Part shown: positions 1-64,000 of the stretch, piece by piece
How the letters are laid out: the number at the start of each line of letters is the position of its first letter
Position numbering within the stretch: position 1 is the stretch's first letter
NCBI GenBank assembly: GCA_001599295.1
Contig: BCGN01000004.1
Coordinates: forward strand, 128,138-192,137
DNA: 64,000 nucleotides
Direction of reading: 5' to 3'
Source of the DNA: Sporopachydermia quercuum
Taxonomy: Eukaryota > Ascomycota > Sporopachydermiomycetes > Sporopachydermiales > Sporopachydermiaceae
Translations under genes and position numbers: made by a program
The notes under the pieces: generated by a model
The model's input: only the letters and a program-made list of their open reading frames with translations
What the model was told of the DNA's origin: nothing
Databases searched by the model: none

Positions 1-412
1 CCTTTCTTGTTTGTTAGTCCTAAATTAAACTCGACACTGGTCTACCCTTCCCAAACTCTATTTCTAACGCTCAACCTAAACCCTATGTTTTAGCTCTAAA
101 AAAACTTAACACATTTCTTCCCTGTTTTAATCAATAAAAGCGTCCACTTCTCCTCCAATTTAGCTTTAGTTACCTCTTTCTACCTCTTTATTACAACTAT
201 CAACGCATTCCAAATTTTTAAACCTGTTTTCAAGTCGGATTTGTAGATTTTGTAGGTGTATTGGACTCCCGTGATCTTCACACACTCAACAACGGACATC
301 ATAACAACTGTTGCAACTCTATTGGTCACCTCCCAATAATAACACTACATAAACATCATACACATACACAGATACATATACAAGTAGTATCAAAAACTTC
401 TGCAACTATATA
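1..412. other. Upstream region of RIM101-like gene
   Basis: No coding sequence is visible. The stretch is pyrimidine-rich with many CT/AC tracts, as expected for a yeast promoter and 5' leader. A CTAAC followed by a downstream TTTTAG near 66-97 could be a leader intron end, but I see no convincing donor in the window. No PacC-type GCCAAG site was found. Confidence 0.5.
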
Positions 413-2503
413 ATGGACAACCACCATCTTTTACTAAACAACAGTAACGCTGGGCCTATTCAAGCAATGAATATTCACCAAATGGCTTCAAATGCAAGAA
501 CCAACTCATACGACTCTGTGGAATCGAGCTCGGTGTCTCCTGCTTCTATTGCCTCACCAGAATCATCGGTCTCATCGGCATCTTCGAACTCGGATACGGA
601 AGTGAACACACAACCTTTGCTCAAGTTCACCAACGATGATGTTGAATCTTTGCTTCAAGCTGCAGGCGCTGTCGGCGTCGTGGAGCATTCCAACGGACAG
701 GAGACCCTCATGGGATCTACTCAACACAATCAGCTGCCACTAGTTCAACAGGGGCACCACAACGTTGCAAACAGACAAATCCTGAACCCGGGAGCAACTG
801 GAGTTTCTTCTACCGGAACCACAGCCACCGGAGCCACAACAACACAAGCCTCAGCCACCTCAGGACCCGCTACGACTTCCTCCTCTTCATCTTCCCTACC
901 TTGCAAATGGGGTGAATGCACCTTGGTTTTCGATACCGCAGAAGAACTATATACCCACTTGTGCGACCACCATGTCGGCAGAAAATGTACCGGCAATTTA
1001 TCTCTAAATTGCGGCTGGGAACACTGTAAAACCTCCACTGTTAAACGAGACCATATCACGTCCCACATCAGAGTCCATGTTCCATTGAAGCCCTATGAAT
1101 GCGATTTTTGCAAAAAGAAGTTTAAAAGACCTCAGGACTTGAAAAAGCACATTAAAACTCATGCCGATGAAAGTGTTTTACTTGGGCCTGATGGTTCAGC
1201 TTCCCGTATAAGGCCAACCCGCCATTCGGGTCACAACGGGTATGGAAATATCTACAATGAAACGGATTATGGTTTATATTACAATAGAGGTTATCCTGTT
1301 GGGATTCCTGCGTATAATGCAGGAGGTGCAGCTGAACTTCATGTGCCTGCGACAGGAGCTGGAAACAGACAGTACATTGTACCTGTTCCCAATATGCCTA
1401 CTGGATACAGCGGTATTTATGCTGGCAATATTCAAGGACAGCCACTTTCTTATGTTTCTATGCCGGTTGAAGTCAATAGAAAGAGAAAGCAAGATTCCGT
1501 GCTTCAATTTTATAATGATGTTAAGAAATCAAAAGTGCTTCCACAATATACACCGGAGATGGCTAATAGGCTTGCGTCTCTAGAGTATAATTTAGCGTCC
1601 GGTGTTGGAGCCGCAAATGGAGCTAATGTCGGAGCTGAAAACGAGAATTCAATGCTGGCTTCCACCGGTTATGTTAATAGCAGTGTTAATCCTATTAGCC
1701 ACCACGCTAGTATTGCAGCCCCTGGCGGTATGTATAACGTGAAACATGGCCATAACCACGTTCAAGAGCTGTATGAAGCTGACAGGTTCTTCACTCAACT
1801 GTCTGCCAGCTTGGATCAACAGCAGCAGCAACAACAGCAACAGCAACAGCAAACAAACACTGGATACTATATTCCAGCAAATCAAACCCATATTGCTTCT
1901 GGTGCTCCTATTTCTGCTTCAGCTAGTGGCCCACTCCCTGGAACTACCGCTACCGGTGTTCTACCAGAAGTCCGATCCTCTTCCATCTCTTCAGCTTCAG
2001 ACACCTACGTATCACCTGGTCCCCATATCCCACAATCTCAAATCCAAGGACAACCCCAAAGCCAATACACCTACAACGGAGGCTACGTTTCTACTGCTTA
2101 TCCTGTTATCAACGATCAAATCACTAGTAGCATTCCTGCCACTGCTAACACTACATACTATCAACCACAGCACACCAGATTGGATTTCGACTCTCAGAAG
2201 CGGTACTACGTTGGGGTTCAACAGCGGGCAGCCAAACAAGATTCAGACGAAGTGAAGAATAATGACAGCGATAATGAAGTCAGCGATTTGACTGAGTTGC
2301 TACAAGGTGTCTCTTTGAATGCTGAAAAGGCTGTTAATGTTGAGCATTTGAGAGCAATCATCAATCAAGCCAGAAAAGTGATTTCTGAAATGCTGGAATC
2401 TGAGAAAGAAGAAGATGACGAGGATGTTGATAGTTTGAAATTGAAGGAAAGTGCTGGTATTAAAGATAGTCATAGTTTGTACCCCAGTTTATTGACTGTT
2501 TAA
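413..2503 (+). CDS. RIM101: pH-response transcription factor Rim101/PacC
   Basis: This is a 696-residue zinc-finger factor that controls alkaline-pH responses. Three C2H2 fingers lie at about residues 164-250 (CKWGEC..., CGWEHC..., [17 protein letters not shown]), the PacC/Rim101 arrangement in which the first two fingers pack together and fingers two and three contact DNA. The N-terminus is Ser/Thr-rich. A glutamine run of about a dozen residues (CAG/CAA tract near 1818-1850) sits in the middle. The C-terminal half carries YPVI (about residue 562) and YPSL (about residue 690, close to the C-terminus), which match the YPX(L/I) motif bound by the Bro1-domain protein Rim20/PalA before proteolytic activation. 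An acidic stretch ([11 protein letters not shown]) precedes the end. Family assignment is firm; the processing motifs are inferred from PacC biology. Confidence 0.93.
1815..1853 (+). repeat. CAG/CAA microsatellite coding for polyglutamine
   Basis: Mixed CAG and CAA codons make an uninterrupted glutamine run inside the Rim101 reading frame. Such tracts are prone to length change between strains. Confidence 0.85.
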
Positions 2504-3532
2504 TGGGGTTTAATGCAATCATGTGCGTTGTTTTGCAAATTGTGCATGATACTGCAGGGAACTGCAAACAGCTTCTGTAATAATGTATAGTACCTCGAGA
2601 TTTAAAGAATTTGTATTGGAAAATGGATCAAACTTGCGGAAAGAAGTCAGATTCTGGTGATTAGGAAATGGAATGGAAATGGCACGGAAATGGGATTGGA
2701 AGTGGATTAACTGAATGTTAAGATCAGCAAGTTGACTGCAAACGGGCCTGGCTTGTTGCATGGGAATGGATTTAGTATTTTATCATTATTATTATTATTA
2801 CTATTATTATTTATTGTTGTTATGATTATTATCGTTATTATTACGGTTTCTAGTATATTTATGCTGTTGTATTTATTATTAATCTTATGATGTTTACTGT
2901 CATTTATTGTTGGAAGAAAGGATTAGGTGGTAGGAGAATTGTATCTTTAGTTGATTTAACTTGTTTGGTTATTTAACATGAGTTTATTGATATAACCATT
3001 TTAGGACGTAAGGATCTTTAAAGCCAAAGTAGTTGTAAATTGGAAGTTTAGAAGTTCTGGCGAAGGAAGACTTCTGGAGACCTTGTGACGGGCCAATTGT
3101 ACAGTTTAAAGAGAGAAGGTCCTGTTTCATGAAATCAACTGAAGGTTCACTAGTTTTGACTGACATTCACATTTAAATCAAGTATAGCACAACACAACGT
3201 GGCATATTATATACGATTTATGAGGTTGATCATTGGAGTTGATCATTGGAGTTGTCAGAGTATAATTCTCAATTCTAGTAATCAGGAGTAATAATCGTCA
3301 TTCATTATTACGTTTCCCATNCAATCCAACTGTTGTTGATAGTTCTATTAGTTTATTATACACATTTCCTATCTTACTGTCCATCTGCTTCTCTATCTAC
3401 ACTCTAAATTGTATCATAGCTGAAGCCTATATAGCCTGCAGTAGCCTATTATAGCGCGTAACCTAGCCCTTTATAGCCTGCCATTCCTAGCTCACAATGG
3501 CAATAGTAGCAATGTGCCTTGTTGAAAATTTC
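2504..3532. other. Intergenic region between two convergent genes
   Basis: About 1 kb with no supported gene. It holds a TTA/ATT-rich simple-sequence tract near 2780-2880, a repeated tatagcctg-like motif near 3425-3485 and a single N at 3321. Short ORFs here show no recognisable protein features. Confidence 0.6.
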
Positions 3533-4757
3533 CTATAAACTTCTTATAGCAGAAGACATTGTCTCGTAGATTCCTAAGAAAATAGCCCCACCAGCACTAA
3601 TCCACATAGTACGAGGCCCAACACCTTTCCATAATGCACCAATGCCTTCCTCGCGAACTAGACTTCTCCCCATCTTGAGAAACGACACTTTGTCACCATG
3701 AAGCATGATACGTGTCTTAATCACATCTAATGGAGTAGTCAGAGCTGCGGCCACACCTCCAGCTACTGAACCACAGGCTGCGCCTTGTATAGGAGTGGCT
3801 CTTTCTTGATTAAAGTATGCAGCAGTTCGTTTCTTCAGATATTCATATAGAGGATACTGCAGAACCGTGAACGGAACGTCTCTGGCAATAGTGCTTAGCC
3901 AACCACGATAGAGACCTTTAACACGTCCTTCTCCAGATTGATTGTTCCAGACGGATTTGAATGTATCCCAAGAAGAGTTATAACGGGCAACTTGAGTTCT
4001 CTGTTTAATAACTTCAGCGGGGACTCGCACTAAGCAAGCAGCGATTTCTCCCATTGAGGCGGAAGCCATGTGAGTTATTGAATCACGAGCTTGTTGTGGC
4101 AGGGATAAATGAGAAAACACTGGCGCTAAGTACACCTTTGAATACTCGTATGTGATGAAGAAAAAAGAGGCTAAAAAGTTAGTGGATGATGCAAAGATTA
4201 AGAGCAAGAGCAAGAGCAAGAGCAAGAGCAGGTTATTGAATGTTATGTAATTCGTAGGTATCGTAACTTAAGCTGAGATACACCAAAAAGTAATAGAAAA
4301 TGAACTTACCACTAGGAGCAGAAGCAACCGTTATACTTCCCAAACCTTTGTAGATGCCACGCCATCCTCCATTTTTGAAAAAGCCCCCTTTGGCTTGAAT
4401 TCTTGTTTTTATTGTATCAATAGGGAAGAATGCAATGTCAACACTGACTCCTGCTGATGCACCACTCTTCGCAAAAAATAGATAACGTTAGTAAAACATG
4501 CAGGAGATCAATAGATGAAAATATAATGAGCTTGAAGGCAGTTACAATAGGATTATAAGCCATAAAACACATCAACTGTTCGTTTGGGAAACATAATGAG
4601 TTGGAAGGTATCATTGTAGCATTATACTTTTAAAGCAGCATGTCGAAATTGGGTAATTGGGAGAGATGTCAATGGCAATAGACTCAAAAAAAAAAAAACA
4701 TACCAGCAACGAAACCAAAAAGAGATTTGGAGTCTTTTGAGTAGTTTCCCCACTCAT
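3533..4757 (-). CDS. PET8: Mitochondrial S-adenosylmethionine carrier (Pet8 / SLC25A26)
   Basis: A mitochondrial carrier of 282 residues that imports S-adenosylmethionine for methylation and cofactor synthesis in the matrix. It has three exons on the minus strand: 4757-4704, 4466-4310 and 4170-3533. Intron 1 runs from GTATGT to TACTAAC plus AAG; intron 2 runs from GTAAGT to CACTAAC plus TTTTTAG. Splicing restores all three carrier signatures: FFPIDTIKTRIQ, VPAEVIKQRTQ and TPLDVIKTRIM. The start reads MSGETTQKTPNLFLVSLL followed by SGASAG, closely matching yeast Pet8 (LSLLSGAAAG), whose usual length is 284 residues. The segment AKGGFFKNGGWRGIYKGLG is a further Pet8 hallmark. Starting from the longest unspliced ORF would wrongly include intron 2 as a leucine-rich N-terminus. 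Confidence 0.92.
4202..4230 (-). repeat. Hexanucleotide repeat inside PET8 intron 2
   Basis: Five near-perfect copies of agcaag (plus strand) lie between the donor and branch point of PET8 intron 2. On the gene strand this is a pyrimidine-rich CTTGCT repeat, and the frame stays open through it, giving a false leucine run if unspliced. Confidence 0.8.
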
Positions 4758-5616
4758 ATTGCTATATAATGCTAATTCTATGAAGCTGATTTTTAAAGGA
4801 CCACCAGTTGTCTCCTGACTGTGACAGGCTAGGAGGTGTAAATGGGTAATAAACTTGCTAATCAGCTACTAACGACTGAAGCCTATTAACTACAATCCTA
4901 ATGAATTTTATGCTGAATAGTGGCATTATCAAGTAATATAAGCCCAATTGAATGTAATTCATTAAATTCACCGTAGATACCAATTGCCAAACGAATTGTT
5001 TTCTGTAGATCATTTGATATCGAACTCCTTAATTGAATCGACATTCTACATGTCCCTTTTCACATGCTTTGAAACCTCTGGGAATTTTTCATTTTTGTCT
5101 TGCGTCTCGCGACACAGAAAGACGATACGGATGCTATAATAGAAGATTAAGTAATCCCGTACTCAAATAAACTGAATAATTTGGCCGGGTAATTTCAACT
5201 ATTTTGCGGTGGGAACTTTTAAAATTGACTTTCACTACACAAACAAAATAGCTGAAATCGAAATTATCTCCTACATGCAGTGCAAGGGTGGGCTTGATAA
5301 ATCGGTAATAAGCAAGTAATCACTACCAAATGGACTTGACATCTTGCATACAAGCCAGAAATAATACTTTTCCTTTTGAATTGAAAGTGTACTTTAAGGC
5401 GCAGTTTAGGAAGATCGTTGAGCTATATTTACAGTTGAATTAAACATCTAGGAAATAAATCCTAGCAAACCAGTGGCGGCAATTCAGTATCTTAACTCCG
5501 GTTATTCACAACCTCTAGTAGAACACTTTTCTCTAGAATTATAACGAATAACACAACTAAAGCTCTCTCAAGGAGTACGTATTTTTGAATAACGCTACTT
5601 CCTTTCGTACGATACC
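4758..5616. other. Divergent promoter region between PET8 and NFS1
   Basis: About 860 bp between two divergently transcribed mitochondrial-protein genes. It is AT-rich with no supported ORF. I could not identify specific factor sites. Confidence 0.5.
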
Positions 5617-6996
5617 ATGCAAGGCTTCTCAAGGACGGTAAGAGCTTCTTTACGGCTCTCATCATGCTCTGGGGTTAGAGCTAGAAGAACCCTTGCCACA
5701 GCATTCGAAGGAATGCCAAAACCTCCTCTAGGATCTTCGGTTGATCTAAGCAACGTGACTATGCCGGAAAATGAAGTGTTGGGATTGGGCAATAGACCTA
5801 TTTATCTAGACATGCAAGCCACCACACCTACAGATCCAAGGGTTTTGGATATGATGCTTAGATTCTATACTGGGTTGTATGGAAATCCTCATTCTAAGAC
5901 CCACGCTTATGGCTGGGAAACAGAAGAAGCAGTGGAAGAAGCACGAGGATACGTCGCTAATGTGATTGGTGCTGACCCGAAAGAAATAATCTTCACTTCT
6001 GGTGCTACGGAATCGAATAATATGGTCATTAAAGGTGTACCAAGGTTTTACCGTAAAACAAAGAACCATATCATCACCACTCAAACTGAACATAAATGTG
6101 TGTTGGATTCTTGCAGACATATGCAGGATCAAGGATTTGAAGTCACATATCTTGGTGTTGATGCTAAAGGTAGAATCAGTTTAGAAGAGCTAGAAGCCGC
6201 TATCAAGCCTACCACTGCCTTGGTGTCTATTATGGCCGTTAATAATGAAATCGGTGTTATTCAGCCAATTGAAGAAATTGGAAGAATCTGCAGATCCAAA
6301 AAAGTTTTTTTCCATACAGATGCTGCTCAAGCATTTGGCAAAATCCCAATCGATGTCAATAAATGTAACATTGATTTGATGAGTATCTCTGGTCATAAGA
6401 TCTATGGGCCAAAAGGTGTGGGTGCCTGTTATGTGAGAAGAAGACCAAGAGTCAGATTAGAACCTCTAATCAATGGTGGCGGACAAGAACGTGGTCTGAG
6501 ATCTGGTACTTTAGCTGCACCTTTAGTCGCAGGATTTGGTGAAGCTGCTAGACTATGCGTTCAGGAAGCTGCTTATGATAAACAACATATTGAAAGGTTA
6601 TCCAAGAAACTGCTTGATGGCCTGTTATCAATGGAACACACTATCAGAAATGGTGATCCTGCCAACTCATATGCTGGCTGTGTCAATGTTTCTTTTGCAT
6701 ATGTTGAAGGTGAATCGCTGTTAATGGCTTTGAAAGANATTGCTTTATCTTCAGGTTCAGCTTGCACTTCTGCCTCTTTAGAACCTTCGTATGTGTTGAG
6801 AGCTTTAGGATCTGATGATGCATTGGCCCACTCTTCGATAAGATTTGGTATTGGAAGATTCACTACGGAAGAAGAAATCGACTATGTTCTTGAGGCAATC
6901 ACCAAGAGAGTGAACTTCTTGAGAGAAATGAGTCCTTTATGGGAAATGGTGCAAGAAGGAATAGATCTTGATTCCATCGAATGGAGTGGTCATTAA
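5617..6996 (+). CDS. NFS1: Mitochondrial cysteine desulfurase Nfs1
   Basis: This 459-residue PLP enzyme takes sulfur from cysteine to build Fe-S clusters on the Isu scaffold and also supplies sulfur for tRNA thiolation. An arginine- and serine-rich N-terminus ([16 protein letters not shown]) fits a mitochondrial presequence. The PLP lysine is in [10 protein letters not shown] (about residue 261). The persulfide cysteine is in [15 protein letters not shown] (about residue 383). The end [20 protein letters not shown] is the Nfs1 C-terminus that contacts Isu1. One ambiguous base (6738) leaves one residue undefined just before the active-site loop. CTG encodes the invariant Leu of GLRSGT, which fixes the genetic code. 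Its 3' end faces LEU2, as in S. cerevisiae. Confidence 0.97.
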
Positions 6997-7267
6997 AGCA
7001 AATAACAACAATAACAATATCAGTGATTACTAGTTTATTTGATATGATTGATGTATTCAATTGGGTTTTTTGTTAAATCACCCTCTGTGAAAATTATTTC
7101 GATCACTTTTACTATTGCTGTTACTATTAGTATTTATTTGTTTTCTTATGTAATCATGCAATCAGTTTAATATATCATGTTTATATATCATTCTTCCTTT
7201 TATTATTATTTCCTAAGCCTTGTATACAATGGAACTAAATCGCTATATACGTCACCGATATGAGCAT

Positions 7268-8362
7268 CTAAGCAGATAAAAGNTTCTTGAACTCCTTGGC
7301 AATAGCATCGCCAACCTCAGNAGTGGAGGAAGAACCACCCAAATCTCCAGTTCTAACACCAGAATCCAAAACGGTGCCAACGGCAGTTTCCAGTAATTCA
7401 GCCTCCTTCTTCAAGTTCAACGACAATCTCAACATCATAGCTGATGATAAGATAGTAGCCACAGGGTTCACTTTGTTCTTTTCCAAGTCAGGTGCTGATC
7501 CATGGCATGGCTCGTATAATCCAAAGGCAGTGTTAGTATCAGGTAATGATGATAATGAAGCAGATGGCAACAAGCCTAAAGAACCAGGAATAACAGAAGC
7601 TTCGTCAGAAATGATATCACCAAACATGTTGTTGGTCAGAATAATACCGTTTAGTTGCGTAGGGTTTTTAACGAGAATCATAGCGGCAGAATCAATCAAT
7701 TGGTGCTGTAAAGTTAATTGAGGGAACTCCTTTTCAATGGTCTCAGTAACAACTTTTCTCCAAAGTCTCGATGATGCCAAGACATTTGCCTTATCTAAAG
7801 ACCACACAGGTAATGGAGGCTCTGATTGTAAAGCAAGAAAAGCACCCATACGAGTGATGCGTTTGATTTCTTCAACAGAGTACTTTTCGGTGTCCCAAGC
7901 AACACCATCGCCGTCTTCCTCTTTTCTTTCCCCAAAGTAAATACCCCCAACAAGTTCTCTAACTACAATGAAATCAGTGCCTTTCACAATGTTAGACTTC
8001 AATGGAGACAAGTCTAACAAGGCATCAGAAGCAAAATTACAGGGTCTCAAGTTGGCATACAGGTTTAGTTCCTTACGGATCTTCAGCAGTCCTTGTTCGG
8101 GTCTAACAGCACCTGTGCCCCATTTTGGTCCCCCGACAGCACCTAATAAAACAGCATCGGCTTTCTTAGCTGCTTCGATAGCATCATCGGTAATAGGTTC
8201 CCCAGTAGCATCGATACTAGCACCGCCAATCAAGTGGTTTTGAAATGAGAACTTGACATCAGGATTGACTTCGCTGATAACAGAAAGCACTTTCACAGCT
8301 TCATTGACAACTTCAGTACCAACGTGATCTCCTGGTAGTAGGACAATCTTTTTTTCGCTCAT
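7268..8362 (-). CDS. LEU2: 3-isopropylmalate dehydrogenase
   Basis: The enzyme performs the oxidative decarboxylation of 3-isopropylmalate in leucine biosynthesis, using NAD+. At 364 residues it is the same length as yeast Leu2. Visible hallmarks are [10 protein letters not shown] at the N-terminus, [31 protein letters not shown] and the metal/NAD-site segment [19 protein letters not shown] followed by EPCHGSAPD. Two ambiguous bases (7283 and 7321) fall in the last 30 codons. Only 271 bp separate its 3' end from that of NFS1. No clear Leu3 site (CCGGNNCCGG) was seen upstream. Confidence 0.97.
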
Positions 8363-9445
8363 CTTGTTACTGTATGCTAGGGTAGTTTGTGATAGTAAAG
8401 TTGTGCTCGGAATAATGCGCTATGTCTCAATCTAAATCCTGTACCTTGATAATATTTTAATAGTTAAACTTATTGTAAGAAAAGCTCGACAAAAACTCGA
8501 TTGTTTACTAGTATTTTAAATGTCTATTTATTTGAATGTCTCACAAAACATGATACTTTTTTTGATGTATATCTGGAGAAGAGGTGAAGAGCGTATTGTC
8601 ACATTGACAAGTCCTGGAAATTTCAGCGTTTTGCAATGATTTGTAAGAGTGGTGTTTACATGTGAAAGTCGGAAAACAGCAAACGGGCCGTAAATTACCT
8701 GTTTAGGACTTTAGAGAATATCGGGTATGCACCATTATGCATGATACTAGAAAAGTGAACTTTAAATTGCAAATCACTTAATGATTACATAACCCTTTAG
8801 TTTGGTATCCTGCCCCACACTGCAAAAAACCGGAAAAGATTGTCAAATTCTACTTATCTGTGCTAAATATAATTATGCTGTGCCCCCAGATCAAAGGGTT
8901 CGTTCAGACTTTCAATACTCTGGGTCTTTATTTACCAGAAAGTTCGCTTCTTGCCTTTACCATATCATATTTACGTTATCTCGTTGTTGATCAACCTGAA
9001 GATAGTGGGTGTTTGACTCTGTTTCACTCGTGCTTTATTTCGTTTCGCGTCTGTTATCACTCTTCGACGTATTTGTGTTCACTTCACAAGAAATTCTTTC
9101 GCAGCACCCAACACTTACTCATTATATCAATTCATTCCAGCACTCTTCGCAGCTTTCTCCCCCTTTTTTCTTTTTTGTTGATTAAAAAAAAATAGCAGAA
9201 CAGGTAACACTGTGACCATTTACCGAGAGAATTGCGATCATTTAAAGGTTTACGATAAACGATCAAGTGGATGGTCATATTAGGTGCATTGGGACATCAG
9301 TTTGGTTTGCAGTGATCAACAGCTCATTCCACAAAGCATTCAACTGCAAACCAGTACCACAATTAATAACATATCTGCTATCAAATTCACCGGGAAAACG
9401 TCTACACTCTCTTTTCCACTCTCATAATCATTTTATCCTCTTTCG
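8363..9445. promoter_or_regulatory. Divergent promoter region LEU2 / Sel1-repeat gene
   Basis: About 1.1 kb of upstream sequence shared by LEU2 and the gene to the right. A TGACTC (9014-9019) matches the Gcn4 core, but it is about 650 bp from LEU2, so its relevance is uncertain. A T- and C-rich stretch at 9150-9195 precedes the right-hand gene. The short ORFs here lack any protein signature. Confidence 0.35.
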
Positions 9446-11206
9446 ATGACAGATGTTAATGGAACAGTAGCCTATACCAGGCCTTCAGCGCCCTATCACC
9501 AGCAAGGGTTTACCACGTCGTCATCTCCTTCCTCGTCCCTATCAGCACCTGGTTCCCCTTCGGGGTCTGCTTCAGCTTCGAGTTCTTTATCGCCCAGCAT
9601 AACTAGAAACAATGATGAGAAGAAACTTTCACCGTTAGGCATATTGGAAAGGAAAACAAGATCCATGGCAAAACTACTTGTATCATCAAGAGACAGCTCT
9701 ATTGAGGACAGCACCCGAAACACGAAACACATATCTCCGGTAAAAGGTGCTCACAGCCGCAATAATTTTCATCCTAACAGCTTTACTGATGCCAGCTCAC
9801 CAAATAGGAGACCAACGTCAGCTACATCTACATCTTCATACTCTTACCCTTTCCTATCCCATGATACAGATTTGGACTCCATCGATTTAGAAAGAAGAAT
9901 AAGCATGTCCAGTGATACGAGTTCAATCAATGGACCGTTGCTAGAGAGAATGGGTATAGATGGTAAAGAGCTGCAACGAATTCAGGCTTCCAAGATCCTA
10001 AAAGAAGGCATAACAAGAGAAAGAGGCAACCCCAGTGTGAGTCCTGTTACGCCAGGAAAGGCGTCGGAATTTACTGTGATAAAAGGCCAACGGCTACCTC
10101 AGTCACATCATATATACACCAAGCCTATAGACTCAGTAGTGGTAGTGGGATTGCGTAGTCGGCATGGGAAGCCAACATTAGTGCCAACGGATGGTGGGCA
10201 TATCAATGAGTCTATTCCTAATAGCAACCAAGATAGAAGTACATACACTGCTGCTGCCAGTAAAGGAATTGGCCCTGGCAACAATTATAACAACTCTCAA
10301 CATAGCGCTTATTCTTATCCTCAAGGAACTCTAAACACATTTGATACTCCACAGCTTATTTATCAAGATACAGACGTTAAATCAAAACTGACAGAAGCCT
10401 TAGATAATTATGGTATAATAGCAGATACTACAGTTTATGGGGAAGCAAGCGAAGCTCTACTACAGCGAGCGCCAACGTTAGAGTCATATCGACCTAGAAT
10501 GTCCATTTCTTCAGCTTCAACAGGCGCTAGTATATCAACAAACAGACAAGCCAAGCAGAGCTCTTTTTCTACCTCAACACCAATAGTTGAATCAGAAGAC
10601 GAACTGACCCAATTCCATCATAATGAAATGACCCCCTCAGAAAGAGTTGCTCATGCTATTGAACTACACAGCCAGGGAAACTTACGAGAATCTACATACC
10701 AACTGTCTTTGGCAGCGAAAGAGGGTGATAGAACTGCAATGCTTTTGTATGGGGTTGCATTGCGCCATGGTTGGGGTGTAAGAGTTGACGAAGCAGCAGC
10801 ATTCCATTGGTTCAAAACAGCAGCTAATTTGGGTGATCTATCGGGGGTTGGAGATCAAGAACTAGATCCTTTCAGATTAGAAGAAGAGTCCCTCTCAAAA
10901 GGTATAAAGCACATTAAAGGACAAAATAAGGAAAGCGCTTTGGCAATCGCGTTGTATGAAATAGGCATGTCTTACTACAATTCATGGGGCATTGAAAAAG
11001 ATGAAAATATGGGCATCCGTTGTATTGAGCTTGCGGCAGCTTTAGGCGATGTTGAAGCAATGACTCAAGCTGGAAATATTTGGAGTACCAAAGGAAGTAA
11101 AAGGAAGAAGGATTTAAGACGATCTGGTGTTTGGTTCCGTCTGGCTGAAATCCATGGGGTTAAGATTATGGGTAATTCATGGATATACAAGTCAAAATAT
11201 AAATGA
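9446..11206 (+). CDS. Sel1-repeat protein of the Dsf2/Nif1 type
   Basis: A 586-residue protein with a long Ser/Thr/Pro-rich, probably disordered N-terminal two thirds and a C-terminal Sel1-like helical repeat region (about residues 395-586). Recognisable repeat pieces are EGDRTAMLLYGVALRHGWGV with AAAFHWFKTAA, and IALYEIGMSYYNSWGIEKD with ALGDVEAMTQAG. The C-terminus MGNSWIYKSKYK resembles the conserved end I associate with S. cerevisiae Dsf2 and S. pombe Nif1 (a Wee1-pathway mitosis inhibitor). The Sel1 repeats are seen directly; orthology to Dsf2/Nif1 is from memory of that tail. Many SP/TP sites suggest phosphorylation. The start is the first ATG after a stop-rich leader. Confidence 0.75.
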   Translation: MTDVNGTVAYTRPSAPYHQQGFTTSSSPSSSLSAPGSPSGSASASSSLSPSITRNNDEKKLSPLGILERKTRSMAKLLVSSRDSSIEDSTRNTKHISPVKGAHSRNNFHPNSFTDASSPNRRPTSATSTSSYSYPFLSHDTDLDSIDLERRISMSSDTSSINGPLLERMGIDGKELQRIQASKILKEGITRERGNPSVSPVTPGKASEFTVIKGQRLPQSHHIYTKPIDSVVVVGLRSRHGKPTLVPTDGGHINESIPNSNQDRSTYTAAASKGIGPGNNYNNSQHSAYSYPQGTLNTFDTPQLIYQDTDVKSKLTEALDNYGIIADTTVYGEASEALLQRAPTLESYRPRMSISSASTGASISTNRQAKQSSFSTSTPIVESEDELTQFHHNEMTPSERVAHAIELHSQGNLRESTYQLSLAAKEGDRTAMLLYGVALRHGWGVRVDEAAAFHWFKTAANLGDLSGVGDQELDPFRLEEESLSKGIKHIKGQNKESALAIALYEIGMSYYNSWGIEKDENMGIRCIELAAALGDVEAMTQAGNIWSTKGSKRKKDLRRSGVWFRLAEIHGVKIMGNSWIYKSKYK

Positions 11207-12277
11207 TAGGCAGGGATTTGTAATTGCTGCCTTTAAGCTTGGCATGGCAGGATTTGATTATCAGTTCAACTACTAACAGGGGCATTAGCCATAATTGCCA
11301 CCAGCAATTATAAATGAGCTCCAATCAGTTTTCAGCTCATGCACAATGTGTTAATATTAGAAACTTGTATATAGTGTCAGTGGTAGCGTTACTATTACTA
11401 TTATTCACATCCTTATCATCATCACAGTTACCAGTACTTTAACTGCTAGTAATGGTGCTTTGTTTCAGAATGCCAAATTGCTTTTCTCTCGTTGAATTAT
11501 GAGAATCCAGTGCTCATGCTCTATCTTTGAGCTCTTTTGTTAAGATAATGAACCCTTTGTCCTATACTCAAGTCGAAGGTATCGTTAGTTGAATAAAATG
11601 GAGAACAGCGGAAAGATGGAGAATATCGATTTGAGAGCAGTAAATCTAGAAATATCAGCAACAGGTATAGCAGAGGGGTAAAAGCAACAGCAACGGCGAA
11701 GGCTACAGCATCCAAATGCTGTCAATCGCAGTCTTGCTGTTGGTACCTCTGCTGAACACAGCTTTGAATTCTAATGGCAATGCTTACCAACTGACAACAT
11801 CGAAAGTGCATTCGCCAGGGAACTTTGCCAAGCTTAAGTGGATTCGACCAGAAATATTATTAGATCAAACAAAAGAGGATGCCATAAATACGGTATTAAA
11901 GGAGAGCCTACAATAGTAGGGATATCAATATCTAACACTACCTACGATTATTGATAACTATAAATTACTAGGTAAACGCTATTAAAATGTTGGCAATTAG
12001 GATGACTTCACTAAATCTAAATACCGACTAATATGTATCTTTAAATATTCATGTGCTTTAACTTTTGCCTCTGAATTAAGATATACTAAGAAAGGTGTTC
12101 TTAATAGGTTTGGTTATAACGTAAGTCTCTATGATAATACTAAACATTTTTTGGAATCAATAAAAGATTTCAAAGATGGATATCATCAATANTGAAGCAA
12201 GATTCAATCTACCTAATCATACATGATAATTCATTATTCATTAACCATTACCTTATAAACTGCTAACCTACTAAATA
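11207..12277. other. Intergenic region between convergent genes
   Basis: About 1.07 kb without a supported gene. A 66-codon ORF at 11716-11916 begins with a hydrophobic stretch that could pass for a signal peptide, but it has no other support. One N at 12192. Confidence 0.5.
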
Positions 12278-13948
12278 CTAAACAGACTCAACTGTCACGA
12301 CATTATAAGAGGAACTCAATTTCTCAATTGAATCCATTCGCTCCCGGTGAACTCTCATCTTTCTTTCCTTAGCCAATCTCACCGACTTCCGCACGTTAAA
12401 TCCATTCTTTAGCATCTCCTGCGTCTCCTCCAATTCCAGCCCAGCAAGCTCAGGATAACAGAATAACACAGCTACAAATGCAACCGCGCACAGGGCTGCA
12501 AAGAAACCAAACGTCCCTGGCGGGGTGATTTTCTCCATCATCGTCAAATATGTCGACGAGATAACAAGAGAACCAGCCCAGTTGGTACATGTGGCGTACG
12601 ACACACCGAGACCGCGAACAGACATGGGGAACAGCTCGCTTTGCTGCCAGGGGACATTGCCAATGCCAGAAGCATAGAAGGCTACATAGAGCATCATGGC
12701 AATGATAATAACAATGCCCCAGCCAGAAATAGAGCCGTCGTGATTGTCGTTGATAGCAACGCCATGTTCGAATGTGAGGCCAAAAAAATGGAAGGCAATG
12801 GCACTGAGAACAAGTGCGCCACACATTCCCGGCATGCCAATCAGTAGCATATTTCGTCGTCCCACGCGGTCAATAATGAAAAATGCAACAACCGTGAAGG
12901 CAAAGTTCGTGCCAGCGACAATAATTGACACTGCAGTGGCATCGTTGAATCCAACAGCATCGAAAATCGTAGCCGAGAAATACATGAGTGAATTGAAACC
13001 TGTGAACTGCTGAATTCCCTGTAGCCCGCAAGCAATAACGAGACCCCTGAAGTTAGACGGAACNGTGTGGATTTCTTTGATTTTACTCCACAATCGAGTA
13101 AAGAAGCTACCGCCAGCTCCCCCATTGGCAATCTCGTTCTCCACGAGAATCTCCTGTACTTTGGCCTCAACCATAGCATCGGTAGCCCCCGCGTGGGTTT
13201 TCTTGAGCACCTTAGCTGCCTCCTCGGTCTTCTTACGTAGCAGTAAATATCTAGGTGTATCGGGTAAAAAGATGAATGTAACCATTTGAACAACAGGCGG
13301 GATGATTGAAAGGCCAACCAGGATTCTCCAGCCTTTGTATACATGGATTAAACCAGCACCAATGCCATAGGCCACTAGCTGGCCGCCAGTAATGCATAAA
13401 CAGTTGATAATCACCAGTCTACCACGATAACTTGAAGGGGCAGTCTCAGCGATGTATAAAGGAGCAATCAGGGACCCCATGCCGACACCTAAACCCATGA
13501 TAAATCTTCCGGCAATCATAGTCCAGACAGTCTTAGCAGCCGTTTGGACAGCGGCCCCGACAATGAACATAATATTAGAACCCATGATGGTAGGTTTTCT
13601 ACCGAAATGGTCAGCAAGAGTCCCCGCGAAAACTGCAGCAACCAATGCTCCCAACGATGTAGCAGATGTAATGAATTCTTTATCACCAGTGGTCAACACT
13701 TTGTTGTCTAAATCTGTGCCAATAGCAACTAAAGCCGAGGAAACATAACCAGTGTCATACCCGAACATAAAGCCAGAGATGGAAGCAACAAACACCAAAA
13801 CAAGGATGATTTTAGTAGGTTTAGCATTGTGCAAGCCGTTTGGTCTCAATTGATTGTTTTCTGATTGATCTGTCGAAAGTTGAGTTTCACTGGGCTCAGT
13901 AGTAACTGACTCCTGTGATACAGCGAGCGTTTCCTTCATTTTTCCCAA
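12278..13948 (-). CDS. ITR1: Myo-inositol transporter, Itr1/Itr2 type (MFS)
   Basis: A 556-residue major facilitator sugar-porter family member with 12 predicted membrane helices, expected to bring myo-inositol into the cell with protons for phosphatidylinositol synthesis. The closest family is yeast Itr1/Itr2: [22 protein letters not shown], then [21 protein letters not shown], then [21 protein letters not shown] and [14 protein letters not shown] near the same positions. Sugar-porter motifs [28 protein letters not shown] and DRVGRRN are present. The N- and C-termini are hydrophilic, and the C-terminal tail is basic ([18 protein letters not shown]). One ambiguous base (13065) makes one residue undefined. 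A TATAAATA box lies 175 bp upstream. Substrate is inferred from similarity. Confidence 0.88.
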
Positions 13949-16900
13949 TCTTTAACTACTAACAACTANGCAGCGAATTATACGGTGATAAGAGATCAAT
14001 GTGTGAATGTACTACTGATAGTGATAGTAGTAGTGAATAGAGATAAAGCTCTTGAAGATTGGTTGATAAGAGTTAGAAACGAAGATGGGATTAATGATGA
14101 AATAGAAGGACCAGGATGTGTATTTATAAACCAGGAAACGACGTAGGCAAATGTACCAATGGTAAATTGGTGAAATAGATGATCAGAGACAATTTGAGAA
14201 TGAACAGTTGTTGGAAAAGCTGTTTAAAAATTGACAGGCACGAGNAAAAGTGTGGGATTATCAAACTTTTCCTTGAGAGGTCTGGAAATTTCTAGTATTA
14301 GAGTTTCGAAATAGAGTTCACTTGTACAGAAGATTAATTGAGAGGAACGAACATTTAATATTCGGATTTGTGTCTCAATTTGGGTATAGGGTAACTTTTA
14401 GAGGTTTGATATTAAAGAAAATCATTGGATCTTTGGGATTTATTGAATAGAGTGCGCAATTCAATATGTTTTTTCGGCTTTTTTCCTGTTTTGAGCTAGT
14501 TTTTGGCTTCTGCTTTACTACCTATAAGTACTCGTTGGTCTAGTGATAATCGGATTAAAGTTTCCACAATATTAAGTACACAGTATCTTCGTGAAACCTT
14601 ATTTATAAGCAACACCAATACACTACAAAAGAAAACCATAAGGAATTCCCTGGAACCGGTAAAAATCATCACAGGCAGAAAAATAGAACTGTAACAGCTG
14701 ACGCTCATCTCTATACTTAGTTAACGGTTCTGCGGACTTGATTTGACGAACGTACTAAGTACACACACTATAACTAACCCATAGTTAACTGATATAATAT
14801 TCTCAATTTACTAGAACCTCGTTAGAGCTTCATTGTTCCGTTTTCCTGAAACTGTTGAACTTAAAACGCGTTGCGTACACAACCCTTACTTTTGTTCGAT
14901 TTACAACGATGAGACGGCATGTCAGATCCTTTATCGTTAGTTTATTCAATCTCTGTCTTGATCTTTAGCCATTCTCCATAACTCTCATACTAAAACTAAG
15001 CAATCTGGTGTAAATCGCCATAAAATTCATTAAATATGTGCTTACAAATGATTGAATATTACGTCCAATACGACTATTCGGTGAATAATGATCCCCGCTT
15101 GGACGAAATGTGGGGACTTGCCTAGCATTTCTGAAAATCTGGGGAATCTGTAAACTCTATACCCCTCATAAAGCTTATCAGCTTACTAAATCATCGCTAT
15201 AATCGTCAATAGACCTTATCTATGATCCAAATTCATTGTGTAACTGTTAAAGGAAAAAGTCAATGGGAAAAACCCCGAAGTACTGCCGTTGTAACAGCAT
15301 TCTACATCGTTCTTAACTGCACCTTCCTTTCCTGCATTCTATTTTTTCCGAAACTGTATCAGACCGGGCCCTACTCCGACACCCATACCTCTTTCTTCAT
15401 ATTAAACCAACACAAATTTTTGAGGCTTCCAACTTGATATTCAAATTTAGGTATATCGGACTTTTTTCCGATAACATATCTTAGTTCCCGGATTATTTAA
15501 AAAGAACTAGTAAAATCTCCATACTAATAATCCTGATTCAACGTTTTTATGCCAAGCCACTTATCCCAATTAGGTTTCCTTTCGGTATACTTTTACTGGA
15601 ATTTTCTTCTTTTAGTTAAAACAAGGAATAATCATCCGGAAATTTTTCCTTGATTATTACTAAAAGGGTAATTAGTAATAAAAAACTTGTCACAAGTTCT
15701 GTCTTATTGTAGGAGGTAAGAAGTTGACGAGTCTACTCAAGTCATGTGATAACTTATAAGCTGGATCTGCAATATATCTTGTATGATGTAGAAGAATCAT
15801 GACTAAAAGGTAGCAATTGAAATAGATAGATATTAGAATTGATTGTCTAGAGGGTGAACTGGAGCTCTACAGTAATGTAAGAGGTGATAATATTCTTCTT
15901 CTTCCAATAGCAACTTACAACTTACAACCTACTCTGGCCATTCCCTATACAGCTGGGATTATGACCAAATTGCGGTTCCGTCTCCAGTCCTCGTTTCTTC
16001 ATTGACTGAGGTTTAGCTAATTAGTTCTGCTGTCAATAAATCTGTTCAATTTTCCTACCCTTGTTTTCACCTAAAGCAACCTAAAATCGCGTATTCCTCA
16101 GGCATGATATCCTCTCCCTCCACATTTTCCTTTTCTTTCATCTTGCAATAAACATGTTCTACCCCTCCTTAGCTACGGGATTCTAATCGTGTTTATCCTT
16201 ATTACTTACTGGAACTAAAGTTATTTCAGTTTATATTCAACTCATATTTGACTCGGGGATGTGCTTAGTTATCAACATCTTCATGCATCCATAACCAATT
16301 GTACTTTTCAACGGTTTTTCCGAGTCGCTAATTAAAGTTTGATCAACCCCGGATTTTTCCCCGACTACTGGGATCTAGTGGATTATCCTCAGGGTATCTC
16401 CACTGCCAGAGGTGTATCTTACTGTATCCCATAGATTTACCAGTGATTTCTCGGTTATTGGAGTCTTGGCGAAGTAATTCAACCCCAATATTTAAGGGGC
16501 TTGTGATATCACTGACTGTTCCTGGGATGAATCAACTGTTCTAACAATTGGCACCAAATCATAAACAAGGTAAAATGGGTGAAATGGTATCATGATTGCT
16601 GGATTTCTATAACTAGAGTAGATGCAAAAATGTTCTTGGTACCTGAAAATTCTATCAATTCGGTTAATGGCGGTTTAATACTCATTGCTGTTTAATGGGA
16701 GTGTCCTTTATCTATATGAGATTCATAGTACATTGCTATACCTCTCTGTTCTACATTTAGGTTGCTTTGCTATCTGATGCCCGTTATGAACAACAATTCT
16801 TGTTTCTTGGAATGTCATTGCTTTTATATTTCAGAATAGTTTGTATTTTTTTTATGAGTATGATCGAACAAGTATTATCTATTGCTACTTTTTGTCAGAT

Positions 16901-17445
16901 ACTGATTTCACCAACTGCCCAATCACTCAAACTTGAGACCAACTCTTCATAGTCCTACTTAAAGCTTGATGTCCCATCGGATTCGATTTTTACGTATCAA
17001 TTCAAGCATTTCTATATCCACCCTATTCAACTCATCTCTATTTCAAATTTCTAATACCTTCCTTTTTACTCCTTCATTGCAGAGATTCCTTCTCCCATCA
17101 TCAATCTTTAGGTACTCAACGCAAGCCTTGTTATGTTACTTTAGTACTAGATTATATGCACGTTACGCATTAACCTGCGTTCATTAACCCTAGTATCATC
17201 TCTCAAATTGTCCGATCTCATTATTCATGATATTATAGGAGTTGCTATCAGATGTTCGGACAACGCTCCTTCTGATATCAGTATCACTTGCTCGTATCTT
17301 CGTATTTGAGTCTCCTTCTTATCAAATGCTCGTTATGTTGATCAACTATCAAAAGATCGTTTGACCAAGTTTCTAACCTTTTGCCCAGAACCATTATATT
17401 TTTACCGTCTTGGCATCTTCTTTCTACATAACAAATCAGGTGAAA
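13949..17445. other. Long gene-poor region between ITR1 and RCF3
   Basis: About 3.5 kb with no convincing coding sequence on either strand; all ORFs are under 75 codons and lack family signatures. The left part is the ITR1 promoter. Several spaced CGG/CCG elements occur: a perfect 7-bp inverted repeat at 15454-15473 (tatcgga, 6-base spacer, tccgata) and further CCGGA/TCCG pieces near 15490, 15636 and 16350. An 8-bp inverted repeat (aataatca/tgattatt) is at 15627-15658. No LTR or transposon structure was found. Confidence 0.5.
14121..14128 (-). promoter_or_regulatory. TATA box of the ITR1-like gene
   Basis: TATAAATA on the minus strand, about 175 bp upstream of the ATG, a usual distance for a regulated yeast promoter. 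Confidence 0.5.
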
Positions 17446-17892
17446 ATGGTCAGACCTATTCATCATTCGCCTCAAATGGTGGCCGGCTTAAACGAGCGAG
17501 TAAGTGTTCCTCTGCTATCCTGCAATTTCTCAGACCTTCTATTACTTTCATTCACTGTATTTTTTGTGGTCTATTTAGAAATGATGTCCTAACATTATCA
17601 GCTTCTTGAAGGAAGTTTATACGGAGGAGGCAAAGGTTTACTATTTGGCGTGATAACAATGTCGGCATTACACCTTTTCTCCAAAACATGGAGAACCAAA
17701 ACATCTATACAATTCAGAACATTCTATATGGCATCTTGTATATCCTGTGGTGTTGTAATTGCTTGTGACAAGCAATTGATCTCATATGAACAGGAAATCA
17801 TGGAAACCGAGACCCAGCGGCGAAAGGACTTTTTGGATAAAGCTGCTGATAGAGGAGAGTTGTATGGATCAGATGGTAGAAGTCTTANATAG
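17446..17892 (+). CDS. RCF3: Respiratory supercomplex factor 3-like protein
   Basis: A 114-residue small mitochondrial membrane protein with two exons: 17446-17499 and 17602-17892. Exon 1 codes MVRPIHHSPQMVAGLNER and stops at a GTAAGT donor; the intron ends with TCCTAAC plus ATTATCAG. The joined frame continues LLEGSLYGGGKGLLFGV, a likely first membrane helix, then TFYMASCISCGVVIACDKQL as the second, and a charged C-terminus (TETQRRKDFLDKAADRGELYG). This matches yeast Rcf3: PIHYDPKTV at the start, RVFYHCSWISMGAVFRADKQL, then REEQKRREKIMDEAAERG. Rcf3 associates with cytochrome c oxidase in the inner membrane and resembles the N-terminal part of Rcf2. An N at 17888 affects the last codon before the stop. 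Confidence 0.85.
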
Positions 17893-18168
17893 ATCACACA
17901 TTTTTGTTATATCTGATGTGTATGCATATATCTGTTAAATAGAAGGAATAAATTTATGACTGTTGAAATGAAACCCCTCAAAAACAAAGTACTATGGGTA
18001 GATATAACAGTTTATTTGGAGAAAGACATATACGATGATTGATGGAGCTCTCAAACTAGGTAGATTTCTCTATGATTTACTATAATGATTATAAAACATG
18101 ATATACCAGGTTACTCTTCATTTCAGTTAGGTCTCATCTTTATTCTCAATTAATATTCATATCATACA

Positions 18169-19392
18169 CTATGGGTCATCAATTTCCACTATCTCAAACC
18201 GGTCATCATTCCATGCTAATAAGCTACTATCAATCCATCTCACTCCACGCATTCGTACTAAATTCAAGATCCGAGGACTGTTCCATAAAGAAGAATAAAC
18301 AGCTACATCTGAATATAAAATAGCCAATTTTTCTTTAGTTGAATCCCATTGAATATCTCGTATCTCATCACGACACGTTATTGTAGTGAAAGGTCCTACG
18401 GCATCACCAGTAGTGTTAATATTCCATATAAACACCGTTTGCTGTATAACTGTAGCCAATAACCCATTCGCACCTTCAGAAATATTAGTAATGACAGGTT
18501 GCCCTTCTCTAACAAAAACTGGATTCACCCATACTTTGAATTCAGTCCCACCTCCATCACGCCAGGAAACACCTGTAGGCATAGGTTTTATCCCATGAAT
18601 CAATGTCCTTTCTTTCCTCCCTAGAAAATCAACTATCACTACATATGAATTTTGCCTGTTTTCAACATTCAGGCATATTCTGCTATCTTTTAAACATATC
18701 ATGTCTTTTATATAAGTATCAAATTCGGTTGAATCATTAGCTATCTGCTTAACATTGAATTCAAACGTGGGTTGTCCAGAGGTATCGCCATGACCTATTA
18801 TATTATATACTGCTACTCGTTCAGCAAGCCCAACACCTTCTAAAGCTGCAACCCATTGAACCCCGGAAATAAATTCCACTTTCTGAGCATCTTTTGCTAA
18901 TGAAAACCTGTGGATAGGAACAGCTGATGCTGCTTTACTTTGAAACAACGTCAGATCATTAGGATTTGTCACGAGACCAAACAGCTGTTTATCGCTGGAA
19001 TATAACACATCACTCGTCTTAGGTCCTGCCACGTCCATTATATGTTTATATGATCTGTTGTAAAGCGAAGCTACCACATTTGCTTCAGAAAACAAGATAA
19101 TGGCTTCAGGTAACGATACAATTGATTCGACTCCATAAGGGGCAGCCAAAGTCCCTGATGTTGGCCCAAGGATAGCAACCACCAAAATATTCGTTTCTGC
19201 TACCACGACAATATCGCTGTCAATCCAGAAAAGAGAATATTGCTTGCTGGCCTGCGGTAACGAGATTTGTCTAATGGTATGCACATTGGGGATGGTTCTG
19301 ACTACAAGACCGGAAGGAGTGAAATGGGCAACATACTTGCCACATGGTGAGACTGATAAAGGTTTCAGATAAGAAAACGCACACATTTGCAA
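18169..19392 (-). CDS. WD-repeat protein of the Wdr8/WRAP73 type
   Basis: A 407-residue beta-propeller-like protein. It opens with SVSPCGKYVAHFTPSGLVVRTI, like the FSPDGKYLAS...RLVVRD start of WRAP73/Wdr8. The C-terminal part has NGLLATVIQQTVFIWNIN, then EIRDIQWDSTKEKLAILYSD and WIDSSLLAWNDD, in the same order as the last WRAP73 blades. In fission yeast, Wdr8 works with Msd1 and the kinesin Pkl1 at spindle pole bodies to anchor microtubule minus ends. WD repeats are weak and divergent here, so the family call rests on order and position of these segments. I do not recall an S. cerevisiae counterpart. It could also be another degenerate WD protein. Confidence 0.62.
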   Translation of the reverse strand: MQMCAFSYLKPLSVSPCGKYVAHFTPSGLVVRTIPNVHTIRQISLPQASKQYSLFWIDSDIVVVAETNILVVAILGPTSGTLAAPYGVESIVSLPEAIILFSEANVVASLYNRSYKHIMDVAGPKTSDVLYSSDKQLFGLVTNPNDLTLFQSKAASAVPIHRFSLAKDAQKVEFISGVQWVAALEGVGLAERVAVYNIIGHGDTSGQPTFEFNVKQIANDSTEFDTYIKDMICLKDSRICLNVENRQNSYVVIVDFLGRKERTLIHGIKPMPTGVSWRDGGGTEFKVWVNPVFVREGQPVITNISEGANGLLATVIQQTVFIWNINTTGDAVGPFTTITCRDEIRDIQWDSTKEKLAILYSDVAVYSSLWNSPRILNLVRMRGVRWIDSSLLAWNDDRFEIVEIDDP

Positions 19393-20725
19393 ATTGTGAT
19401 TGTATATTCAGTCTCAAAACGCGACTACAAAGCTTAGAAATCTGTAATGATGGAATAAGACTCGTGTCTAGTATGTGAAGGGCAGTGCGATATGTTGAAA
19501 TAACAATTAGGTTTGGGACGATACTGTATGATATATGCATGTGGTGCACAATTGGAAATAGTAATTGAGAATAACGTAATCAATCGTGTGTGCATACACC
19601 CGCTGGAAGTTGCATATTCTCTAACCTACTTCGTTAAGGCAGGGCTCATAAAGTGTGTCCCGAAATTTCGGAAAAGGCGGGAGAGGTATATGTCTCATCA
19701 GGTGAGATTGTATGTATGTTGTGTTGAACATCACAACGAAAGGTAAAAGGCAATGTTTTCTTACTCAAGTGAGTAATTTCTTGCTGGGCATATGCAGATA
19801 TCTGAGATTTTTGAAAGCCACACCAATTGATAAATGCCATATGTGTGAACGAAAAGCACCATATCACACAGTGCTCCGTGATCTCGGCTTTAATTAGGCA
19901 ACTACATGCCTAGGCTAAATAAAAAAAAAATCAGAGCGAACTTGATCGTTTTCAACTCTTAACAAGTAAATAATGTAATGCTTCATAGATTACTTTTTAA
20001 ACGAGAATGTTTCAACGAATAATTTCCACTAGAGGGTCACTGAAATCCGTTCAATTCCACTTTACTCATTGATCATTAAATGCAATTAAAGTTCATATCA
20101 ATATGCGCTCAGATGCATATTTGCTGTACTACATTCCCTATTATTTACATGTAGAAGCGTTACTGAGTGGGATGCATCCCAAACCAAATGTTGCTGTATC
20201 ACAAACACCAGAAATTATCTTCATATTTCTCTAAATTACAAAACATTAGGCCAAAAAAATGCAATATTTTACTCTAATATACCCAAATAACATATTTACA
20301 AATTTTTACACTCATAGGACCTTTCTTTCTCATAAAACCACACTTACCTTCCTACCTCGATCTTGCACCTTTCCTCAGAGTCACGTGATATTATCACCTG
20401 ATAAATGAGTTTTTCTTGATTTCTCCAATAGGGGTTTTCGCGAGATTTCTTTATATCTTCTGTAACCTTCCGTGCCATCCCATCGCCTTTTCTGCTCTGA
20501 CTTCCTTCCCTAAATACTAATAGAATCGACACTGTTATTTAATGTTTATCGGTAGCTTTTGCCTTCTACAAATATTTCTGCTTTTTGATTTCACTACTAC
20601 TACTAGAGGCTCACCACTAGTAACATCAGAGACTTAATCATCCAACCTAGCACTCAGTACAGTGCCCCACCTCAGCTAGATACTAACCAAGTACTTACCA
20701 TCAACATCCTCATCCCCTGATCACG
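19393..20725. other. Intergenic region, divergent promoters
   Basis: About 1.3 kb between a minus-strand and a plus-strand gene. Only short ORFs without signatures. A TACTAACCAAG motif at 20683-20693, just upstream of the next start codon, could be the end of a 5' leader intron; no strong donor was found. Confidence 0.45.
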
Positions 20726-22180
20726 ATGACAGAAACCCCAAACGACATACCATCAAATGAACGAGAGATTTACGCAACATCAATTGAAATCCGACGCAAA
20801 CTAACCGGTTTGATTTCCGACAGATCCAACTATCTTACATCTGACGCTATTAACAGTGTTTACTCAAGCTTAGAAGATCAGGTGAAAGAGTTGAACATCA
20901 TTCGAGCTAAGCCTGAACAAGCCAAAGAACATAACTCATTAGACATAGTACTTGATGATGTTTTCCAATTACTTTCACTAGCATATTTGACTGTTGGGCT
21001 CACAAGATCAGCTGCTGCAACTTATGCTTCTCTCACTTCTGTTGAACGTCTACTACATCATTTGGCGGAAGTAGAAGTCTACACCGCTGTTGATATAAGG
21101 CCTTTGAGGGAAAGATTATCTCAATTGGAAGCCATTACTGCAGCAAATAGTAACGATTCTGATAAGGATATTATTCAATTGATAGAAAGAAAAATTGCTA
21201 TGTGTGAAGTTGATTTGAAGCATCTTGAAGATGGAATCTCGCATGTTCCTGCAGACTTGGAACCTTTGTTAGCTAAACTGGTTACTCTGAAAAGACAAAT
21301 CCTTTCAGTAGGTGCCAATTCAAATTTCAAACCTGAAGATTTGAAACCTTTCCAACAGGAATTAAATAGATTGGAGGAGAAGTATGTCCGTTCTGATTTG
21401 TATAGTAAGATGGATGAGCTGACCTTGAAAGAGACTACTGAGGCTTCTGCTCCTAAAACTACTGATGCCACATCGCATGAATTATTGAAAGGGCTCATTG
21501 ACACTTGCCATGTGTTAATTAAAGATTTGATTGATGGCAAAGATCAAGTGCCCGAAAGTTTGAAAGGCACTTATTCACAGTTAAGTGATATGAAGAACAC
21601 ATTAGAAAATCTATTAATCACACACCGTTGGACGTTAAGAGCTACTGATTTATATAGTTATGGTAAACAGTTACGATCCATTGACGATACCCGTGTTAAC
21701 GGTAAATTCCTTGTTGACGATGGTACTGTTGCCCCTGAAAAAGCTCAAGTGATTTTACTTTATCTGTTAAGAAGATGCTATGCTATTATTTATAAGCTTC
21801 TAGAATCGTCAGAACCAGTGTCTGAAGCATTGACACCTATCCATAACCAATTGATTACTGTGAGAAGATGTTTGCTTGAAGTGAAGCGAATGGGCCAAGT
21901 TTCGTCCGTCAGAGAACTTTATCCATATCAAATGAAGCTTGCTAGTATTGATAATCTTCGTAAAGATGGTAAATTCTATGTGGGCAAACTCATTCCTGAG
22001 GGACAAGGAACATTAAATGCTTTATTGGCTGAATGTTACGACATTATATACGATTTACAAGAAAATATTCAAGAAGACGATAACAATGATGATGATTCTG
22101 CTATTACTTTTGTCAAAGGAGGAGATGGTGTTGATGTGTTGGACGATTACGGAAATTCAAGAGTTGAAGATCTCAATTAA
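20726..22180 (+). CDS. Fungal DUF2408-like helical protein
   Basis: A 484-residue, largely helical and hydrophilic protein with no membrane segment. It contains internally similar helical segments: LLKGLIDTCHVLIKDLIDG with VPESLKGTYSQLSDMKNTLENL, then LYLLRRCYAIIYKLLESSE with LTPIHNQLITVRRCLLEV, and a last partial one, LLAECYDIIYDLQENIQ. Between them recur LYxYxxxLxSIDxxRxxGKF blocks (about residues 305-325 and 400-415). This pattern fits the fungal family DUF2408, whose function is not known to me. The C-terminus is acidic (QEDDNNDDDS). Confidence 0.65.
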   Translation: MTETPNDIPSNEREIYATSIEIRRKLTGLISDRSNYLTSDAINSVYSSLEDQVKELNIIRAKPEQAKEHNSLDIVLDDVFQLLSLAYLTVGLTRSAAATYASLTSVERLLHHLAEVEVYTAVDIRPLRERLSQLEAITAANSNDSDKDIIQLIERKIAMCEVDLKHLEDGISHVPADLEPLLAKLVTLKRQILSVGANSNFKPEDLKPFQQELNRLEEKYVRSDLYSKMDELTLKETTEASAPKTTDATSHELLKGLIDTCHVLIKDLIDGKDQVPESLKGTYSQLSDMKNTLENLLITHRWTLRATDLYSYGKQLRSIDDTRVNGKFLVDDGTVAPEKAQVILLYLLRRCYAIIYKLLESSEPVSEALTPIHNQLITVRRCLLEVKRMGQVSSVRELYPYQMKLASIDNLRKDGKFYVGKLIPEGQGTLNALLAECYDIIYDLQENIQEDDNNDDDSAITFVKGGDGVDVLDDYGNSRVEDLN

Positions 22181-23833
22181 CATGTAAATATAATTGATGA
22201 TACCTGTTGAAAAGTGTCCTAGTTGGACCTTCAACTATGCTTAAATTTTTAACGTTGTTTCTTTTCTTACATTGTTCTTTTTACTCTTCATTTGGTATGT
22301 TCTTATTGGTCGGTTTAGCTGTATCTAGCAATGAATATTGTTCATAATTTGCTGATTGTAGATCAAGTGAAGGTTTTGAGTGAATGACGATGATTATTAT
22401 GTATCATTTGATCAGTGAATATTTAATTGTGCTTTAAAAATCAATAAATGACGACAGTTTGACTCTCGACAGTTTGACTCTCGACAGTTTGACTCTCAAC
22501 AGTTGCTTTTCTATAGATGTTTTAATTTGCCTGTTCCATGACCCCTCGTTATCTAGTAAATAGGCTTTCTTGTTCATATGCATAGTTATGCGTATATATG
22601 TATCATTCCTAACTCTATATTTTGTATTAATGTGTCGTTGACATCACGTAGGCAAACCGTGAGTATTCTCAGTTTGTCTAGCACATTCAGATTGTTCTCA
22701 GTGATCTTTTCAGTGAAAAATAGATAATCTTTTCTGGTTGTTTCCTGTAGTTTAAACAACGACAAGAAAAGAATGCTTGGGTTTTACCACTTGTTTGTTA
22801 TCTGGTTCTCTGGTTCTCTGCTTCCCTCCTGCGCACATATTCAATTATCATATGTCACCCAAAATTCCTTTGAGATTTTGATTAAAGTCCCAATTATGCT
22901 TCATTGAAATTGAGGTGCCCCAATAGGTTTCAAGATGACATCAGTTTATGGTTGATATGATTGTGATTGTTTTTGCAAGTTAATAGGCACTTTGGTTATT
23001 TGTATTTTGTTAAAATGATATTATTGCTAATTAAATTATCGTGCCATATAGTAGTAAAAGAGCGCATATCAAACAGTGCTTCCAATTCTTACTAGTTAAG
23101 AATAAGGTTAATAAACGTTATGCTTTACAAACTTTAACTTCATATGTGTTTATAGTAAACAGAGTAAACTTCCATTCATTTCAAATATTACTTGTAATTC
23201 AAGCGAAAGATTATATATTACAGGTTGGACCTCAAAAACGGTCAAAAAATATGGGCCAACTCATATAAAAGCAGCAAACTCAGAATCACTCAGCACTTCA
23301 TCATTAACTCAAAGAAAAATGCCCCATACCGCAATTCACACAACTAAAGATTAAGAGATTCGTGTATATTATGCAGGAACAAATTTAAAGTTCAGTATCT
23401 ATGACACCCCCGACTAAAATTACCTATAAGGATCACTCATCGAGTACCTAAATCTCATTCCATTTTGCTATGAAAGCTTTAATAAAATCTCCAATAATAC
23501 AATTATAAGTCAAAGTAATGTCAAAAACATAAGCTCACTCCAATCTATTTGCATCTTTCCTATCTTCTCCTCCTTATCTTCTCTCCTCCCAAGTGCCCTC
23601 TTCTGTACTCTCCTGCAATGGTATGCACACTTCTCCACTAAATGACTCAACCAGCCTAATACAGAAAATGCTAAACTTTATCTCAAACTTTACCTCAAAC
23701 ATCATTCAAAATAAACAACTCTTCTTTCTTATCAACCGTATCTTATTATCACCACTAGAATCAACAATATATCATGGCAAACCATACGCATTATGTACAT
23801 TAAAACCATGAAGAAAGCCTCAACTAACCCATT
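22181..23833. other. Intergenic region
   Basis: About 1.65 kb without a supported gene. It contains a three-copy 15-bp tandem repeat near 22453 and a C/T-rich leader before the next gene. Confidence 0.5.
22453..22497. repeat. 15-bp tandem repeat, three copies
   Basis: Three perfect head-to-tail copies of gacagtttgactctc, followed by a partial fourth (aacag). It lies about 270 bp downstream of the DUF2408-like gene. Confidence 0.9.
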
Positions 23834-26308
23834 ATGGATAGTTTAACTGAAAAATTACAGAAATCAACTCTGGAGTCTGCGCCTCCTACGCCACATGACT
23901 CTCCCGAACCGGAACTTGACTCATCAGAATCACCTATCCAAGCCACAGTCATACCTTCTGTTCGTATCCTATTTACACATTCAAGCTATGCGCATAAATT
24001 CGCTAGAAGCTGGGTGAGCAAATCTTATTGCTCTACTATAGTGGAAAGACCGGAACGGATGATGGCCCTGGCCATCGGATGTTTCGCAGCGTACTCTTTA
24101 TATCCGTCAGATTACAATATAGCTACTACTGATCATATGGGTTCTCTAACTAGCAATCACGTGGTAGCTGTCCACGGAAGAAAATGGCCCAAAAAACTGA
24201 CAAAACTCTGCGAAGAAAGCCAAAATAAACTAGCCAATAATCAAATCGAAGTTCCCAGCGACTGGAATTCAGGAGATATCTACTTAAGCTATCAGACTCT
24301 GGAGGCCTTGCGTGGAGCTGTTGGAGCTATGGAAACTGCAGTAGACACAGTTTTCAATCCAGACATGGAGAACATAATTTTCGTGGGTTTGAGGCCTCCG
24401 GGTCATCACTCTCATGCATGTACTCCTTCTGGGTTCTGTTTGATAAATAACGTTCATATTGGTATTCAGTATGCCAAAGAGAAGTATGATGTAACACACG
24501 CAGTGATACTGGATATAGATTTACATCACGGCGATGGAAGCCAGGATATATGTTGGAAGCTGGCTGGATTTATATGTGACGACGAAGCCGAGCAATCAGA
24601 GCAATCCGAGGTTGGTACTGACACTGACTCAGAAACGGAAGCGGAGGCAGCGATAGGAAAAGACCCGAACTCAACAACAACAGTCAAACAAGAATCCGAT
24701 TCAGAAACCACCGGGGACCCTGATGACATCAAATCGCCTGAAAAAGGACCTAAACTAGGTTACTTCTCAATGCACGATATCAATTCTTTTCCTACTGAAA
24801 CTGGCTTTGCCGCTCCCCTACATATAAAGAATGCCAGTACCTGTATAATGATGGCACATGATCTGTGCATATGGAATATACATCTACAACAGTATACTAC
24901 AGAAGAAGAATTCTATGAAATATACAGCAAAAAATACTACCAATTGATAGAAAAAGCTGATGAGTTTTTAACTGCAGGTAGAAAGGCAAAAGAAGAAGAA
25001 CTGCAAACGTTAAAAAATGCCAGAAATAAAGTTCAAGAAGCATGCAATTCTTGCAGCAACGCGCATACAAACTCTAAACTTAAAGTCCTGAATCAACATT
25101 TAGGGGAATTAAAAGAGCTAGAAAAAGCAATTGAGGCGCATAAACCTTTCAACAGTCTCATTTTCATTTCGGCTGGCTTCGACGCTTCCGAATATGAAAA
25201 TCCTCAGATGCAGCGCCACAATGTTCATGTTCCTACATCATTCTACGCCACATTCGCTAAGGATGCTCTAAGTAATTTGGCCAATGTACACGCCTCGGGA
25301 AGGCTGATTTCCGTAACGGAAGGTGGCTATTCTGACGGGGCGATTATTTCTTCCTCTTTTGCCCATTTAGTGGGATTGGCTGATCAGAAATGGGATAATG
25401 AGTGGAGCAAACCAAAGGTTATTAAAGAGTTATGTAAAGGCTGTAAACCTAGTTGGCATGAATACAAAAAGCAGTCGGAATTCAACAACTGGACACGTGA
25501 TGTGATAACAGGAGGGAGATCTTTGTGGCATCCCGATATCCTGAATGATATCGAACGGACCAAAGAGCAAGAAAGAGAGAAAGTTAATAAATTATCCGGG
25601 AGAGAGCTGCGGAGTCGGAATGAGCGTACTGCACGAAGCGAACGGAGGACGGAATCGGCAGAAAATGTTGCTGAAAGTGAAGATACAGAAGAACTTCTGA
25701 AGAATGAGCATCAGCCTCAGCTTCAGCCACGGGTTCTACAGAGCGACGAAACTGAGCATAAAAAGTATGGTCAAAACACTGGTTTCGTGGCTCATCCGGC
25801 ACACCATAAATATGAGCCACAAGTGAAACTTGAACCTAATCATGAACCTTTACTGACGTATAATTTGCTAATGCAGAGCAACGGCCACAGCGGCCATAAC
25901 AGCCACAACAGCCACAATTCAAAACAAAGCCCTAACTTACCGAAATACGCAGCCACCAGCCATAATATAGACGATGATGAAGTTATGGTGACGCCTACAA
26001 AGTCACCATATAAGATTGAGGCTGAGTACCATGACGAGGTAATGATAACGCCAACTAAGAATACCGATGACCCAATTAAGGAAAAAGACCTGGATCGTGG
26101 CGATGACCAACACGTTGCTGAGCCACAATTCAATGAATCTCATTTCTATTTTAGGCATAGTTCATCTAGTAGTGAATTATCTTCACGTGATCTCAATGTA
26201 AAGTTAGAAGAAGATAATAGTGAATCGAATGCTAGGCCACCTAATGCCACACCGCTGATCAGCAAACTGAGAAAAATGGATGGAGTATGGCATGTGGCAT
26301 CGGAATAA
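23834..26308 (+). CDS. HOS3: Histone deacetylase Hos3
   Basis: An 824-residue class II-type histone deacetylase of the fungal Hos3 group. Catalytic features are RPPGHHSHACTPSGF (about residues 186-200), DIDLHHGDGSQD (about 225-236, zinc ligands and charge relay) and SAGFDASE (about 445), plus GGYSD. Hos3-specific sequence includes VERPERMMAL near the start and SMHDINSFPTETGFAAPLHIKNASTCIM. An acidic, Ser/Glu-rich insert interrupts the domain after the second histidine pair (about residues 250-300). The C-terminal extension of roughly 270 residues is low complexity: a Glu/Arg-rich helix, then a Gly/Asn/Ser/His run (GHSGHNSHNSHNS), then two copies of DEVM(V/I)TPTK. Hos3 in S. cerevisiae acts at the bud neck and nuclear pore in daughter cells; that role here is inferred. 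Confidence 0.93.
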   Translation: MDSLTEKLQKSTLESAPPTPHDSPEPELDSSESPIQATVIPSVRILFTHSSYAHKFARSWVSKSYCSTIVERPERMMALAIGCFAAYSLYPSDYNIATTDHMGSLTSNHVVAVHGRKWPKKLTKLCEESQNKLANNQIEVPSDWNSGDIYLSYQTLEALRGAVGAMETAVDTVFNPDMENIIFVGLRPPGHHSHACTPSGFCLINNVHIGIQYAKEKYDVTHAVILDIDLHHGDGSQDICWKLAGFICDDEAEQSEQSEVGTDTDSETEAEAAIGKDPNSTTTVKQESDSETTGDPDDIKSPEKGPKLGYFSMHDINSFPTETGFAAPLHIKNASTCIMMAHDLCIWNIHLQQYTTEEEFYEIYSKKYYQLIEKADEFLTAGRKAKEEELQTLKNARNKVQEACNSCSNAHTNSKLKVLNQHLGELKELEKAIEAHKPFNSLIFISAGFDASEYENPQMQRHNVHVPTSFYATFAKDALSNLANVHASGRLISVTEGGYSDGAIISSSFAHLVGLADQKWDNEWSKPKVIKELCKGCKPSWHEYKKQSEFNNWTRDVITGGRSLWHPDILNDIERTKEQEREKVNKLSGRELRSRNERTARSERRTESAENVAESEDTEELLKNEHQPQLQPRVLQSDETEHKKYGQNTGFVAHPAHHKYEPQVKLEPNHEPLLTYNLLMQSNGHSGHNSHNSHNSKQSPNLPKYAATSHNIDDDEVMVTPTKSPYKIEAEYHDEVMITPTKNTDDPIKEKDLDRGDDQHVAEPQFNESHFYFRHSSSSSELSSRDLNVKLEEDNSESNARPPNATPLISKLRKMDGVWHVASE

Positions 26309-27314
26309 TTGGGTAAATGGAAAAGTTAGGGTTAATGTACAATAAGGAATAAAGAGCAATGCAAGCAGTAATGATTTTCTAGAAGAGGAAATCTGTCTGG
26401 TCAAATTGGCGAAATTGGAAACCGGGTTTTATTGCGCCACACTAAGAACTATGTGCTGAGTCACCAGACTGAATATACCTATATCATCAATTGTAATATT
26501 ACATTTTTGCACTGTTACGAAGAGTAAGCAAAGCCACATAATTAGCCATATGTAGCCACGTTTTTACTTATTCAGAACTATTTTATTCTTCCCATTTGAA
26601 TCTCCAACTTTTTCAATGCGATTCAGAAGACGTTAGATGCAGCTCAGAATACTTTCCAAGAAAGATTTCTATTAAAGTTTGATTATACATATTATTGCCT
26701 CAACTTTAAATCTTATTTCTCCTCTTAGGTCGAGAACATACTTTACTCAACTATGTAGACTTATACAGAGAAGTCATTTCATATTCATTAATTTGGTTGT
26801 TTGATCGCAATTCTATTATTGAAGAAGGCTTTTTATTATATCTAAGTACGTTACGGGAATTTTATTGATATTGGCGGACAACAAGTTAGCAGATCCTATT
26901 GCATAGATATGCCCTAGGTCATTTAGTTGGAAACCCTGCATATAAATGCATACAGATACAGCAAACTCTTAAACTTTAAATGACAAGTCTTATCAGTTCA
27001 ATCAGTTAAATCATTTCTAATAAAAAGCGTCAAATTCAATCATTTAAATGTTCAAATCAACATATGATTTCCTTATCTCTTAATTTGTCAGTAACAGAGA
27101 TGTATTTTTGTTGTTTTCAAGATTATCTGTAAGGTTCTATCACTTCTTGCTTGGTACAACACATCATTTACTGCTAATAGTAAGGAAAGCGAAGAGTAGC
27201 TCTTTTGTTAATTATTAGTAAATTTCTTATCTAAAGCAATACAACACAATACATTATAATGTATGTGTCCATACTGAATATCAAAAAAATCAGTTCTAGT
27301 TCTATTCACCTTCT
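26309..27314. other. Intergenic region between convergent genes
   Basis: About 1 kb, AT-rich, no supported gene. I see nothing specific in it. Confidence 0.5.
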
Positions 27315-28640
27315 TCATACACTACTGAACTCATCCACACTTCTCAGAGAATTATAATGCTCTCCTAATCCGTAAACATGTTTATAATATACAATTTTCA
27401 GCTCAGGTTTCTTTCCTTCTTCGTTAAACCTCATTTCATCTTTACCATCAATTAAAACCAGTACAGGACACTTAAAAACTCTAGCTAATGCATATATCTC
27501 ACAGTTTCCACCCCATACAGCAGTATGCTCTAATTCATGGCAATAANTATCAATGTCTTTAACTATCAATGTTTCTTCATCTAAAAGAAAAGGAGTGAAC
27601 AAATCAGGGTTCTTTTTGATATATTCGGCAGTTAAATGACGTAACGAGGATACTGATTGAGCTATGTTATGCCGTTGAAGTAATTGATCACTGATGGAAG
27701 AGTATAAGCAATGGCCGTCAGGGATGATCTGAATATTATTATGTTAGTAACAATGTTGAAATATGAGTATGAATGGATCAAAATAAGCTGGCAAGTAGGA
27801 TAAACAGTAGGAGTAATAAATGAGGAAATGAGAAAACATGAGTGGATTATAAGATGCATGTACCTGCAAATTTTTCAACTTGCTGATAATGGACATTTTA
27901 CTCCTACTCTGTTCCACATACATGCTGCATTGCTCATTCACATGCTCATTCTCTCCGTTTCCTATATTATCATCCAAATTCCACCTTTCCTTCCTGAATA
28001 AAAAACGAAAAAATATAACAATGCTTACATCAAATTGAACTAGACCGTTCAGCTGACAGTATTCATCTACTTTTTTCAGCTCTAATTCCCTTAGATTTGG
28101 CTGATTCTTGGCTTCTTCTTCGGCTTCTTGTCGTAGTTTTTCAAGCTGCGCTTGTTTTCTTTCCTTTCTTTCTTTCTGTCGGTTCTTCCTTTGTTTCAAT
28201 GGCTGTTCGTTTATTTCGCTCTGTGGATTTTCTTGAACTTCCGCTGTTTGTTGAGGGTTGTTCAACTTTTCTAATTCTAGCTCTGCTAGTAATTTGGCAG
28301 CATTCAGCTCATCAGAATCTTCCGGAGAAATATCTCCAACAGGTTCTGGTTCCGGTTCCACTTCCAAAACAGCGGAGTTTCGGTTATATTTGAGTTCCAA
28401 TTCTTCTAACTGTAATTCATGCTTACGTAGCTGCTCAGCTTCCATTGTTTCGCATCTTTTCAGCAGCTCTTTTCGTTTTTTCCCCGAGCCTTTTGCTTGC
28501 TTTTTCAATCCTGTTATTTGAGAAACCAAATCGCGCCTCTCTTTCCTCTGCAAAGAAAGCACCTCTTCCTTAGTTGTCTCATAGGAAGAAGTAGAATTAG
28601 GTACTGATTCGCTGGCCACAGAAGATTCTTGTTCAGCCAT
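27315..28640 (-). CDS. OTU2: OTU-domain deubiquitinase Otu2 (OTUD6-like)
   Basis: A two-exon gene: 28640-28029 and 27728-27315, giving 341 residues. The intron begins GTAAGC and ends TTACTAAC plus ATAATAATATTCAG. Joining gives LNGLVQFD-IIPDGHCLYSSI, which lines up with the family sequence preceding the catalytic DGHC. Catalytic Cys is in DGHCLY and the active-site His in GLGEHYNSL near the C-terminus. The N-terminal 200 residues are a charged coiled coil (KQRKNRQKERKERKQAQLEKL), typical of Otu2/OTUD6B, which acts on ubiquitin at the 40S ribosome. A second in-phase donor (GTACAT at 27863) would add 55 residues between the coiled coil and the OTU domain. An N at about 27547 leaves one residue undefined. 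Confidence 0.88.
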
Positions 28641-28679
28641 TATGTTAGATTATGTTGAGTTACACTAGGCTATGTTAAA

Positions 28680-28868
28680 TTACGTCACAGGCTCTTCAGA
28701 TGTGAATAAGGATATAACTGTAGCTAAAAACAGTAACAAAGTAACAATTCCCAATGAAAGAATGTTATTAGTAGCACCTGTCAGTAAAGTTGCTCCTTGT
28801 ATGCTATATCCAGATGTCCTTAACAGAGGAGGCGATGGAAGTTGACTGGAAATCGGAATCAAACCTAG
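28680..28868 (-). CDS. Possible last exon of a small membrane protein
   Basis: An open frame of about 62 codons ending TSEEPVT-stop, with one strong membrane helix (ILSLGIVTLLLFLATVISLF) near its C-terminus. There is no in-frame ATG, so it would have to be the 3' exon of a spliced gene; a TTTTTTGCTAG acceptor-like site sits at its start. I could not find a convincing first exon or a CTAAC branch close by. Not recognised. It lies only about 40 bp from the OTU2 start codon, on the same strand. Confidence 0.3.
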   Translation of the reverse strand, partial: LGLIPISSQLPSPPLLRTSGYSIQGATLLTGATNNILSLGIVTLLLFLATVISLFTSEEPVT

Positions 28869-28986
28869 CAAAAAAGAACCAAGATTGTCCCCAAGCTTTG
28901 ATTATGAAAAAATCAAATTTGACTTTCTTTTCTTAGTATTAGCATATAGTACAAATATTGGTATGTTGATTCTAACCAATTGGGCA

Positions 28987-29165
28987 AGTATGCTTTCAAT
29001 CGTGGAGCTGGGGGAAATACGAGTACTAGTGTTTCACGTGCTCTGAAGCTCAAGGTAGTATTGTGGACAATTCCTGTAATGAAATTGGCAGAACAAGCGA
29101 GTATTCAGTATTATTTGCATAAGAATCTCAACAATTTCACAGAAATCATCGCTCCTTCGAGATGA
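28987..29165 (+). CDS. Possible last exon of a small basic protein
   Basis: An open frame of 59 codons starting just after TTCTAAC and a GGGCAAG acceptor-like site (28971-28986). It codes a Gly/Ser/Thr-rich start (GAGGNTSTSVSRALKLK) and an amphipathic part (WTIPVMKLAEQASIQYYLHK). No in-frame ATG exists upstream before a stop, so an upstream exon would be needed; none is certain. The composition would suit a small mitochondrial inner-membrane protein, but I do not recognise it. Confidence 0.3.
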
Positions 29166-30604
29166 TTTTATGAAGATAAAAGCCAGTTTGTAAGATAAAA
29201 TTTTCGGGTAGTAAGTAGAATAAGATTTATGTTTATGCATGATTATGCAAAAGTAACTGAAGCTGGGAAGACAGGAGAAGGTAAGGCATCGGGGAATTTG
29301 GCATAAAAATATGTTGATAAATAGTCAGAACCTTTGAACTAACTAAAAACATTGTCTAAAGCTATTTAGAAGGTTAAAATATGTATTAAACCTAGAAATT
29401 TCACTAGTAACTCGGCTCTATGTCGTTAATAAGAATGTGGGAAATATGCATAGTAGAACCGAACCCAGAATCTTATTTGCCAAGCTATAAGCCTGAAGTA
29501 GTCCAACGTAACAGGAGGTATCATACTTATACGTAAGCCTACATTTGAACACTAAAGGCACAATGAAATTTTCTCAACATTCCCCAAAATGCTCGAAAAC
29601 TAGCCAAAACACTTTAATACCTAAAATCCCGATTTCTCCATTGTTCCTTCTCTTCTCTCCAGACCCCTTCCTGATGATCTCCCATCTGTATCACATAATC
29701 ATAAATTACCCAGTTTTTTTGCCAAAAGAAAAAGCATCAGATGTTTGGGTGTCAAATTTTTCAGCTGATTCTTTCGTTTCTCTTTCTGTGAAAGGTCGCT
29801 CGCTTGTAACTAAAGGATACAAAATAGTCTCAATGCTGGCTAATATATGGATAGATTACTGTTAATACGGATTATAGACATATCTTGAATATATACTATA
29901 TTTCTTATATATGTATATTATATACTATTGTTTATCCTAAGCGACAGAGGGGAACCTTGCATAAGAAAAAAGATCCATAAACAGGTATAATATACTGCTT
30001 GTACCCTACCTTATTGCTGAGCTCTTGATCTGGGACCAGTGATATTTGTCTTTATAAATTGCGTTGTATTACTATCGTAGTAAGATAAGCAAGCTAAGAA
30101 AGGATAGAATAGTATCGTCAGCAGCCTTGAAGTAGATTTTAATGTATGAACTACGCATATCAGCTGTACGATCTTTGATATTCACACATCTATTACTATT
30201 TTAGATAATCTACATACAGAGGATCACTTCTGACATTTGGCTATAGAGAACAACAATAGAAGAATAAATCAGAAATAAAAGCTACCAGAAAATATATGTC
30301 CGAACGTCTTGTTTTGTTCATTGTTGCAGCTATATGTTGATATATTGATTTAATCCTGCTTTCTATATGTACCATCTGTTGAGCTTCCGGCACTGATCAT
30401 TAGTAACATCTAGCTTCAGAACTAATATCATTAGAACAATCATTATTTCATCAAAGTACATGATTCCAATAAGTGATATCAAACAACCCCCCTGCTTTTT
30501 CATACTTAAACTAACCGCACGAGATCTTCTTTGAATCAATAAGTCTTACTTGCGTTGTCCGTCATTCAATCTCAACTCTTGCATCTACCGATCCACAGAT
30601 TACC
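29166..30604. other. Intergenic region upstream of the PPR gene
   Basis: About 1.4 kb, AT-rich with TATA-repeat stretches near 29885-29935. No supported gene. ACTAACCGCACGAG near 30508-30521 could be a leader-intron end. Confidence 0.45.
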
Positions 30605-33067
30605 ATGTCAATGCTATTGAAGCTAGGAACCATTCCACGGATCCCCGTGCAAATGGCCGCTCAAACTGTTAGAACTTCCGTTGGCATCAAAAGATATTTT
30701 CGCCCTGCTCTCAGTGGGAATATGATCGTCAACAGTACTGTTGTCACCAGATTCAACTCTACTGGTAAGCTTGATAACACCAACACTTCTTTCTTGGCTG
30801 ATGCTGTCGCCGAATCTCTTGCCGACCCTGCCAAAGAAATACATGCAGAACCAGTGAAAAAATCCCAGAAAAAGGGACCCAATGCTGGTTTCGAACGTGC
30901 TAAGGAGTTTGAAACACCAGCTGAAGCTGAGACCCGTCGTGCTGCTAACAGAGAACGATTTTTAAACCAGCTTGAAGCTGATAATACCACCCTCAAAGAA
31001 GCCATAGATACTGGTGATGTCGGAAAAGCCCTGCAGTTTTTGCAAGACACCTATTCGCGTTTTTACTCTCCTTCTCCTTTTATTGTGAAGAACCTAGTTT
31101 CAAAGCTTGTCACCAAGAATAGAGCAGGATTGACATCGCCTAAAGTATCGGACGTGGTAGACGCAATAGTAGGCAACGACTGTGCTCGCAATTCGATGTT
31201 TGAGTCTGTTTTATTCGAGCTTCTCCGCAAAAGTGCATATGAAGATGCATTGCAAGTATGGGTCAAATTTCTACAGGTTGTGAACGTTATTCCCGAAAAC
31301 ATCAAGCTTGCAAAGTCCAAGAAGAGTGCAACAGATGTTGATAGTATTCTTGACAATAGCATAACTAGCAACAACAGTAAAGATCGTGGATCTTCCGATA
31401 CTCCTCAGCTTATTGATATCAAAGAAGGAAACGTCGACTGGAGTCAATATGGACCTTCCATCGAGAAAATCTTTATGGCATCTTTTGCCTCGTTTGTCCA
31501 TCTGAGTATGAAAGACAGTATTCCGTTAACTATGGAAATCATCAGGCAAATGTTTGTAACAGAAAAACTCCCTGACGATCTCAAACTGAGACATGTGCTG
31601 ACCAAAGCAGGTTTAGGCTTCAAGAATACTCTAGCAGTTGTAGACAAGATCTCTTCTTTGCAGCTTTCTTCGGATGATCCTAATGCTCCAAGTGTTCATA
31701 CCCAGGTTGGCATGAACATTAGGGCTAACAGAGAGGCCAGAATCAACGAAATCTTGACAGAAGTGAAAAAAGTGTCTGACAGTACTGGAATCCCCCTTTC
31801 AGAGGAAACCATTCAAGAGTTCATGAAAGCTTACATTCATTTCAAAAACCTAACGAAAGTCCGCGAGGTTTGGAACTTTTTCAGTCTGGGAAACACTCCA
31901 CCTTCACTAGCATCTTGGAATCTGTTATTAAAGGCAGAATCTGTTTATGGACATAAAAGAGAGAGAAAGGCCAGTGTTCTTTCGTTGATTAAAGTGATGA
32001 AAGAACGTAATGTTGAACCTGACGCTGAAAGCTACTGCCGTTTAGCTAGATGCTTTTTCGTTTATGGAGAAATAGAAAGAGCAGATGCTCTGCTTGCTAG
32101 GATGGAAGATGGTTCATTGGGTATCAAGCCTACGTTGCTGGTATATGACGAATATATCATTGGCTATGCTTTGAAAGACCCCGAAGCAGCTCAGAGGTTT
32201 TGGTTTTCGGTTCTTGAGAAATACCCTGAATTTAAGATCTCTCTCACTGCTTTCAATGCTATTTTGAACGGATATTCAAAAGCTGGAAGCTACAATGAAG
32301 CTATGAAATTGCTTGATATCATGCCGAAATACCGTATTGAACCTGACAAGGCTACATACACTATTATTATTCATTTATGTTCAGAAACAGCTCGTAAGAA
32401 TGGCACTGTTTTGGAAATGTCTGTATTGACAGATCTACTGGATGATGCTTCTAAGAAAGGCCTGAACTTGAACGCTGTAGCATTGAATTCGATCATTGAA
32501 GCTTGCCTCAAGGGTCAAAATGATTTACCATCAGCAAGAATGGTGTTTGATTATATGAGACAAGCTCGTGATGTTAGAATGGCACCTACTATTTATACAT
32601 ACACATCAATGATAGATGGTGAGTGTAAACAAGGAAATGCTCATAATGGTGTCCAATTGCTTGAAGAAATGTACAGCAGGCGAATGCAACCTACTGCTAG
32701 CATCTGGAACATCATTTTCAAGGGATTCAGAGCGGCAGGAGATGTAGATGCTTGTATTGATTTATATACTATCATGAAATCCTCTAGAGGAAACAGATCA
32801 CAACTTAAAGAACAAGAAAAGGCAAGTGGTCTGGGTAAATACAAAGCTCCTAGGGCTAATCTTTTCACATATTTCTATGTTCTTGACTGTGTGAAAGATA
32901 GCGAGAGATTTGATTTTATCAATGAGTTGCTTGACGATATGGATAAATCAGGAATCACCAAGTTTGGCGAGGGAAGTCGAAAGATCATTCGAAATTTCAA
33001 AGATGACAGAATTGCTGTTCCTCCTACTTTGATAGCTACTGTAACTGAGCATAATCAGAAGTTCTGA
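30605..33067 (+). CDS. Mitochondrial pentatricopeptide-repeat protein
   Basis: An 820-residue protein with a basic, Arg/Ser/Thr-containing N-terminus (MSMLLKLGTIPRIPVQMAAQ) that fits mitochondrial import. From about residue 390 onward it shows PPR motifs, for example FNAILNGYSKAGSYNEAMKLL followed by IEPDKATYTIIIHLC, ALNSIIEACLKG, YTYTSMIDGECKQGNAHNGVQLL and IWNIIFKGFRAAGDVDACIDLY. PPR proteins bind organelle RNA and act in mitochondrial transcript stability, processing or translation. Yeast PPR proteins diverge fast, so I do not assign it to Ccm1, Pet309, Dmr1 or another specific gene. Confidence 0.85.
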   Translation: MSMLLKLGTIPRIPVQMAAQTVRTSVGIKRYFRPALSGNMIVNSTVVTRFNSTGKLDNTNTSFLADAVAESLADPAKEIHAEPVKKSQKKGPNAGFERAKEFETPAEAETRRAANRERFLNQLEADNTTLKEAIDTGDVGKALQFLQDTYSRFYSPSPFIVKNLVSKLVTKNRAGLTSPKVSDVVDAIVGNDCARNSMFESVLFELLRKSAYEDALQVWVKFLQVVNVIPENIKLAKSKKSATDVDSILDNSITSNNSKDRGSSDTPQLIDIKEGNVDWSQYGPSIEKIFMASFASFVHLSMKDSIPLTMEIIRQMFVTEKLPDDLKLRHVLTKAGLGFKNTLAVVDKISSLQLSSDDPNAPSVHTQVGMNIRANREARINEILTEVKKVSDSTGIPLSEETIQEFMKAYIHFKNLTKVREVWNFFSLGNTPPSLASWNLLLKAESVYGHKRERKASVLSLIKVMKERNVEPDAESYCRLARCFFVYGEIERADALLARMEDGSLGIKPTLLVYDEYIIGYALKDPEAAQRFWFSVLEKYPEFKISLTAFNAILNGYSKAGSYNEAMKLLDIMPKYRIEPDKATYTIIIHLCSETARKNGTVLEMSVLTDLLDDASKKGLNLNAVALNSIIEACLKGQNDLPSARMVFDYMRQARDVRMAPTIYTYTSMIDGECKQGNAHNGVQLLEEMYSRRMQPTASIWNIIFKGFRAAGDVDACIDLYTIMKSSRGNRSQLKEQEKASGLGKYKAPRANLFTYFYVLDCVKDSERFDFINELLDDMDKSGITKFGEGSRKIIRNFKDDRIAVPPTLIATVTEHNQKF

Positions 33068-33752
33068 GAGAGTATGATAAGAATAAGGTGAGAATAGGAG
33101 AAAAGCTTGTATAAACTGAAGAAATGGCAGTGAACTGTTTGATTATCTTGTAAATATGATACATAAGGAAAATAAACGATCAAATACATTACTATACAAA
33201 AAACAGTAGGAATATTAGTAAGTAGGAACCATTACAGTAGCTGTATTATGTATAATTATACTCCTTTGCCGGGCTTAATGTCTATTTGTCTTTAGAGTGG
33301 TTAGAAAGTGCTTCATTTCTCTACTGCCTACTATTGTCACTTGCTAGTTTATCCTTTCATGCACAACCAAGCACTTTATATTATCATGATTCATATTAAA
33401 CTCACTTCTTACTTTTGAAGTTGCTAACTATACAAGAGGAACCAAATTATGCGCAGTATTGATTACCAATTCCAAAGCCTTCCAAACAAGAATCAATCAT
33501 TATTGATATAACTGGACAAAGAGCAATTCGATGACTTGGCTCTATGGAGTGATGACGTATCAGATGTGGTACATTGCAATAGCTGTATGCTGATTATTGA
33601 ACGATTACAGCACTGTAAAACCCAGAATCATGAACCATCATTTTTCTCTCAAGCCATAGAATTGATTCAGTTAAATCGATCTCATACCCCATTAAAATCT
33701 TATGTCATTCTTACTATTTCCCTTCTCATCTTCTGAGATCCAAAACATCCCT
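33068..33752. other. Intergenic region between convergent genes
   Basis: About 690 bp, AT-rich, no supported gene. Confidence 0.5.
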
Positions 33753-34547
33753 CTAATTATTCTCGGTTTTTCCCATTGCCTTGTTCCATAAATCAGTTGA
33801 CCATTTCTCTATCCGAACATAAGCACTACCAACATCATCTAATGCTGGTCGAACATCTAAATAAAAAGATGGCATTCCGTTTGGCTCATCGGGTCCTGAA
33901 TAATAATCAATCACATATCTTACTTTCTTACCATTATCGCCACCACGTTGTACTGTCCAATCATGTCTATCGAATGGTGGATCAACAGCATATTTAGGCC
34001 ATATAAATCCCAGTATTTGATGTAATGTAGCCTTTGGGGTTCGATCGTTGGGTCTTCCAGTGAATTTCAGTAATCTAGGTTCGGTTTTAACTTCTTCGCT
34101 GAACGGTTTCTCCCATTTGAGGATTTCTTGCCACGCGCCTTCATTAAGAAAGTTGTGGATTTCTACCATTGACTCAACAGCATCTTCAGGAATTTCTGCT
34201 GAAGAGTTCTTACGGAGCATGGCATTAAACATCTGCTGAGGAGATGGATATTCCCAAACACCTTCTTCTGGACTGCTTCCTCTGGGGATTGATGATAAGG
34301 TTCTTTCTGTAGGTAACGGTGTTTTCTGTCCAGGGGCTCTCTGCGAAGATAAATCCGGCATGTTGTTCAAAGGGTTTAAGACAGTTCCGTCGTGATCAAC
34401 AGGGCAACCAGAGGCCTGAGATTTATTGAATTTAGCTGTGAATTTGCTATGATCAACAGGACATTTGGCGCCTGAACCGCCATCAGAAGTAGCAGGAAAT
34501 GCAACTTCCTTGTTTGAAAGTTGTTTATCAGCCCAGAACCAACCCAT
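33753..34547 (-). CDS. CYC3: Holocytochrome c synthase (haem lyase)
   Basis: The enzyme attaches haem covalently to apocytochrome c in the mitochondrial intermembrane space. I place the start at MGWFWADKQ, since yeast Cyc3 begins MGWFWADQ; an in-frame ATG five codons earlier (34562) is less likely. Length is 264 residues. Two CPVDH haem-regulatory motifs sit in the N-terminal part. NPLNNMPDLSSQ, WEYPSPQQMFNAMLRK, VESMVEIHNFLNEGAWQEIL (containing the histidine known to ligate haem) and PPFDRHDWTVQRGG follow in family order, and FYLDVRPALDDVGSAYVR is close to the C-terminus. Confidence 0.95.
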   Translation of the reverse strand: MGWFWADKQLSNKEVAFPATSDGGSGAKCPVDHSKFTAKFNKSQASGCPVDHDGTVLNPLNNMPDLSSQRAPGQKTPLPTERTLSSIPRGSSPEEGVWEYPSPQQMFNAMLRKNSSAEIPEDAVESMVEIHNFLNEGAWQEILKWEKPFSEEVKTEPRLLKFTGRPNDRTPKATLHQILGFIWPKYAVDPPFDRHDWTVQRGGDNGKKVRYVIDYYSGPDEPNGMPSFYLDVRPALDDVGSAYVRIEKWSTDLWNKAMGKTENN

Positions 34548-37500
34548 CGTGAATAGTAGCAAGAATGTTGTTTTTGAATATGATATGATGTAGTGTGCAA
34601 GCTACTAGTTGTTAGAATGCAGAATCCTTCAGATAGATTCTAATGCAAATCAAGCTGTAATACGTAGTGTATTACTCTATTTTTATCTTATCTCTTTTAT
34701 GCTGATTTCTGATGAACAGGAAAGCAGCCGTTAGAATACCTTTACACTTCACTGTCTACGTAACTCTGAGCTTATCCAAATAGATGAGGTTATCGTGGAT
34801 TATGATACACAGCGTTTATGACTCTGGCAGTATTAAATATTGTCCGAGTTTTCTAGTTCAAATAGTTACTAATTTAGTAAGGGGGATAAGTGCTTTTTGC
34901 GGTCGTTAGTAATTTACACTATGTGGAAGCCTATTGGTTGATGATAAATTGAATATGATATAAAGAGAGACTTTTGTAAGGGAAATACAAATGAACCATA
35001 CAAACAGTGACTAGATAGATCGCTTTTAGTTCAGAATACAAAAAACATTTTCTGTGATTTTGGAACACCCAATCATTTCGAATTTCGGGAGAATATGAGA
35101 GACATGCTGTAGAAGGAGATGTAAACTTGAAAGGGTAAGTCTGGAGATGGAGACAGTGAAAATGTTGTATGTGTGGTATTTGACTGGAAGTTTAGAAGAT
35201 ACAGAGAAGGATAAGGGGAAGATGTTAAAAATGTACGTTTCATATTTTAAGCTAGTTTTTGCTGTTTGTTTGTTGGATTTCATCTGGCTTTATTGCAGAT
35301 AGGAACTGCTTTCACTTATTGCTAGTGAGATACGGTGAATAATCGGAGATGTACTCATATCCTGTCATAAGACACAATTAAGGCTGAGCGAAGAGGACGT
35401 TAAATCGGTGAAGCAAAACTTTGAAATGGAAGGAAAATGAATGATAATTTGAGATAATTTGAAGTCAACCGAAAAGATTGAAGAGAATTCAAAGGAGTTG
35501 CGGGAGAAGGAAGAAGAGACCATAGACCGATGTTGCGTAATTTGCAACATGGTCAGAAGCTTATTCAAACTGGCTTTCGAACTATCATATCCTGGATTGC
35601 ATTCATTGAAGATACTTTTCATATAAATTCAATCAACTAACAACGTCGCTTTCCCCATAAAGCCTCAGAAATCATTCTACTAATCAAGAACCCCACCGGG
35701 CTACCTACCTACTTTAAATTTACCACTTGCAGCGTGACAGTCTCAATATAGGTAAAGAAGTTCCAGTTCTGTGTTCATACAGTTCCAACTTTAGAGGTAA
35801 AACCGTCACAGAATAGGCTCAACCGTGTTACCATATGTTTCATATGTGCTTGCTTAATGCTATTTTAGAATTTACTGTAACGGTCTTCCCCAGACGAGAT
35901 ATCGGAGAAACTCATCGAAAGATTAACGTTAGGAGTCTCTTAAAGTTTAGACACAATCATCAACTTAAATTATCTTATGCCTAGAGTTAAACTTAAGTAA
36001 AGAAAATTTGTTTGAAATGTGGCTGTGTACCACACTATTAACTACAATACATTGAGGAAGATCGTTTGTGCACCAGAAATAGTACATTCGCTAACTGTAA
36101 ATCATATAGATTAATGGTAACTAACTGATATTTTGAAGAAAGCTTAGTATCTACTGCTAATTATAACTATGCGATAGAAAAACTAGAGTTTCTTACTTTT
36201 AGTTAAAATTGTTCTCTAGAGAAAATCTCCAAATTTTCTTTCAATGTAAGGTCGTACCTTTCTGTAACAGCGCTTACCAAAAAACTAAAGAATAGAAAAT
36301 CTCTAACCAGCATCCCATATACGTCTTTCAGAAGAAACCAAGAAATGTTTTTGGAAGGTCAAATGGTATTCTGTTTCTACAATAGCATTCCAACATATAA
36401 CTAACAATAATTAGAACCTTGACAATTCATTCTGGAGCAGCCCAGAGTTGTGGTTAATTCCTCAATAGGCAGTTAAAACATAAGGTTTGGAGATATACCT
36501 GTAACTTTGCAGTAACTTTAACTGTATCTTCAACCCCCCTTTGTTAACCTTATCAGTTGTATTAATTTTACAAAATGTTATAGTCAATGTTCTGTAATAG
36601 AGCGTGATTTGATATTAAAAATATGAACACTATAACTACGTGCTCAGGTCTAATTTAATAATCATTTAGGAAGAGTTTGAATTTTCTCCAGCTAATAGAA
36701 CTGAATTAATATAGCAGGTTAAATGTCAATTGTAATTTGAATATGAATGAAGCGTGGTATTATCTAAAGCTATCTAATGAAAGACAATATATCTTGTCTA
36801 GAGTTTACGATTTCACCTTCTGATAATCATTTGTGTATAGAGAGGGGTTGCCCGCGGTTTTCTATTCTTACAAGTAGGTTACATGAATACAGCGGAACCT
36901 TGTCTGAAATCTCCAACCTCATAATGTACGGTGTATAAACCATTTCCCTCTTAGACTTCCTATAGGATTCAAGTTTTCTCACACCACTTTGTATCTTTAT
37001 AAATTATAAGGAAAAAATTATCATAATGCACACATTCTCGTAATTATTGATTACTAGTCCCTCGTTCCTAGTCCTGTTCCCCTGAGTCATCGGATGGGTG
37101 TGAACTGTCTGGTAACACGCTAAACCAAAACCAATCACAACAGTACTACAACCACCTCCAGGCTGTACCTCCTTCTTATCGTTTTGGTCTAGATACAATC
37201 CAACGCAAAACTTTACCCAACTGATCTCTAAGTCACATAGCACTCTCTGGATAGGCCTAATAATCATCAGTTATAACAAAATATCCTGCAATATTTCATC
37301 AACATGCATAATTATTATGTGAATTTCATACACCACATCGGGACTCCTACACTCTAGACAATAATACAAAGTTGAAGTCGTCGTAAACTTTATTTATCTC
37401 TAAGTACTCTAAAAACTCTGTCAAACTCTAACTCTTATGCAAGTTTATGTATCGCTCGGAGGTCCGACTAACTAGCCAATCACTAGTGAAAATTGACATG

Positions 37501-37804
37501 TAATTAACAAATTTTACCTCCAAACCAAATTATGAGTGACCAAACCTAGTTTGTATGGTAAATAGGGGTATATTTCTGTTGTAATCTCAGTTAAATACAA
37601 AGCAAGTTTGTATAAATAACTTCCTAGCTTCCTCCTCAAATTAAAAATCAATTGTTGATGGAAAATTATTATATTCATAATACAGTGAACAATTATTGTA
37701 TTCAGTTATAACTCTTCAAGTAAATTAAATATAGAGTCAACGTTGTAATCACGGAAGCTCTTCATACTTAAGAAGAATCAATACAGTTATAAAGTATTAA
37801 AAAA
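34548..37804. other. Long intergenic region between CYC3 and the CREG-like gene
   Basis: About 3.3 kb between two divergent genes, AT-rich, with no ORF above 90 codons and no recognisable protein fragment. CTAACAACTAG on the minus strand near 34607-34617 could be the end of a CYC3 leader intron. The last 200 bp hold the promoter of the secreted-protein gene. Confidence 0.5.
37611..37618 (+). promoter_or_regulatory. TATA box of the CREG-like gene
   Basis: TATAAATA about 187 bp upstream of the start codon, within an AT-rich leader; fits a strongly or conditionally expressed secreted protein. Confidence 0.5.
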
Positions 37805-39385
37805 ATGCAACTTTCATCTACAATCTTATTCTCAGTTTTGGCTGCTCTTGCAGCTGCCTCACCTGTACCAAAATTCCCTTCTCCTGTTCCTGTTGAAGAA
37901 GCAGCAAGAGAAGCCAGAACTTTGGTCTTCAGAGAGTCATTGACCAACCTCGTGACAATTCACCAAAAGGGTAAATTAGAAGGTACTCCAGTCTCTTTTG
38001 TTGAATACTATGCTGATTGCGATAACGAAGGTTCTCCTTACATCTTATCCCTTAACATTGGCACCTCATTTAGAAACATTGCTGAAGGCTCTCCTGCCTC
38101 ATTATCAATCAGAGTTGGTGATCATCCTTTCACTGAAAGAGTTGACCCCAACTACCCAGGTGGTATTGTCACCTCACCTGCTGGATCTCCTCGTATCTCT
38201 CTCGCCGGTAAGCTTGTTGATGTCACTGACCCACTTGAGATCGTTAAGGCTGAAACCTGTTTCCTTAGAAGACATCCTGAAGCTCATGCTTGGCTTCCAG
38301 GTAACCCCATCCACAAATCCAAATGGACCAAGTTTGATGTTGAAAATGTCTACTTATTAGGAGGATTCGGAGACCGTGCTTTCATTGGAGAAGTTCCTTT
38401 GGACTTGTACAAGTCAGCTAAACCAGTTCCCAGTCATGGTCCAGATCATGGCCCAGACCATGGTCCAGATGGTGAACATGAAGAACTTCAATTAATCAAC
38501 CAATCCGAAGATGGAGCACCAGCTGCTCCTTCTAACCCATGGAAGGACTACGGAAAGCAACAAAAGAAACACTGGAAGAAGTACGGTAAGCAATGGAAGA
38601 AGAAGTTCACTCCTCCTGCAGACTCTGATGATGAAGTCGAAGAAGAAGCCATTGAGGATATTCCCAAGGGACCTGCTCCTGGTGAAGATCCTTCTAAACA
38701 CTGGAAGAAGCACGGAAAAGATTTAGGAAAGAAATGGAAGAAGCACGGAAAGGACCAAAAGAAGAAGTGGACCCCTCCTTCTGACTCTGACGATGAATTG
38801 GAAGAACAAGCCGTCGAAGATATTCCTGAAGGACCAGCTCCTGGTGAAGACCCTGCTGACTACTGGAAGAACCACGGTAAGCAAATCGGAAAGAAATGGA
38901 AGAAGTTTGGCAAGGACCAAAAGAAGAAGTGGACTCCTCCTGCTGAATCGGACAATGAATCTGATTCTGAAGATGAATTAGAAGAACAAGCCGTCGAAGA
39001 TATTCCTGAAGGACCAGCTCCTGGTGAAGACCCTGCTGACTACTGGAAGAATTACGGTAAGCAAGTCGGAAAGAAATGGAAGAAGTTTGGCAAGGACCAA
39101 AAGAAGAAGTGGACTCCTCCTGCTGAATCGGACAATGAATCTGATTCTGAAGATGAATTAGAAGAACAAGCCGTCGAAGATATTCCTGAAGGACCAGCTC
39201 CTGGTGAAGACCCTGCTGACTACTGGAAGAATTACGGTAAGCAAGTCGGAAAGAAATGGAAGAAGTTCGGCAAGGACCAGAAGGAAAAGTGGGGTTCTGG
39301 TGTCGAAGAATTCGACAAGGAAGCTGATTCTATTTTAGAGCAAGCTATGGAAAAGATCCACGATATTGCTAACCAACTCTTTTAA
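37805..39385 (+). CDS. Secreted CREG-like protein with Trp/Lys polyampholyte repeats
   Basis: A 526-residue protein. Residues 1-19 form a classic signal peptide (MQLSSTILFSVLAALAAAS, cut near SP). Residues about 30-205 match the CREG family, an FMN-split-barrel fold related to pyridoxamine phosphate oxidase: TIHQKGKLEGTPVSFVEYYADC, then SPYILSLNIGTSFRNI, PRISLAGKLVDV, CFLRRHPEAHAWLPG and FDVENVYLLGGFGDRAFIG. A short HGPDHGPDHGPDGEH linker follows. Residues about 240-510 are tandem units alternating an acidic Pro/Glu segment (DIPEGPAPGEDPADYW) with a Lys/Trp segment (GKKWKKFGKDQKKKW). No KR dibasic Kex2 site is present in the repeats, although KK is common. CREG proteins are secreted or lysosomal glycoproteins, usually not enzymatic. 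The repeat tail is unfamiliar to me; a wall, aggregation or host-surface role is only a guess. Confidence 0.82.
   Translation: MQLSSTILFSVLAALAAASPVPKFPSPVPVEEAAREARTLVFRESLTNLVTIHQKGKLEGTPVSFVEYYADCDNEGSPYILSLNIGTSFRNIAEGSPASLSIRVGDHPFTERVDPNYPGGIVTSPAGSPRISLAGKLVDVTDPLEIVKAETCFLRRHPEAHAWLPGNPIHKSKWTKFDVENVYLLGGFGDRAFIGEVPLDLYKSAKPVPSHGPDHGPDHGPDGEHEELQLINQSEDGAPAAPSNPWKDYGKQQKKHWKKYGKQWKKKFTPPADSDDEVEEEAIEDIPKGPAPGEDPSKHWKKHGKDLGKKWKKHGKDQKKKWTPPSDSDDELEEQAVEDIPEGPAPGEDPADYWKNHGKQIGKKWKKFGKDQKKKWTPPAESDNESDSEDELEEQAVEDIPEGPAPGEDPADYWKNYGKQVGKKWKKFGKDQKKKWTPPAESDNESDSEDELEEQAVEDIPEGPAPGEDPADYWKNYGKQVGKKWKKFGKDQKEKWGSGVEEFDKEADSILEQAMEKIHDIANQLF
38536..39300 (+). repeat. Coding tandem repeat, 162-180 bp units
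   Basis: Units begin at tattcc(c/t)... 38659, 38821, 39001 and 39181; spacing is 162, 180 and 180 bp, after a degenerate first unit from 38536. The 38941-39060 and 39121-39240 blocks are identical, and 38881-38940 differs from 39061-39120 at a single base. The last unit diverges at its 3' end. This points to recent unit duplication or gene conversion. Confidence 0.9.
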
Positions 39386-40466
39386 GCTTGCTTGGGATAG
39401 TTTTTCTTGCTTTTAATTTTTTATGATTTTGTTTTAGATATGTATGGTTTAGGGGTAATTATTTTGATATAATACAGATTATGTTGATGCTTTAACAATC
39501 TCAAGTAGTTTTCTTACCTTGATATTAATTGTAAACTTCAATAACGAGTTGCGTTTTGCATTTGTTATCGGCAAAATCAATATATAGTCTGATATTGCCA
39601 GAACTCATTCATGTCTGTAGGCAACTCTCCTTCAATCACCTTATAATCTATTTCATATATTTTGCTTCATTTTATTCAATAAACTTGATGAATATACAAT
39701 TACAGCGGGCATTACAAGAAAATGAAAAATAATAACTTTCAGTTGCTGCTGCACTCTCATAGGATTATTGTCTCTTGTCACCTTCAATATCTTCTCTCTA
39801 AATGTTTTATGTTTGCCAGATCTCAGTCCCATAATCGACCAAACTCCTCTGAATTGATCTTACTAGGTATTTAATAAATAGATCATGATACAGCTCTCAA
39901 ACAAAACTAAGTAGCTATTAAATCATTCATATTATCTCCAGACAATTGCTCTTTAGCTAGTTTACTCCTTCACTTTTATTTTGTATTTCAAAACGGGGGT
40001 CTCACGAGATAATTAATTGCTAAGCCACACAACCCATGGGGTGATTGCGCTATCTTGCTCAAACTTTGTATCACAAGATAAACGTGAACACAAAATCTTA
40101 ATTCAGATTGTACAGAATGGTAGCAGAAAAAGAAAACCTTTTCAACCAGTGAAAAATGAATAATTTCACTTACTAATAGATTTACCTGCTGTTCAATCAG
40201 GCGAATAGATATGACATATAACGAGTAAGACAAAGAGCAATATGAATAATAATACATTGTACTATAATTCACAATTTTGAATAGAATTTATATTCCTCTC
40301 GTATTATATTTTCTCGTTTATCGATATCTTAGGAAGGAAACAGGGCTTATCGTCTGGATATTCTTACATCACACTATCTTTTAATAGGAAGCACAGCGAT
40401 AGCTTTTTGGCATAAATTTTCGATTGATTTGGGACAAACACAGACACAGGAACAGGAACAGACAAA
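39386..40466. other. Intergenic region
   Basis: About 1.1 kb, AT-rich, no supported gene on either strand. Confidence 0.5.
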
Positions 40467-40914
40467 ATGAGTTTGACAGAGAATAATAAGAAATTAATTA
40501 GAGGAGCATCTGCTATAGGCGTTGTTGCATTGACTATCTATGCTATAAGCAAATGTCCTACAGTGTACAGTTCACTTTCAGGATGGTTTAACAAAAGCGT
40601 TGAAGTTGAGGATGCTTCTATCAAAGGGTTTGAAGGTGATATTGTAAGTGCCAACGATGAAACATTGAGAAACTGGCTAGCAAAGGTACGTAATAGATTT
40701 CTATTTTGGAAAGGTAGGAGCGAGCTTCATAGGATGAGTTCCTTTTTTATTTTTATTTTTTATGCAAGTTTGCACGTGCTAATTATGCTGTAATTATAGC
40801 ATATCTATAGATCAAGGATCAATACTAACTACTAATCTTTAGAATGATATTTACCCACCAGCAGGTACTACTGTTGAAGAACTACGCGGCCTGGTGAAGT
40901 CATTGGCTAATTAA
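40467..40914 (+). CDS. Small membrane protein with an Ish1/LEM-like motif
   Basis: A 96-residue protein from two exons: 40467-40685 and 40843-40914. The donor is GTACGT; the intron ends with TACTAACTACTAATCTTTAG. The N-terminus has one membrane helix (ASAIGVVALTIYAISKC). The C-terminal part after splicing reads ETLRNWLAKNDIYPPAGTTVEELRGLVKSLAN, split here by the intron after K; the pattern (LRxWLxxxxI, P, TxxELxxLVxS) is that of the Ish1/Msc1 motif, a short helix-extended-helix related to LEM and SAP folds. Ish1-type proteins sit at the nuclear envelope or in ER/mitochondrial membranes and bind DNA or other partners. Unspliced, the frame ends in a spurious hydrophobic tail. Confidence 0.72.
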
Positions 40915-41588
40915 GAAATAATTAATGAGTAAATGTGGTGTGAAAGGTTAAACAGTTGGNGATCGATTGAGAATTTTTAATAACTGCTGCCTGAATAGTA
41001 ATGATAGAAATGTATCCTAAGAGTAACCCACCAGTAAAGATATCAGTAGAGGTGTCAGTAGACGCAAGGAAGGGGAAAAGCAGTATCAATGAATGCCTAA
41101 TACCAGTAATTCGTTTCGATTTATTCTCGTTTCTGATATTCATTTAGTTTAAGATCTTCAGGTTGTTGTTTTGTTACCTTGGGATTTATCAAATCTCCTT
41201 CAGTTTGAAGAAATCCAAACTTTCCTGTTTTAAGGTCGACTTTTACTTTAAAATACGACAGCGGTTCAAATCCACACTGTCCTCTTATGTAGGTAAATCG
41301 AATGTGTGATATGCCTGAGGTGGTTCCTGATCAGCATTGAAGCTACCATTTTACTGTTAGTTGTACTAAAGTATTTCCACTGACAGAGATTATAATTAAT
41401 ATCCGAAAATAGCTATCATTATCAATACTAACTAAGGATGTAGAGTTCATGTCGTATCTTCTCTTTCAAGTATAGTTATACAAAATGATTATTAATTTTT
41501 CACCAACCGAGCTTTCCTTTCACTATCAAGTTTTCTAGTAGCGAACTTGATATTCCCTATATTTTATTTTCTATTTCTTTTATTTCTT
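40915..41588. other. Intergenic region
   Basis: About 670 bp, no supported gene. One N at 40960. A T-loop-like ggttcaaatcc occurs near 41267 but without a tRNA around it. Confidence 0.5.
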
Positions 41589-42810
41589 CTATTTTTTATT
41601 GCTAACTTTTCTTTCCCATTGCTTTAACCCTCTAACAAACAATTCCTTATCTACTCCTTGGACATAATCATCTACATATACAAAATGAACCCCATACTCT
41701 TCTACTTCATTATTTCTCATCTCATCGTCAAAGAATACCATCTCCTCAAATTCATCGCCTGTGACTTTACCCAGTCTTCTGAAATGTGCCTTTTTTGACC
41801 CTGTTCCCCATTCCATATGGTCAAACCATTGAATGGCAGGTTTATTGTTGATGAACAGTCCTTGTAGAATAGCTTGTGCAGTATCAGGAGTAGGCGTTCT
41901 GCTGGCAGAAACAACTTTCACACCTTTGGTTTTCAGATGGATTATTATTTCTCGGACATCGGGAAAGAAATCTACTTCAGTGTTAGCTCTATCTTTCACT
42001 TTACCTCTAGATGCTATGATAGGAGTATATAGGCAATCGCAATAGTGCTGAAAATGTTAGTATCAGAATCAGATATTTGGTGTAAAGTGGAGAGTTGCCG
42101 ATAGGGCGTTGATAGGAAAAGATAAATGAGAATATAAATGGCATAGTAGTTGAGAGAATAAGCCTTTGGATATCGAATGAAGGGTATAGTACAGAGTGAG
42201 CGACAGTTCAGCAGAAAGTGATGAGGAATGATTGAATTTTTGAACATTGAATTGACTTGCTGTATTGGAAGGTAATATAAGTTGTACAGCTCATTTGAAC
42301 ATATCCAAGATTCTATAGAGCAACTCAATCCCGACTGAATGGCTAACAATTAGTTCCCGTTATCCAGACAGTTCATCCTTCATCCAATGGATCACTATGT
42401 TGATACCAACAGAAACGAAAAATCTAATGCAATTTTTTTTGCAGATTATAACGAATCTGTCCTAACTACTGCGGAAAGTCATTTATGAAACTATAGAATG
42501 TACTTGATATGATTTAATGCTCTGAAGAACACACCAATCACTCGTTCGTACCCTCCATTGCCATTGTACAGTCATATCTCCATTCTACCTTGAGCTCATC
42601 TCAGCAAATCAAATACTTACAGCTAATCTTTTGGTTAGTACCCTTTGAAACAAACCCTCAAACTGAAAAAATGCTACACGTAAGACTATTCATAACATTC
42701 ATCGTCTTCTTCTTCTACTTACGCCATAATGTATAATCAAGGTCAAATACAACTACCTTTGGATAGCTAGTGATATCCAATGAATCAAAATCCGTATTGT
42801 TTCTGCCCAT
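41589..42810 (-). CDS. Mg-dependent acid phosphatase MDP-1 (yeast YER134C type)
   Basis: A HAD-superfamily phosphatase of 182 residues, close to the 178 of yeast YER134C. Exons on the minus strand: 42810-42723, a 2-nt exon at 42622-42621, and 42047-41589. Exon 1 ends FDLDYTLW plus one base (C); the catalytic aspartates are D23 and D25. The donor is GTAAGT. Direct joining to exon 3 shifts the frame and hits a stop after 13 codons. Inserting CT makes the codon CCT (Pro30, conserved as WP in MDP-1) and continues HYCDCLYTP, which aligns with the yeast CYCDTHL. Exon 3 has VVSASRTPTPDTAQ (motif II) and MVFFDDEMRNNEVE (motif III). The family is thought to remove phosphate from glycated or sugar-phosphate proteins. 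An in-frame upstream ATG (42870) would add a hydrophobic leader; I prefer MGRNN. Confidence 0.85.
42621..42622 (-). other. Predicted 2-nucleotide microexon of the MDP-1 gene
   Basis: On the gene strand the order is TACTAAC (42640-42634), CAAAAGATTAG, then CT, then GTAAGTATTT. CT is thus bounded by a consensus branch point plus TAG acceptor on one side and a consensus donor on the other. It is phase-correct and supplies the last two bases of a conserved proline codon. An AG five bases closer to the branch (AAAAG) must be skipped; using it would give a stop. Confidence 0.75.
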
Positions 42811-43927
42811 TGTGAAAAAAATGGATAGGTGATATGCAGCTAGTGAGATTAAGCCAAAACGTAGAGCCATTATTTGATTGACGAAGCAAATCAAATGAAA
42901 ATAATGGAAAAGGCGGAGGAGAAGAAGCGGAAGTAGGGAAAAGAATGAAAGAGAGGAAAGATGAGACTGCAAAAGAAATTTAAGGTTATTATTTAAAGTT
43001 TGGAAATAAGTGGATGATTATACATTGACTTCAAACAGTTACTTAGAATGATTATTTGTTCTACTATGTTTTAATCAGAGCTATACTAGGAGTAGATATT
43101 CTTGACTGAAATAGGAAGTACTGGGAGTTCTAAATGTTTTGTACTTTTTGAGTCAGATTAGTCAGAGATCGGAGGCATTGAAGTATCAAAGGAAGAGGCA
43201 CTAACTACTGTTGGGTTATCTAGATCAATTCAAGCTTTTTAACTTCAAACTCAAAATAAACTTGAGGTAACTTAATCCTACAATCCCGCAAGAAAATGAC
43301 ATGAGAGTGCTGCAATAATGAAAAGTTTATCAATTGTATATAGCAAAATTTACAGCTTTTTAGTAATAAAATAGGGGAACTAACTTTCAAAAAACGGCCT
43401 TTTTCATTATTTGCAGTCATTTCCGAAACGTTTTTTGATTCAGTTTGATGACTAGCACCTGGTATCAAATAAACCTAAATAACTCCGATGCATTAAACTC
43501 GCATTTCTGCACAATTTTATTTCCTGCCNTTAAACTCAATTATCAGCTCCGAAACAACTAAATAACTCTTTCTTCTTTCTATTCATTTCATTCTGAAAGT
43601 AATACAAATATAGCATGAAAATACGTAGAATGAGCCATTTTCAATCTTATTGTCGTGCTTTAACTATGTTGGCCATGATTTGCGTATCAGTATACATATT
43701 TTTTCCCAGTAGTTAATGGATTCACTAAAATGACATACAGTGCTGATCCGGTGGTCTATGTTTTAGTAACTATCACCAACATATTAACGGAGGATCACTG
43801 ACCAGAATTCATGAACTTGACAATGTTTTGACCCTATTTGCCCCAGCAGAAATGCCGTTTCTTGTTTTATCGATTTCTCGATCATCGTCTGCATTGAAAA
43901 TCCCGACCCTTCCTCCCCAGTAGGCCT
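42811..43927. other. Intergenic region
   Basis: About 1.1 kb, AT-rich, no supported gene. One N at 43529. Confidence 0.5.
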
Positions 43928-45012
43928 CTAAACAGTTCTGAATACCTCCATTGGAAAATCAATCAGCTGCAAGTCCTTTATTTCAATATCATCAAACTGA
44001 CATAATGAAAGAAATGTTTTCCTTCTTGACTTATAAACATCATTTTTAGACTGATCTGTTCGACGTGTATGGCTCTTACTACTTCTACTACCATTAACAT
44101 CATTGCCATTCGTATCTGTCTCATGGCATCCTAGCAGGTAAGGCAAATTCTCATCATACAGCTGTAGAACCTTTTTTATCTGATAGCTGTAGCTTGTATT
44201 TATGAGTTCTGGAGTTTCTATTAAACGTTCAAGTTCTTTCAGTTGGATGTTTGTTGCTCTTTTATGAATTTCCTTAGTACTTGCTGATAGGTAGGTTCTG
44301 CGGTGATCAGTCCCCTGGATAGCCTCACCATCAGCATCGCTATTATTAAGATCAAATTCATTAATTTCGCTATTCCTCCTATTAAAATTTTTATTCTCAT
44401 TATCGCGGCAGTTTTCATACTCTTGACAGTGTTCGTTCTCATATTCGTAATGTGATATTATAAGAGATACCACTGTCTTGTTGAACGCAATATAGACATA
44501 CGGCAGATTGAACGAAACTCCTGGAGCAAAATTAATGATTTGAGGATAGTTATATGTAGAGGTTGCATAGTCGTAGATGGTCCTTGCTGAATATAGATAA
44601 CTCATTTCCAAGCTTGATTCCTTTTCTCTTTCTCTTANCCTTTCTCCTTCTCCTCCTGCAGTTGTACCTATCCCTATTCTTACTGCTTTATCTCTGCCTA
44701 ACCCTTTCGAGGCTAATAAATTACCAAGGAAAAACCAACCAAGAGAAAAAAACCTTTGTTGTGAAACAGACTGCTGTAGCACTTGAATTGCAGGATTTGT
44801 TTGGTTCAATTGATAGTATATGACTGCTAGGTTGTAGAGTTGTTTATATGATCTTGGTAGTTGTTTGAAAGACATGATTGCTTCGTGGTATAATTTTGAA
44901 TCGTAGTATCGGACTGCTTGAGCCCATTTTTGACGCTAGATTGTTAGAGAGAGTCGATAAAATTCATTATAATGAGTAGAAATTCAGAAAATATAAATAC
45001 CTTATAAGCCAT
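43928..45012 (-). CDS. TPR protein resembling p67phox/NoxR
   Basis: Two exons: 45012-45001 (only MAYK) and 44935-43928, total 339 residues. The intron begins GTATTT and ends CTCTAACAATCTAG. The joined start KWAQAVRYYDSKLYHEAIMSF with YNLAVIYYQLNQTNPAIQVLQQSV and FFSLGWFFLGNLLASKG follows the N-terminal TPR layout of p67phox and fungal NoxR (W..AL..YD...F..AL..F, FN.GVI...LG...KA...Y..A, A.AYFQ.GV). The next part, IINFAPGVSFNLPYVYIAFN, resembles their IDY..LGL.FKL...EV.FN segment. NoxR activates fungal NADPH oxidase with Rac. The C-terminal half is Asn/Glu-rich and unrecognised, without SH3 or PB1 domains that I can see. An ambiguous base sits at 44638 in a Glu/Arg-rich stretch. Similarity is moderate; it may be just a TPR protein. 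Confidence 0.5.
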
Positions 45013-45302
45013 TTTGTTAGGAAACGTGCTTTATCTGGTTACTAGATGTTCTCTTGATAGTTGATAGTATCTTACACTATGATCATGTATTGTGATCATT
45101 TATTATTTACATTCCTATTGTAATATTTTCCTTAATCTCAAGAATCTCAGAAAGATAAATACAATTGTTTATTTATTTCATCAATCCATCAATTATATAA
45201 AGCAAGGATATAAATTACTTACAATGTTTTCTATATGGCGTGTCATAATGAATGCCCATTGCTCATTCATCTGTAACACATTTGAAACGCAGTACAGACC
45301 CT
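45013..45302. other. Short intergenic region
   Basis: About 290 bp between two minus-strand genes; terminator of ERG28 and promoter of the TPR gene must lie here. Nothing else visible. Confidence 0.4.
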
Positions 45303-46088
45303 TTAGTTGCTACCAAGATAAAAATCCTTTTGAGTGGTCATCCAAACCAAAGTTGTAGCTGTATTTGTTAGCAATCAATATGATTAATACGATTGATAAC
45401 ACTTCGCAATTAAAATATACAGGAACTATCAAATACTTACAAGCTGTCAATAATGGTCCAAGCAATCCCTTGCCAAACTTCGCAGTACCGAAAATTAACC
45501 ACTCCGAAACGAAATGAAGTCCTGCAATGATAAATGATGACATGGTAATTTGATACACACTAGAAATGTATTTTTAGTTAGTAAATATGCCGATTGTTTA
45601 TTACCGTTCGCAGGATTTTGTTTTCTATCAATTTGTAGATGTACTATTACATCTCATATTCCCTCTACTTACACGGGATCATTCAAGTAGTATGCACCGT
45701 AGAATCTAATCACAGCAGCAAAGATTGTCCAAGTGCCAAAGGTTCTAGCAGATAATTCAGTCACTGGTTTTATTAGTTATCGCAGTAGTAGCTTATTGTA
45801 CCATGTTTGGCTATAAAATAATAAAGGCATACCTTGTTCAGGCTTTCCCTCGTACACTCTTCTGGTGAGTTTCAAACCTGATACATATGTTTGGGCTGAA
45901 TTGAATATCGAAACAGCTGAGACCTAGTAACAAGCGAGCGTTAGAATTTGGACAGCGAGGAAAAAATATAATACGAATTCGCAACTTTTACCGTAGATGA
46001 ACGTTGAAATTCATACAAATAACAGCCATTTTGGCAATAAACCAGGAATAGTAGGTAGAGCAGAGATGATAGTATCGATAAACGACAT
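45303..46088 (-). CDS. ERG28: Ergosterol biosynthesis scaffold protein Erg28
   Basis: A five-exon gene on the minus strand: 46088-46017, 45923-45833, 45763-45673, 45559-45441 and 45358-45303, giving 142 residues (yeast Erg28 has 148). Donors are GTATGA, GTATGC, GTAAGT and GTAAGT; 3' ends carry TTCTAAC, ATAACTAAT, TTTACTAAC and TTGCTAAC followed by AG. The joined protein reads PGLLPKWLLF, VSAVSIFNSAQTYVSGLKLTRR, LSARTFGTWTIFAAVIRFYGAYYL, HFVSEWLIFGTAKFGKGLLGPL and TTLVWMTTQKDFYLG, matching yeast Erg28 block by block. The protein is an ER membrane tether that holds the C-4 demethylation enzymes (Erg25, Erg26, Erg27) together. All exon phases agree. Confidence 0.93.
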
Positions 46089-47569
46089 GGTGAAGGCAAG
46101 GAGTACTAGGAGGAAGTGATTGGAAGCTATTGAGATACTGAGAGATAGAATAAGTTTCCTAAATAAGATCTCGCTTTTTAAGGAATCTAACGGATTTTTA
46201 TACGATTCCTTTGATTAAGCTGACAATCACAAGATAATTGTATGGTAAAGTGTTTGTTTCCTTGCTGGAAAGGTGAAAAACAGACATTTCGAATGTGGTG
46301 ATTTTATACATGTGAAGTTATGAGAGTTTGCATAAGTCTGCAGGGATGGCATATGAATGCATGTGAAATTAGGGTTTAGAAACTAATAATCGTTGATTGG
46401 GCTGGGAATAGGTAAGAATCATGTACAACAAAGTATTTTAATAAAAAGTAGTTAGAAATACTTCCTGTTTACTCTGAGTGATATTATAGGATGTCACGGC
46501 AACAAAACAAGAGAAATAAAATTTGTAGGCATATTTTAACCTTTAAAAGGGCATTGGGTTAGTTAGTAAATTAGGTTATACAATCTAATTTAAGTTCAGC
46601 TCTTCTTAATTTTCTTCCTTTAGCTCCATTCATGATTTCTCATCATGAGCAATAACTTCGTCAACTGTATAAACTATTATAACAAACTGGCTTTAAAAAA
46701 ATTACTTCAGCCTGATTGTTATGCCTTCTAGTCCACTTCCGTTCTTCCTCTGGTTGTCTTCTCTCCATGTCAGACCGTTCCACATCCCCTTTTGGCAAAA
46801 CACTTACAAATCTTAACTACCTTCTATGCAGGTACCAAAACTTCAATGATTATCTTTTCCAGACTTAGATTCATTGTTGCACAAACTCAATCAATCCCAA
46901 CTTCCTTCCTTTGTGCGTTTTTCCTTTTTGTTCCCTTTTCTTCTCCTTTAAACGCTTTTCTTCCTTTATAAACCTCATTTACCTATTAATTTGACAACTT
47001 CCTTGCTTTTACATTTCTTTTAACTAAGAACGAATCAGTTGTTTACTTCCGTATCAAAGTGATTATATCCGTGTGAAGGAGCACCAGGGAAAACAAGGGT
47101 GTTGGATTTGATAGTTTATTCAGATGAATAGGAGTGCTGTAAGAATACCATGTACTATGCTCTACACTTTTTATTCTTTCATTTTGCTTATCCTTTTATA
47201 CCGGTTGTATCATAGGATATAGATGGTAGATTTAATGATCAGGAGATTCTGCTATCAGGTGTATTCGAGCCAACGAGAGGCATGATTATCTACTTAGCTG
47301 CACAATCTATACTTCCTGACCGCCAAGCATGAATCCTGTCAGGAATGCTGTACAGATTCCATGATAGAATATCAATTTCGAGGGAAAGCTCGTTAACAGC
47401 TTCTATTAAGACACTGCAGCTATTAAGTATAATATTACTACTATCGTGACCACTATTGATACTAATATTACTATAGATTCGATTCATTCACAATATAACA
47501 ATAGCAGAACATAGCTGCAACAATTTCTACAACTATATTACTATCAGTACTATCACTATACTATGAACA
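46089..47569. other. Intergenic region, divergent promoters
   Basis: About 1.5 kb. A C/T-rich segment spans 46700-47000. No supported gene. Confidence 0.5.
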
Positions 47570-50176
47570 ATGGTTTATAAACATCAAAAGGAAGATAAAA
47601 TGCTTTTCAAAACAGCAAGTGCCAATAGAAGAATCAACTTCGAAAGTGCCATCAACAGCAAAGGCATTAATATCAATAGCAGTAATAAAAATAATAATAA
47701 TAACACCATCATTAGCGCAAATCAGAACAATCTCAGCTACCAGCTCAGCCTAGCTAATCCTGTTGCTGATTTTCTGTATACTGCAACTGCTTCCCCTGAC
47801 ATTACCACTATCACTCCTTCAGACTCAGCAGCTAAACCATCAAACATAGCAAGAAATAGTAAAGCAAAAGAACGCATTTGTCCAAAACCCGCTATTACTG
47901 TCGCTAGCACTTCAGCTGAAAGCAGTAATTTTAATCCCATTCTGAGTGCTGCTCCTACTATCAACACTTATCCTGCCAACAACTCTTACTCCGTAACACC
48001 TAGTACACCGTCTAATCAATCATCATTACAATCAAGCAATCGACAAGGCAATGAAATCAGTACTGTAAATGAATCTCCATCACTAAGACTTCTCAGAAAA
48101 ATCAAAGAGGAGGATCTGGCGTACAGATCAAAGTATCTACAACACAGTAGTGAACCAAGTCAACTAGAAGGTTCCTCAAAACAGGGAGAGAAGAAACCAG
48201 AGAAGGAATCGCACAAGGAACTAGAAAAAAGACCAAAATCTATTCTGAAAACATCATCGGTCAGCAACTTCACAGTAAACACTAAAAAGGACCTTCTAAC
48301 TGGAAAAGAAAGACAGGATGAGCCAAGTAAACATTTCCAGGGGCAAATGATGAATACGGGCAGCAAGCTGGGTCAGTATAGTGGAACATCAAACAGTAAT
48401 GCAGCTATTCGTAAACATACTTCACCGTTTCGAATACGTGAAAGGTTCTGGAGTTTGTTTGCTGGGAATGCTAGTGGAGCTCCAGCTGAGGAAGATGCTA
48501 CTGGCAGTGTTGGTAGATCCGGTGATAGCAGCACGAACGCTTCTCATAAAGGAAAATATAAGGACAAGAATGGGAATACTGATAGAAATAATGAATGGAA
48601 TAATGAAAGGAATAGTGTTATGATCAGTTCTACTGAAGACTATGATACTGATGCTGAAACATATGCTAACACGCTTGCTAATGCACACACCAGCGATGTA
48701 GGAAGAATGTTTATTAGAAGTGACACTGATACAGATGAAATTGATAAAACTAGAACTGAGAATAGTTTTATTAGCAGTAATAATACTTATGTCTATGTTA
48801 ATGATCCTATCAATAGGAATGGTACTATCAGCAGTACTAATATTAGCGATAATACTAATAGTACCACTGCTAGCAGACACTCTGCCTTGTTATCTAACCA
48901 TCGGACACCAAATCAACATCCTCCTCAGCAAAGCAATTCGTTCCCTACTTCTTCTGATTCTCATTTTCACTCTCACTCATCCTCACATACTAAATTATCT
49001 TTCCTTCAACATAAACTACAAAGCAACAGCAAAGAGTTCAATGAAATAGCAAAAGAGGTCTTGGAAATGTCGTTTGACGATTTATTTCGCAATGGTTCAG
49101 ACAAAGAGCTGTATACGTTTCAATGGAACCATTTGACGAAGAATAGTAAGGACAGTGCTTTGGATCTGATCTATAATGTGTGGATCAGGAATGATGGAAA
49201 TAAACATAAGCATAGGGATATGGATATGGATAGGGATAGGGATAGGGATAGGGATTTTTGTAATAATAATGACAATTATGATGGTAGCAAGGACAGGAAG
49301 CACCAGTGTGGCCTTATTAATAGAAATGGTGTTGCTGGTTTTAGTAATAATAACTGTACCACCATCAGCAGCAACAGTACTGTCAGCAGTAGTTATGGTA
49401 GAGTTACTAGTGGCGAGGGTGGCGATGCGGTTAATACAACAAGTGAATATTCGATTGATTCTAAAGGGAGTTCAGTCGGTTCTGAAAATAGAGCAAATGA
49501 TAGAACAAAAAAACTAAATAGAACATACGACAGAATTATAGCCGATGCTTATTTGGCTGCTGATGCAAACAGTATTAATGTTGTCAGTGAAAAAAGTGCT
49601 AATATCATCAACAATAACATTCACACTATTAGCATTAACAGCAGTAATAGAAACAATAACAACACTTCTTCTATCGGGGCTTCAGACATTCGATCACTTC
49701 ATACTGTCACCGACTCCTCCAATTCTGGTAATTCCACTGCTACAAACCCTATCGCCAGTATTAGCAATACCAGCAACTTATCAAAAGCCATTCCAGAAAC
49801 CAATGGCAATAATAACAGAATTCATCACATTAGCAAAGCTCCTCATAGAAACCAAACACCTATCAACTACAATAGCAGTAGCAATCACAGCAATCTCAAA
49901 CCCTTATACTCCTCTTCCTCTCGGCCTTCTTCATCTTCTTCCTCATCTTCTTCTTCTTCCTCCTCCTACTCGTTTACTGCATTTTCAGCAACAATCAATC
50001 CAAGAGATCGCTACATAATAAAAGAATCGATCGACACTAAAAAGGTAACTCATTTCACCAAACTCCAGGCTGCATGGTTTCTTACAGCTTGTTTTATCAC
50101 AGAAAATGCCATAAGATTGCAATTAGTATTGTCGCTATCACTATGGTTATTATTACTCTTATTTAGATTATTCTGA
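47570..50176 (+). CDS. Large Asn/Ser-rich protein of unknown function
   Basis: An open frame of 868 codons. It is dominated by Asn, Ser and Thr runs, with a short folded-looking segment at about residues 475-545 (KLSFLQHKLQSNSKEFNEIAKEVLEMSFDDLFRN... and ELYTFQWNHLTKNSKDSALDLIYNVW), a charged DMDRDRDRDRDRD stretch (about 551-563) and a serine tract near residue 790. The last 45 codons become hydrophobic after a possible donor (AAG then GTAACT at 50045), so they may be intron read-through, with the true C-terminus in downstream exons at 50838-51046 and 51368-51400. I do not recognise the family. Asn-rich proteins of this kind are often regulators in yeasts, but no DNA-binding domain is visible. 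Confidence 0.6.
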   Translation: MVYKHQKEDKMLFKTASANRRINFESAINSKGININSSNKNNNNNTIISANQNNLSYQLSLANPVADFLYTATASPDITTITPSDSAAKPSNIARNSKAKERICPKPAITVASTSAESSNFNPILSAAPTINTYPANNSYSVTPSTPSNQSSLQSSNRQGNEISTVNESPSLRLLRKIKEEDLAYRSKYLQHSSEPSQLEGSSKQGEKKPEKESHKELEKRPKSILKTSSVSNFTVNTKKDLLTGKERQDEPSKHFQGQMMNTGSKLGQYSGTSNSNAAIRKHTSPFRIRERFWSLFAGNASGAPAEEDATGSVGRSGDSSTNASHKGKYKDKNGNTDRNNEWNNERNSVMISSTEDYDTDAETYANTLANAHTSDVGRMFIRSDTDTDEIDKTRTENSFISSNNTYVYVNDPINRNGTISSTNISDNTNSTTASRHSALLSNHRTPNQHPPQQSNSFPTSSDSHFHSHSSSHTKLSFLQHKLQSNSKEFNEIAKEVLEMSFDDLFRNGSDKELYTFQWNHLTKNSKDSALDLIYNVWIRNDGNKHKHRDMDMDRDRDRDRDFCNNNDNYDGSKDRKHQCGLINRNGVAGFSNNNCTTISSNSTVSSSYGRVTSGEGGDAVNTTSEYSIDSKGSSVGSENRANDRTKKLNRTYDRIIADAYLAADANSINVVSEKSANIINNNIHTISINSSNRNNNNTSSIGASDIRSLHTVTDSSNSGNSTATNPIASISNTSNLSKAIPETNGNNNRIHHISKAPHRNQTPINYNSSSNHSNLKPLYSSSSRPSSSSSSSSSSSSSYSFTAFSATINPRDRYIIKESIDTKKVTHFTKLQAAWFLTACFITENAIRLQLVLSLSLWLLLLLFRLF
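49215..49256 (+). repeat. Hexanucleotide repeat coding Asp/Arg dipeptides
   Basis: Tandem atggat and agggat hexamers code MDMDRDRDRDRD inside the Asn-rich protein. It is in frame and keeps the reading frame when its copy number changes. Confidence 0.85.
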
Positions 50177-50837
50177 GATGTTCATTGCTAACCAATCACA
50201 CATATTTATTCGTGGATCTTTATAGAAGCTACAGAACTATATTCACTTCTTTTCGCCAACCGGCAGAGCAGAAACACACTTGTTGCTGCCATGTGTTACA
50301 CCAGAAACGTATAGACTACCAATAGGAACAAGAGAAGGATACTTGGAGTATTATTATTTGCAGTGCGATAGTAGCATTTCACTATTTTAGTATTCTATGC
50401 TGATATTCAACGATTCTAACCCGAATATAACAGCATCATCAAAGTATTTCCTTTAGGTGGTTGTTTTCTATTCCAAGTGCCTGGAAAATACACTACAGGA
50501 TTTCTCGATTATTTGTTGAGCTTCCCTTTTGAGCATCACTATACTATGGGTAGATATGGTACTGGTATAGATACTTTGGATCATATGATAGATAGGATGA
50601 CAGAGATAATGGATAGAATGTAGATATAATAAGATANAATGACAGAATTTGTTGCCAATGTACAACACGGTCAGTATATGTTGCAATGTATTATAATAGT
50701 ACTGTCACTATCTAAGTACTGTGCCATACTACTCATAATACATCTCATGACTATCACTGCTACCAATCTACCCCATCATATCTTTCAACCCTACCATATC
50801 CAATCAACTACTTCCGTTCTCATACTAACAATACCAG

Positions 50838-51400
50838 AAATCATTGGAGTATCCCATTTGTTTCAGGACAACCCTTCACCATCATCCATTCATTTAATCA
50901 AACTATGGATAGATAAGAGAACATCGGAAGGGTCAATTCCCTGTTTCAATGAGCATTTGGAGAAAGTCCGAACAATATGCGCTGTTTTACATACAATGAC
51001 TACTGATGAATGGTTTCAATCATTCATACAGTCAAGCAAATACTTGGTATGTACAAGATCAGATGAGAGGAAGGGAGAGAACAGAACTAAGCAGTAATTA
51101 TGGTGTTGCTCACCGTTGATACTACCACTGGTACTATAATCATTAATCAGCATTTGTATCTATCACCGTTGCAAAGAATAGTGGTATTTGCAGTATTGAC
51201 ACAGGTATACTAGTGTGATAGCTGTTTTGTCTATAAGGTGTTGTAGCTTCATAGTTGCAATTTCATCATCTGATGCTTGATTCTATTTGGATTCCTTTTA
51301 TTATTGAACTCTTTATTGACCTCCTTATCGATCCTCTATTGATAATTTTATTTACTAACAAACAAAGGATAAAACATATTCACTGATTGACGTGTTTTAA
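50838..51400 (+). CDS. Probable 3' exons of the Asn-rich gene
   Basis: Exon-like segment 50838-51046 is bounded by TACTAAC plus AATACCAG on the left and a GTATGT donor on the right. It codes IIGVSHLFQDNPSPSSIHL, then a more folded stretch (LWIDKRTSEGSIPCFNEHL, VRTICAVLHTMTTDEWFQSF). A second exon, 51368-51400, follows TTTACTAAC plus AAACAAAG and codes DKTYSLIDVF then a stop; phases match. To join to the upstream frame in phase, a 10-nt exon (50434-50443, after TTCTAAC...AACAG, before GTATTT) would be needed. An alternative is a separate small gene starting at ATG 50639, whose frame is open through this exon. Product unknown. Confidence 0.38.
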
Positions 51401-52988
51401 CAACATTAGTGCCAGAAGGATCTCGCGTCAGTCATTTAGTAGTATATTTTTTTAGTATGTATGTATCATTTGATATTGCATTGCGTTTAAGCTGTAATGG
51501 TTATAGAGAATTGGTAGAAACTAACTCAATAATCCAGTCATGCTATAGCATTTGTTGTGCATTGTGAAGTATCTTTGAATAAGAAAAGAATATCAGCAGG
51601 GGAGACTGTATTAGTATGAATGATTTCATGGTGAAGATGAGTTTGAGCTGAGCAAAAATGACATTAATGAAGAGTCAAGAAACACTTCCCGCAACCGAAA
51701 ATATACCATTTAACTACTGATATGTCCTATACTCTGGATGTTGTAACCATTATCCTCACTATGGCATAGATATGCATAATCCATGGGACATACAATAACT
51801 AAGGGAGTATTCAATGCAATGTCATATTAAATGCCAGTTAGCAGGAATATGAGAAACAAACAGATGATTTATTTATATGTCATTCTATGCTATTCTGAAT
51901 CAATCTATGTTAAACTATGTTAATCTTTCATTGAGAATCCTTTCACAGTCAGAGAGGCCAGTGGGTTAATGACCGTCAATGCCATTCACAATCCTAATAA
52001 TCGGAGTACCCTTATACTGAAAAAGACTCAAGAAGTGAATAATACTATAGAATTATACAAAATAGCGATACAATGAACTATCCTGATCCTAGAAACAACT
52101 CTTTCTCACTCTAAGTATTTCTATTTCACCGGTTTCTCCTCCCTTATATTCTATGGCAGTATCATGAATTACAAATCACATGAAACCAGCCAATCTACCA
52201 AGCTAATAGTAATGCCCATGTGTCGGTATTGTCAAATCTACAGAAAAACTTTATCCAAATTTGTTCTTCAACCATCATCAACAGGAAGACAATCAACGAG
52301 AAAACAATCAACTTATCATCATTCAAATCGTAAATGGGCTTATCTTATGCCGTAACATAATAGCAGAGTGAGATGTGATGCTCTACCACTTCACATCTCA
52401 TCTACTACTATATTACGTAATCTACAACTGCTTCATCTCCCGAATTACCCCTATTGTTGGGAGGTTTCCCAACACACTTACTCATTCCGCATTTAGGCAT
52501 TTCCCGTCTCATTCCAACCATCATCAAATCAAACTTAGCTTGTTTCGTTTCCCCCGGCATGCTTCCATATGCTTGCTCCATGTTTGTCCACTGTAGAATT
52601 GTACAAGGTGCCGTAAGATACTCCTGTTGAAATACAGTGAACATTGTGGAGGTCCGGAAGCTCGTTTCAGTAACATAGTGCATACTTCTACTAGTCTGTT
52701 GATGTGACCTGTCCAATTGGCATTCAGTAGCCTGAAATTGATGTGTTGATTGAGACACCTGCACATAATAGTACAACCTATTTACATACAATACAGCTGA
52801 ATACTGAGATTGGTAGACTAATTAGATAGTTAAACTGATAATACCATAGTCAGTTGATCACCGAAATTCACTCAATTGCCTATATTTAGGACTCTGCTGG
52901 AAACAAAGCGCACAGTAGGAAGACTCCCGTTATAGAACTGAGCATGCACCTTTATAGTAGTCGATCACTTCTCCGCTAGTCATTCACA
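51401..52988. other. Intergenic region upstream of the DHODH gene
   Basis: About 1.6 kb. It holds one questionable ORF on the minus strand (52408-52791). Otherwise nothing is supported. Confidence 0.45.
52408..52791 (-). CDS. Unrecognised 127-codon ORF
   Basis: This ORF has a coding-like C-terminal half (WTNMEQAYGSMPGETKQAK, MMVGMRREMPKCGMSKCVGK) but no family I recognise. A GTAAGT inside it (after GGAATGA) could be a donor, in which case the end shown is read-through. It is divergent from the DHODH gene, and the interval could equally be promoter sequence. Confidence 0.22.
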   Translation of the reverse strand: MYVNRLYYYVQVSQSTHQFQATECQLDRSHQQTSRSMHYVTETSFRTSTMFTVFQQEYLTAPCTILQWTNMEQAYGSMPGETKQAKFDLMMVGMRREMPKCGMSKCVGKPPNNRGNSGDEAVVDYVI

Positions 52989-54392
52989 ATGCTCAGACGT
53001 ACGTCTTTGGTCCCTTTTGGATCTCGTGTTGGAAGCCCATTTTCAATCACCAGAATCCAGCCTTTAACTAGAATAGCATCATCTACCAAACAGATTCATA
53101 CCTCTTCCGCTAGAAAACCAGCTATGAAAACTCAACCTCTCAAATCAAGCTTCTTGCCAACTGCTCTGTTCACATTAGCTACAACCAGTGCCGCAGGTCT
53201 CATTGCCTACTACCTTCTCGATGCTAGATCAGCAGTTCATGAATACCTCATTTGTCCTGTGATCAGACTTCTCACTGATGCAGAAACTGGTCATAGACTA
53301 GGCATAAAACTCCTAGAATACGGGGTCGCTCCTAAGCTTAGAAACGAAGATTTTGACACGTCTTTACAAGTAGACGTCTTTGGTAAAACTCTCAAAGCTC
53401 CCGTGGGCTGTGCTGCAGGTTTAGACAAAGATGGTGAAGCCATTGACGGTCTCTTCAATTGTGGCTTTTCCTATGTGGAAATAGGATCAATTACTCCGGA
53501 ACCTCAACCAGGGAACCCCAAACCTCGGTTCTTCCGGTTGCCTAAAGACGACGCTGTCATCAACCGGTATGGCTTTAATTCCACGGGCCATTTGAACGTA
53601 ATTGCCAGATTGCGGCTCAGATTAGAAGCCTTCATCAGAAAATCTGGTGATCTTCCTACCGAGAACTCTCTATATGATAACAAGCTCTTGGGAATCAACC
53701 TTGGCAAGAATAAAATTGGAGATGAAGTAGAAGATTACGTGAAAGGTGTGAAACGATTAGGCCCTTATGCTGATGTATTGGTGATCAATGTCTCCAGTCC
53801 TAATACCCCAGGCTTGCGTTCACTACAGCATGAAGATAAGCTGACCAATTTATTGTCAACAGTAGTGAAAGAGAGAAATAAATTGAAAGGCAAAATGGTT
53901 CTTGATACTTTGAATAAACAAGGATTTGTTCCTCCAGTGTGTGTGAAGATTGCCCCTGATTTGAGTGAAGCTGAAATCCAGTCCATTGCTAAATCTGTGG
54001 CTGAGTCTCATATCGATGGAGTAATTGTTTCTAATACTACCATTCAAAGACCTGTTGAGAAAATGCGTACTAAGGAAGGGGTTGTGTTTGAAGCTGGTGG
54101 ATTATCGGGAGCTCCTGTCAAAGAATATTCGTTGAAAGCTCTGAAGACGTTGAAGGGGAGCTTGAAAGCCATTGGTGCTGATAAGAACGTGGTTTTGATT
54201 GGTTGTGGTGGAATAAGAAATGGCCGAGATGCAGTGGAGTTTGGTAAAGCAGGAGCATCATTTGTTGAGATTTACACTACGTTTGCATACAAAGGCCCAG
54301 GTTTAGTCTACAAGGTGAACAAGGAGATTGAACAGATTTTGGCTAAGGAGAACAAGAAATGGGAAGATATCATTGGTGAGGATTTTCAGTAA
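52989..54392 (+). CDS. URA9: Mitochondrial dihydroorotate dehydrogenase (class 2)
   Basis: A 467-residue, quinone-linked enzyme for the fourth step of pyrimidine synthesis, located in the inner mitochondrial membrane facing the intermembrane space. A basic presequence ([16 protein letters not shown]) is followed by one membrane helix ([19 protein letters not shown]). Conserved parts include [17 protein letters not shown], then [30 protein letters not shown], the active-site region [13 protein letters not shown] with the catalytic serine of class 2 enzymes (about residue 270), [18 protein letters not shown] and [11 protein letters not shown]. This is the ancestral respiratory form. S. cerevisiae instead uses a cytosolic fumarate-dependent class 1A enzyme, so this yeast's pyrimidine synthesis here is tied to respiration. 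Confidence 0.96.
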
Positions 54393-55106
54393 ATGCATAG
54401 ATGAGTAACTTTAGAGATTTGGTGTTATGGATATGAGCTGGTTTGTATGTTAACAGCATAATACGAACTATCAGTCAGTTATTGGCATAATAAGATCTGA
54501 TCAGGCATAAATGTCGTAAGATCACAAGTTTTACCATTAGATTAAAGGTCCGATATATCAAATTGTAGAGCTTATTCTGTTCTCTTTTTCTGTTCTCTGG
54601 CAACTTCCATCATTCAATTGAATTAAACAAAGGAAACATTCAAATTAGCATGTTAAGTGCCACAATCATTTTATCCCTGTCTTATATAATGGCAATTATA
54701 TTAGAATATTCGAAATGATTCATTTATATCAATGAAACAACTTTGCTCCTCGTATTGAGGATCAGGAAGCAGTAAATATTAAGTAGTAAGGCTACCAGTA
54801 GTTTGTCAGTCTATTCTGTTGTATTCTAGTATTCCTGCTGTATTCTCTATTTTCTGATATTCAATTAATACATAATATATAATTCATATAGTTTAACATT
54901 ATACGCTGAAGAGAGTCTCTCTTAAATCAAAATTGCTATTTATCTGTAATAAATGCACTATTACACTAATAACTCCCTAACTGTTTCTTTTCCTTCTCCT
55001 GTATCCCAACAATGTTGATAGTCTAGTTTACTTAACAAGACTGGTAAACAGAGATGAGAAGTATTATACTGAACCTTTGATTATTTGAAAGATCTATATT
55101 GAGTAT

Positions 55107-55107
55107 G

Positions 55108-55151
<44 letters not shown>
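55107..55151. repeat. AAT trinucleotide microsatellite
   Basis: An almost perfect ATA/ATT-type run of about 14 units. Confidence 0.95.
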
Positions 55152-55152
<1 letters not shown>

Positions 55153-55202
55153 TAAAATAACTATAACAATATAAGGCAAGGACATGATGATAATAATAAG
55201 TT

Positions 55203-55246
55203 GAGATAAGATAACTAAGACAAGATAACTAAGATAAGATAACTAT
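55203..55246. repeat. Imperfect gataact/aaga tandem repeat
   Basis: About three imperfect copies of a unit resembling agataagataactaag, just right of the trinucleotide run. Confidence 0.6.
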
Positions 55247-56022
55247 TATGATATATTCAGACTCACAAAGAAATTGATTGCTGGATTGAATCACAACAGC
55301 AGAAGATCATTAAAAATCATCAGAGATCATCAATTACAGAAACAACAATAGCAACAGTATTAATAATATTAATAACATTGGCAGTAGAGGATGATGATAG
55401 CAACGGAGCAATAAATATCATTACTGTTATTCTTGCTGTTGTAGAAAGCATCATATTTTTCTACTATTGAGAGAACATCGTTGTTATTATTGTTATTGTT
55501 GTTATTGTTACAACTCCAGCTCCTTGATAGTTATTGATCCATTTCTACTATACCATTTCTACTATATATTATATTTCCAATAAATGTTGTTATACTGCAT
55601 ACCAATTATATCTATTACAATCTTTCTATTCTAATATTTCCATTACAATACTTCTATTATATTCGATCTATTGAAATCAATAGATGTATCTTCAATGCAT
55701 ATAGAATATAGAGTATAGAATATGTCATATAGCAAATAGCATAAATTATCCAATACTAACCGCTTCTGTATAACATTTATCCCTAGAAAACCAACAATAG
55801 GAGGAAAATGTATCCAGCACTGTAAGACAAAAGTGATGTAATCTACTACTAGTCAGTTGAATAAATGTGCTACTATAGATATTATGAATATAATACAGCA
55901 AACAGTAAATAGTATTATAGTATCATAGCATTATAGTCATGGTCTCACGTTATAATACAATAGCCCCATGGTATAGCATCACAGTACCATATCATATCTT
56001 ACCCCATTTACCATCTAAATGA

Positions 56023-57138
56023 CTACTCCTTCTCAAATACTGTCTTCAATCCAAACAAAAACACCAAAACAGCTAAATCAGTAGTAACAGCAGTAAATAA
56101 ATCTTTATACCTCAGTCCAGAAAGCACTATATGCTTTACTGATGATGGCATTATTTGATCTGGTACCAAATGTAGAAATGTACCAATCTTGGATCCTGTA
56201 GAATTACCATCATTGCTGTTTTCAACAAATACATACTTAGCAATGAAGAAAGCAGCTTCCAGAGTCCAGAAAGCAAAGAAAACGTTGGTGGAAGAAAAGA
56301 AACGGGCGTCTGAGAGAAGTCTCGCAGATGAAGAGAGCAAGAAATGGAAATCTGTATAGGCTATGATATATAGGAAGAAGATGAGTATAATGAGAAGTTG
56401 AAGAAGAGTAAGAAAGGCGAGCTTTTTCTTGTGGCGGTAAGCAATAAGAGAAGTAGCGGCCAAATCGGAAACGGAAGGAGATCCGGGATTATGCGGAAAA
56501 GATCCGAGGGTTTCAAACAAATTAGGAAACTCAGATCCGTTCCCAGCTCCGAAACCTCCAAACCCATTTAAACCCTCGGAAGCTCCCCCCAGTTGTCTCA
56601 TGAAATCAGGAGGTAATAAATTAACTAAGTCGTCGTTAGAGCCACCAGAGCCAATTGGCATGTTATTAGCACTTGCTTTTATTAAAGAGGCCAACAAATC
56701 AACATCGCCAGAGTTTTCCCTAGCATTGAAAGCAGCATTGTTAGAATAGGTGGTGTCGCTGGAATTGGGAGGAAATGATGAGCCATTGGTGCTACTGTTT
56801 GGTTTGTTGAACTGTATATTGGAAATGTCTGACACTTCAGGGTCTGATTCATCTGATGCAGTTGTAGTAGAATTTATGATGGTGGGAACAGAATTGGGTT
56901 CTGGTGAGCTGTTCGAGGTTTCTTCTTCAACAGGAATGGGATTTATACTAGGAGATGTTGAAGCTGTAGCTGTAGAAGCTGCAGAAGCCGCATCATCAAC
57001 ACTATTACTGCTACTCCTTTCTTTTTCGTTGTCTCCAGTCTCACCAACCATTATTTTCGTTAATCGATCAGATCCTTTTCGTAGTTTCGCCAATCTTCGT
57101 TCACGAAGAATTCTTCGTTGTTCTTCAGCTTCACTCAT
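56023..57138 (-). CDS. GET2: GET complex receptor subunit Get2-like
   Basis: A 371-residue ER membrane protein. The N-terminus MSEAEEQRRILRERRLAKLRKGSDRLTKI, written here as two adjoining parts (SEAEEQRRILRERRLAK and LRKGSDRLTKI), has the basic RERR motif with which Get2 captures the Get3 ATPase; yeast Get2 begins MSELTEAEKRRLLRERR. A long Ser/Asn-rich linker follows, with DLLASLIKASANNM and DLVNLLPPDFMRQLGG as short helices. The C-terminal third has three membrane helices: LLQLLIILIFFLYIIAY, FFAFWTLEAAFFIAKYVFV and LFTAVTTDLAVLVFLFGL. With Get1 it inserts tail-anchored proteins into the ER. The linker is longer than in S. cerevisiae (285 residues in total there). Confidence 0.85.
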   Translation of the reverse strand: MSEAEEQRRILRERRLAKLRKGSDRLTKIMVGETGDNEKERSSSNSVDDAASAASTATASTSPSINPIPVEEETSNSSPEPNSVPTIINSTTTASDESDPEVSDISNIQFNKPNSSTNGSSFPPNSSDTTYSNNAAFNARENSGDVDLLASLIKASANNMPIGSGGSNDDLVNLLPPDFMRQLGGASEGLNGFGGFGAGNGSEFPNLFETLGSFPHNPGSPSVSDLAATSLIAYRHKKKLAFLTLLQLLIILIFFLYIIAYTDFHFLLSSSARLLSDARFFSSTNVFFAFWTLEAAFFIAKYVFVENSNDGNSTGSKIGTFLHLVPDQIMPSSVKHIVLSGLRYKDLFTAVTTDLAVLVFLFGLKTVFEKE

Positions 57139-58884
57139 GACTGATGTGATGGCCGGCCGATGTGTTTGTGAATATTCAAATATTATGAGTCTTTTGATGG
57201 TTTGATTATTGACTGTTGTCTTGAACCTGTGTTGGACTTGTCCTGTATGTCGATACCAAGTGATGCTAATAATAATGACAGCAGTGTAGCAGTTACCGCA
57301 AGATAGATGGATAACCTACTAAATGATATTCCTGGGGACAATCTTAGGATAATAACAAAAGCCGATAAATCAGAGAAAAATAGATTTAAAGATGTTTTGT
57401 ATAACTCAATAGACTTGTTGTTTGCTGTTTGTTCTGTTGAATGAGGGTCGACAGTTTTTCTTCTTATTTTGGTAAGCTGGTAATATATGGCGAGACAATA
57501 ATTAATGGAATAGCCGAGTAAAGGTTCATGATGCTGCAGAAATCAATTATTGGTCTGAAACTAGGAGTTGTAGTATTAAATGCTAGTTTTTTGTTGCAGG
57601 AATTGTGGTAATTGTTGTGAATGTGAGAATTAATGTGAATTGATGTCAGAGGAAGGGTGGAACATAAGTTACATAAATTGACAAAAAGGGTAATAAGAGA
57701 AGGGCAAATGAATGATGAGCACAATGAATACTAAACGAGGACTGAAAGAGAAAAAATGGTACGGATGCTAAACTGCAAATTAGTGAAGTGTTTTCTGCAA
57801 TCGATGATAATTTAAAATCGTTTTGGTTGATTAAAATAATAAAATAAACGAGAATAAAAAGCTGTCGAGAAAGTGAGAAAGCAGATGACAAAGACATTCG
57901 GATCCTTTACATGTCTTGTGTTGGTTTTAGGTTTGAACCTTAATTGCAAGTGAGGTTTATACTTGAAAATTATAATGTACTCTAAGAATGGAAAAAGAGA
58001 AGAATTCAATGAATAGAAAACCACTTATGTTATGCCTAATACCTCAATCTGAATTTGATATCACTTTATGTGGATAAGGTGCCGTTTGAGGTAATATGAG
58101 AGATATTTGAACCATGCGGCATCATGCATCATTATGCATTCGTTTATATTTTGCATAGTAATACATTTCATGAACCAAACATTTTGTCCAAATAGCTTAG
58201 GTGATCAGCTCAATTCAAGAAGCATATAAGATGTAGTTAGTTTTATATGATTTGACAGCTAGGATCAATTAAGTGTTTAATCTCTTTAACACGAGAAAAC
58301 ATATAATTATTCTAAAGTAGATAGACAATTCCTTCTTCTACCCCAACTATTGAATGAATTTATCATGCATAAACACAGTTTCTGTGTAAGGTTTCATTTT
58401 TCAAACCACTTGCATCAAATCTGCATTTTTATACATACACCACTGTTTCTTACTTACACCATACTATTTACTAATAATATAAAGTTGTATCACCAAAATA
58501 CGCTCGCATCATTACTATCTATTCAATTTGCACCTAAAACTACTCAAATTATCCAAATTTCTCCAACTCTCCCCATTAGCTTTCCACCTATTCTTCCCTC
58601 AATTATGTGCATGGTTCTACCACATGCATATAATCCGCATGAAACTCCTCAACTTTATTTCATCCCTTCCTGATTATATCTTTCCTTCTCTTCTACTATC
58701 AACAACTACACCATTATTTCTATTAAAACCAACTAAATCATCTGTCAAACGCGATTTGAATGCTTACTCATCATTTCAGATATTATCACAATATATCCTT
58801 GCACTAGCAGTTTTATTTCCTCTGCTCAAGTCGCGTACGTTCGTCTTCCCGTTCAACTGGTCTCCATTCAACATCTACAATATC
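57139..58884. other. Intergenic region, divergent promoters
   Basis: About 1.75 kb. The right part (58340-58880) is T/C-rich and stays open in the frame of the next gene, but its translation is low complexity and reads like leader sequence. Confidence 0.5.
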
Positions 58885-59364
58885 ATGATAATGTCTGATG
58901 CAGAAGATTTATCGCTAAATGAAGAACAAGCGTTGAAATCAACACCGGCCAAAGTTTTCTGGCCGAAAAGGTATACAAATACTGCTAGCTATGAACAGTA
59001 CGCTTGGCGACAAAAATGTATGGATGCTATTGAAAGATCAGAGGTAACGCTGATGAAATCAATTGACTGTGTGCCATTAGTTGTAACTGATGCAATTGAT
59101 TTAACTGTAGTGTCAAGTCGTAGTGGTAAATCTGATGATGGTAGCGTCGGTGGCACAGTATTTGAGGCAGGAGCGAGAAATTCTCCTGCTGTTGGTAATC
59201 TTAGTATAGGTAATTCATCTTCAGTGTCTTCTATGGCGGTGGGCATGGGAATAGGAATGGGAAGTGCTGGTGGATCTACAACTGTATATATTCCAGAAGA
59301 GGGGAAAGTGAGCGGAACTCGAGTTCGATATGATTTGAGGAAAAGCATGCTTAAGATTGTATGA
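58885..59364 (+). CDS. Small hypothetical protein
   Basis: A 159-residue frame starting MIMSDAEDLSLNEEQ (or two codons later at MSDAED). The first half is charged and looks folded (FWPKRYTNTASYEQYAWRQK, MDAIERSEVTLMKS); the second half is Gly/Ser-rich with a GMGIGMGSAGG stretch and ends RVRYDLRKSMLKIV. The same frame is open a further 119 codons upstream, but that part is hydrophobic and low complexity, so I use the internal start. Not recognised; could be lineage-specific. Confidence 0.45.
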   Translation: MIMSDAEDLSLNEEQALKSTPAKVFWPKRYTNTASYEQYAWRQKCMDAIERSEVTLMKSIDCVPLVVTDAIDLTVVSSRSGKSDDGSVGGTVFEAGARNSPAVGNLSIGNSSSVSSMAVGMGIGMGSAGGSTTVYIPEEGKVSGTRVRYDLRKSMLKIV

Positions 59365-60262
59365 ATCAGTTTAGAAAGTTGGAAGCAAACGTGTTGGATG
59401 TAAAGCAAATGAGGCAGAAAAAGGAAGATATTTGATGGTGACGATGACGGATCACTTACCTGATTGTCAGAGTTCACTGAATTGCTAGAAATGAGGTTGG
59501 GATATTAATAGGATAAAGGTTGAGGTTCTCGGATGCCTAGGATGTTATCAGAAGCCTTTGATGTTACTACTGGAAATTATAAGAACTGATTGAATGGCTA
59601 GCTATTTCAACGGGATTTTCCGGATTGGTGGACTTCGCAGAATTCGCATGGCTCCTATCCATGGAACGGATTGGATTGTATCGTATGATCAATCTGAGAT
59701 CGCGGAGCAGTCCATTCTAATGTACTCTCATATTTGTTCCGTAAAACCTACAACGGGATCCTGAAGTACAAATAACAAAGCCTCATTTGAAAAATCAAAT
59801 GGCCGAGCACCTAAAAATTTAGTGGTTTTCTGAAAATGGGACGATAATTTCCAATTGAGAAATCCAATGTATTTATTTAATTCGGAAATAAGGTTAATTG
59901 CTTCCTGAATAGGGTATAAATATCGGAACTTTAAATACGGGTATGAAAGCGTAAAATATAGTGCATATTTATCGCTTATTTAATAGAGTCTCTATACAAA
60001 AGGTTTATCCAAGGCATTTATCCAGTAATTTGGGTTGGAAGTAAATATCGAAAGACTTATTGTTCTAGAAACTGAAACCCCATTTAAATAGATGTTCCGT
60101 TGTATTCTAAACCTGAAGATATGTGACTTGCTGTTCTGGATTCCCATCCGATATCTTTACCGGTAAGTTTTCCGTTAAGTTTTCCGCTGTTCCTATCATG
60201 ATTTCTGAACGGCTCCGCTCTTTTCCCCCTGCCACTCTACTCCGCTACTCTGTTACGCCTCT
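59365..60262. other. Intergenic region between convergent genes
   Basis: About 900 bp with no supported gene. Its AT-rich sequence shows a short repeated aagttttccg motif near 60165-60190. Confidence 0.5.
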
Positions 60263-62218
60263 TCATACAACAGGCTCTCGAGCATTACTCAACTTGTTCA
60301 AATGCAAATAAACATCGGTTCCGTAGCCCTCCATTGAAAATAATTGTACATCCCCCCCAAAATACCGAGCATATAATCGGCTGATAGGTAATCCATATCC
60401 GAACCCCGCCATTGGTGCTCCCATCATTGTTTCATTGAAATCATCCGTCAATTGCGGGGTATTTTTAACCGTTGTGAACATATAATCAAATACTTGTGCA
60501 ACGTTCGACCGGGGAATTCCGCCACCTTGATCCGAAATCTTAATTGTAATGTCTTCTTTACCGTCGGCTACAATTACCTGAATAGGAGGATACTCGGTAA
60601 TAGGTGATCGGGTGAATTTAATCCCATTAGGACTAGTAGCCGAGCTTCCCCTCTCGGAAATGCCGGCTTCTTCCGAGGTCGGATTACTGCTACTTTCAAT
60701 TGAGTTATCTGCTTCTCCGTTATCTCCCAAATTCTCCGAGTTTCCCTCGGCTTCCTTCCCGAGTCTCCCTGGTTCCGCTCCGACTGATTCCGCACTCGGC
60801 CCATAATAATCTTTACTACTAATAACTAACGATACATACTCCTGATCAATAGTCCCGATCCCGTACTTCTCCACAGTTGCCCTCAACGAGTTCTTCACCA
60901 TTTCGAATATCATATGATTCAAATGAGCAGGAATATACATCAAAGTCAAATTCTTATCGCAAATCAGCTCAACTCTAGGTGATCCTTCATATAATCCAAA
61001 CCAATCCTCACATACTTGCTTGGCTAACTGTATAGCTTCAGTAGCTACATTATGAACATTGGTTCTAGTACATATAAGCCCAACATAGCCTTGTTCCTGT
61101 AGTTTATTCAACTGTCGTAAAGGAATTCTACCAGTCCAAATATCGCATAGAGAAACATGCTGGCCAATAAGTAATCTAATGCCAATTCTACTCATATAGA
61201 ATTTATCGAGAAACTGTTGAATTTTTTCATTGATAATGAGGTTTTTAGATTTGGTGCTGAAGTCTTGGCGATAATCTTTAATACCTTTGGCGATTGTAGT
61301 AACAACAGAGTCGTGACGGTGTCTTATTTTTCGTAATAGTTCTGCGTATTGAGAGATATAGTTTAGCACCTCTGGAGGCCATTGCTTGTTATCAGAATCG
61401 AAGATTTGATTGTTATTAATAGAGACATCGACAGGGGAATAATCAGGAGTTGATAGAAACGAGGATAAGGTTTGCTTAAGCCTTTGAAATAAGGTTAGGT
61501 TTGAACGATAAGATTTAAATGAGCTCAAATCTAAAGTTAAAGGTTGAGGAGATGAGTTGTCGATTGATGCGTTGGAATCTGAGGTGTTCGCAGAATTTGA
61601 GAAATTTGAGGAATCCGTCATAATATTGGGGTCGCTTTTTGATGAATTAGAAGTTGAATTGCTATTATTGGTTTGATTATCTTCACTGATAGGTACACTT
61701 ATAAACGAACTAGCTTTCAGAAGTTCAGCTTTAAGTTCAGGCGAAATAGACTTAGCAATTTCACTATCGTTAAACGCTAATAGCTCCTCAAAGGACCTCT
61801 CGTATCCCAGCCTTACTTTGAGAATCGAAGCATTTTCAGCCAGATCCTCTGGAAGGGTCTTCAGATCAAGAATTCTATGGGCTATTCTGGTTGGTAACTC
61901 TTCCTGTATGAATAATGAAGCTCTATAAAGCTGTGGTAAAGAAGGAGACCTACCGAATCTTGCCATTCGTAATAACGAGAGGTTTGACGGAGGAAATTTC
62001 GCATAGTGAGCTATTTTCTCTTGCAGACTTTTGTTCTTGAGATCAAATGGACTGGAGGATATAGTGTGCTGCGAGAAGGGTCTGGTTGATAGAATGATAG
62101 GAGTATATAATGAAGAATGCTGAGCATATTTTGAAGAATTAAGAAGATTATTTGGTCTTTTCAGCTGCTTTGTGATTGTAGTGATGCCTTTGGATACTCG
62201 AGGAAGTTTTGGTAACAT
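60263..62218 (-). CDS. Mitochondrial pyruvate dehydrogenase kinase family protein (Pkp-like)
   Basis: A 651-residue member of the mitochondrial PDK/BCKDK family, which phosphorylates and switches off the pyruvate dehydrogenase E1 subunit. I start at MLPKLPRVSKGITTITKQLK, a basic presequence; a 48-codon in-frame extension upstream is less likely. The GHKL ATPase fold shows the N-box EMVKNSLRATVE (about residue 440), G1 box DQGGGIP (about 561) and G2 region MAGFGYGLPISRLYARYFGGD (about 600-620). The regulatory half has RMARFGRSPSL, ELPTRIAHRILDLKTLP and IGIRLLIGQHVSL. Two low-complexity inserts make it much longer than animal PDKs (about 400): an Asn/Ser-rich one (about 180-230) and a Glu/Ser/Gly-rich one between N- and G1-boxes (about 470-530). 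Pkp2-type is most likely. Confidence 0.9.
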   Translation of the reverse strand: MLPKLPRVSKGITTITKQLKRPNNLLNSSKYAQHSSLYTPIILSTRPFSQHTISSSPFDLKNKSLQEKIAHYAKFPPSNLSLLRMARFGRSPSLPQLYRASLFIQEELPTRIAHRILDLKTLPEDLAENASILKVRLGYERSFEELLAFNDSEIAKSISPELKAELLKASSFISVPISEDNQTNNSNSTSNSSKSDPNIMTDSSNFSNSANTSDSNASIDNSSPQPLTLDLSSFKSYRSNLTLFQRLKQTLSSFLSTPDYSPVDVSINNNQIFDSDNKQWPPEVLNYISQYAELLRKIRHRHDSVVTTIAKGIKDYRQDFSTKSKNLIINEKIQQFLDKFYMSRIGIRLLIGQHVSLCDIWTGRIPLRQLNKLQEQGYVGLICTRTNVHNVATEAIQLAKQVCEDWFGLYEGSPRVELICDKNLTLMYIPAHLNHMIFEMVKNSLRATVEKYGIGTIDQEYVSLVISSKDYYGPSAESVGAEPGRLGKEAEGNSENLGDNGEADNSIESSSNPTSEEAGISERGSSATSPNGIKFTRSPITEYPPIQVIVADGKEDITIKISDQGGGIPRSNVAQVFDYMFTTVKNTPQLTDDFNETMMGAPMAGFGYGLPISRLYARYFGGDVQLFSMEGYGTDVYLHLNKLSNAREPVV

Positions 62219-64000
62219 TTTGGAGAGCTTTAGATTTGCTTTTATGTGATGCGTTGTGTGTATAAGTATCGCATCAATGTTACTGCAATGATGCTGAGAG
62301 TTGAATGTTGAATAATACATGCAAAGGTGTCGTTTGAATGCAATTAGGTACGTGAATAACAAACAAGATGCTGTACTGGAATTAATTATAAGTCTTTGGA
62401 AGCGCCAGCTTATGCTGTGGTGTATCCGTCAGAGTTCCAAGCGAATCACTCGTTAATAGACTGTTGCAAATTTTTTCGTTCTAATAGCTAAACTGAGTCA
62501 ATCAAAGTGATCTGCTGGAGCAATAATTGCTTTTAATTTGAGTTTGTTCACCGAAGCTAGTTCTTATTCTTAGCTGTTACTGATTTTCTGGTACTCAACA
62601 ATCAATGCCGCAATGAGGTAGCTTGCCTCAATTGTTGTTAGCGAACCAGGAGGAAAGACAGCCGACAAGATANTTCTCAAAAGAGTTACCAAGAGAATAT
62701 TCTCCCAAAATACAATAANTACTACTAATCAGTTGCTCATGCGGTTCGTTTTTAAGCCTACTGCAAATATCTCTTCTGGCAATGTTCTTTCTTGNTGTGC
62801 CTGTGACTACTCAACTTCAGTTCATCACAGCTACCACGCTGAATGCTCTCTGCCAGAAAGGAAGTTCCAATGAGCTCAAAATAACGTATTCAGATTCCCA
62901 CAATAAACAAATGCAATACTATAACGCTTTATTATTAACTTAAGGTAATACTATTAACAGTCATTTATTCTTCATAGTAAACTTGTGATTCAGCCAATGA
63001 TGAAAATGATGAAATAATGTCCAAGAAAATAAATGGGTATAAAGGGTCTATTAAGGTCGGGGTAAAAGATAGACAGAAANAGGGTCTGGATTTGAAGATG
63101 TGTGAGAAACGAATAAGCGCAGGGGGAAGCGTAGAGATAATTAGGGGCTTGTGGATGTGGGTCGGGTGAGCTCCATAGGATCTGAAGAGTGATGATGTGA
63201 GGAGAAAGAGAATAGATGATTATGTAATATGAAACCGGATAGATGGAGAGAGCAAAATCAGGGGCGGGTCTGGAGATAAGAAATGGGTTAATGTGGGTAA
63301 AAGAAGAGAAATACGTAGGAAAAAAATAGCTAAAAGCACCAAATTATTCTGATTTAAATGAAAAATAAATCCCTAATTCATTATTGTTGAACATAATAAA
63401 CTATAATATTCAATCACATTGACCTCTCTCTCATTCTGTTTTATACTCCCTGTTCACCTCTTCAATCCTCTCTCTGAGTCTCCAGTCCTTTCCCTTTTTC
63501 AAGATCACGTAATCTAATGGAGTTACCCGTCGCTCACATCTAGGTAAACCAATCAAATTGTCATAATAAGCAATGAATAAACCTTTCCAACTGATCTTAA
63601 GGCACTATCACCAAACATTATCACAACAGTACAGTAGTACAATGGTGTATATACACTATCTACTACTACCGACGTATCTAGCGACTGTCAGTAAAGGATA
63701 TAATTGAAGACGACACACTATCTTCATCCAGAAAAGTGTTAATTATAGATAATCATAGAGCTTCCTGAGGTAGTTTTGTTTTATGAATTATACACGGACA
63801 TACTATACATACATATTTAATGCTAGACAGGATAAGAGAAGGTAGAATAAAGGAAGAGCTATCAAACAGCATCACCATTCTGTATAATACGCATTTACAT
63901 CGAACGATTGAATATCCAGGTACTTAAACCAGTCAAATCAGTCCAAACAACCCAATTATCATTACTTACGACTACANATCATATACAATGTCATTTATTA
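62219..64000. other. Intergenic region to the window end
   Basis: About 1.8 kb, with five N bases (62673, 62719, 62795, 63080, 63977) and G-rich/T-rich stretches near 63030-63300. No ORF with a recognisable product; a gene may start beyond the right edge. Confidence 0.5.

Follow-up and report, generated by a model that had tools for sequence, protein, structure and literature searches.

The MDP-1-like gene and its surroundings

An MDP-1-like phosphatase gene lies on the minus strand of the window, by which is meant the whole stretch of 64,000 nucleotides of Sporopachydermia quercuum DNA that was analysed. A family search of the genome (16.39 Mb, 12 contigs) returned two matches, which correspond to this gene's own two long exons; it is the single gene of the MDP-1 type there. 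Comparison with the lengths of homologues indicates that the inner ATG at 42810 seems a likelier start than the outer ATG, from which exon 1 is delimited in Table 1.

The initial annotation had described an exon 1 that ends in TGG-C at a GTAAGT donor, an exon 3 that opens in phase 0 after TACTAACATTTTCAG, and, between the two, a block reading TACTAAC-CAAAAGATTAG-CT-GTAAGT. All of these elements are present on the minus strand, with the exon 1 boundary at 42723/42722 and the CAC of exon 3 opening at 42047. The frame of exon 3 is fixed because an in-frame TAA sits immediately 5' of it (TAC-TAA-CAT-TTT-CAG). Direct joining of exon 1 to exon 3 breaks the frame, as had been claimed, and in the spliced translation a stop is reached 13 codons beyond the junction, giving a product of 62 aa; with CT included, translation continues to 202 aa.

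Table 1. Predicted parts of the MDP-1-like gene (window positions), putative short exons at other loci of the genome, and beta-tubulin records with an extra residue
Feature	Position	Strand	Description
Exon 1, MDP-1-like gene	42723..42870	-	outer ATG 42870; 3' end TTATGGC (TGG-C), phase 1
Intron 1	42623..42722	-	100 nt, GTAAGT...TACTAACCAAAAGATTAG; donor GTAAGT from 42722; acceptor TTAG to 42623
Branch site TACTAAC, intron 1	42634..42640	-	branch A 42635
Exon 2 (predicted), dinucleotide CT	42621..42622	-	makes proline codon CCT
Intron 2	42048..42620	-	573 nt, GTAAGT...TACTAACATTTTCAG; donor from 42620; acceptor CAG to 42048
Branch site TACTAAC, intron 2	42056..42062	-	branch A 42057; AG 9 nt downstream
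Exon 3, MDP-1-like gene	41589..42047	-	opens CAC; remaining phosphatase through to the stop; 3' limit calculated from the length of the 202-aa product
Beta-tubulin (L064)	G000:C1:1370939	+	1-nt exon G; GQA-G-NQ; Gly codon from three exons
NAC-beta, EGD1/BTF3-like (L078)	G000:C4:885751	+	1-nt exon G; RIGGKGTPRR; aligned with BTF3
ARP3-like (L079)	G000:C12:283283	-	4-nt exon ACAA in conserved DNGTG (VVMDNGTG); aligned with Arp3 chain 3dwl_A
FEN1/RAD27-like (L016)	G000:C3:1329044	-	5-nt exon GATGC = DA of VAIDASM (GRKVAIDASM); aligned with FEN1
Longer short exons			adenosine-kinase-like (ADO1) 16 nt; proteasome alpha subunit (PSMA) 20 nt; ZWF1 21 nt; TMA19 21 nt; UBC 26 nt
RPT2 (L080)			candidate 10-nt exon including one N; read by eye only
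Actin (L068)			candidate exon of ~14 nt; first exon not identified; read by eye only
Extra residue in GQxGNQ, beta-tubulin records P0275, P0280, P0281, P0294			Nadsonia I; Lipomyces tetrasporus T; Geotrichum candidum M; Dipodascopsis uninucleata N

The organisms named among the 120 LEU2 matches listed are, on our reading, all Saccharomycotina, and the top identity among those listed is 82%; neither these nor the MDP-1 matches listed include a close relative. Ten CTG codons were examined in LEU2 and a beta-tubulin; seven fall on columns where leucine is in the majority and three on Ile/Val/Leu columns, so that CTG is taken to be read as leucine. A quick beta-tubulin tree, built without support values and with 22 other sequences hand-picked from 120, places S. 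quercuum on a long branch, grouped with Geotrichum, Magnusiomyces, Trichomonascus, Nadsonia and Tortispora. Elsewhere in the window, an open frame of 526 aa (37805-39385, plus strand) contains tandem repeats that are almost identical to one another and have a high content of K, W and E (EDIPEGPAPGEDPADYWKNYGKQVGKKWKK...), and by eye looks secreted. A second frame of 868 aa (47570-50176, plus strand) is of low complexity, with a very high proportion of Asn and Ser, and shows no domain obvious by eye. The window also holds 19 isolated single N (for instance at 6738, 12192 and 43529), two of them in LEU2 (7283 and 7321), as if ambiguous bases had been masked.

Splice signals, protein evidence and competing readings

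Within the 675-nt interval that separates the two long exons, TACTAAC and GTAAGT each occur twice, solely at the predicted sites. Candidate internal exons were defined as frame-compatible, stop-free segments of at most 300 nt with AG/GT borders, lying no closer than 30 nt to either boundary of the interval. Of the 24 candidates so obtained, CT is the sole one with both signals perfect (13 of 13 signal matches, the runner-up having 10), and no longer insert with good splice signals was found among them. In dinucleotide shuffles of 654 nt of the interval, from which the first donor and the last branch-acceptor had been omitted, the arrangement TACTAAC-N3..28-AG-N1..8-GTAAGT arose in 3 of 20,000, and a looser motif that yields exactly a CN exon, and hence a proline codon, arose in 12 of 20,000. 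Across the genome, TACTAAC-N3..30-AG-N1..2-GTAAGT is found at four places on both strands together, against six for the reversed-pattern control, or about 8e-5 per 675-nt stretch. Enrichment was sought genome-wide by six pattern searches, all of which gave counts below those of the reversed-pattern control (45/60, 37/116, 15/23, 37/70, 91/103 and 4/6). As the genome at large shows no enrichment of the motif, the case for CT rests on its place, the frame and the residue that it encodes. An introner-like repeat was also sought by matching the interval to the genome, and the interval itself was the sole match.

The initial annotation carried the caveat that an AAG nearer the branch of intron 1 must be skipped. 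This AG (42629-42628) lies 7 nt past the branch A, and the TAG predicted to be used (42624-42623) lies 12 nt past it. Branch-to-AG spacing was tabulated for 20 introns of 10 genes, MDP-1 included; the models of the other genes rest on open frames and in several cases also on Pfam matches. An AG is likewise passed over at 4 nt past the branch A in FEN1 intron 2, at 6 nt in PSMA intron 2 and at 7 nt in ZWF1 intron 2, and thus the caveat is largely answered. A possible exception is ADO1 intron 2, where the AG apparently used lies 7 nt beyond the branch that matches best, the weaker TGCTAAT; skipping is therefore not an invariable rule. In the case of PSMA intron 1, the script chose a second, downstream branch-like site with an AG at 3 nt, and a TACTAAC is present upstream of that site. 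At none of the 20 tabulated introns was an AG at least 9 nt after the branch A passed over.

Residues 36-197 of the spliced product align with profile positions 2-169 of 169 of the Pfam family Acid_PPase (PF12689, curated cut-off 27 bits), with a score of 168.9 bits when CT is included and 26.7 bits when it is skipped. That CT supplies the proline expected after tryptophan is borne out by the homologues, since a proline follows the W of the D-x-D-Y/N-T-x-W block in all 120 listed (of 200 found; top identity among those listed, 48%). In all 25 homologue rows printed, W-P-x-W-C/V-D is kept with the very spacing that CT would give (W-P-H-Y-C-D). The alignment with human MDP-1 (2wm8) is gapless through LWP. 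The motifs DLDYT, SASRT, GSKK and FDDEMRN, which we take to be of the HAD type, are intact over the 202 aa. The W and the ASRT-like motif are 48 residues apart, compared with 49-54 in 114 of the 120 homologues and 64-69 in four (two gave no match), so that an insert somewhat longer than CT would be compatible with the length as well; the gap relative to human MDP-1 is, however, located further downstream.

The donor, the branch site, the spacing of the acceptor, the reading frame and the encoded residue are all in accord, and other conserved genes of this genome appear to contain exons of 1, 1, 4 and 5 nt. A two-nucleotide exon is much the best interpretation of the DNA, and we infer that CT is present in the mRNA. 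It is highly probable that the MDP-1 phosphatase gene comprises three coding exons, the middle one being CT, flanked by two GT-AG introns with consensus TACTAAC that are most likely removed successively by intron definition. The first of the alternatives was absent from the initial annotation and is a second, weaker in-frame route, in which a single intron would extend from the first GTAAGT to an ATAG acceptor ending at 42014 and TGG-C would join CA-TCT-AGA. The resulting frame is open for 190 aa, reads WPSRGKV with the proline after W retained, and keeps its Pfam match at 149.8 bits. Such splicing is nonetheless unlikely, as it costs 12 residues, including the Y-C-D that aligns with the W-C-D of relatives, and 19 bits of the Pfam score; it would also bypass a CAG 9 nt past the branch A for an AG at 43 nt, a bypass without parallel in the 20 introns, and would leave TACTAAC...TAG-CT-GTAAGT unexplained.

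An error of assembly or sequencing, whereby a gene that truly has one intron was frameshifted by a wrong base, is very unlikely. The isolated N of the assembly (19 in the window) do point to uncertainty at the level of single bases, but none lies within the MDP-1 gene, and a branch-acceptor-CT-donor block would arise by chance at the place where it is needed with a frequency of about 8e-5 to 6e-4, depending on the strictness of the signals; moreover, four more conserved genes appear to require an exon of 1-5 nt with signals of the same type. It is exceedingly improbable that the frameshift is genuine and CT coincidental in a pseudogene or decaying gene, given that this is the sole family member in the genome and that its motifs are intact when CT is included. 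Just as improbable is a nested, stwintron-like complex intron that would be excised whole in two steps to leave an mRNA without CT, as in the reticulon-like genes of Lipomyces. Nested complex introns with abutting donors are described in yeasts (PMC7138796), but a stwintron leaves no nucleotide in the mRNA, and excision of all 675 nt here breaks the frame (62 aa).

Other candidate ultra-short exons in the genome

The splice signals, the frame and the residue of the MDP-1 gene are read directly from the DNA, and at the same level of evidence the genome appears to hold further tiny exons (Table 1, where gene names beyond the Pfam and PDB matches are our own reading). These came from scans for TACTAAC-AG-short-GTAAGT/GTATGT combined with an in-frame splice test. 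The first set of 60 loci (30 of 45 plus 30 of 37 places, the sets overlapping) contained 20 with at least one in-frame pairing, among which MDP-1, FEN1 and one other site are each counted twice; MDP-1, FEN1, ADO1, PSMA, ZWF1, UBC and TMA19 were accepted, TMA19 (L018) having the support of the first version of the splice test alone. Pairings were obtained for 8 of the 15 loci of the second set, from which beta-tubulin was accepted, and actin as possible. The third set consisted of seven hand-picked places (from 37 and 91), six with a pairing, and gave ARP3 and NAC-beta, with RPT2 as possible; the first exon of NAC-beta was assigned by reading the sequence, the script's first exons being wrong. 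A fourth set of 20 hand-picked places yielded 10 with a pairing at the scanned site, and none was accepted, several being by eye ordinary exons that contain GTAAG or GTATG. A short-exon model for an ARF-like gene (L013) proved wrong, and a crude intron finder was abandoned for its excess of false pairs. Most of the scanned motif places had no splice support.

Homology supports the one-nucleotide exons of beta-tubulin and NAC-beta, the four-nucleotide exon of ARP3 and the five-nucleotide exon of FEN1. A further possible case (L098, G000:C6:778195, plus strand) is a putative AAG exon of 3 nt; the exon that follows it codes GRVSRVRRAGKGMVFFDL and is by eye aminoacyl-tRNA synthetase-like. For the five exons of at most 5 nt, the upstream intron measures 95-132 nt and the downstream intron 74-573 nt. 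In the one- and four-nucleotide cases, the in-frame route that dispenses with the microexon uses a GT four bases into the donor, and would give GQAGINQ, RIGIGKG and VVMGIGTG instead of GQAGNQ, RIGGKG and VVMDNGTG. This route fails for MDP-1, where the frame needs 3n+2 nt and the corresponding GT adds 4.

Database records of beta-tubulin from other yeasts are suggestive in this respect. Among the 120 matches listed (of 7978 found), 104 have a plain GQxGNQ region, four have one extra residue (Table 1) and 12 have neither. The codons of all four extra residues start with A, as would be expected if the gene predictor had missed a 1-nt exon and taken the GT at +4 of a GTANGT donor, and the extra I is what this route would yield in S. 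quercuum too. Judged from the protein records, these four odd sequences look like cases of a missed 1-nt exon. In five of the 12 records that lack the motif (those of Limtongia and Magnusiomyces, and three that name no organism), NQ is immediately preceded by R or S, the pattern that reading through an acceptor AG would leave. Plain GQxGNQ is found in Tortispora, Trichomonascus, Kockiozyma, Dipodascopsis tothii, Lipomyces arxii and L. japonicus.

These observations raise the prospect that core genes throughout the genome carry constitutive exons of extreme shortness (1, 1, 2, 4, 5 nt and longer). Some of these would be ancient, the 1-nt beta-tubulin exon being common to Nadsonia, Geotrichum, Lipomyces and Dipodascopsis and concealed there by misannotation. 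We consider this proposition evenly poised between true and false. If true, a spliceosome of the TACTAAC type would, by ordered removal, regularly deal with introns that have only 1-5 nt between their splice sites.

Proposed order of intron removal and comparison with known systems

The acceptor of intron 1 and the donor of intron 2 are only 2 nt apart and could hardly be bound simultaneously, and thus the most likely mechanism is successive removal, in which two ordinary intron-defined introns would be taken out one after the other. The initial annotation held that so short an exon would challenge exon-definition models; this is overstated, as consecutive intron-defined removal of both introns needs no exon definition. 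The 100-nt upstream intron would probably be removed first, once its acceptor has been transcribed, and its removal would rebuild exon1-CT|GTAAGT for the second step. CT would be retained whichever intron goes first, and would be lost only if donor 1 were paired with acceptor 2. As acceptor 1 is both nearer (100 versus 675 nt) and made earlier, direct joining of exon 1 to exon 3 might thereby be avoided; transcripts that skip CT would be frameshifted and encode the 62-aa product. Mago and SNRNP27 are encoded in the genome. In human cells, the EJC is described as blocking 5' splice sites near exon junctions (PMC6224609). Given that Mago is encoded here, the EJC could oppose the upstream-first order, and the reverse order is possible.

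Budding yeasts are regarded as intron-poor, as is also described in PMC4202332. The size of the CT exon, placed by the initial annotation among the smallest conceivable, is no record: exons of 1 nt are published for plant APC11 and VPS55 (PMC4674806, PMC8831610) and for Fusarium CYP621A (PMC12940212). Elsewhere in the fungi, the shortest exon given for Phanerochaete P450 genes is 6 bp (PMC1184071), and a Trichoderma paper states that experimental tests of fungal microexons had until then been made only in S. pombe (PMC11121469). The open-access literature matches listed include no report of a 2-nt exon, or of any microexon in a budding yeast. The occurrence of several tiny exons in one yeast genome is more surprising than the MDP-1 exon itself. 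If core genes do depend on exons of 1-5 nt, this yeast would offer a simple genetic system for minimal exon size, and could address the order of removal where the splice sites of two introns overlap, as well as the means by which skipping is prevented. There is also a failure mode for annotation, in which a missed tiny exon results in a false truncation or, through a GT four bases into the donor, in a false residue.

Of the known systems, the stwintrons and complex introns described in Lipomyces resemble what is proposed for MDP-1 in that two packed introns of a yeast are excised consecutively, but there no exonic nucleotide remains between the introns, whereas in MDP-1 CT must remain (PMC7138796). 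Recursive splicing, as outlined in PMC6224609, shares with the proposed mechanism a first splice after which a 5' splice site is restored next to the junction; the RS-exon can, however, be spliced out again, whereas the 2 nt of MDP-1 are kept in the predicted mRNA. MDP-1 has AG-CT-GT, and not the AG directly before GT of a zero-nucleotide recursive site. In the case of plant APC11 and VPS55, the likeness extends to a minute exon that lies between two introns and was missed by annotation, and for APC11 successive intron removal has been proposed; these are 1-nt plant exons supported by RNA, whereas the MDP-1 exon is a 2-nt yeast exon with TACTAAC branch sites, predicted from DNA (PMC4674806, PMC8831610). 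Similar to the beta-tubulin and NAC-beta exons is the 1-nt G exon of Fusarium CYP621A, which is likewise fungal and completes the glycine codon of a conserved motif (PMC12940212). That exon belongs to one gene family of a filamentous fungus and is documented by transcript reads, whereas those described here are predicted from the genome of one yeast, in several unrelated housekeeping genes.
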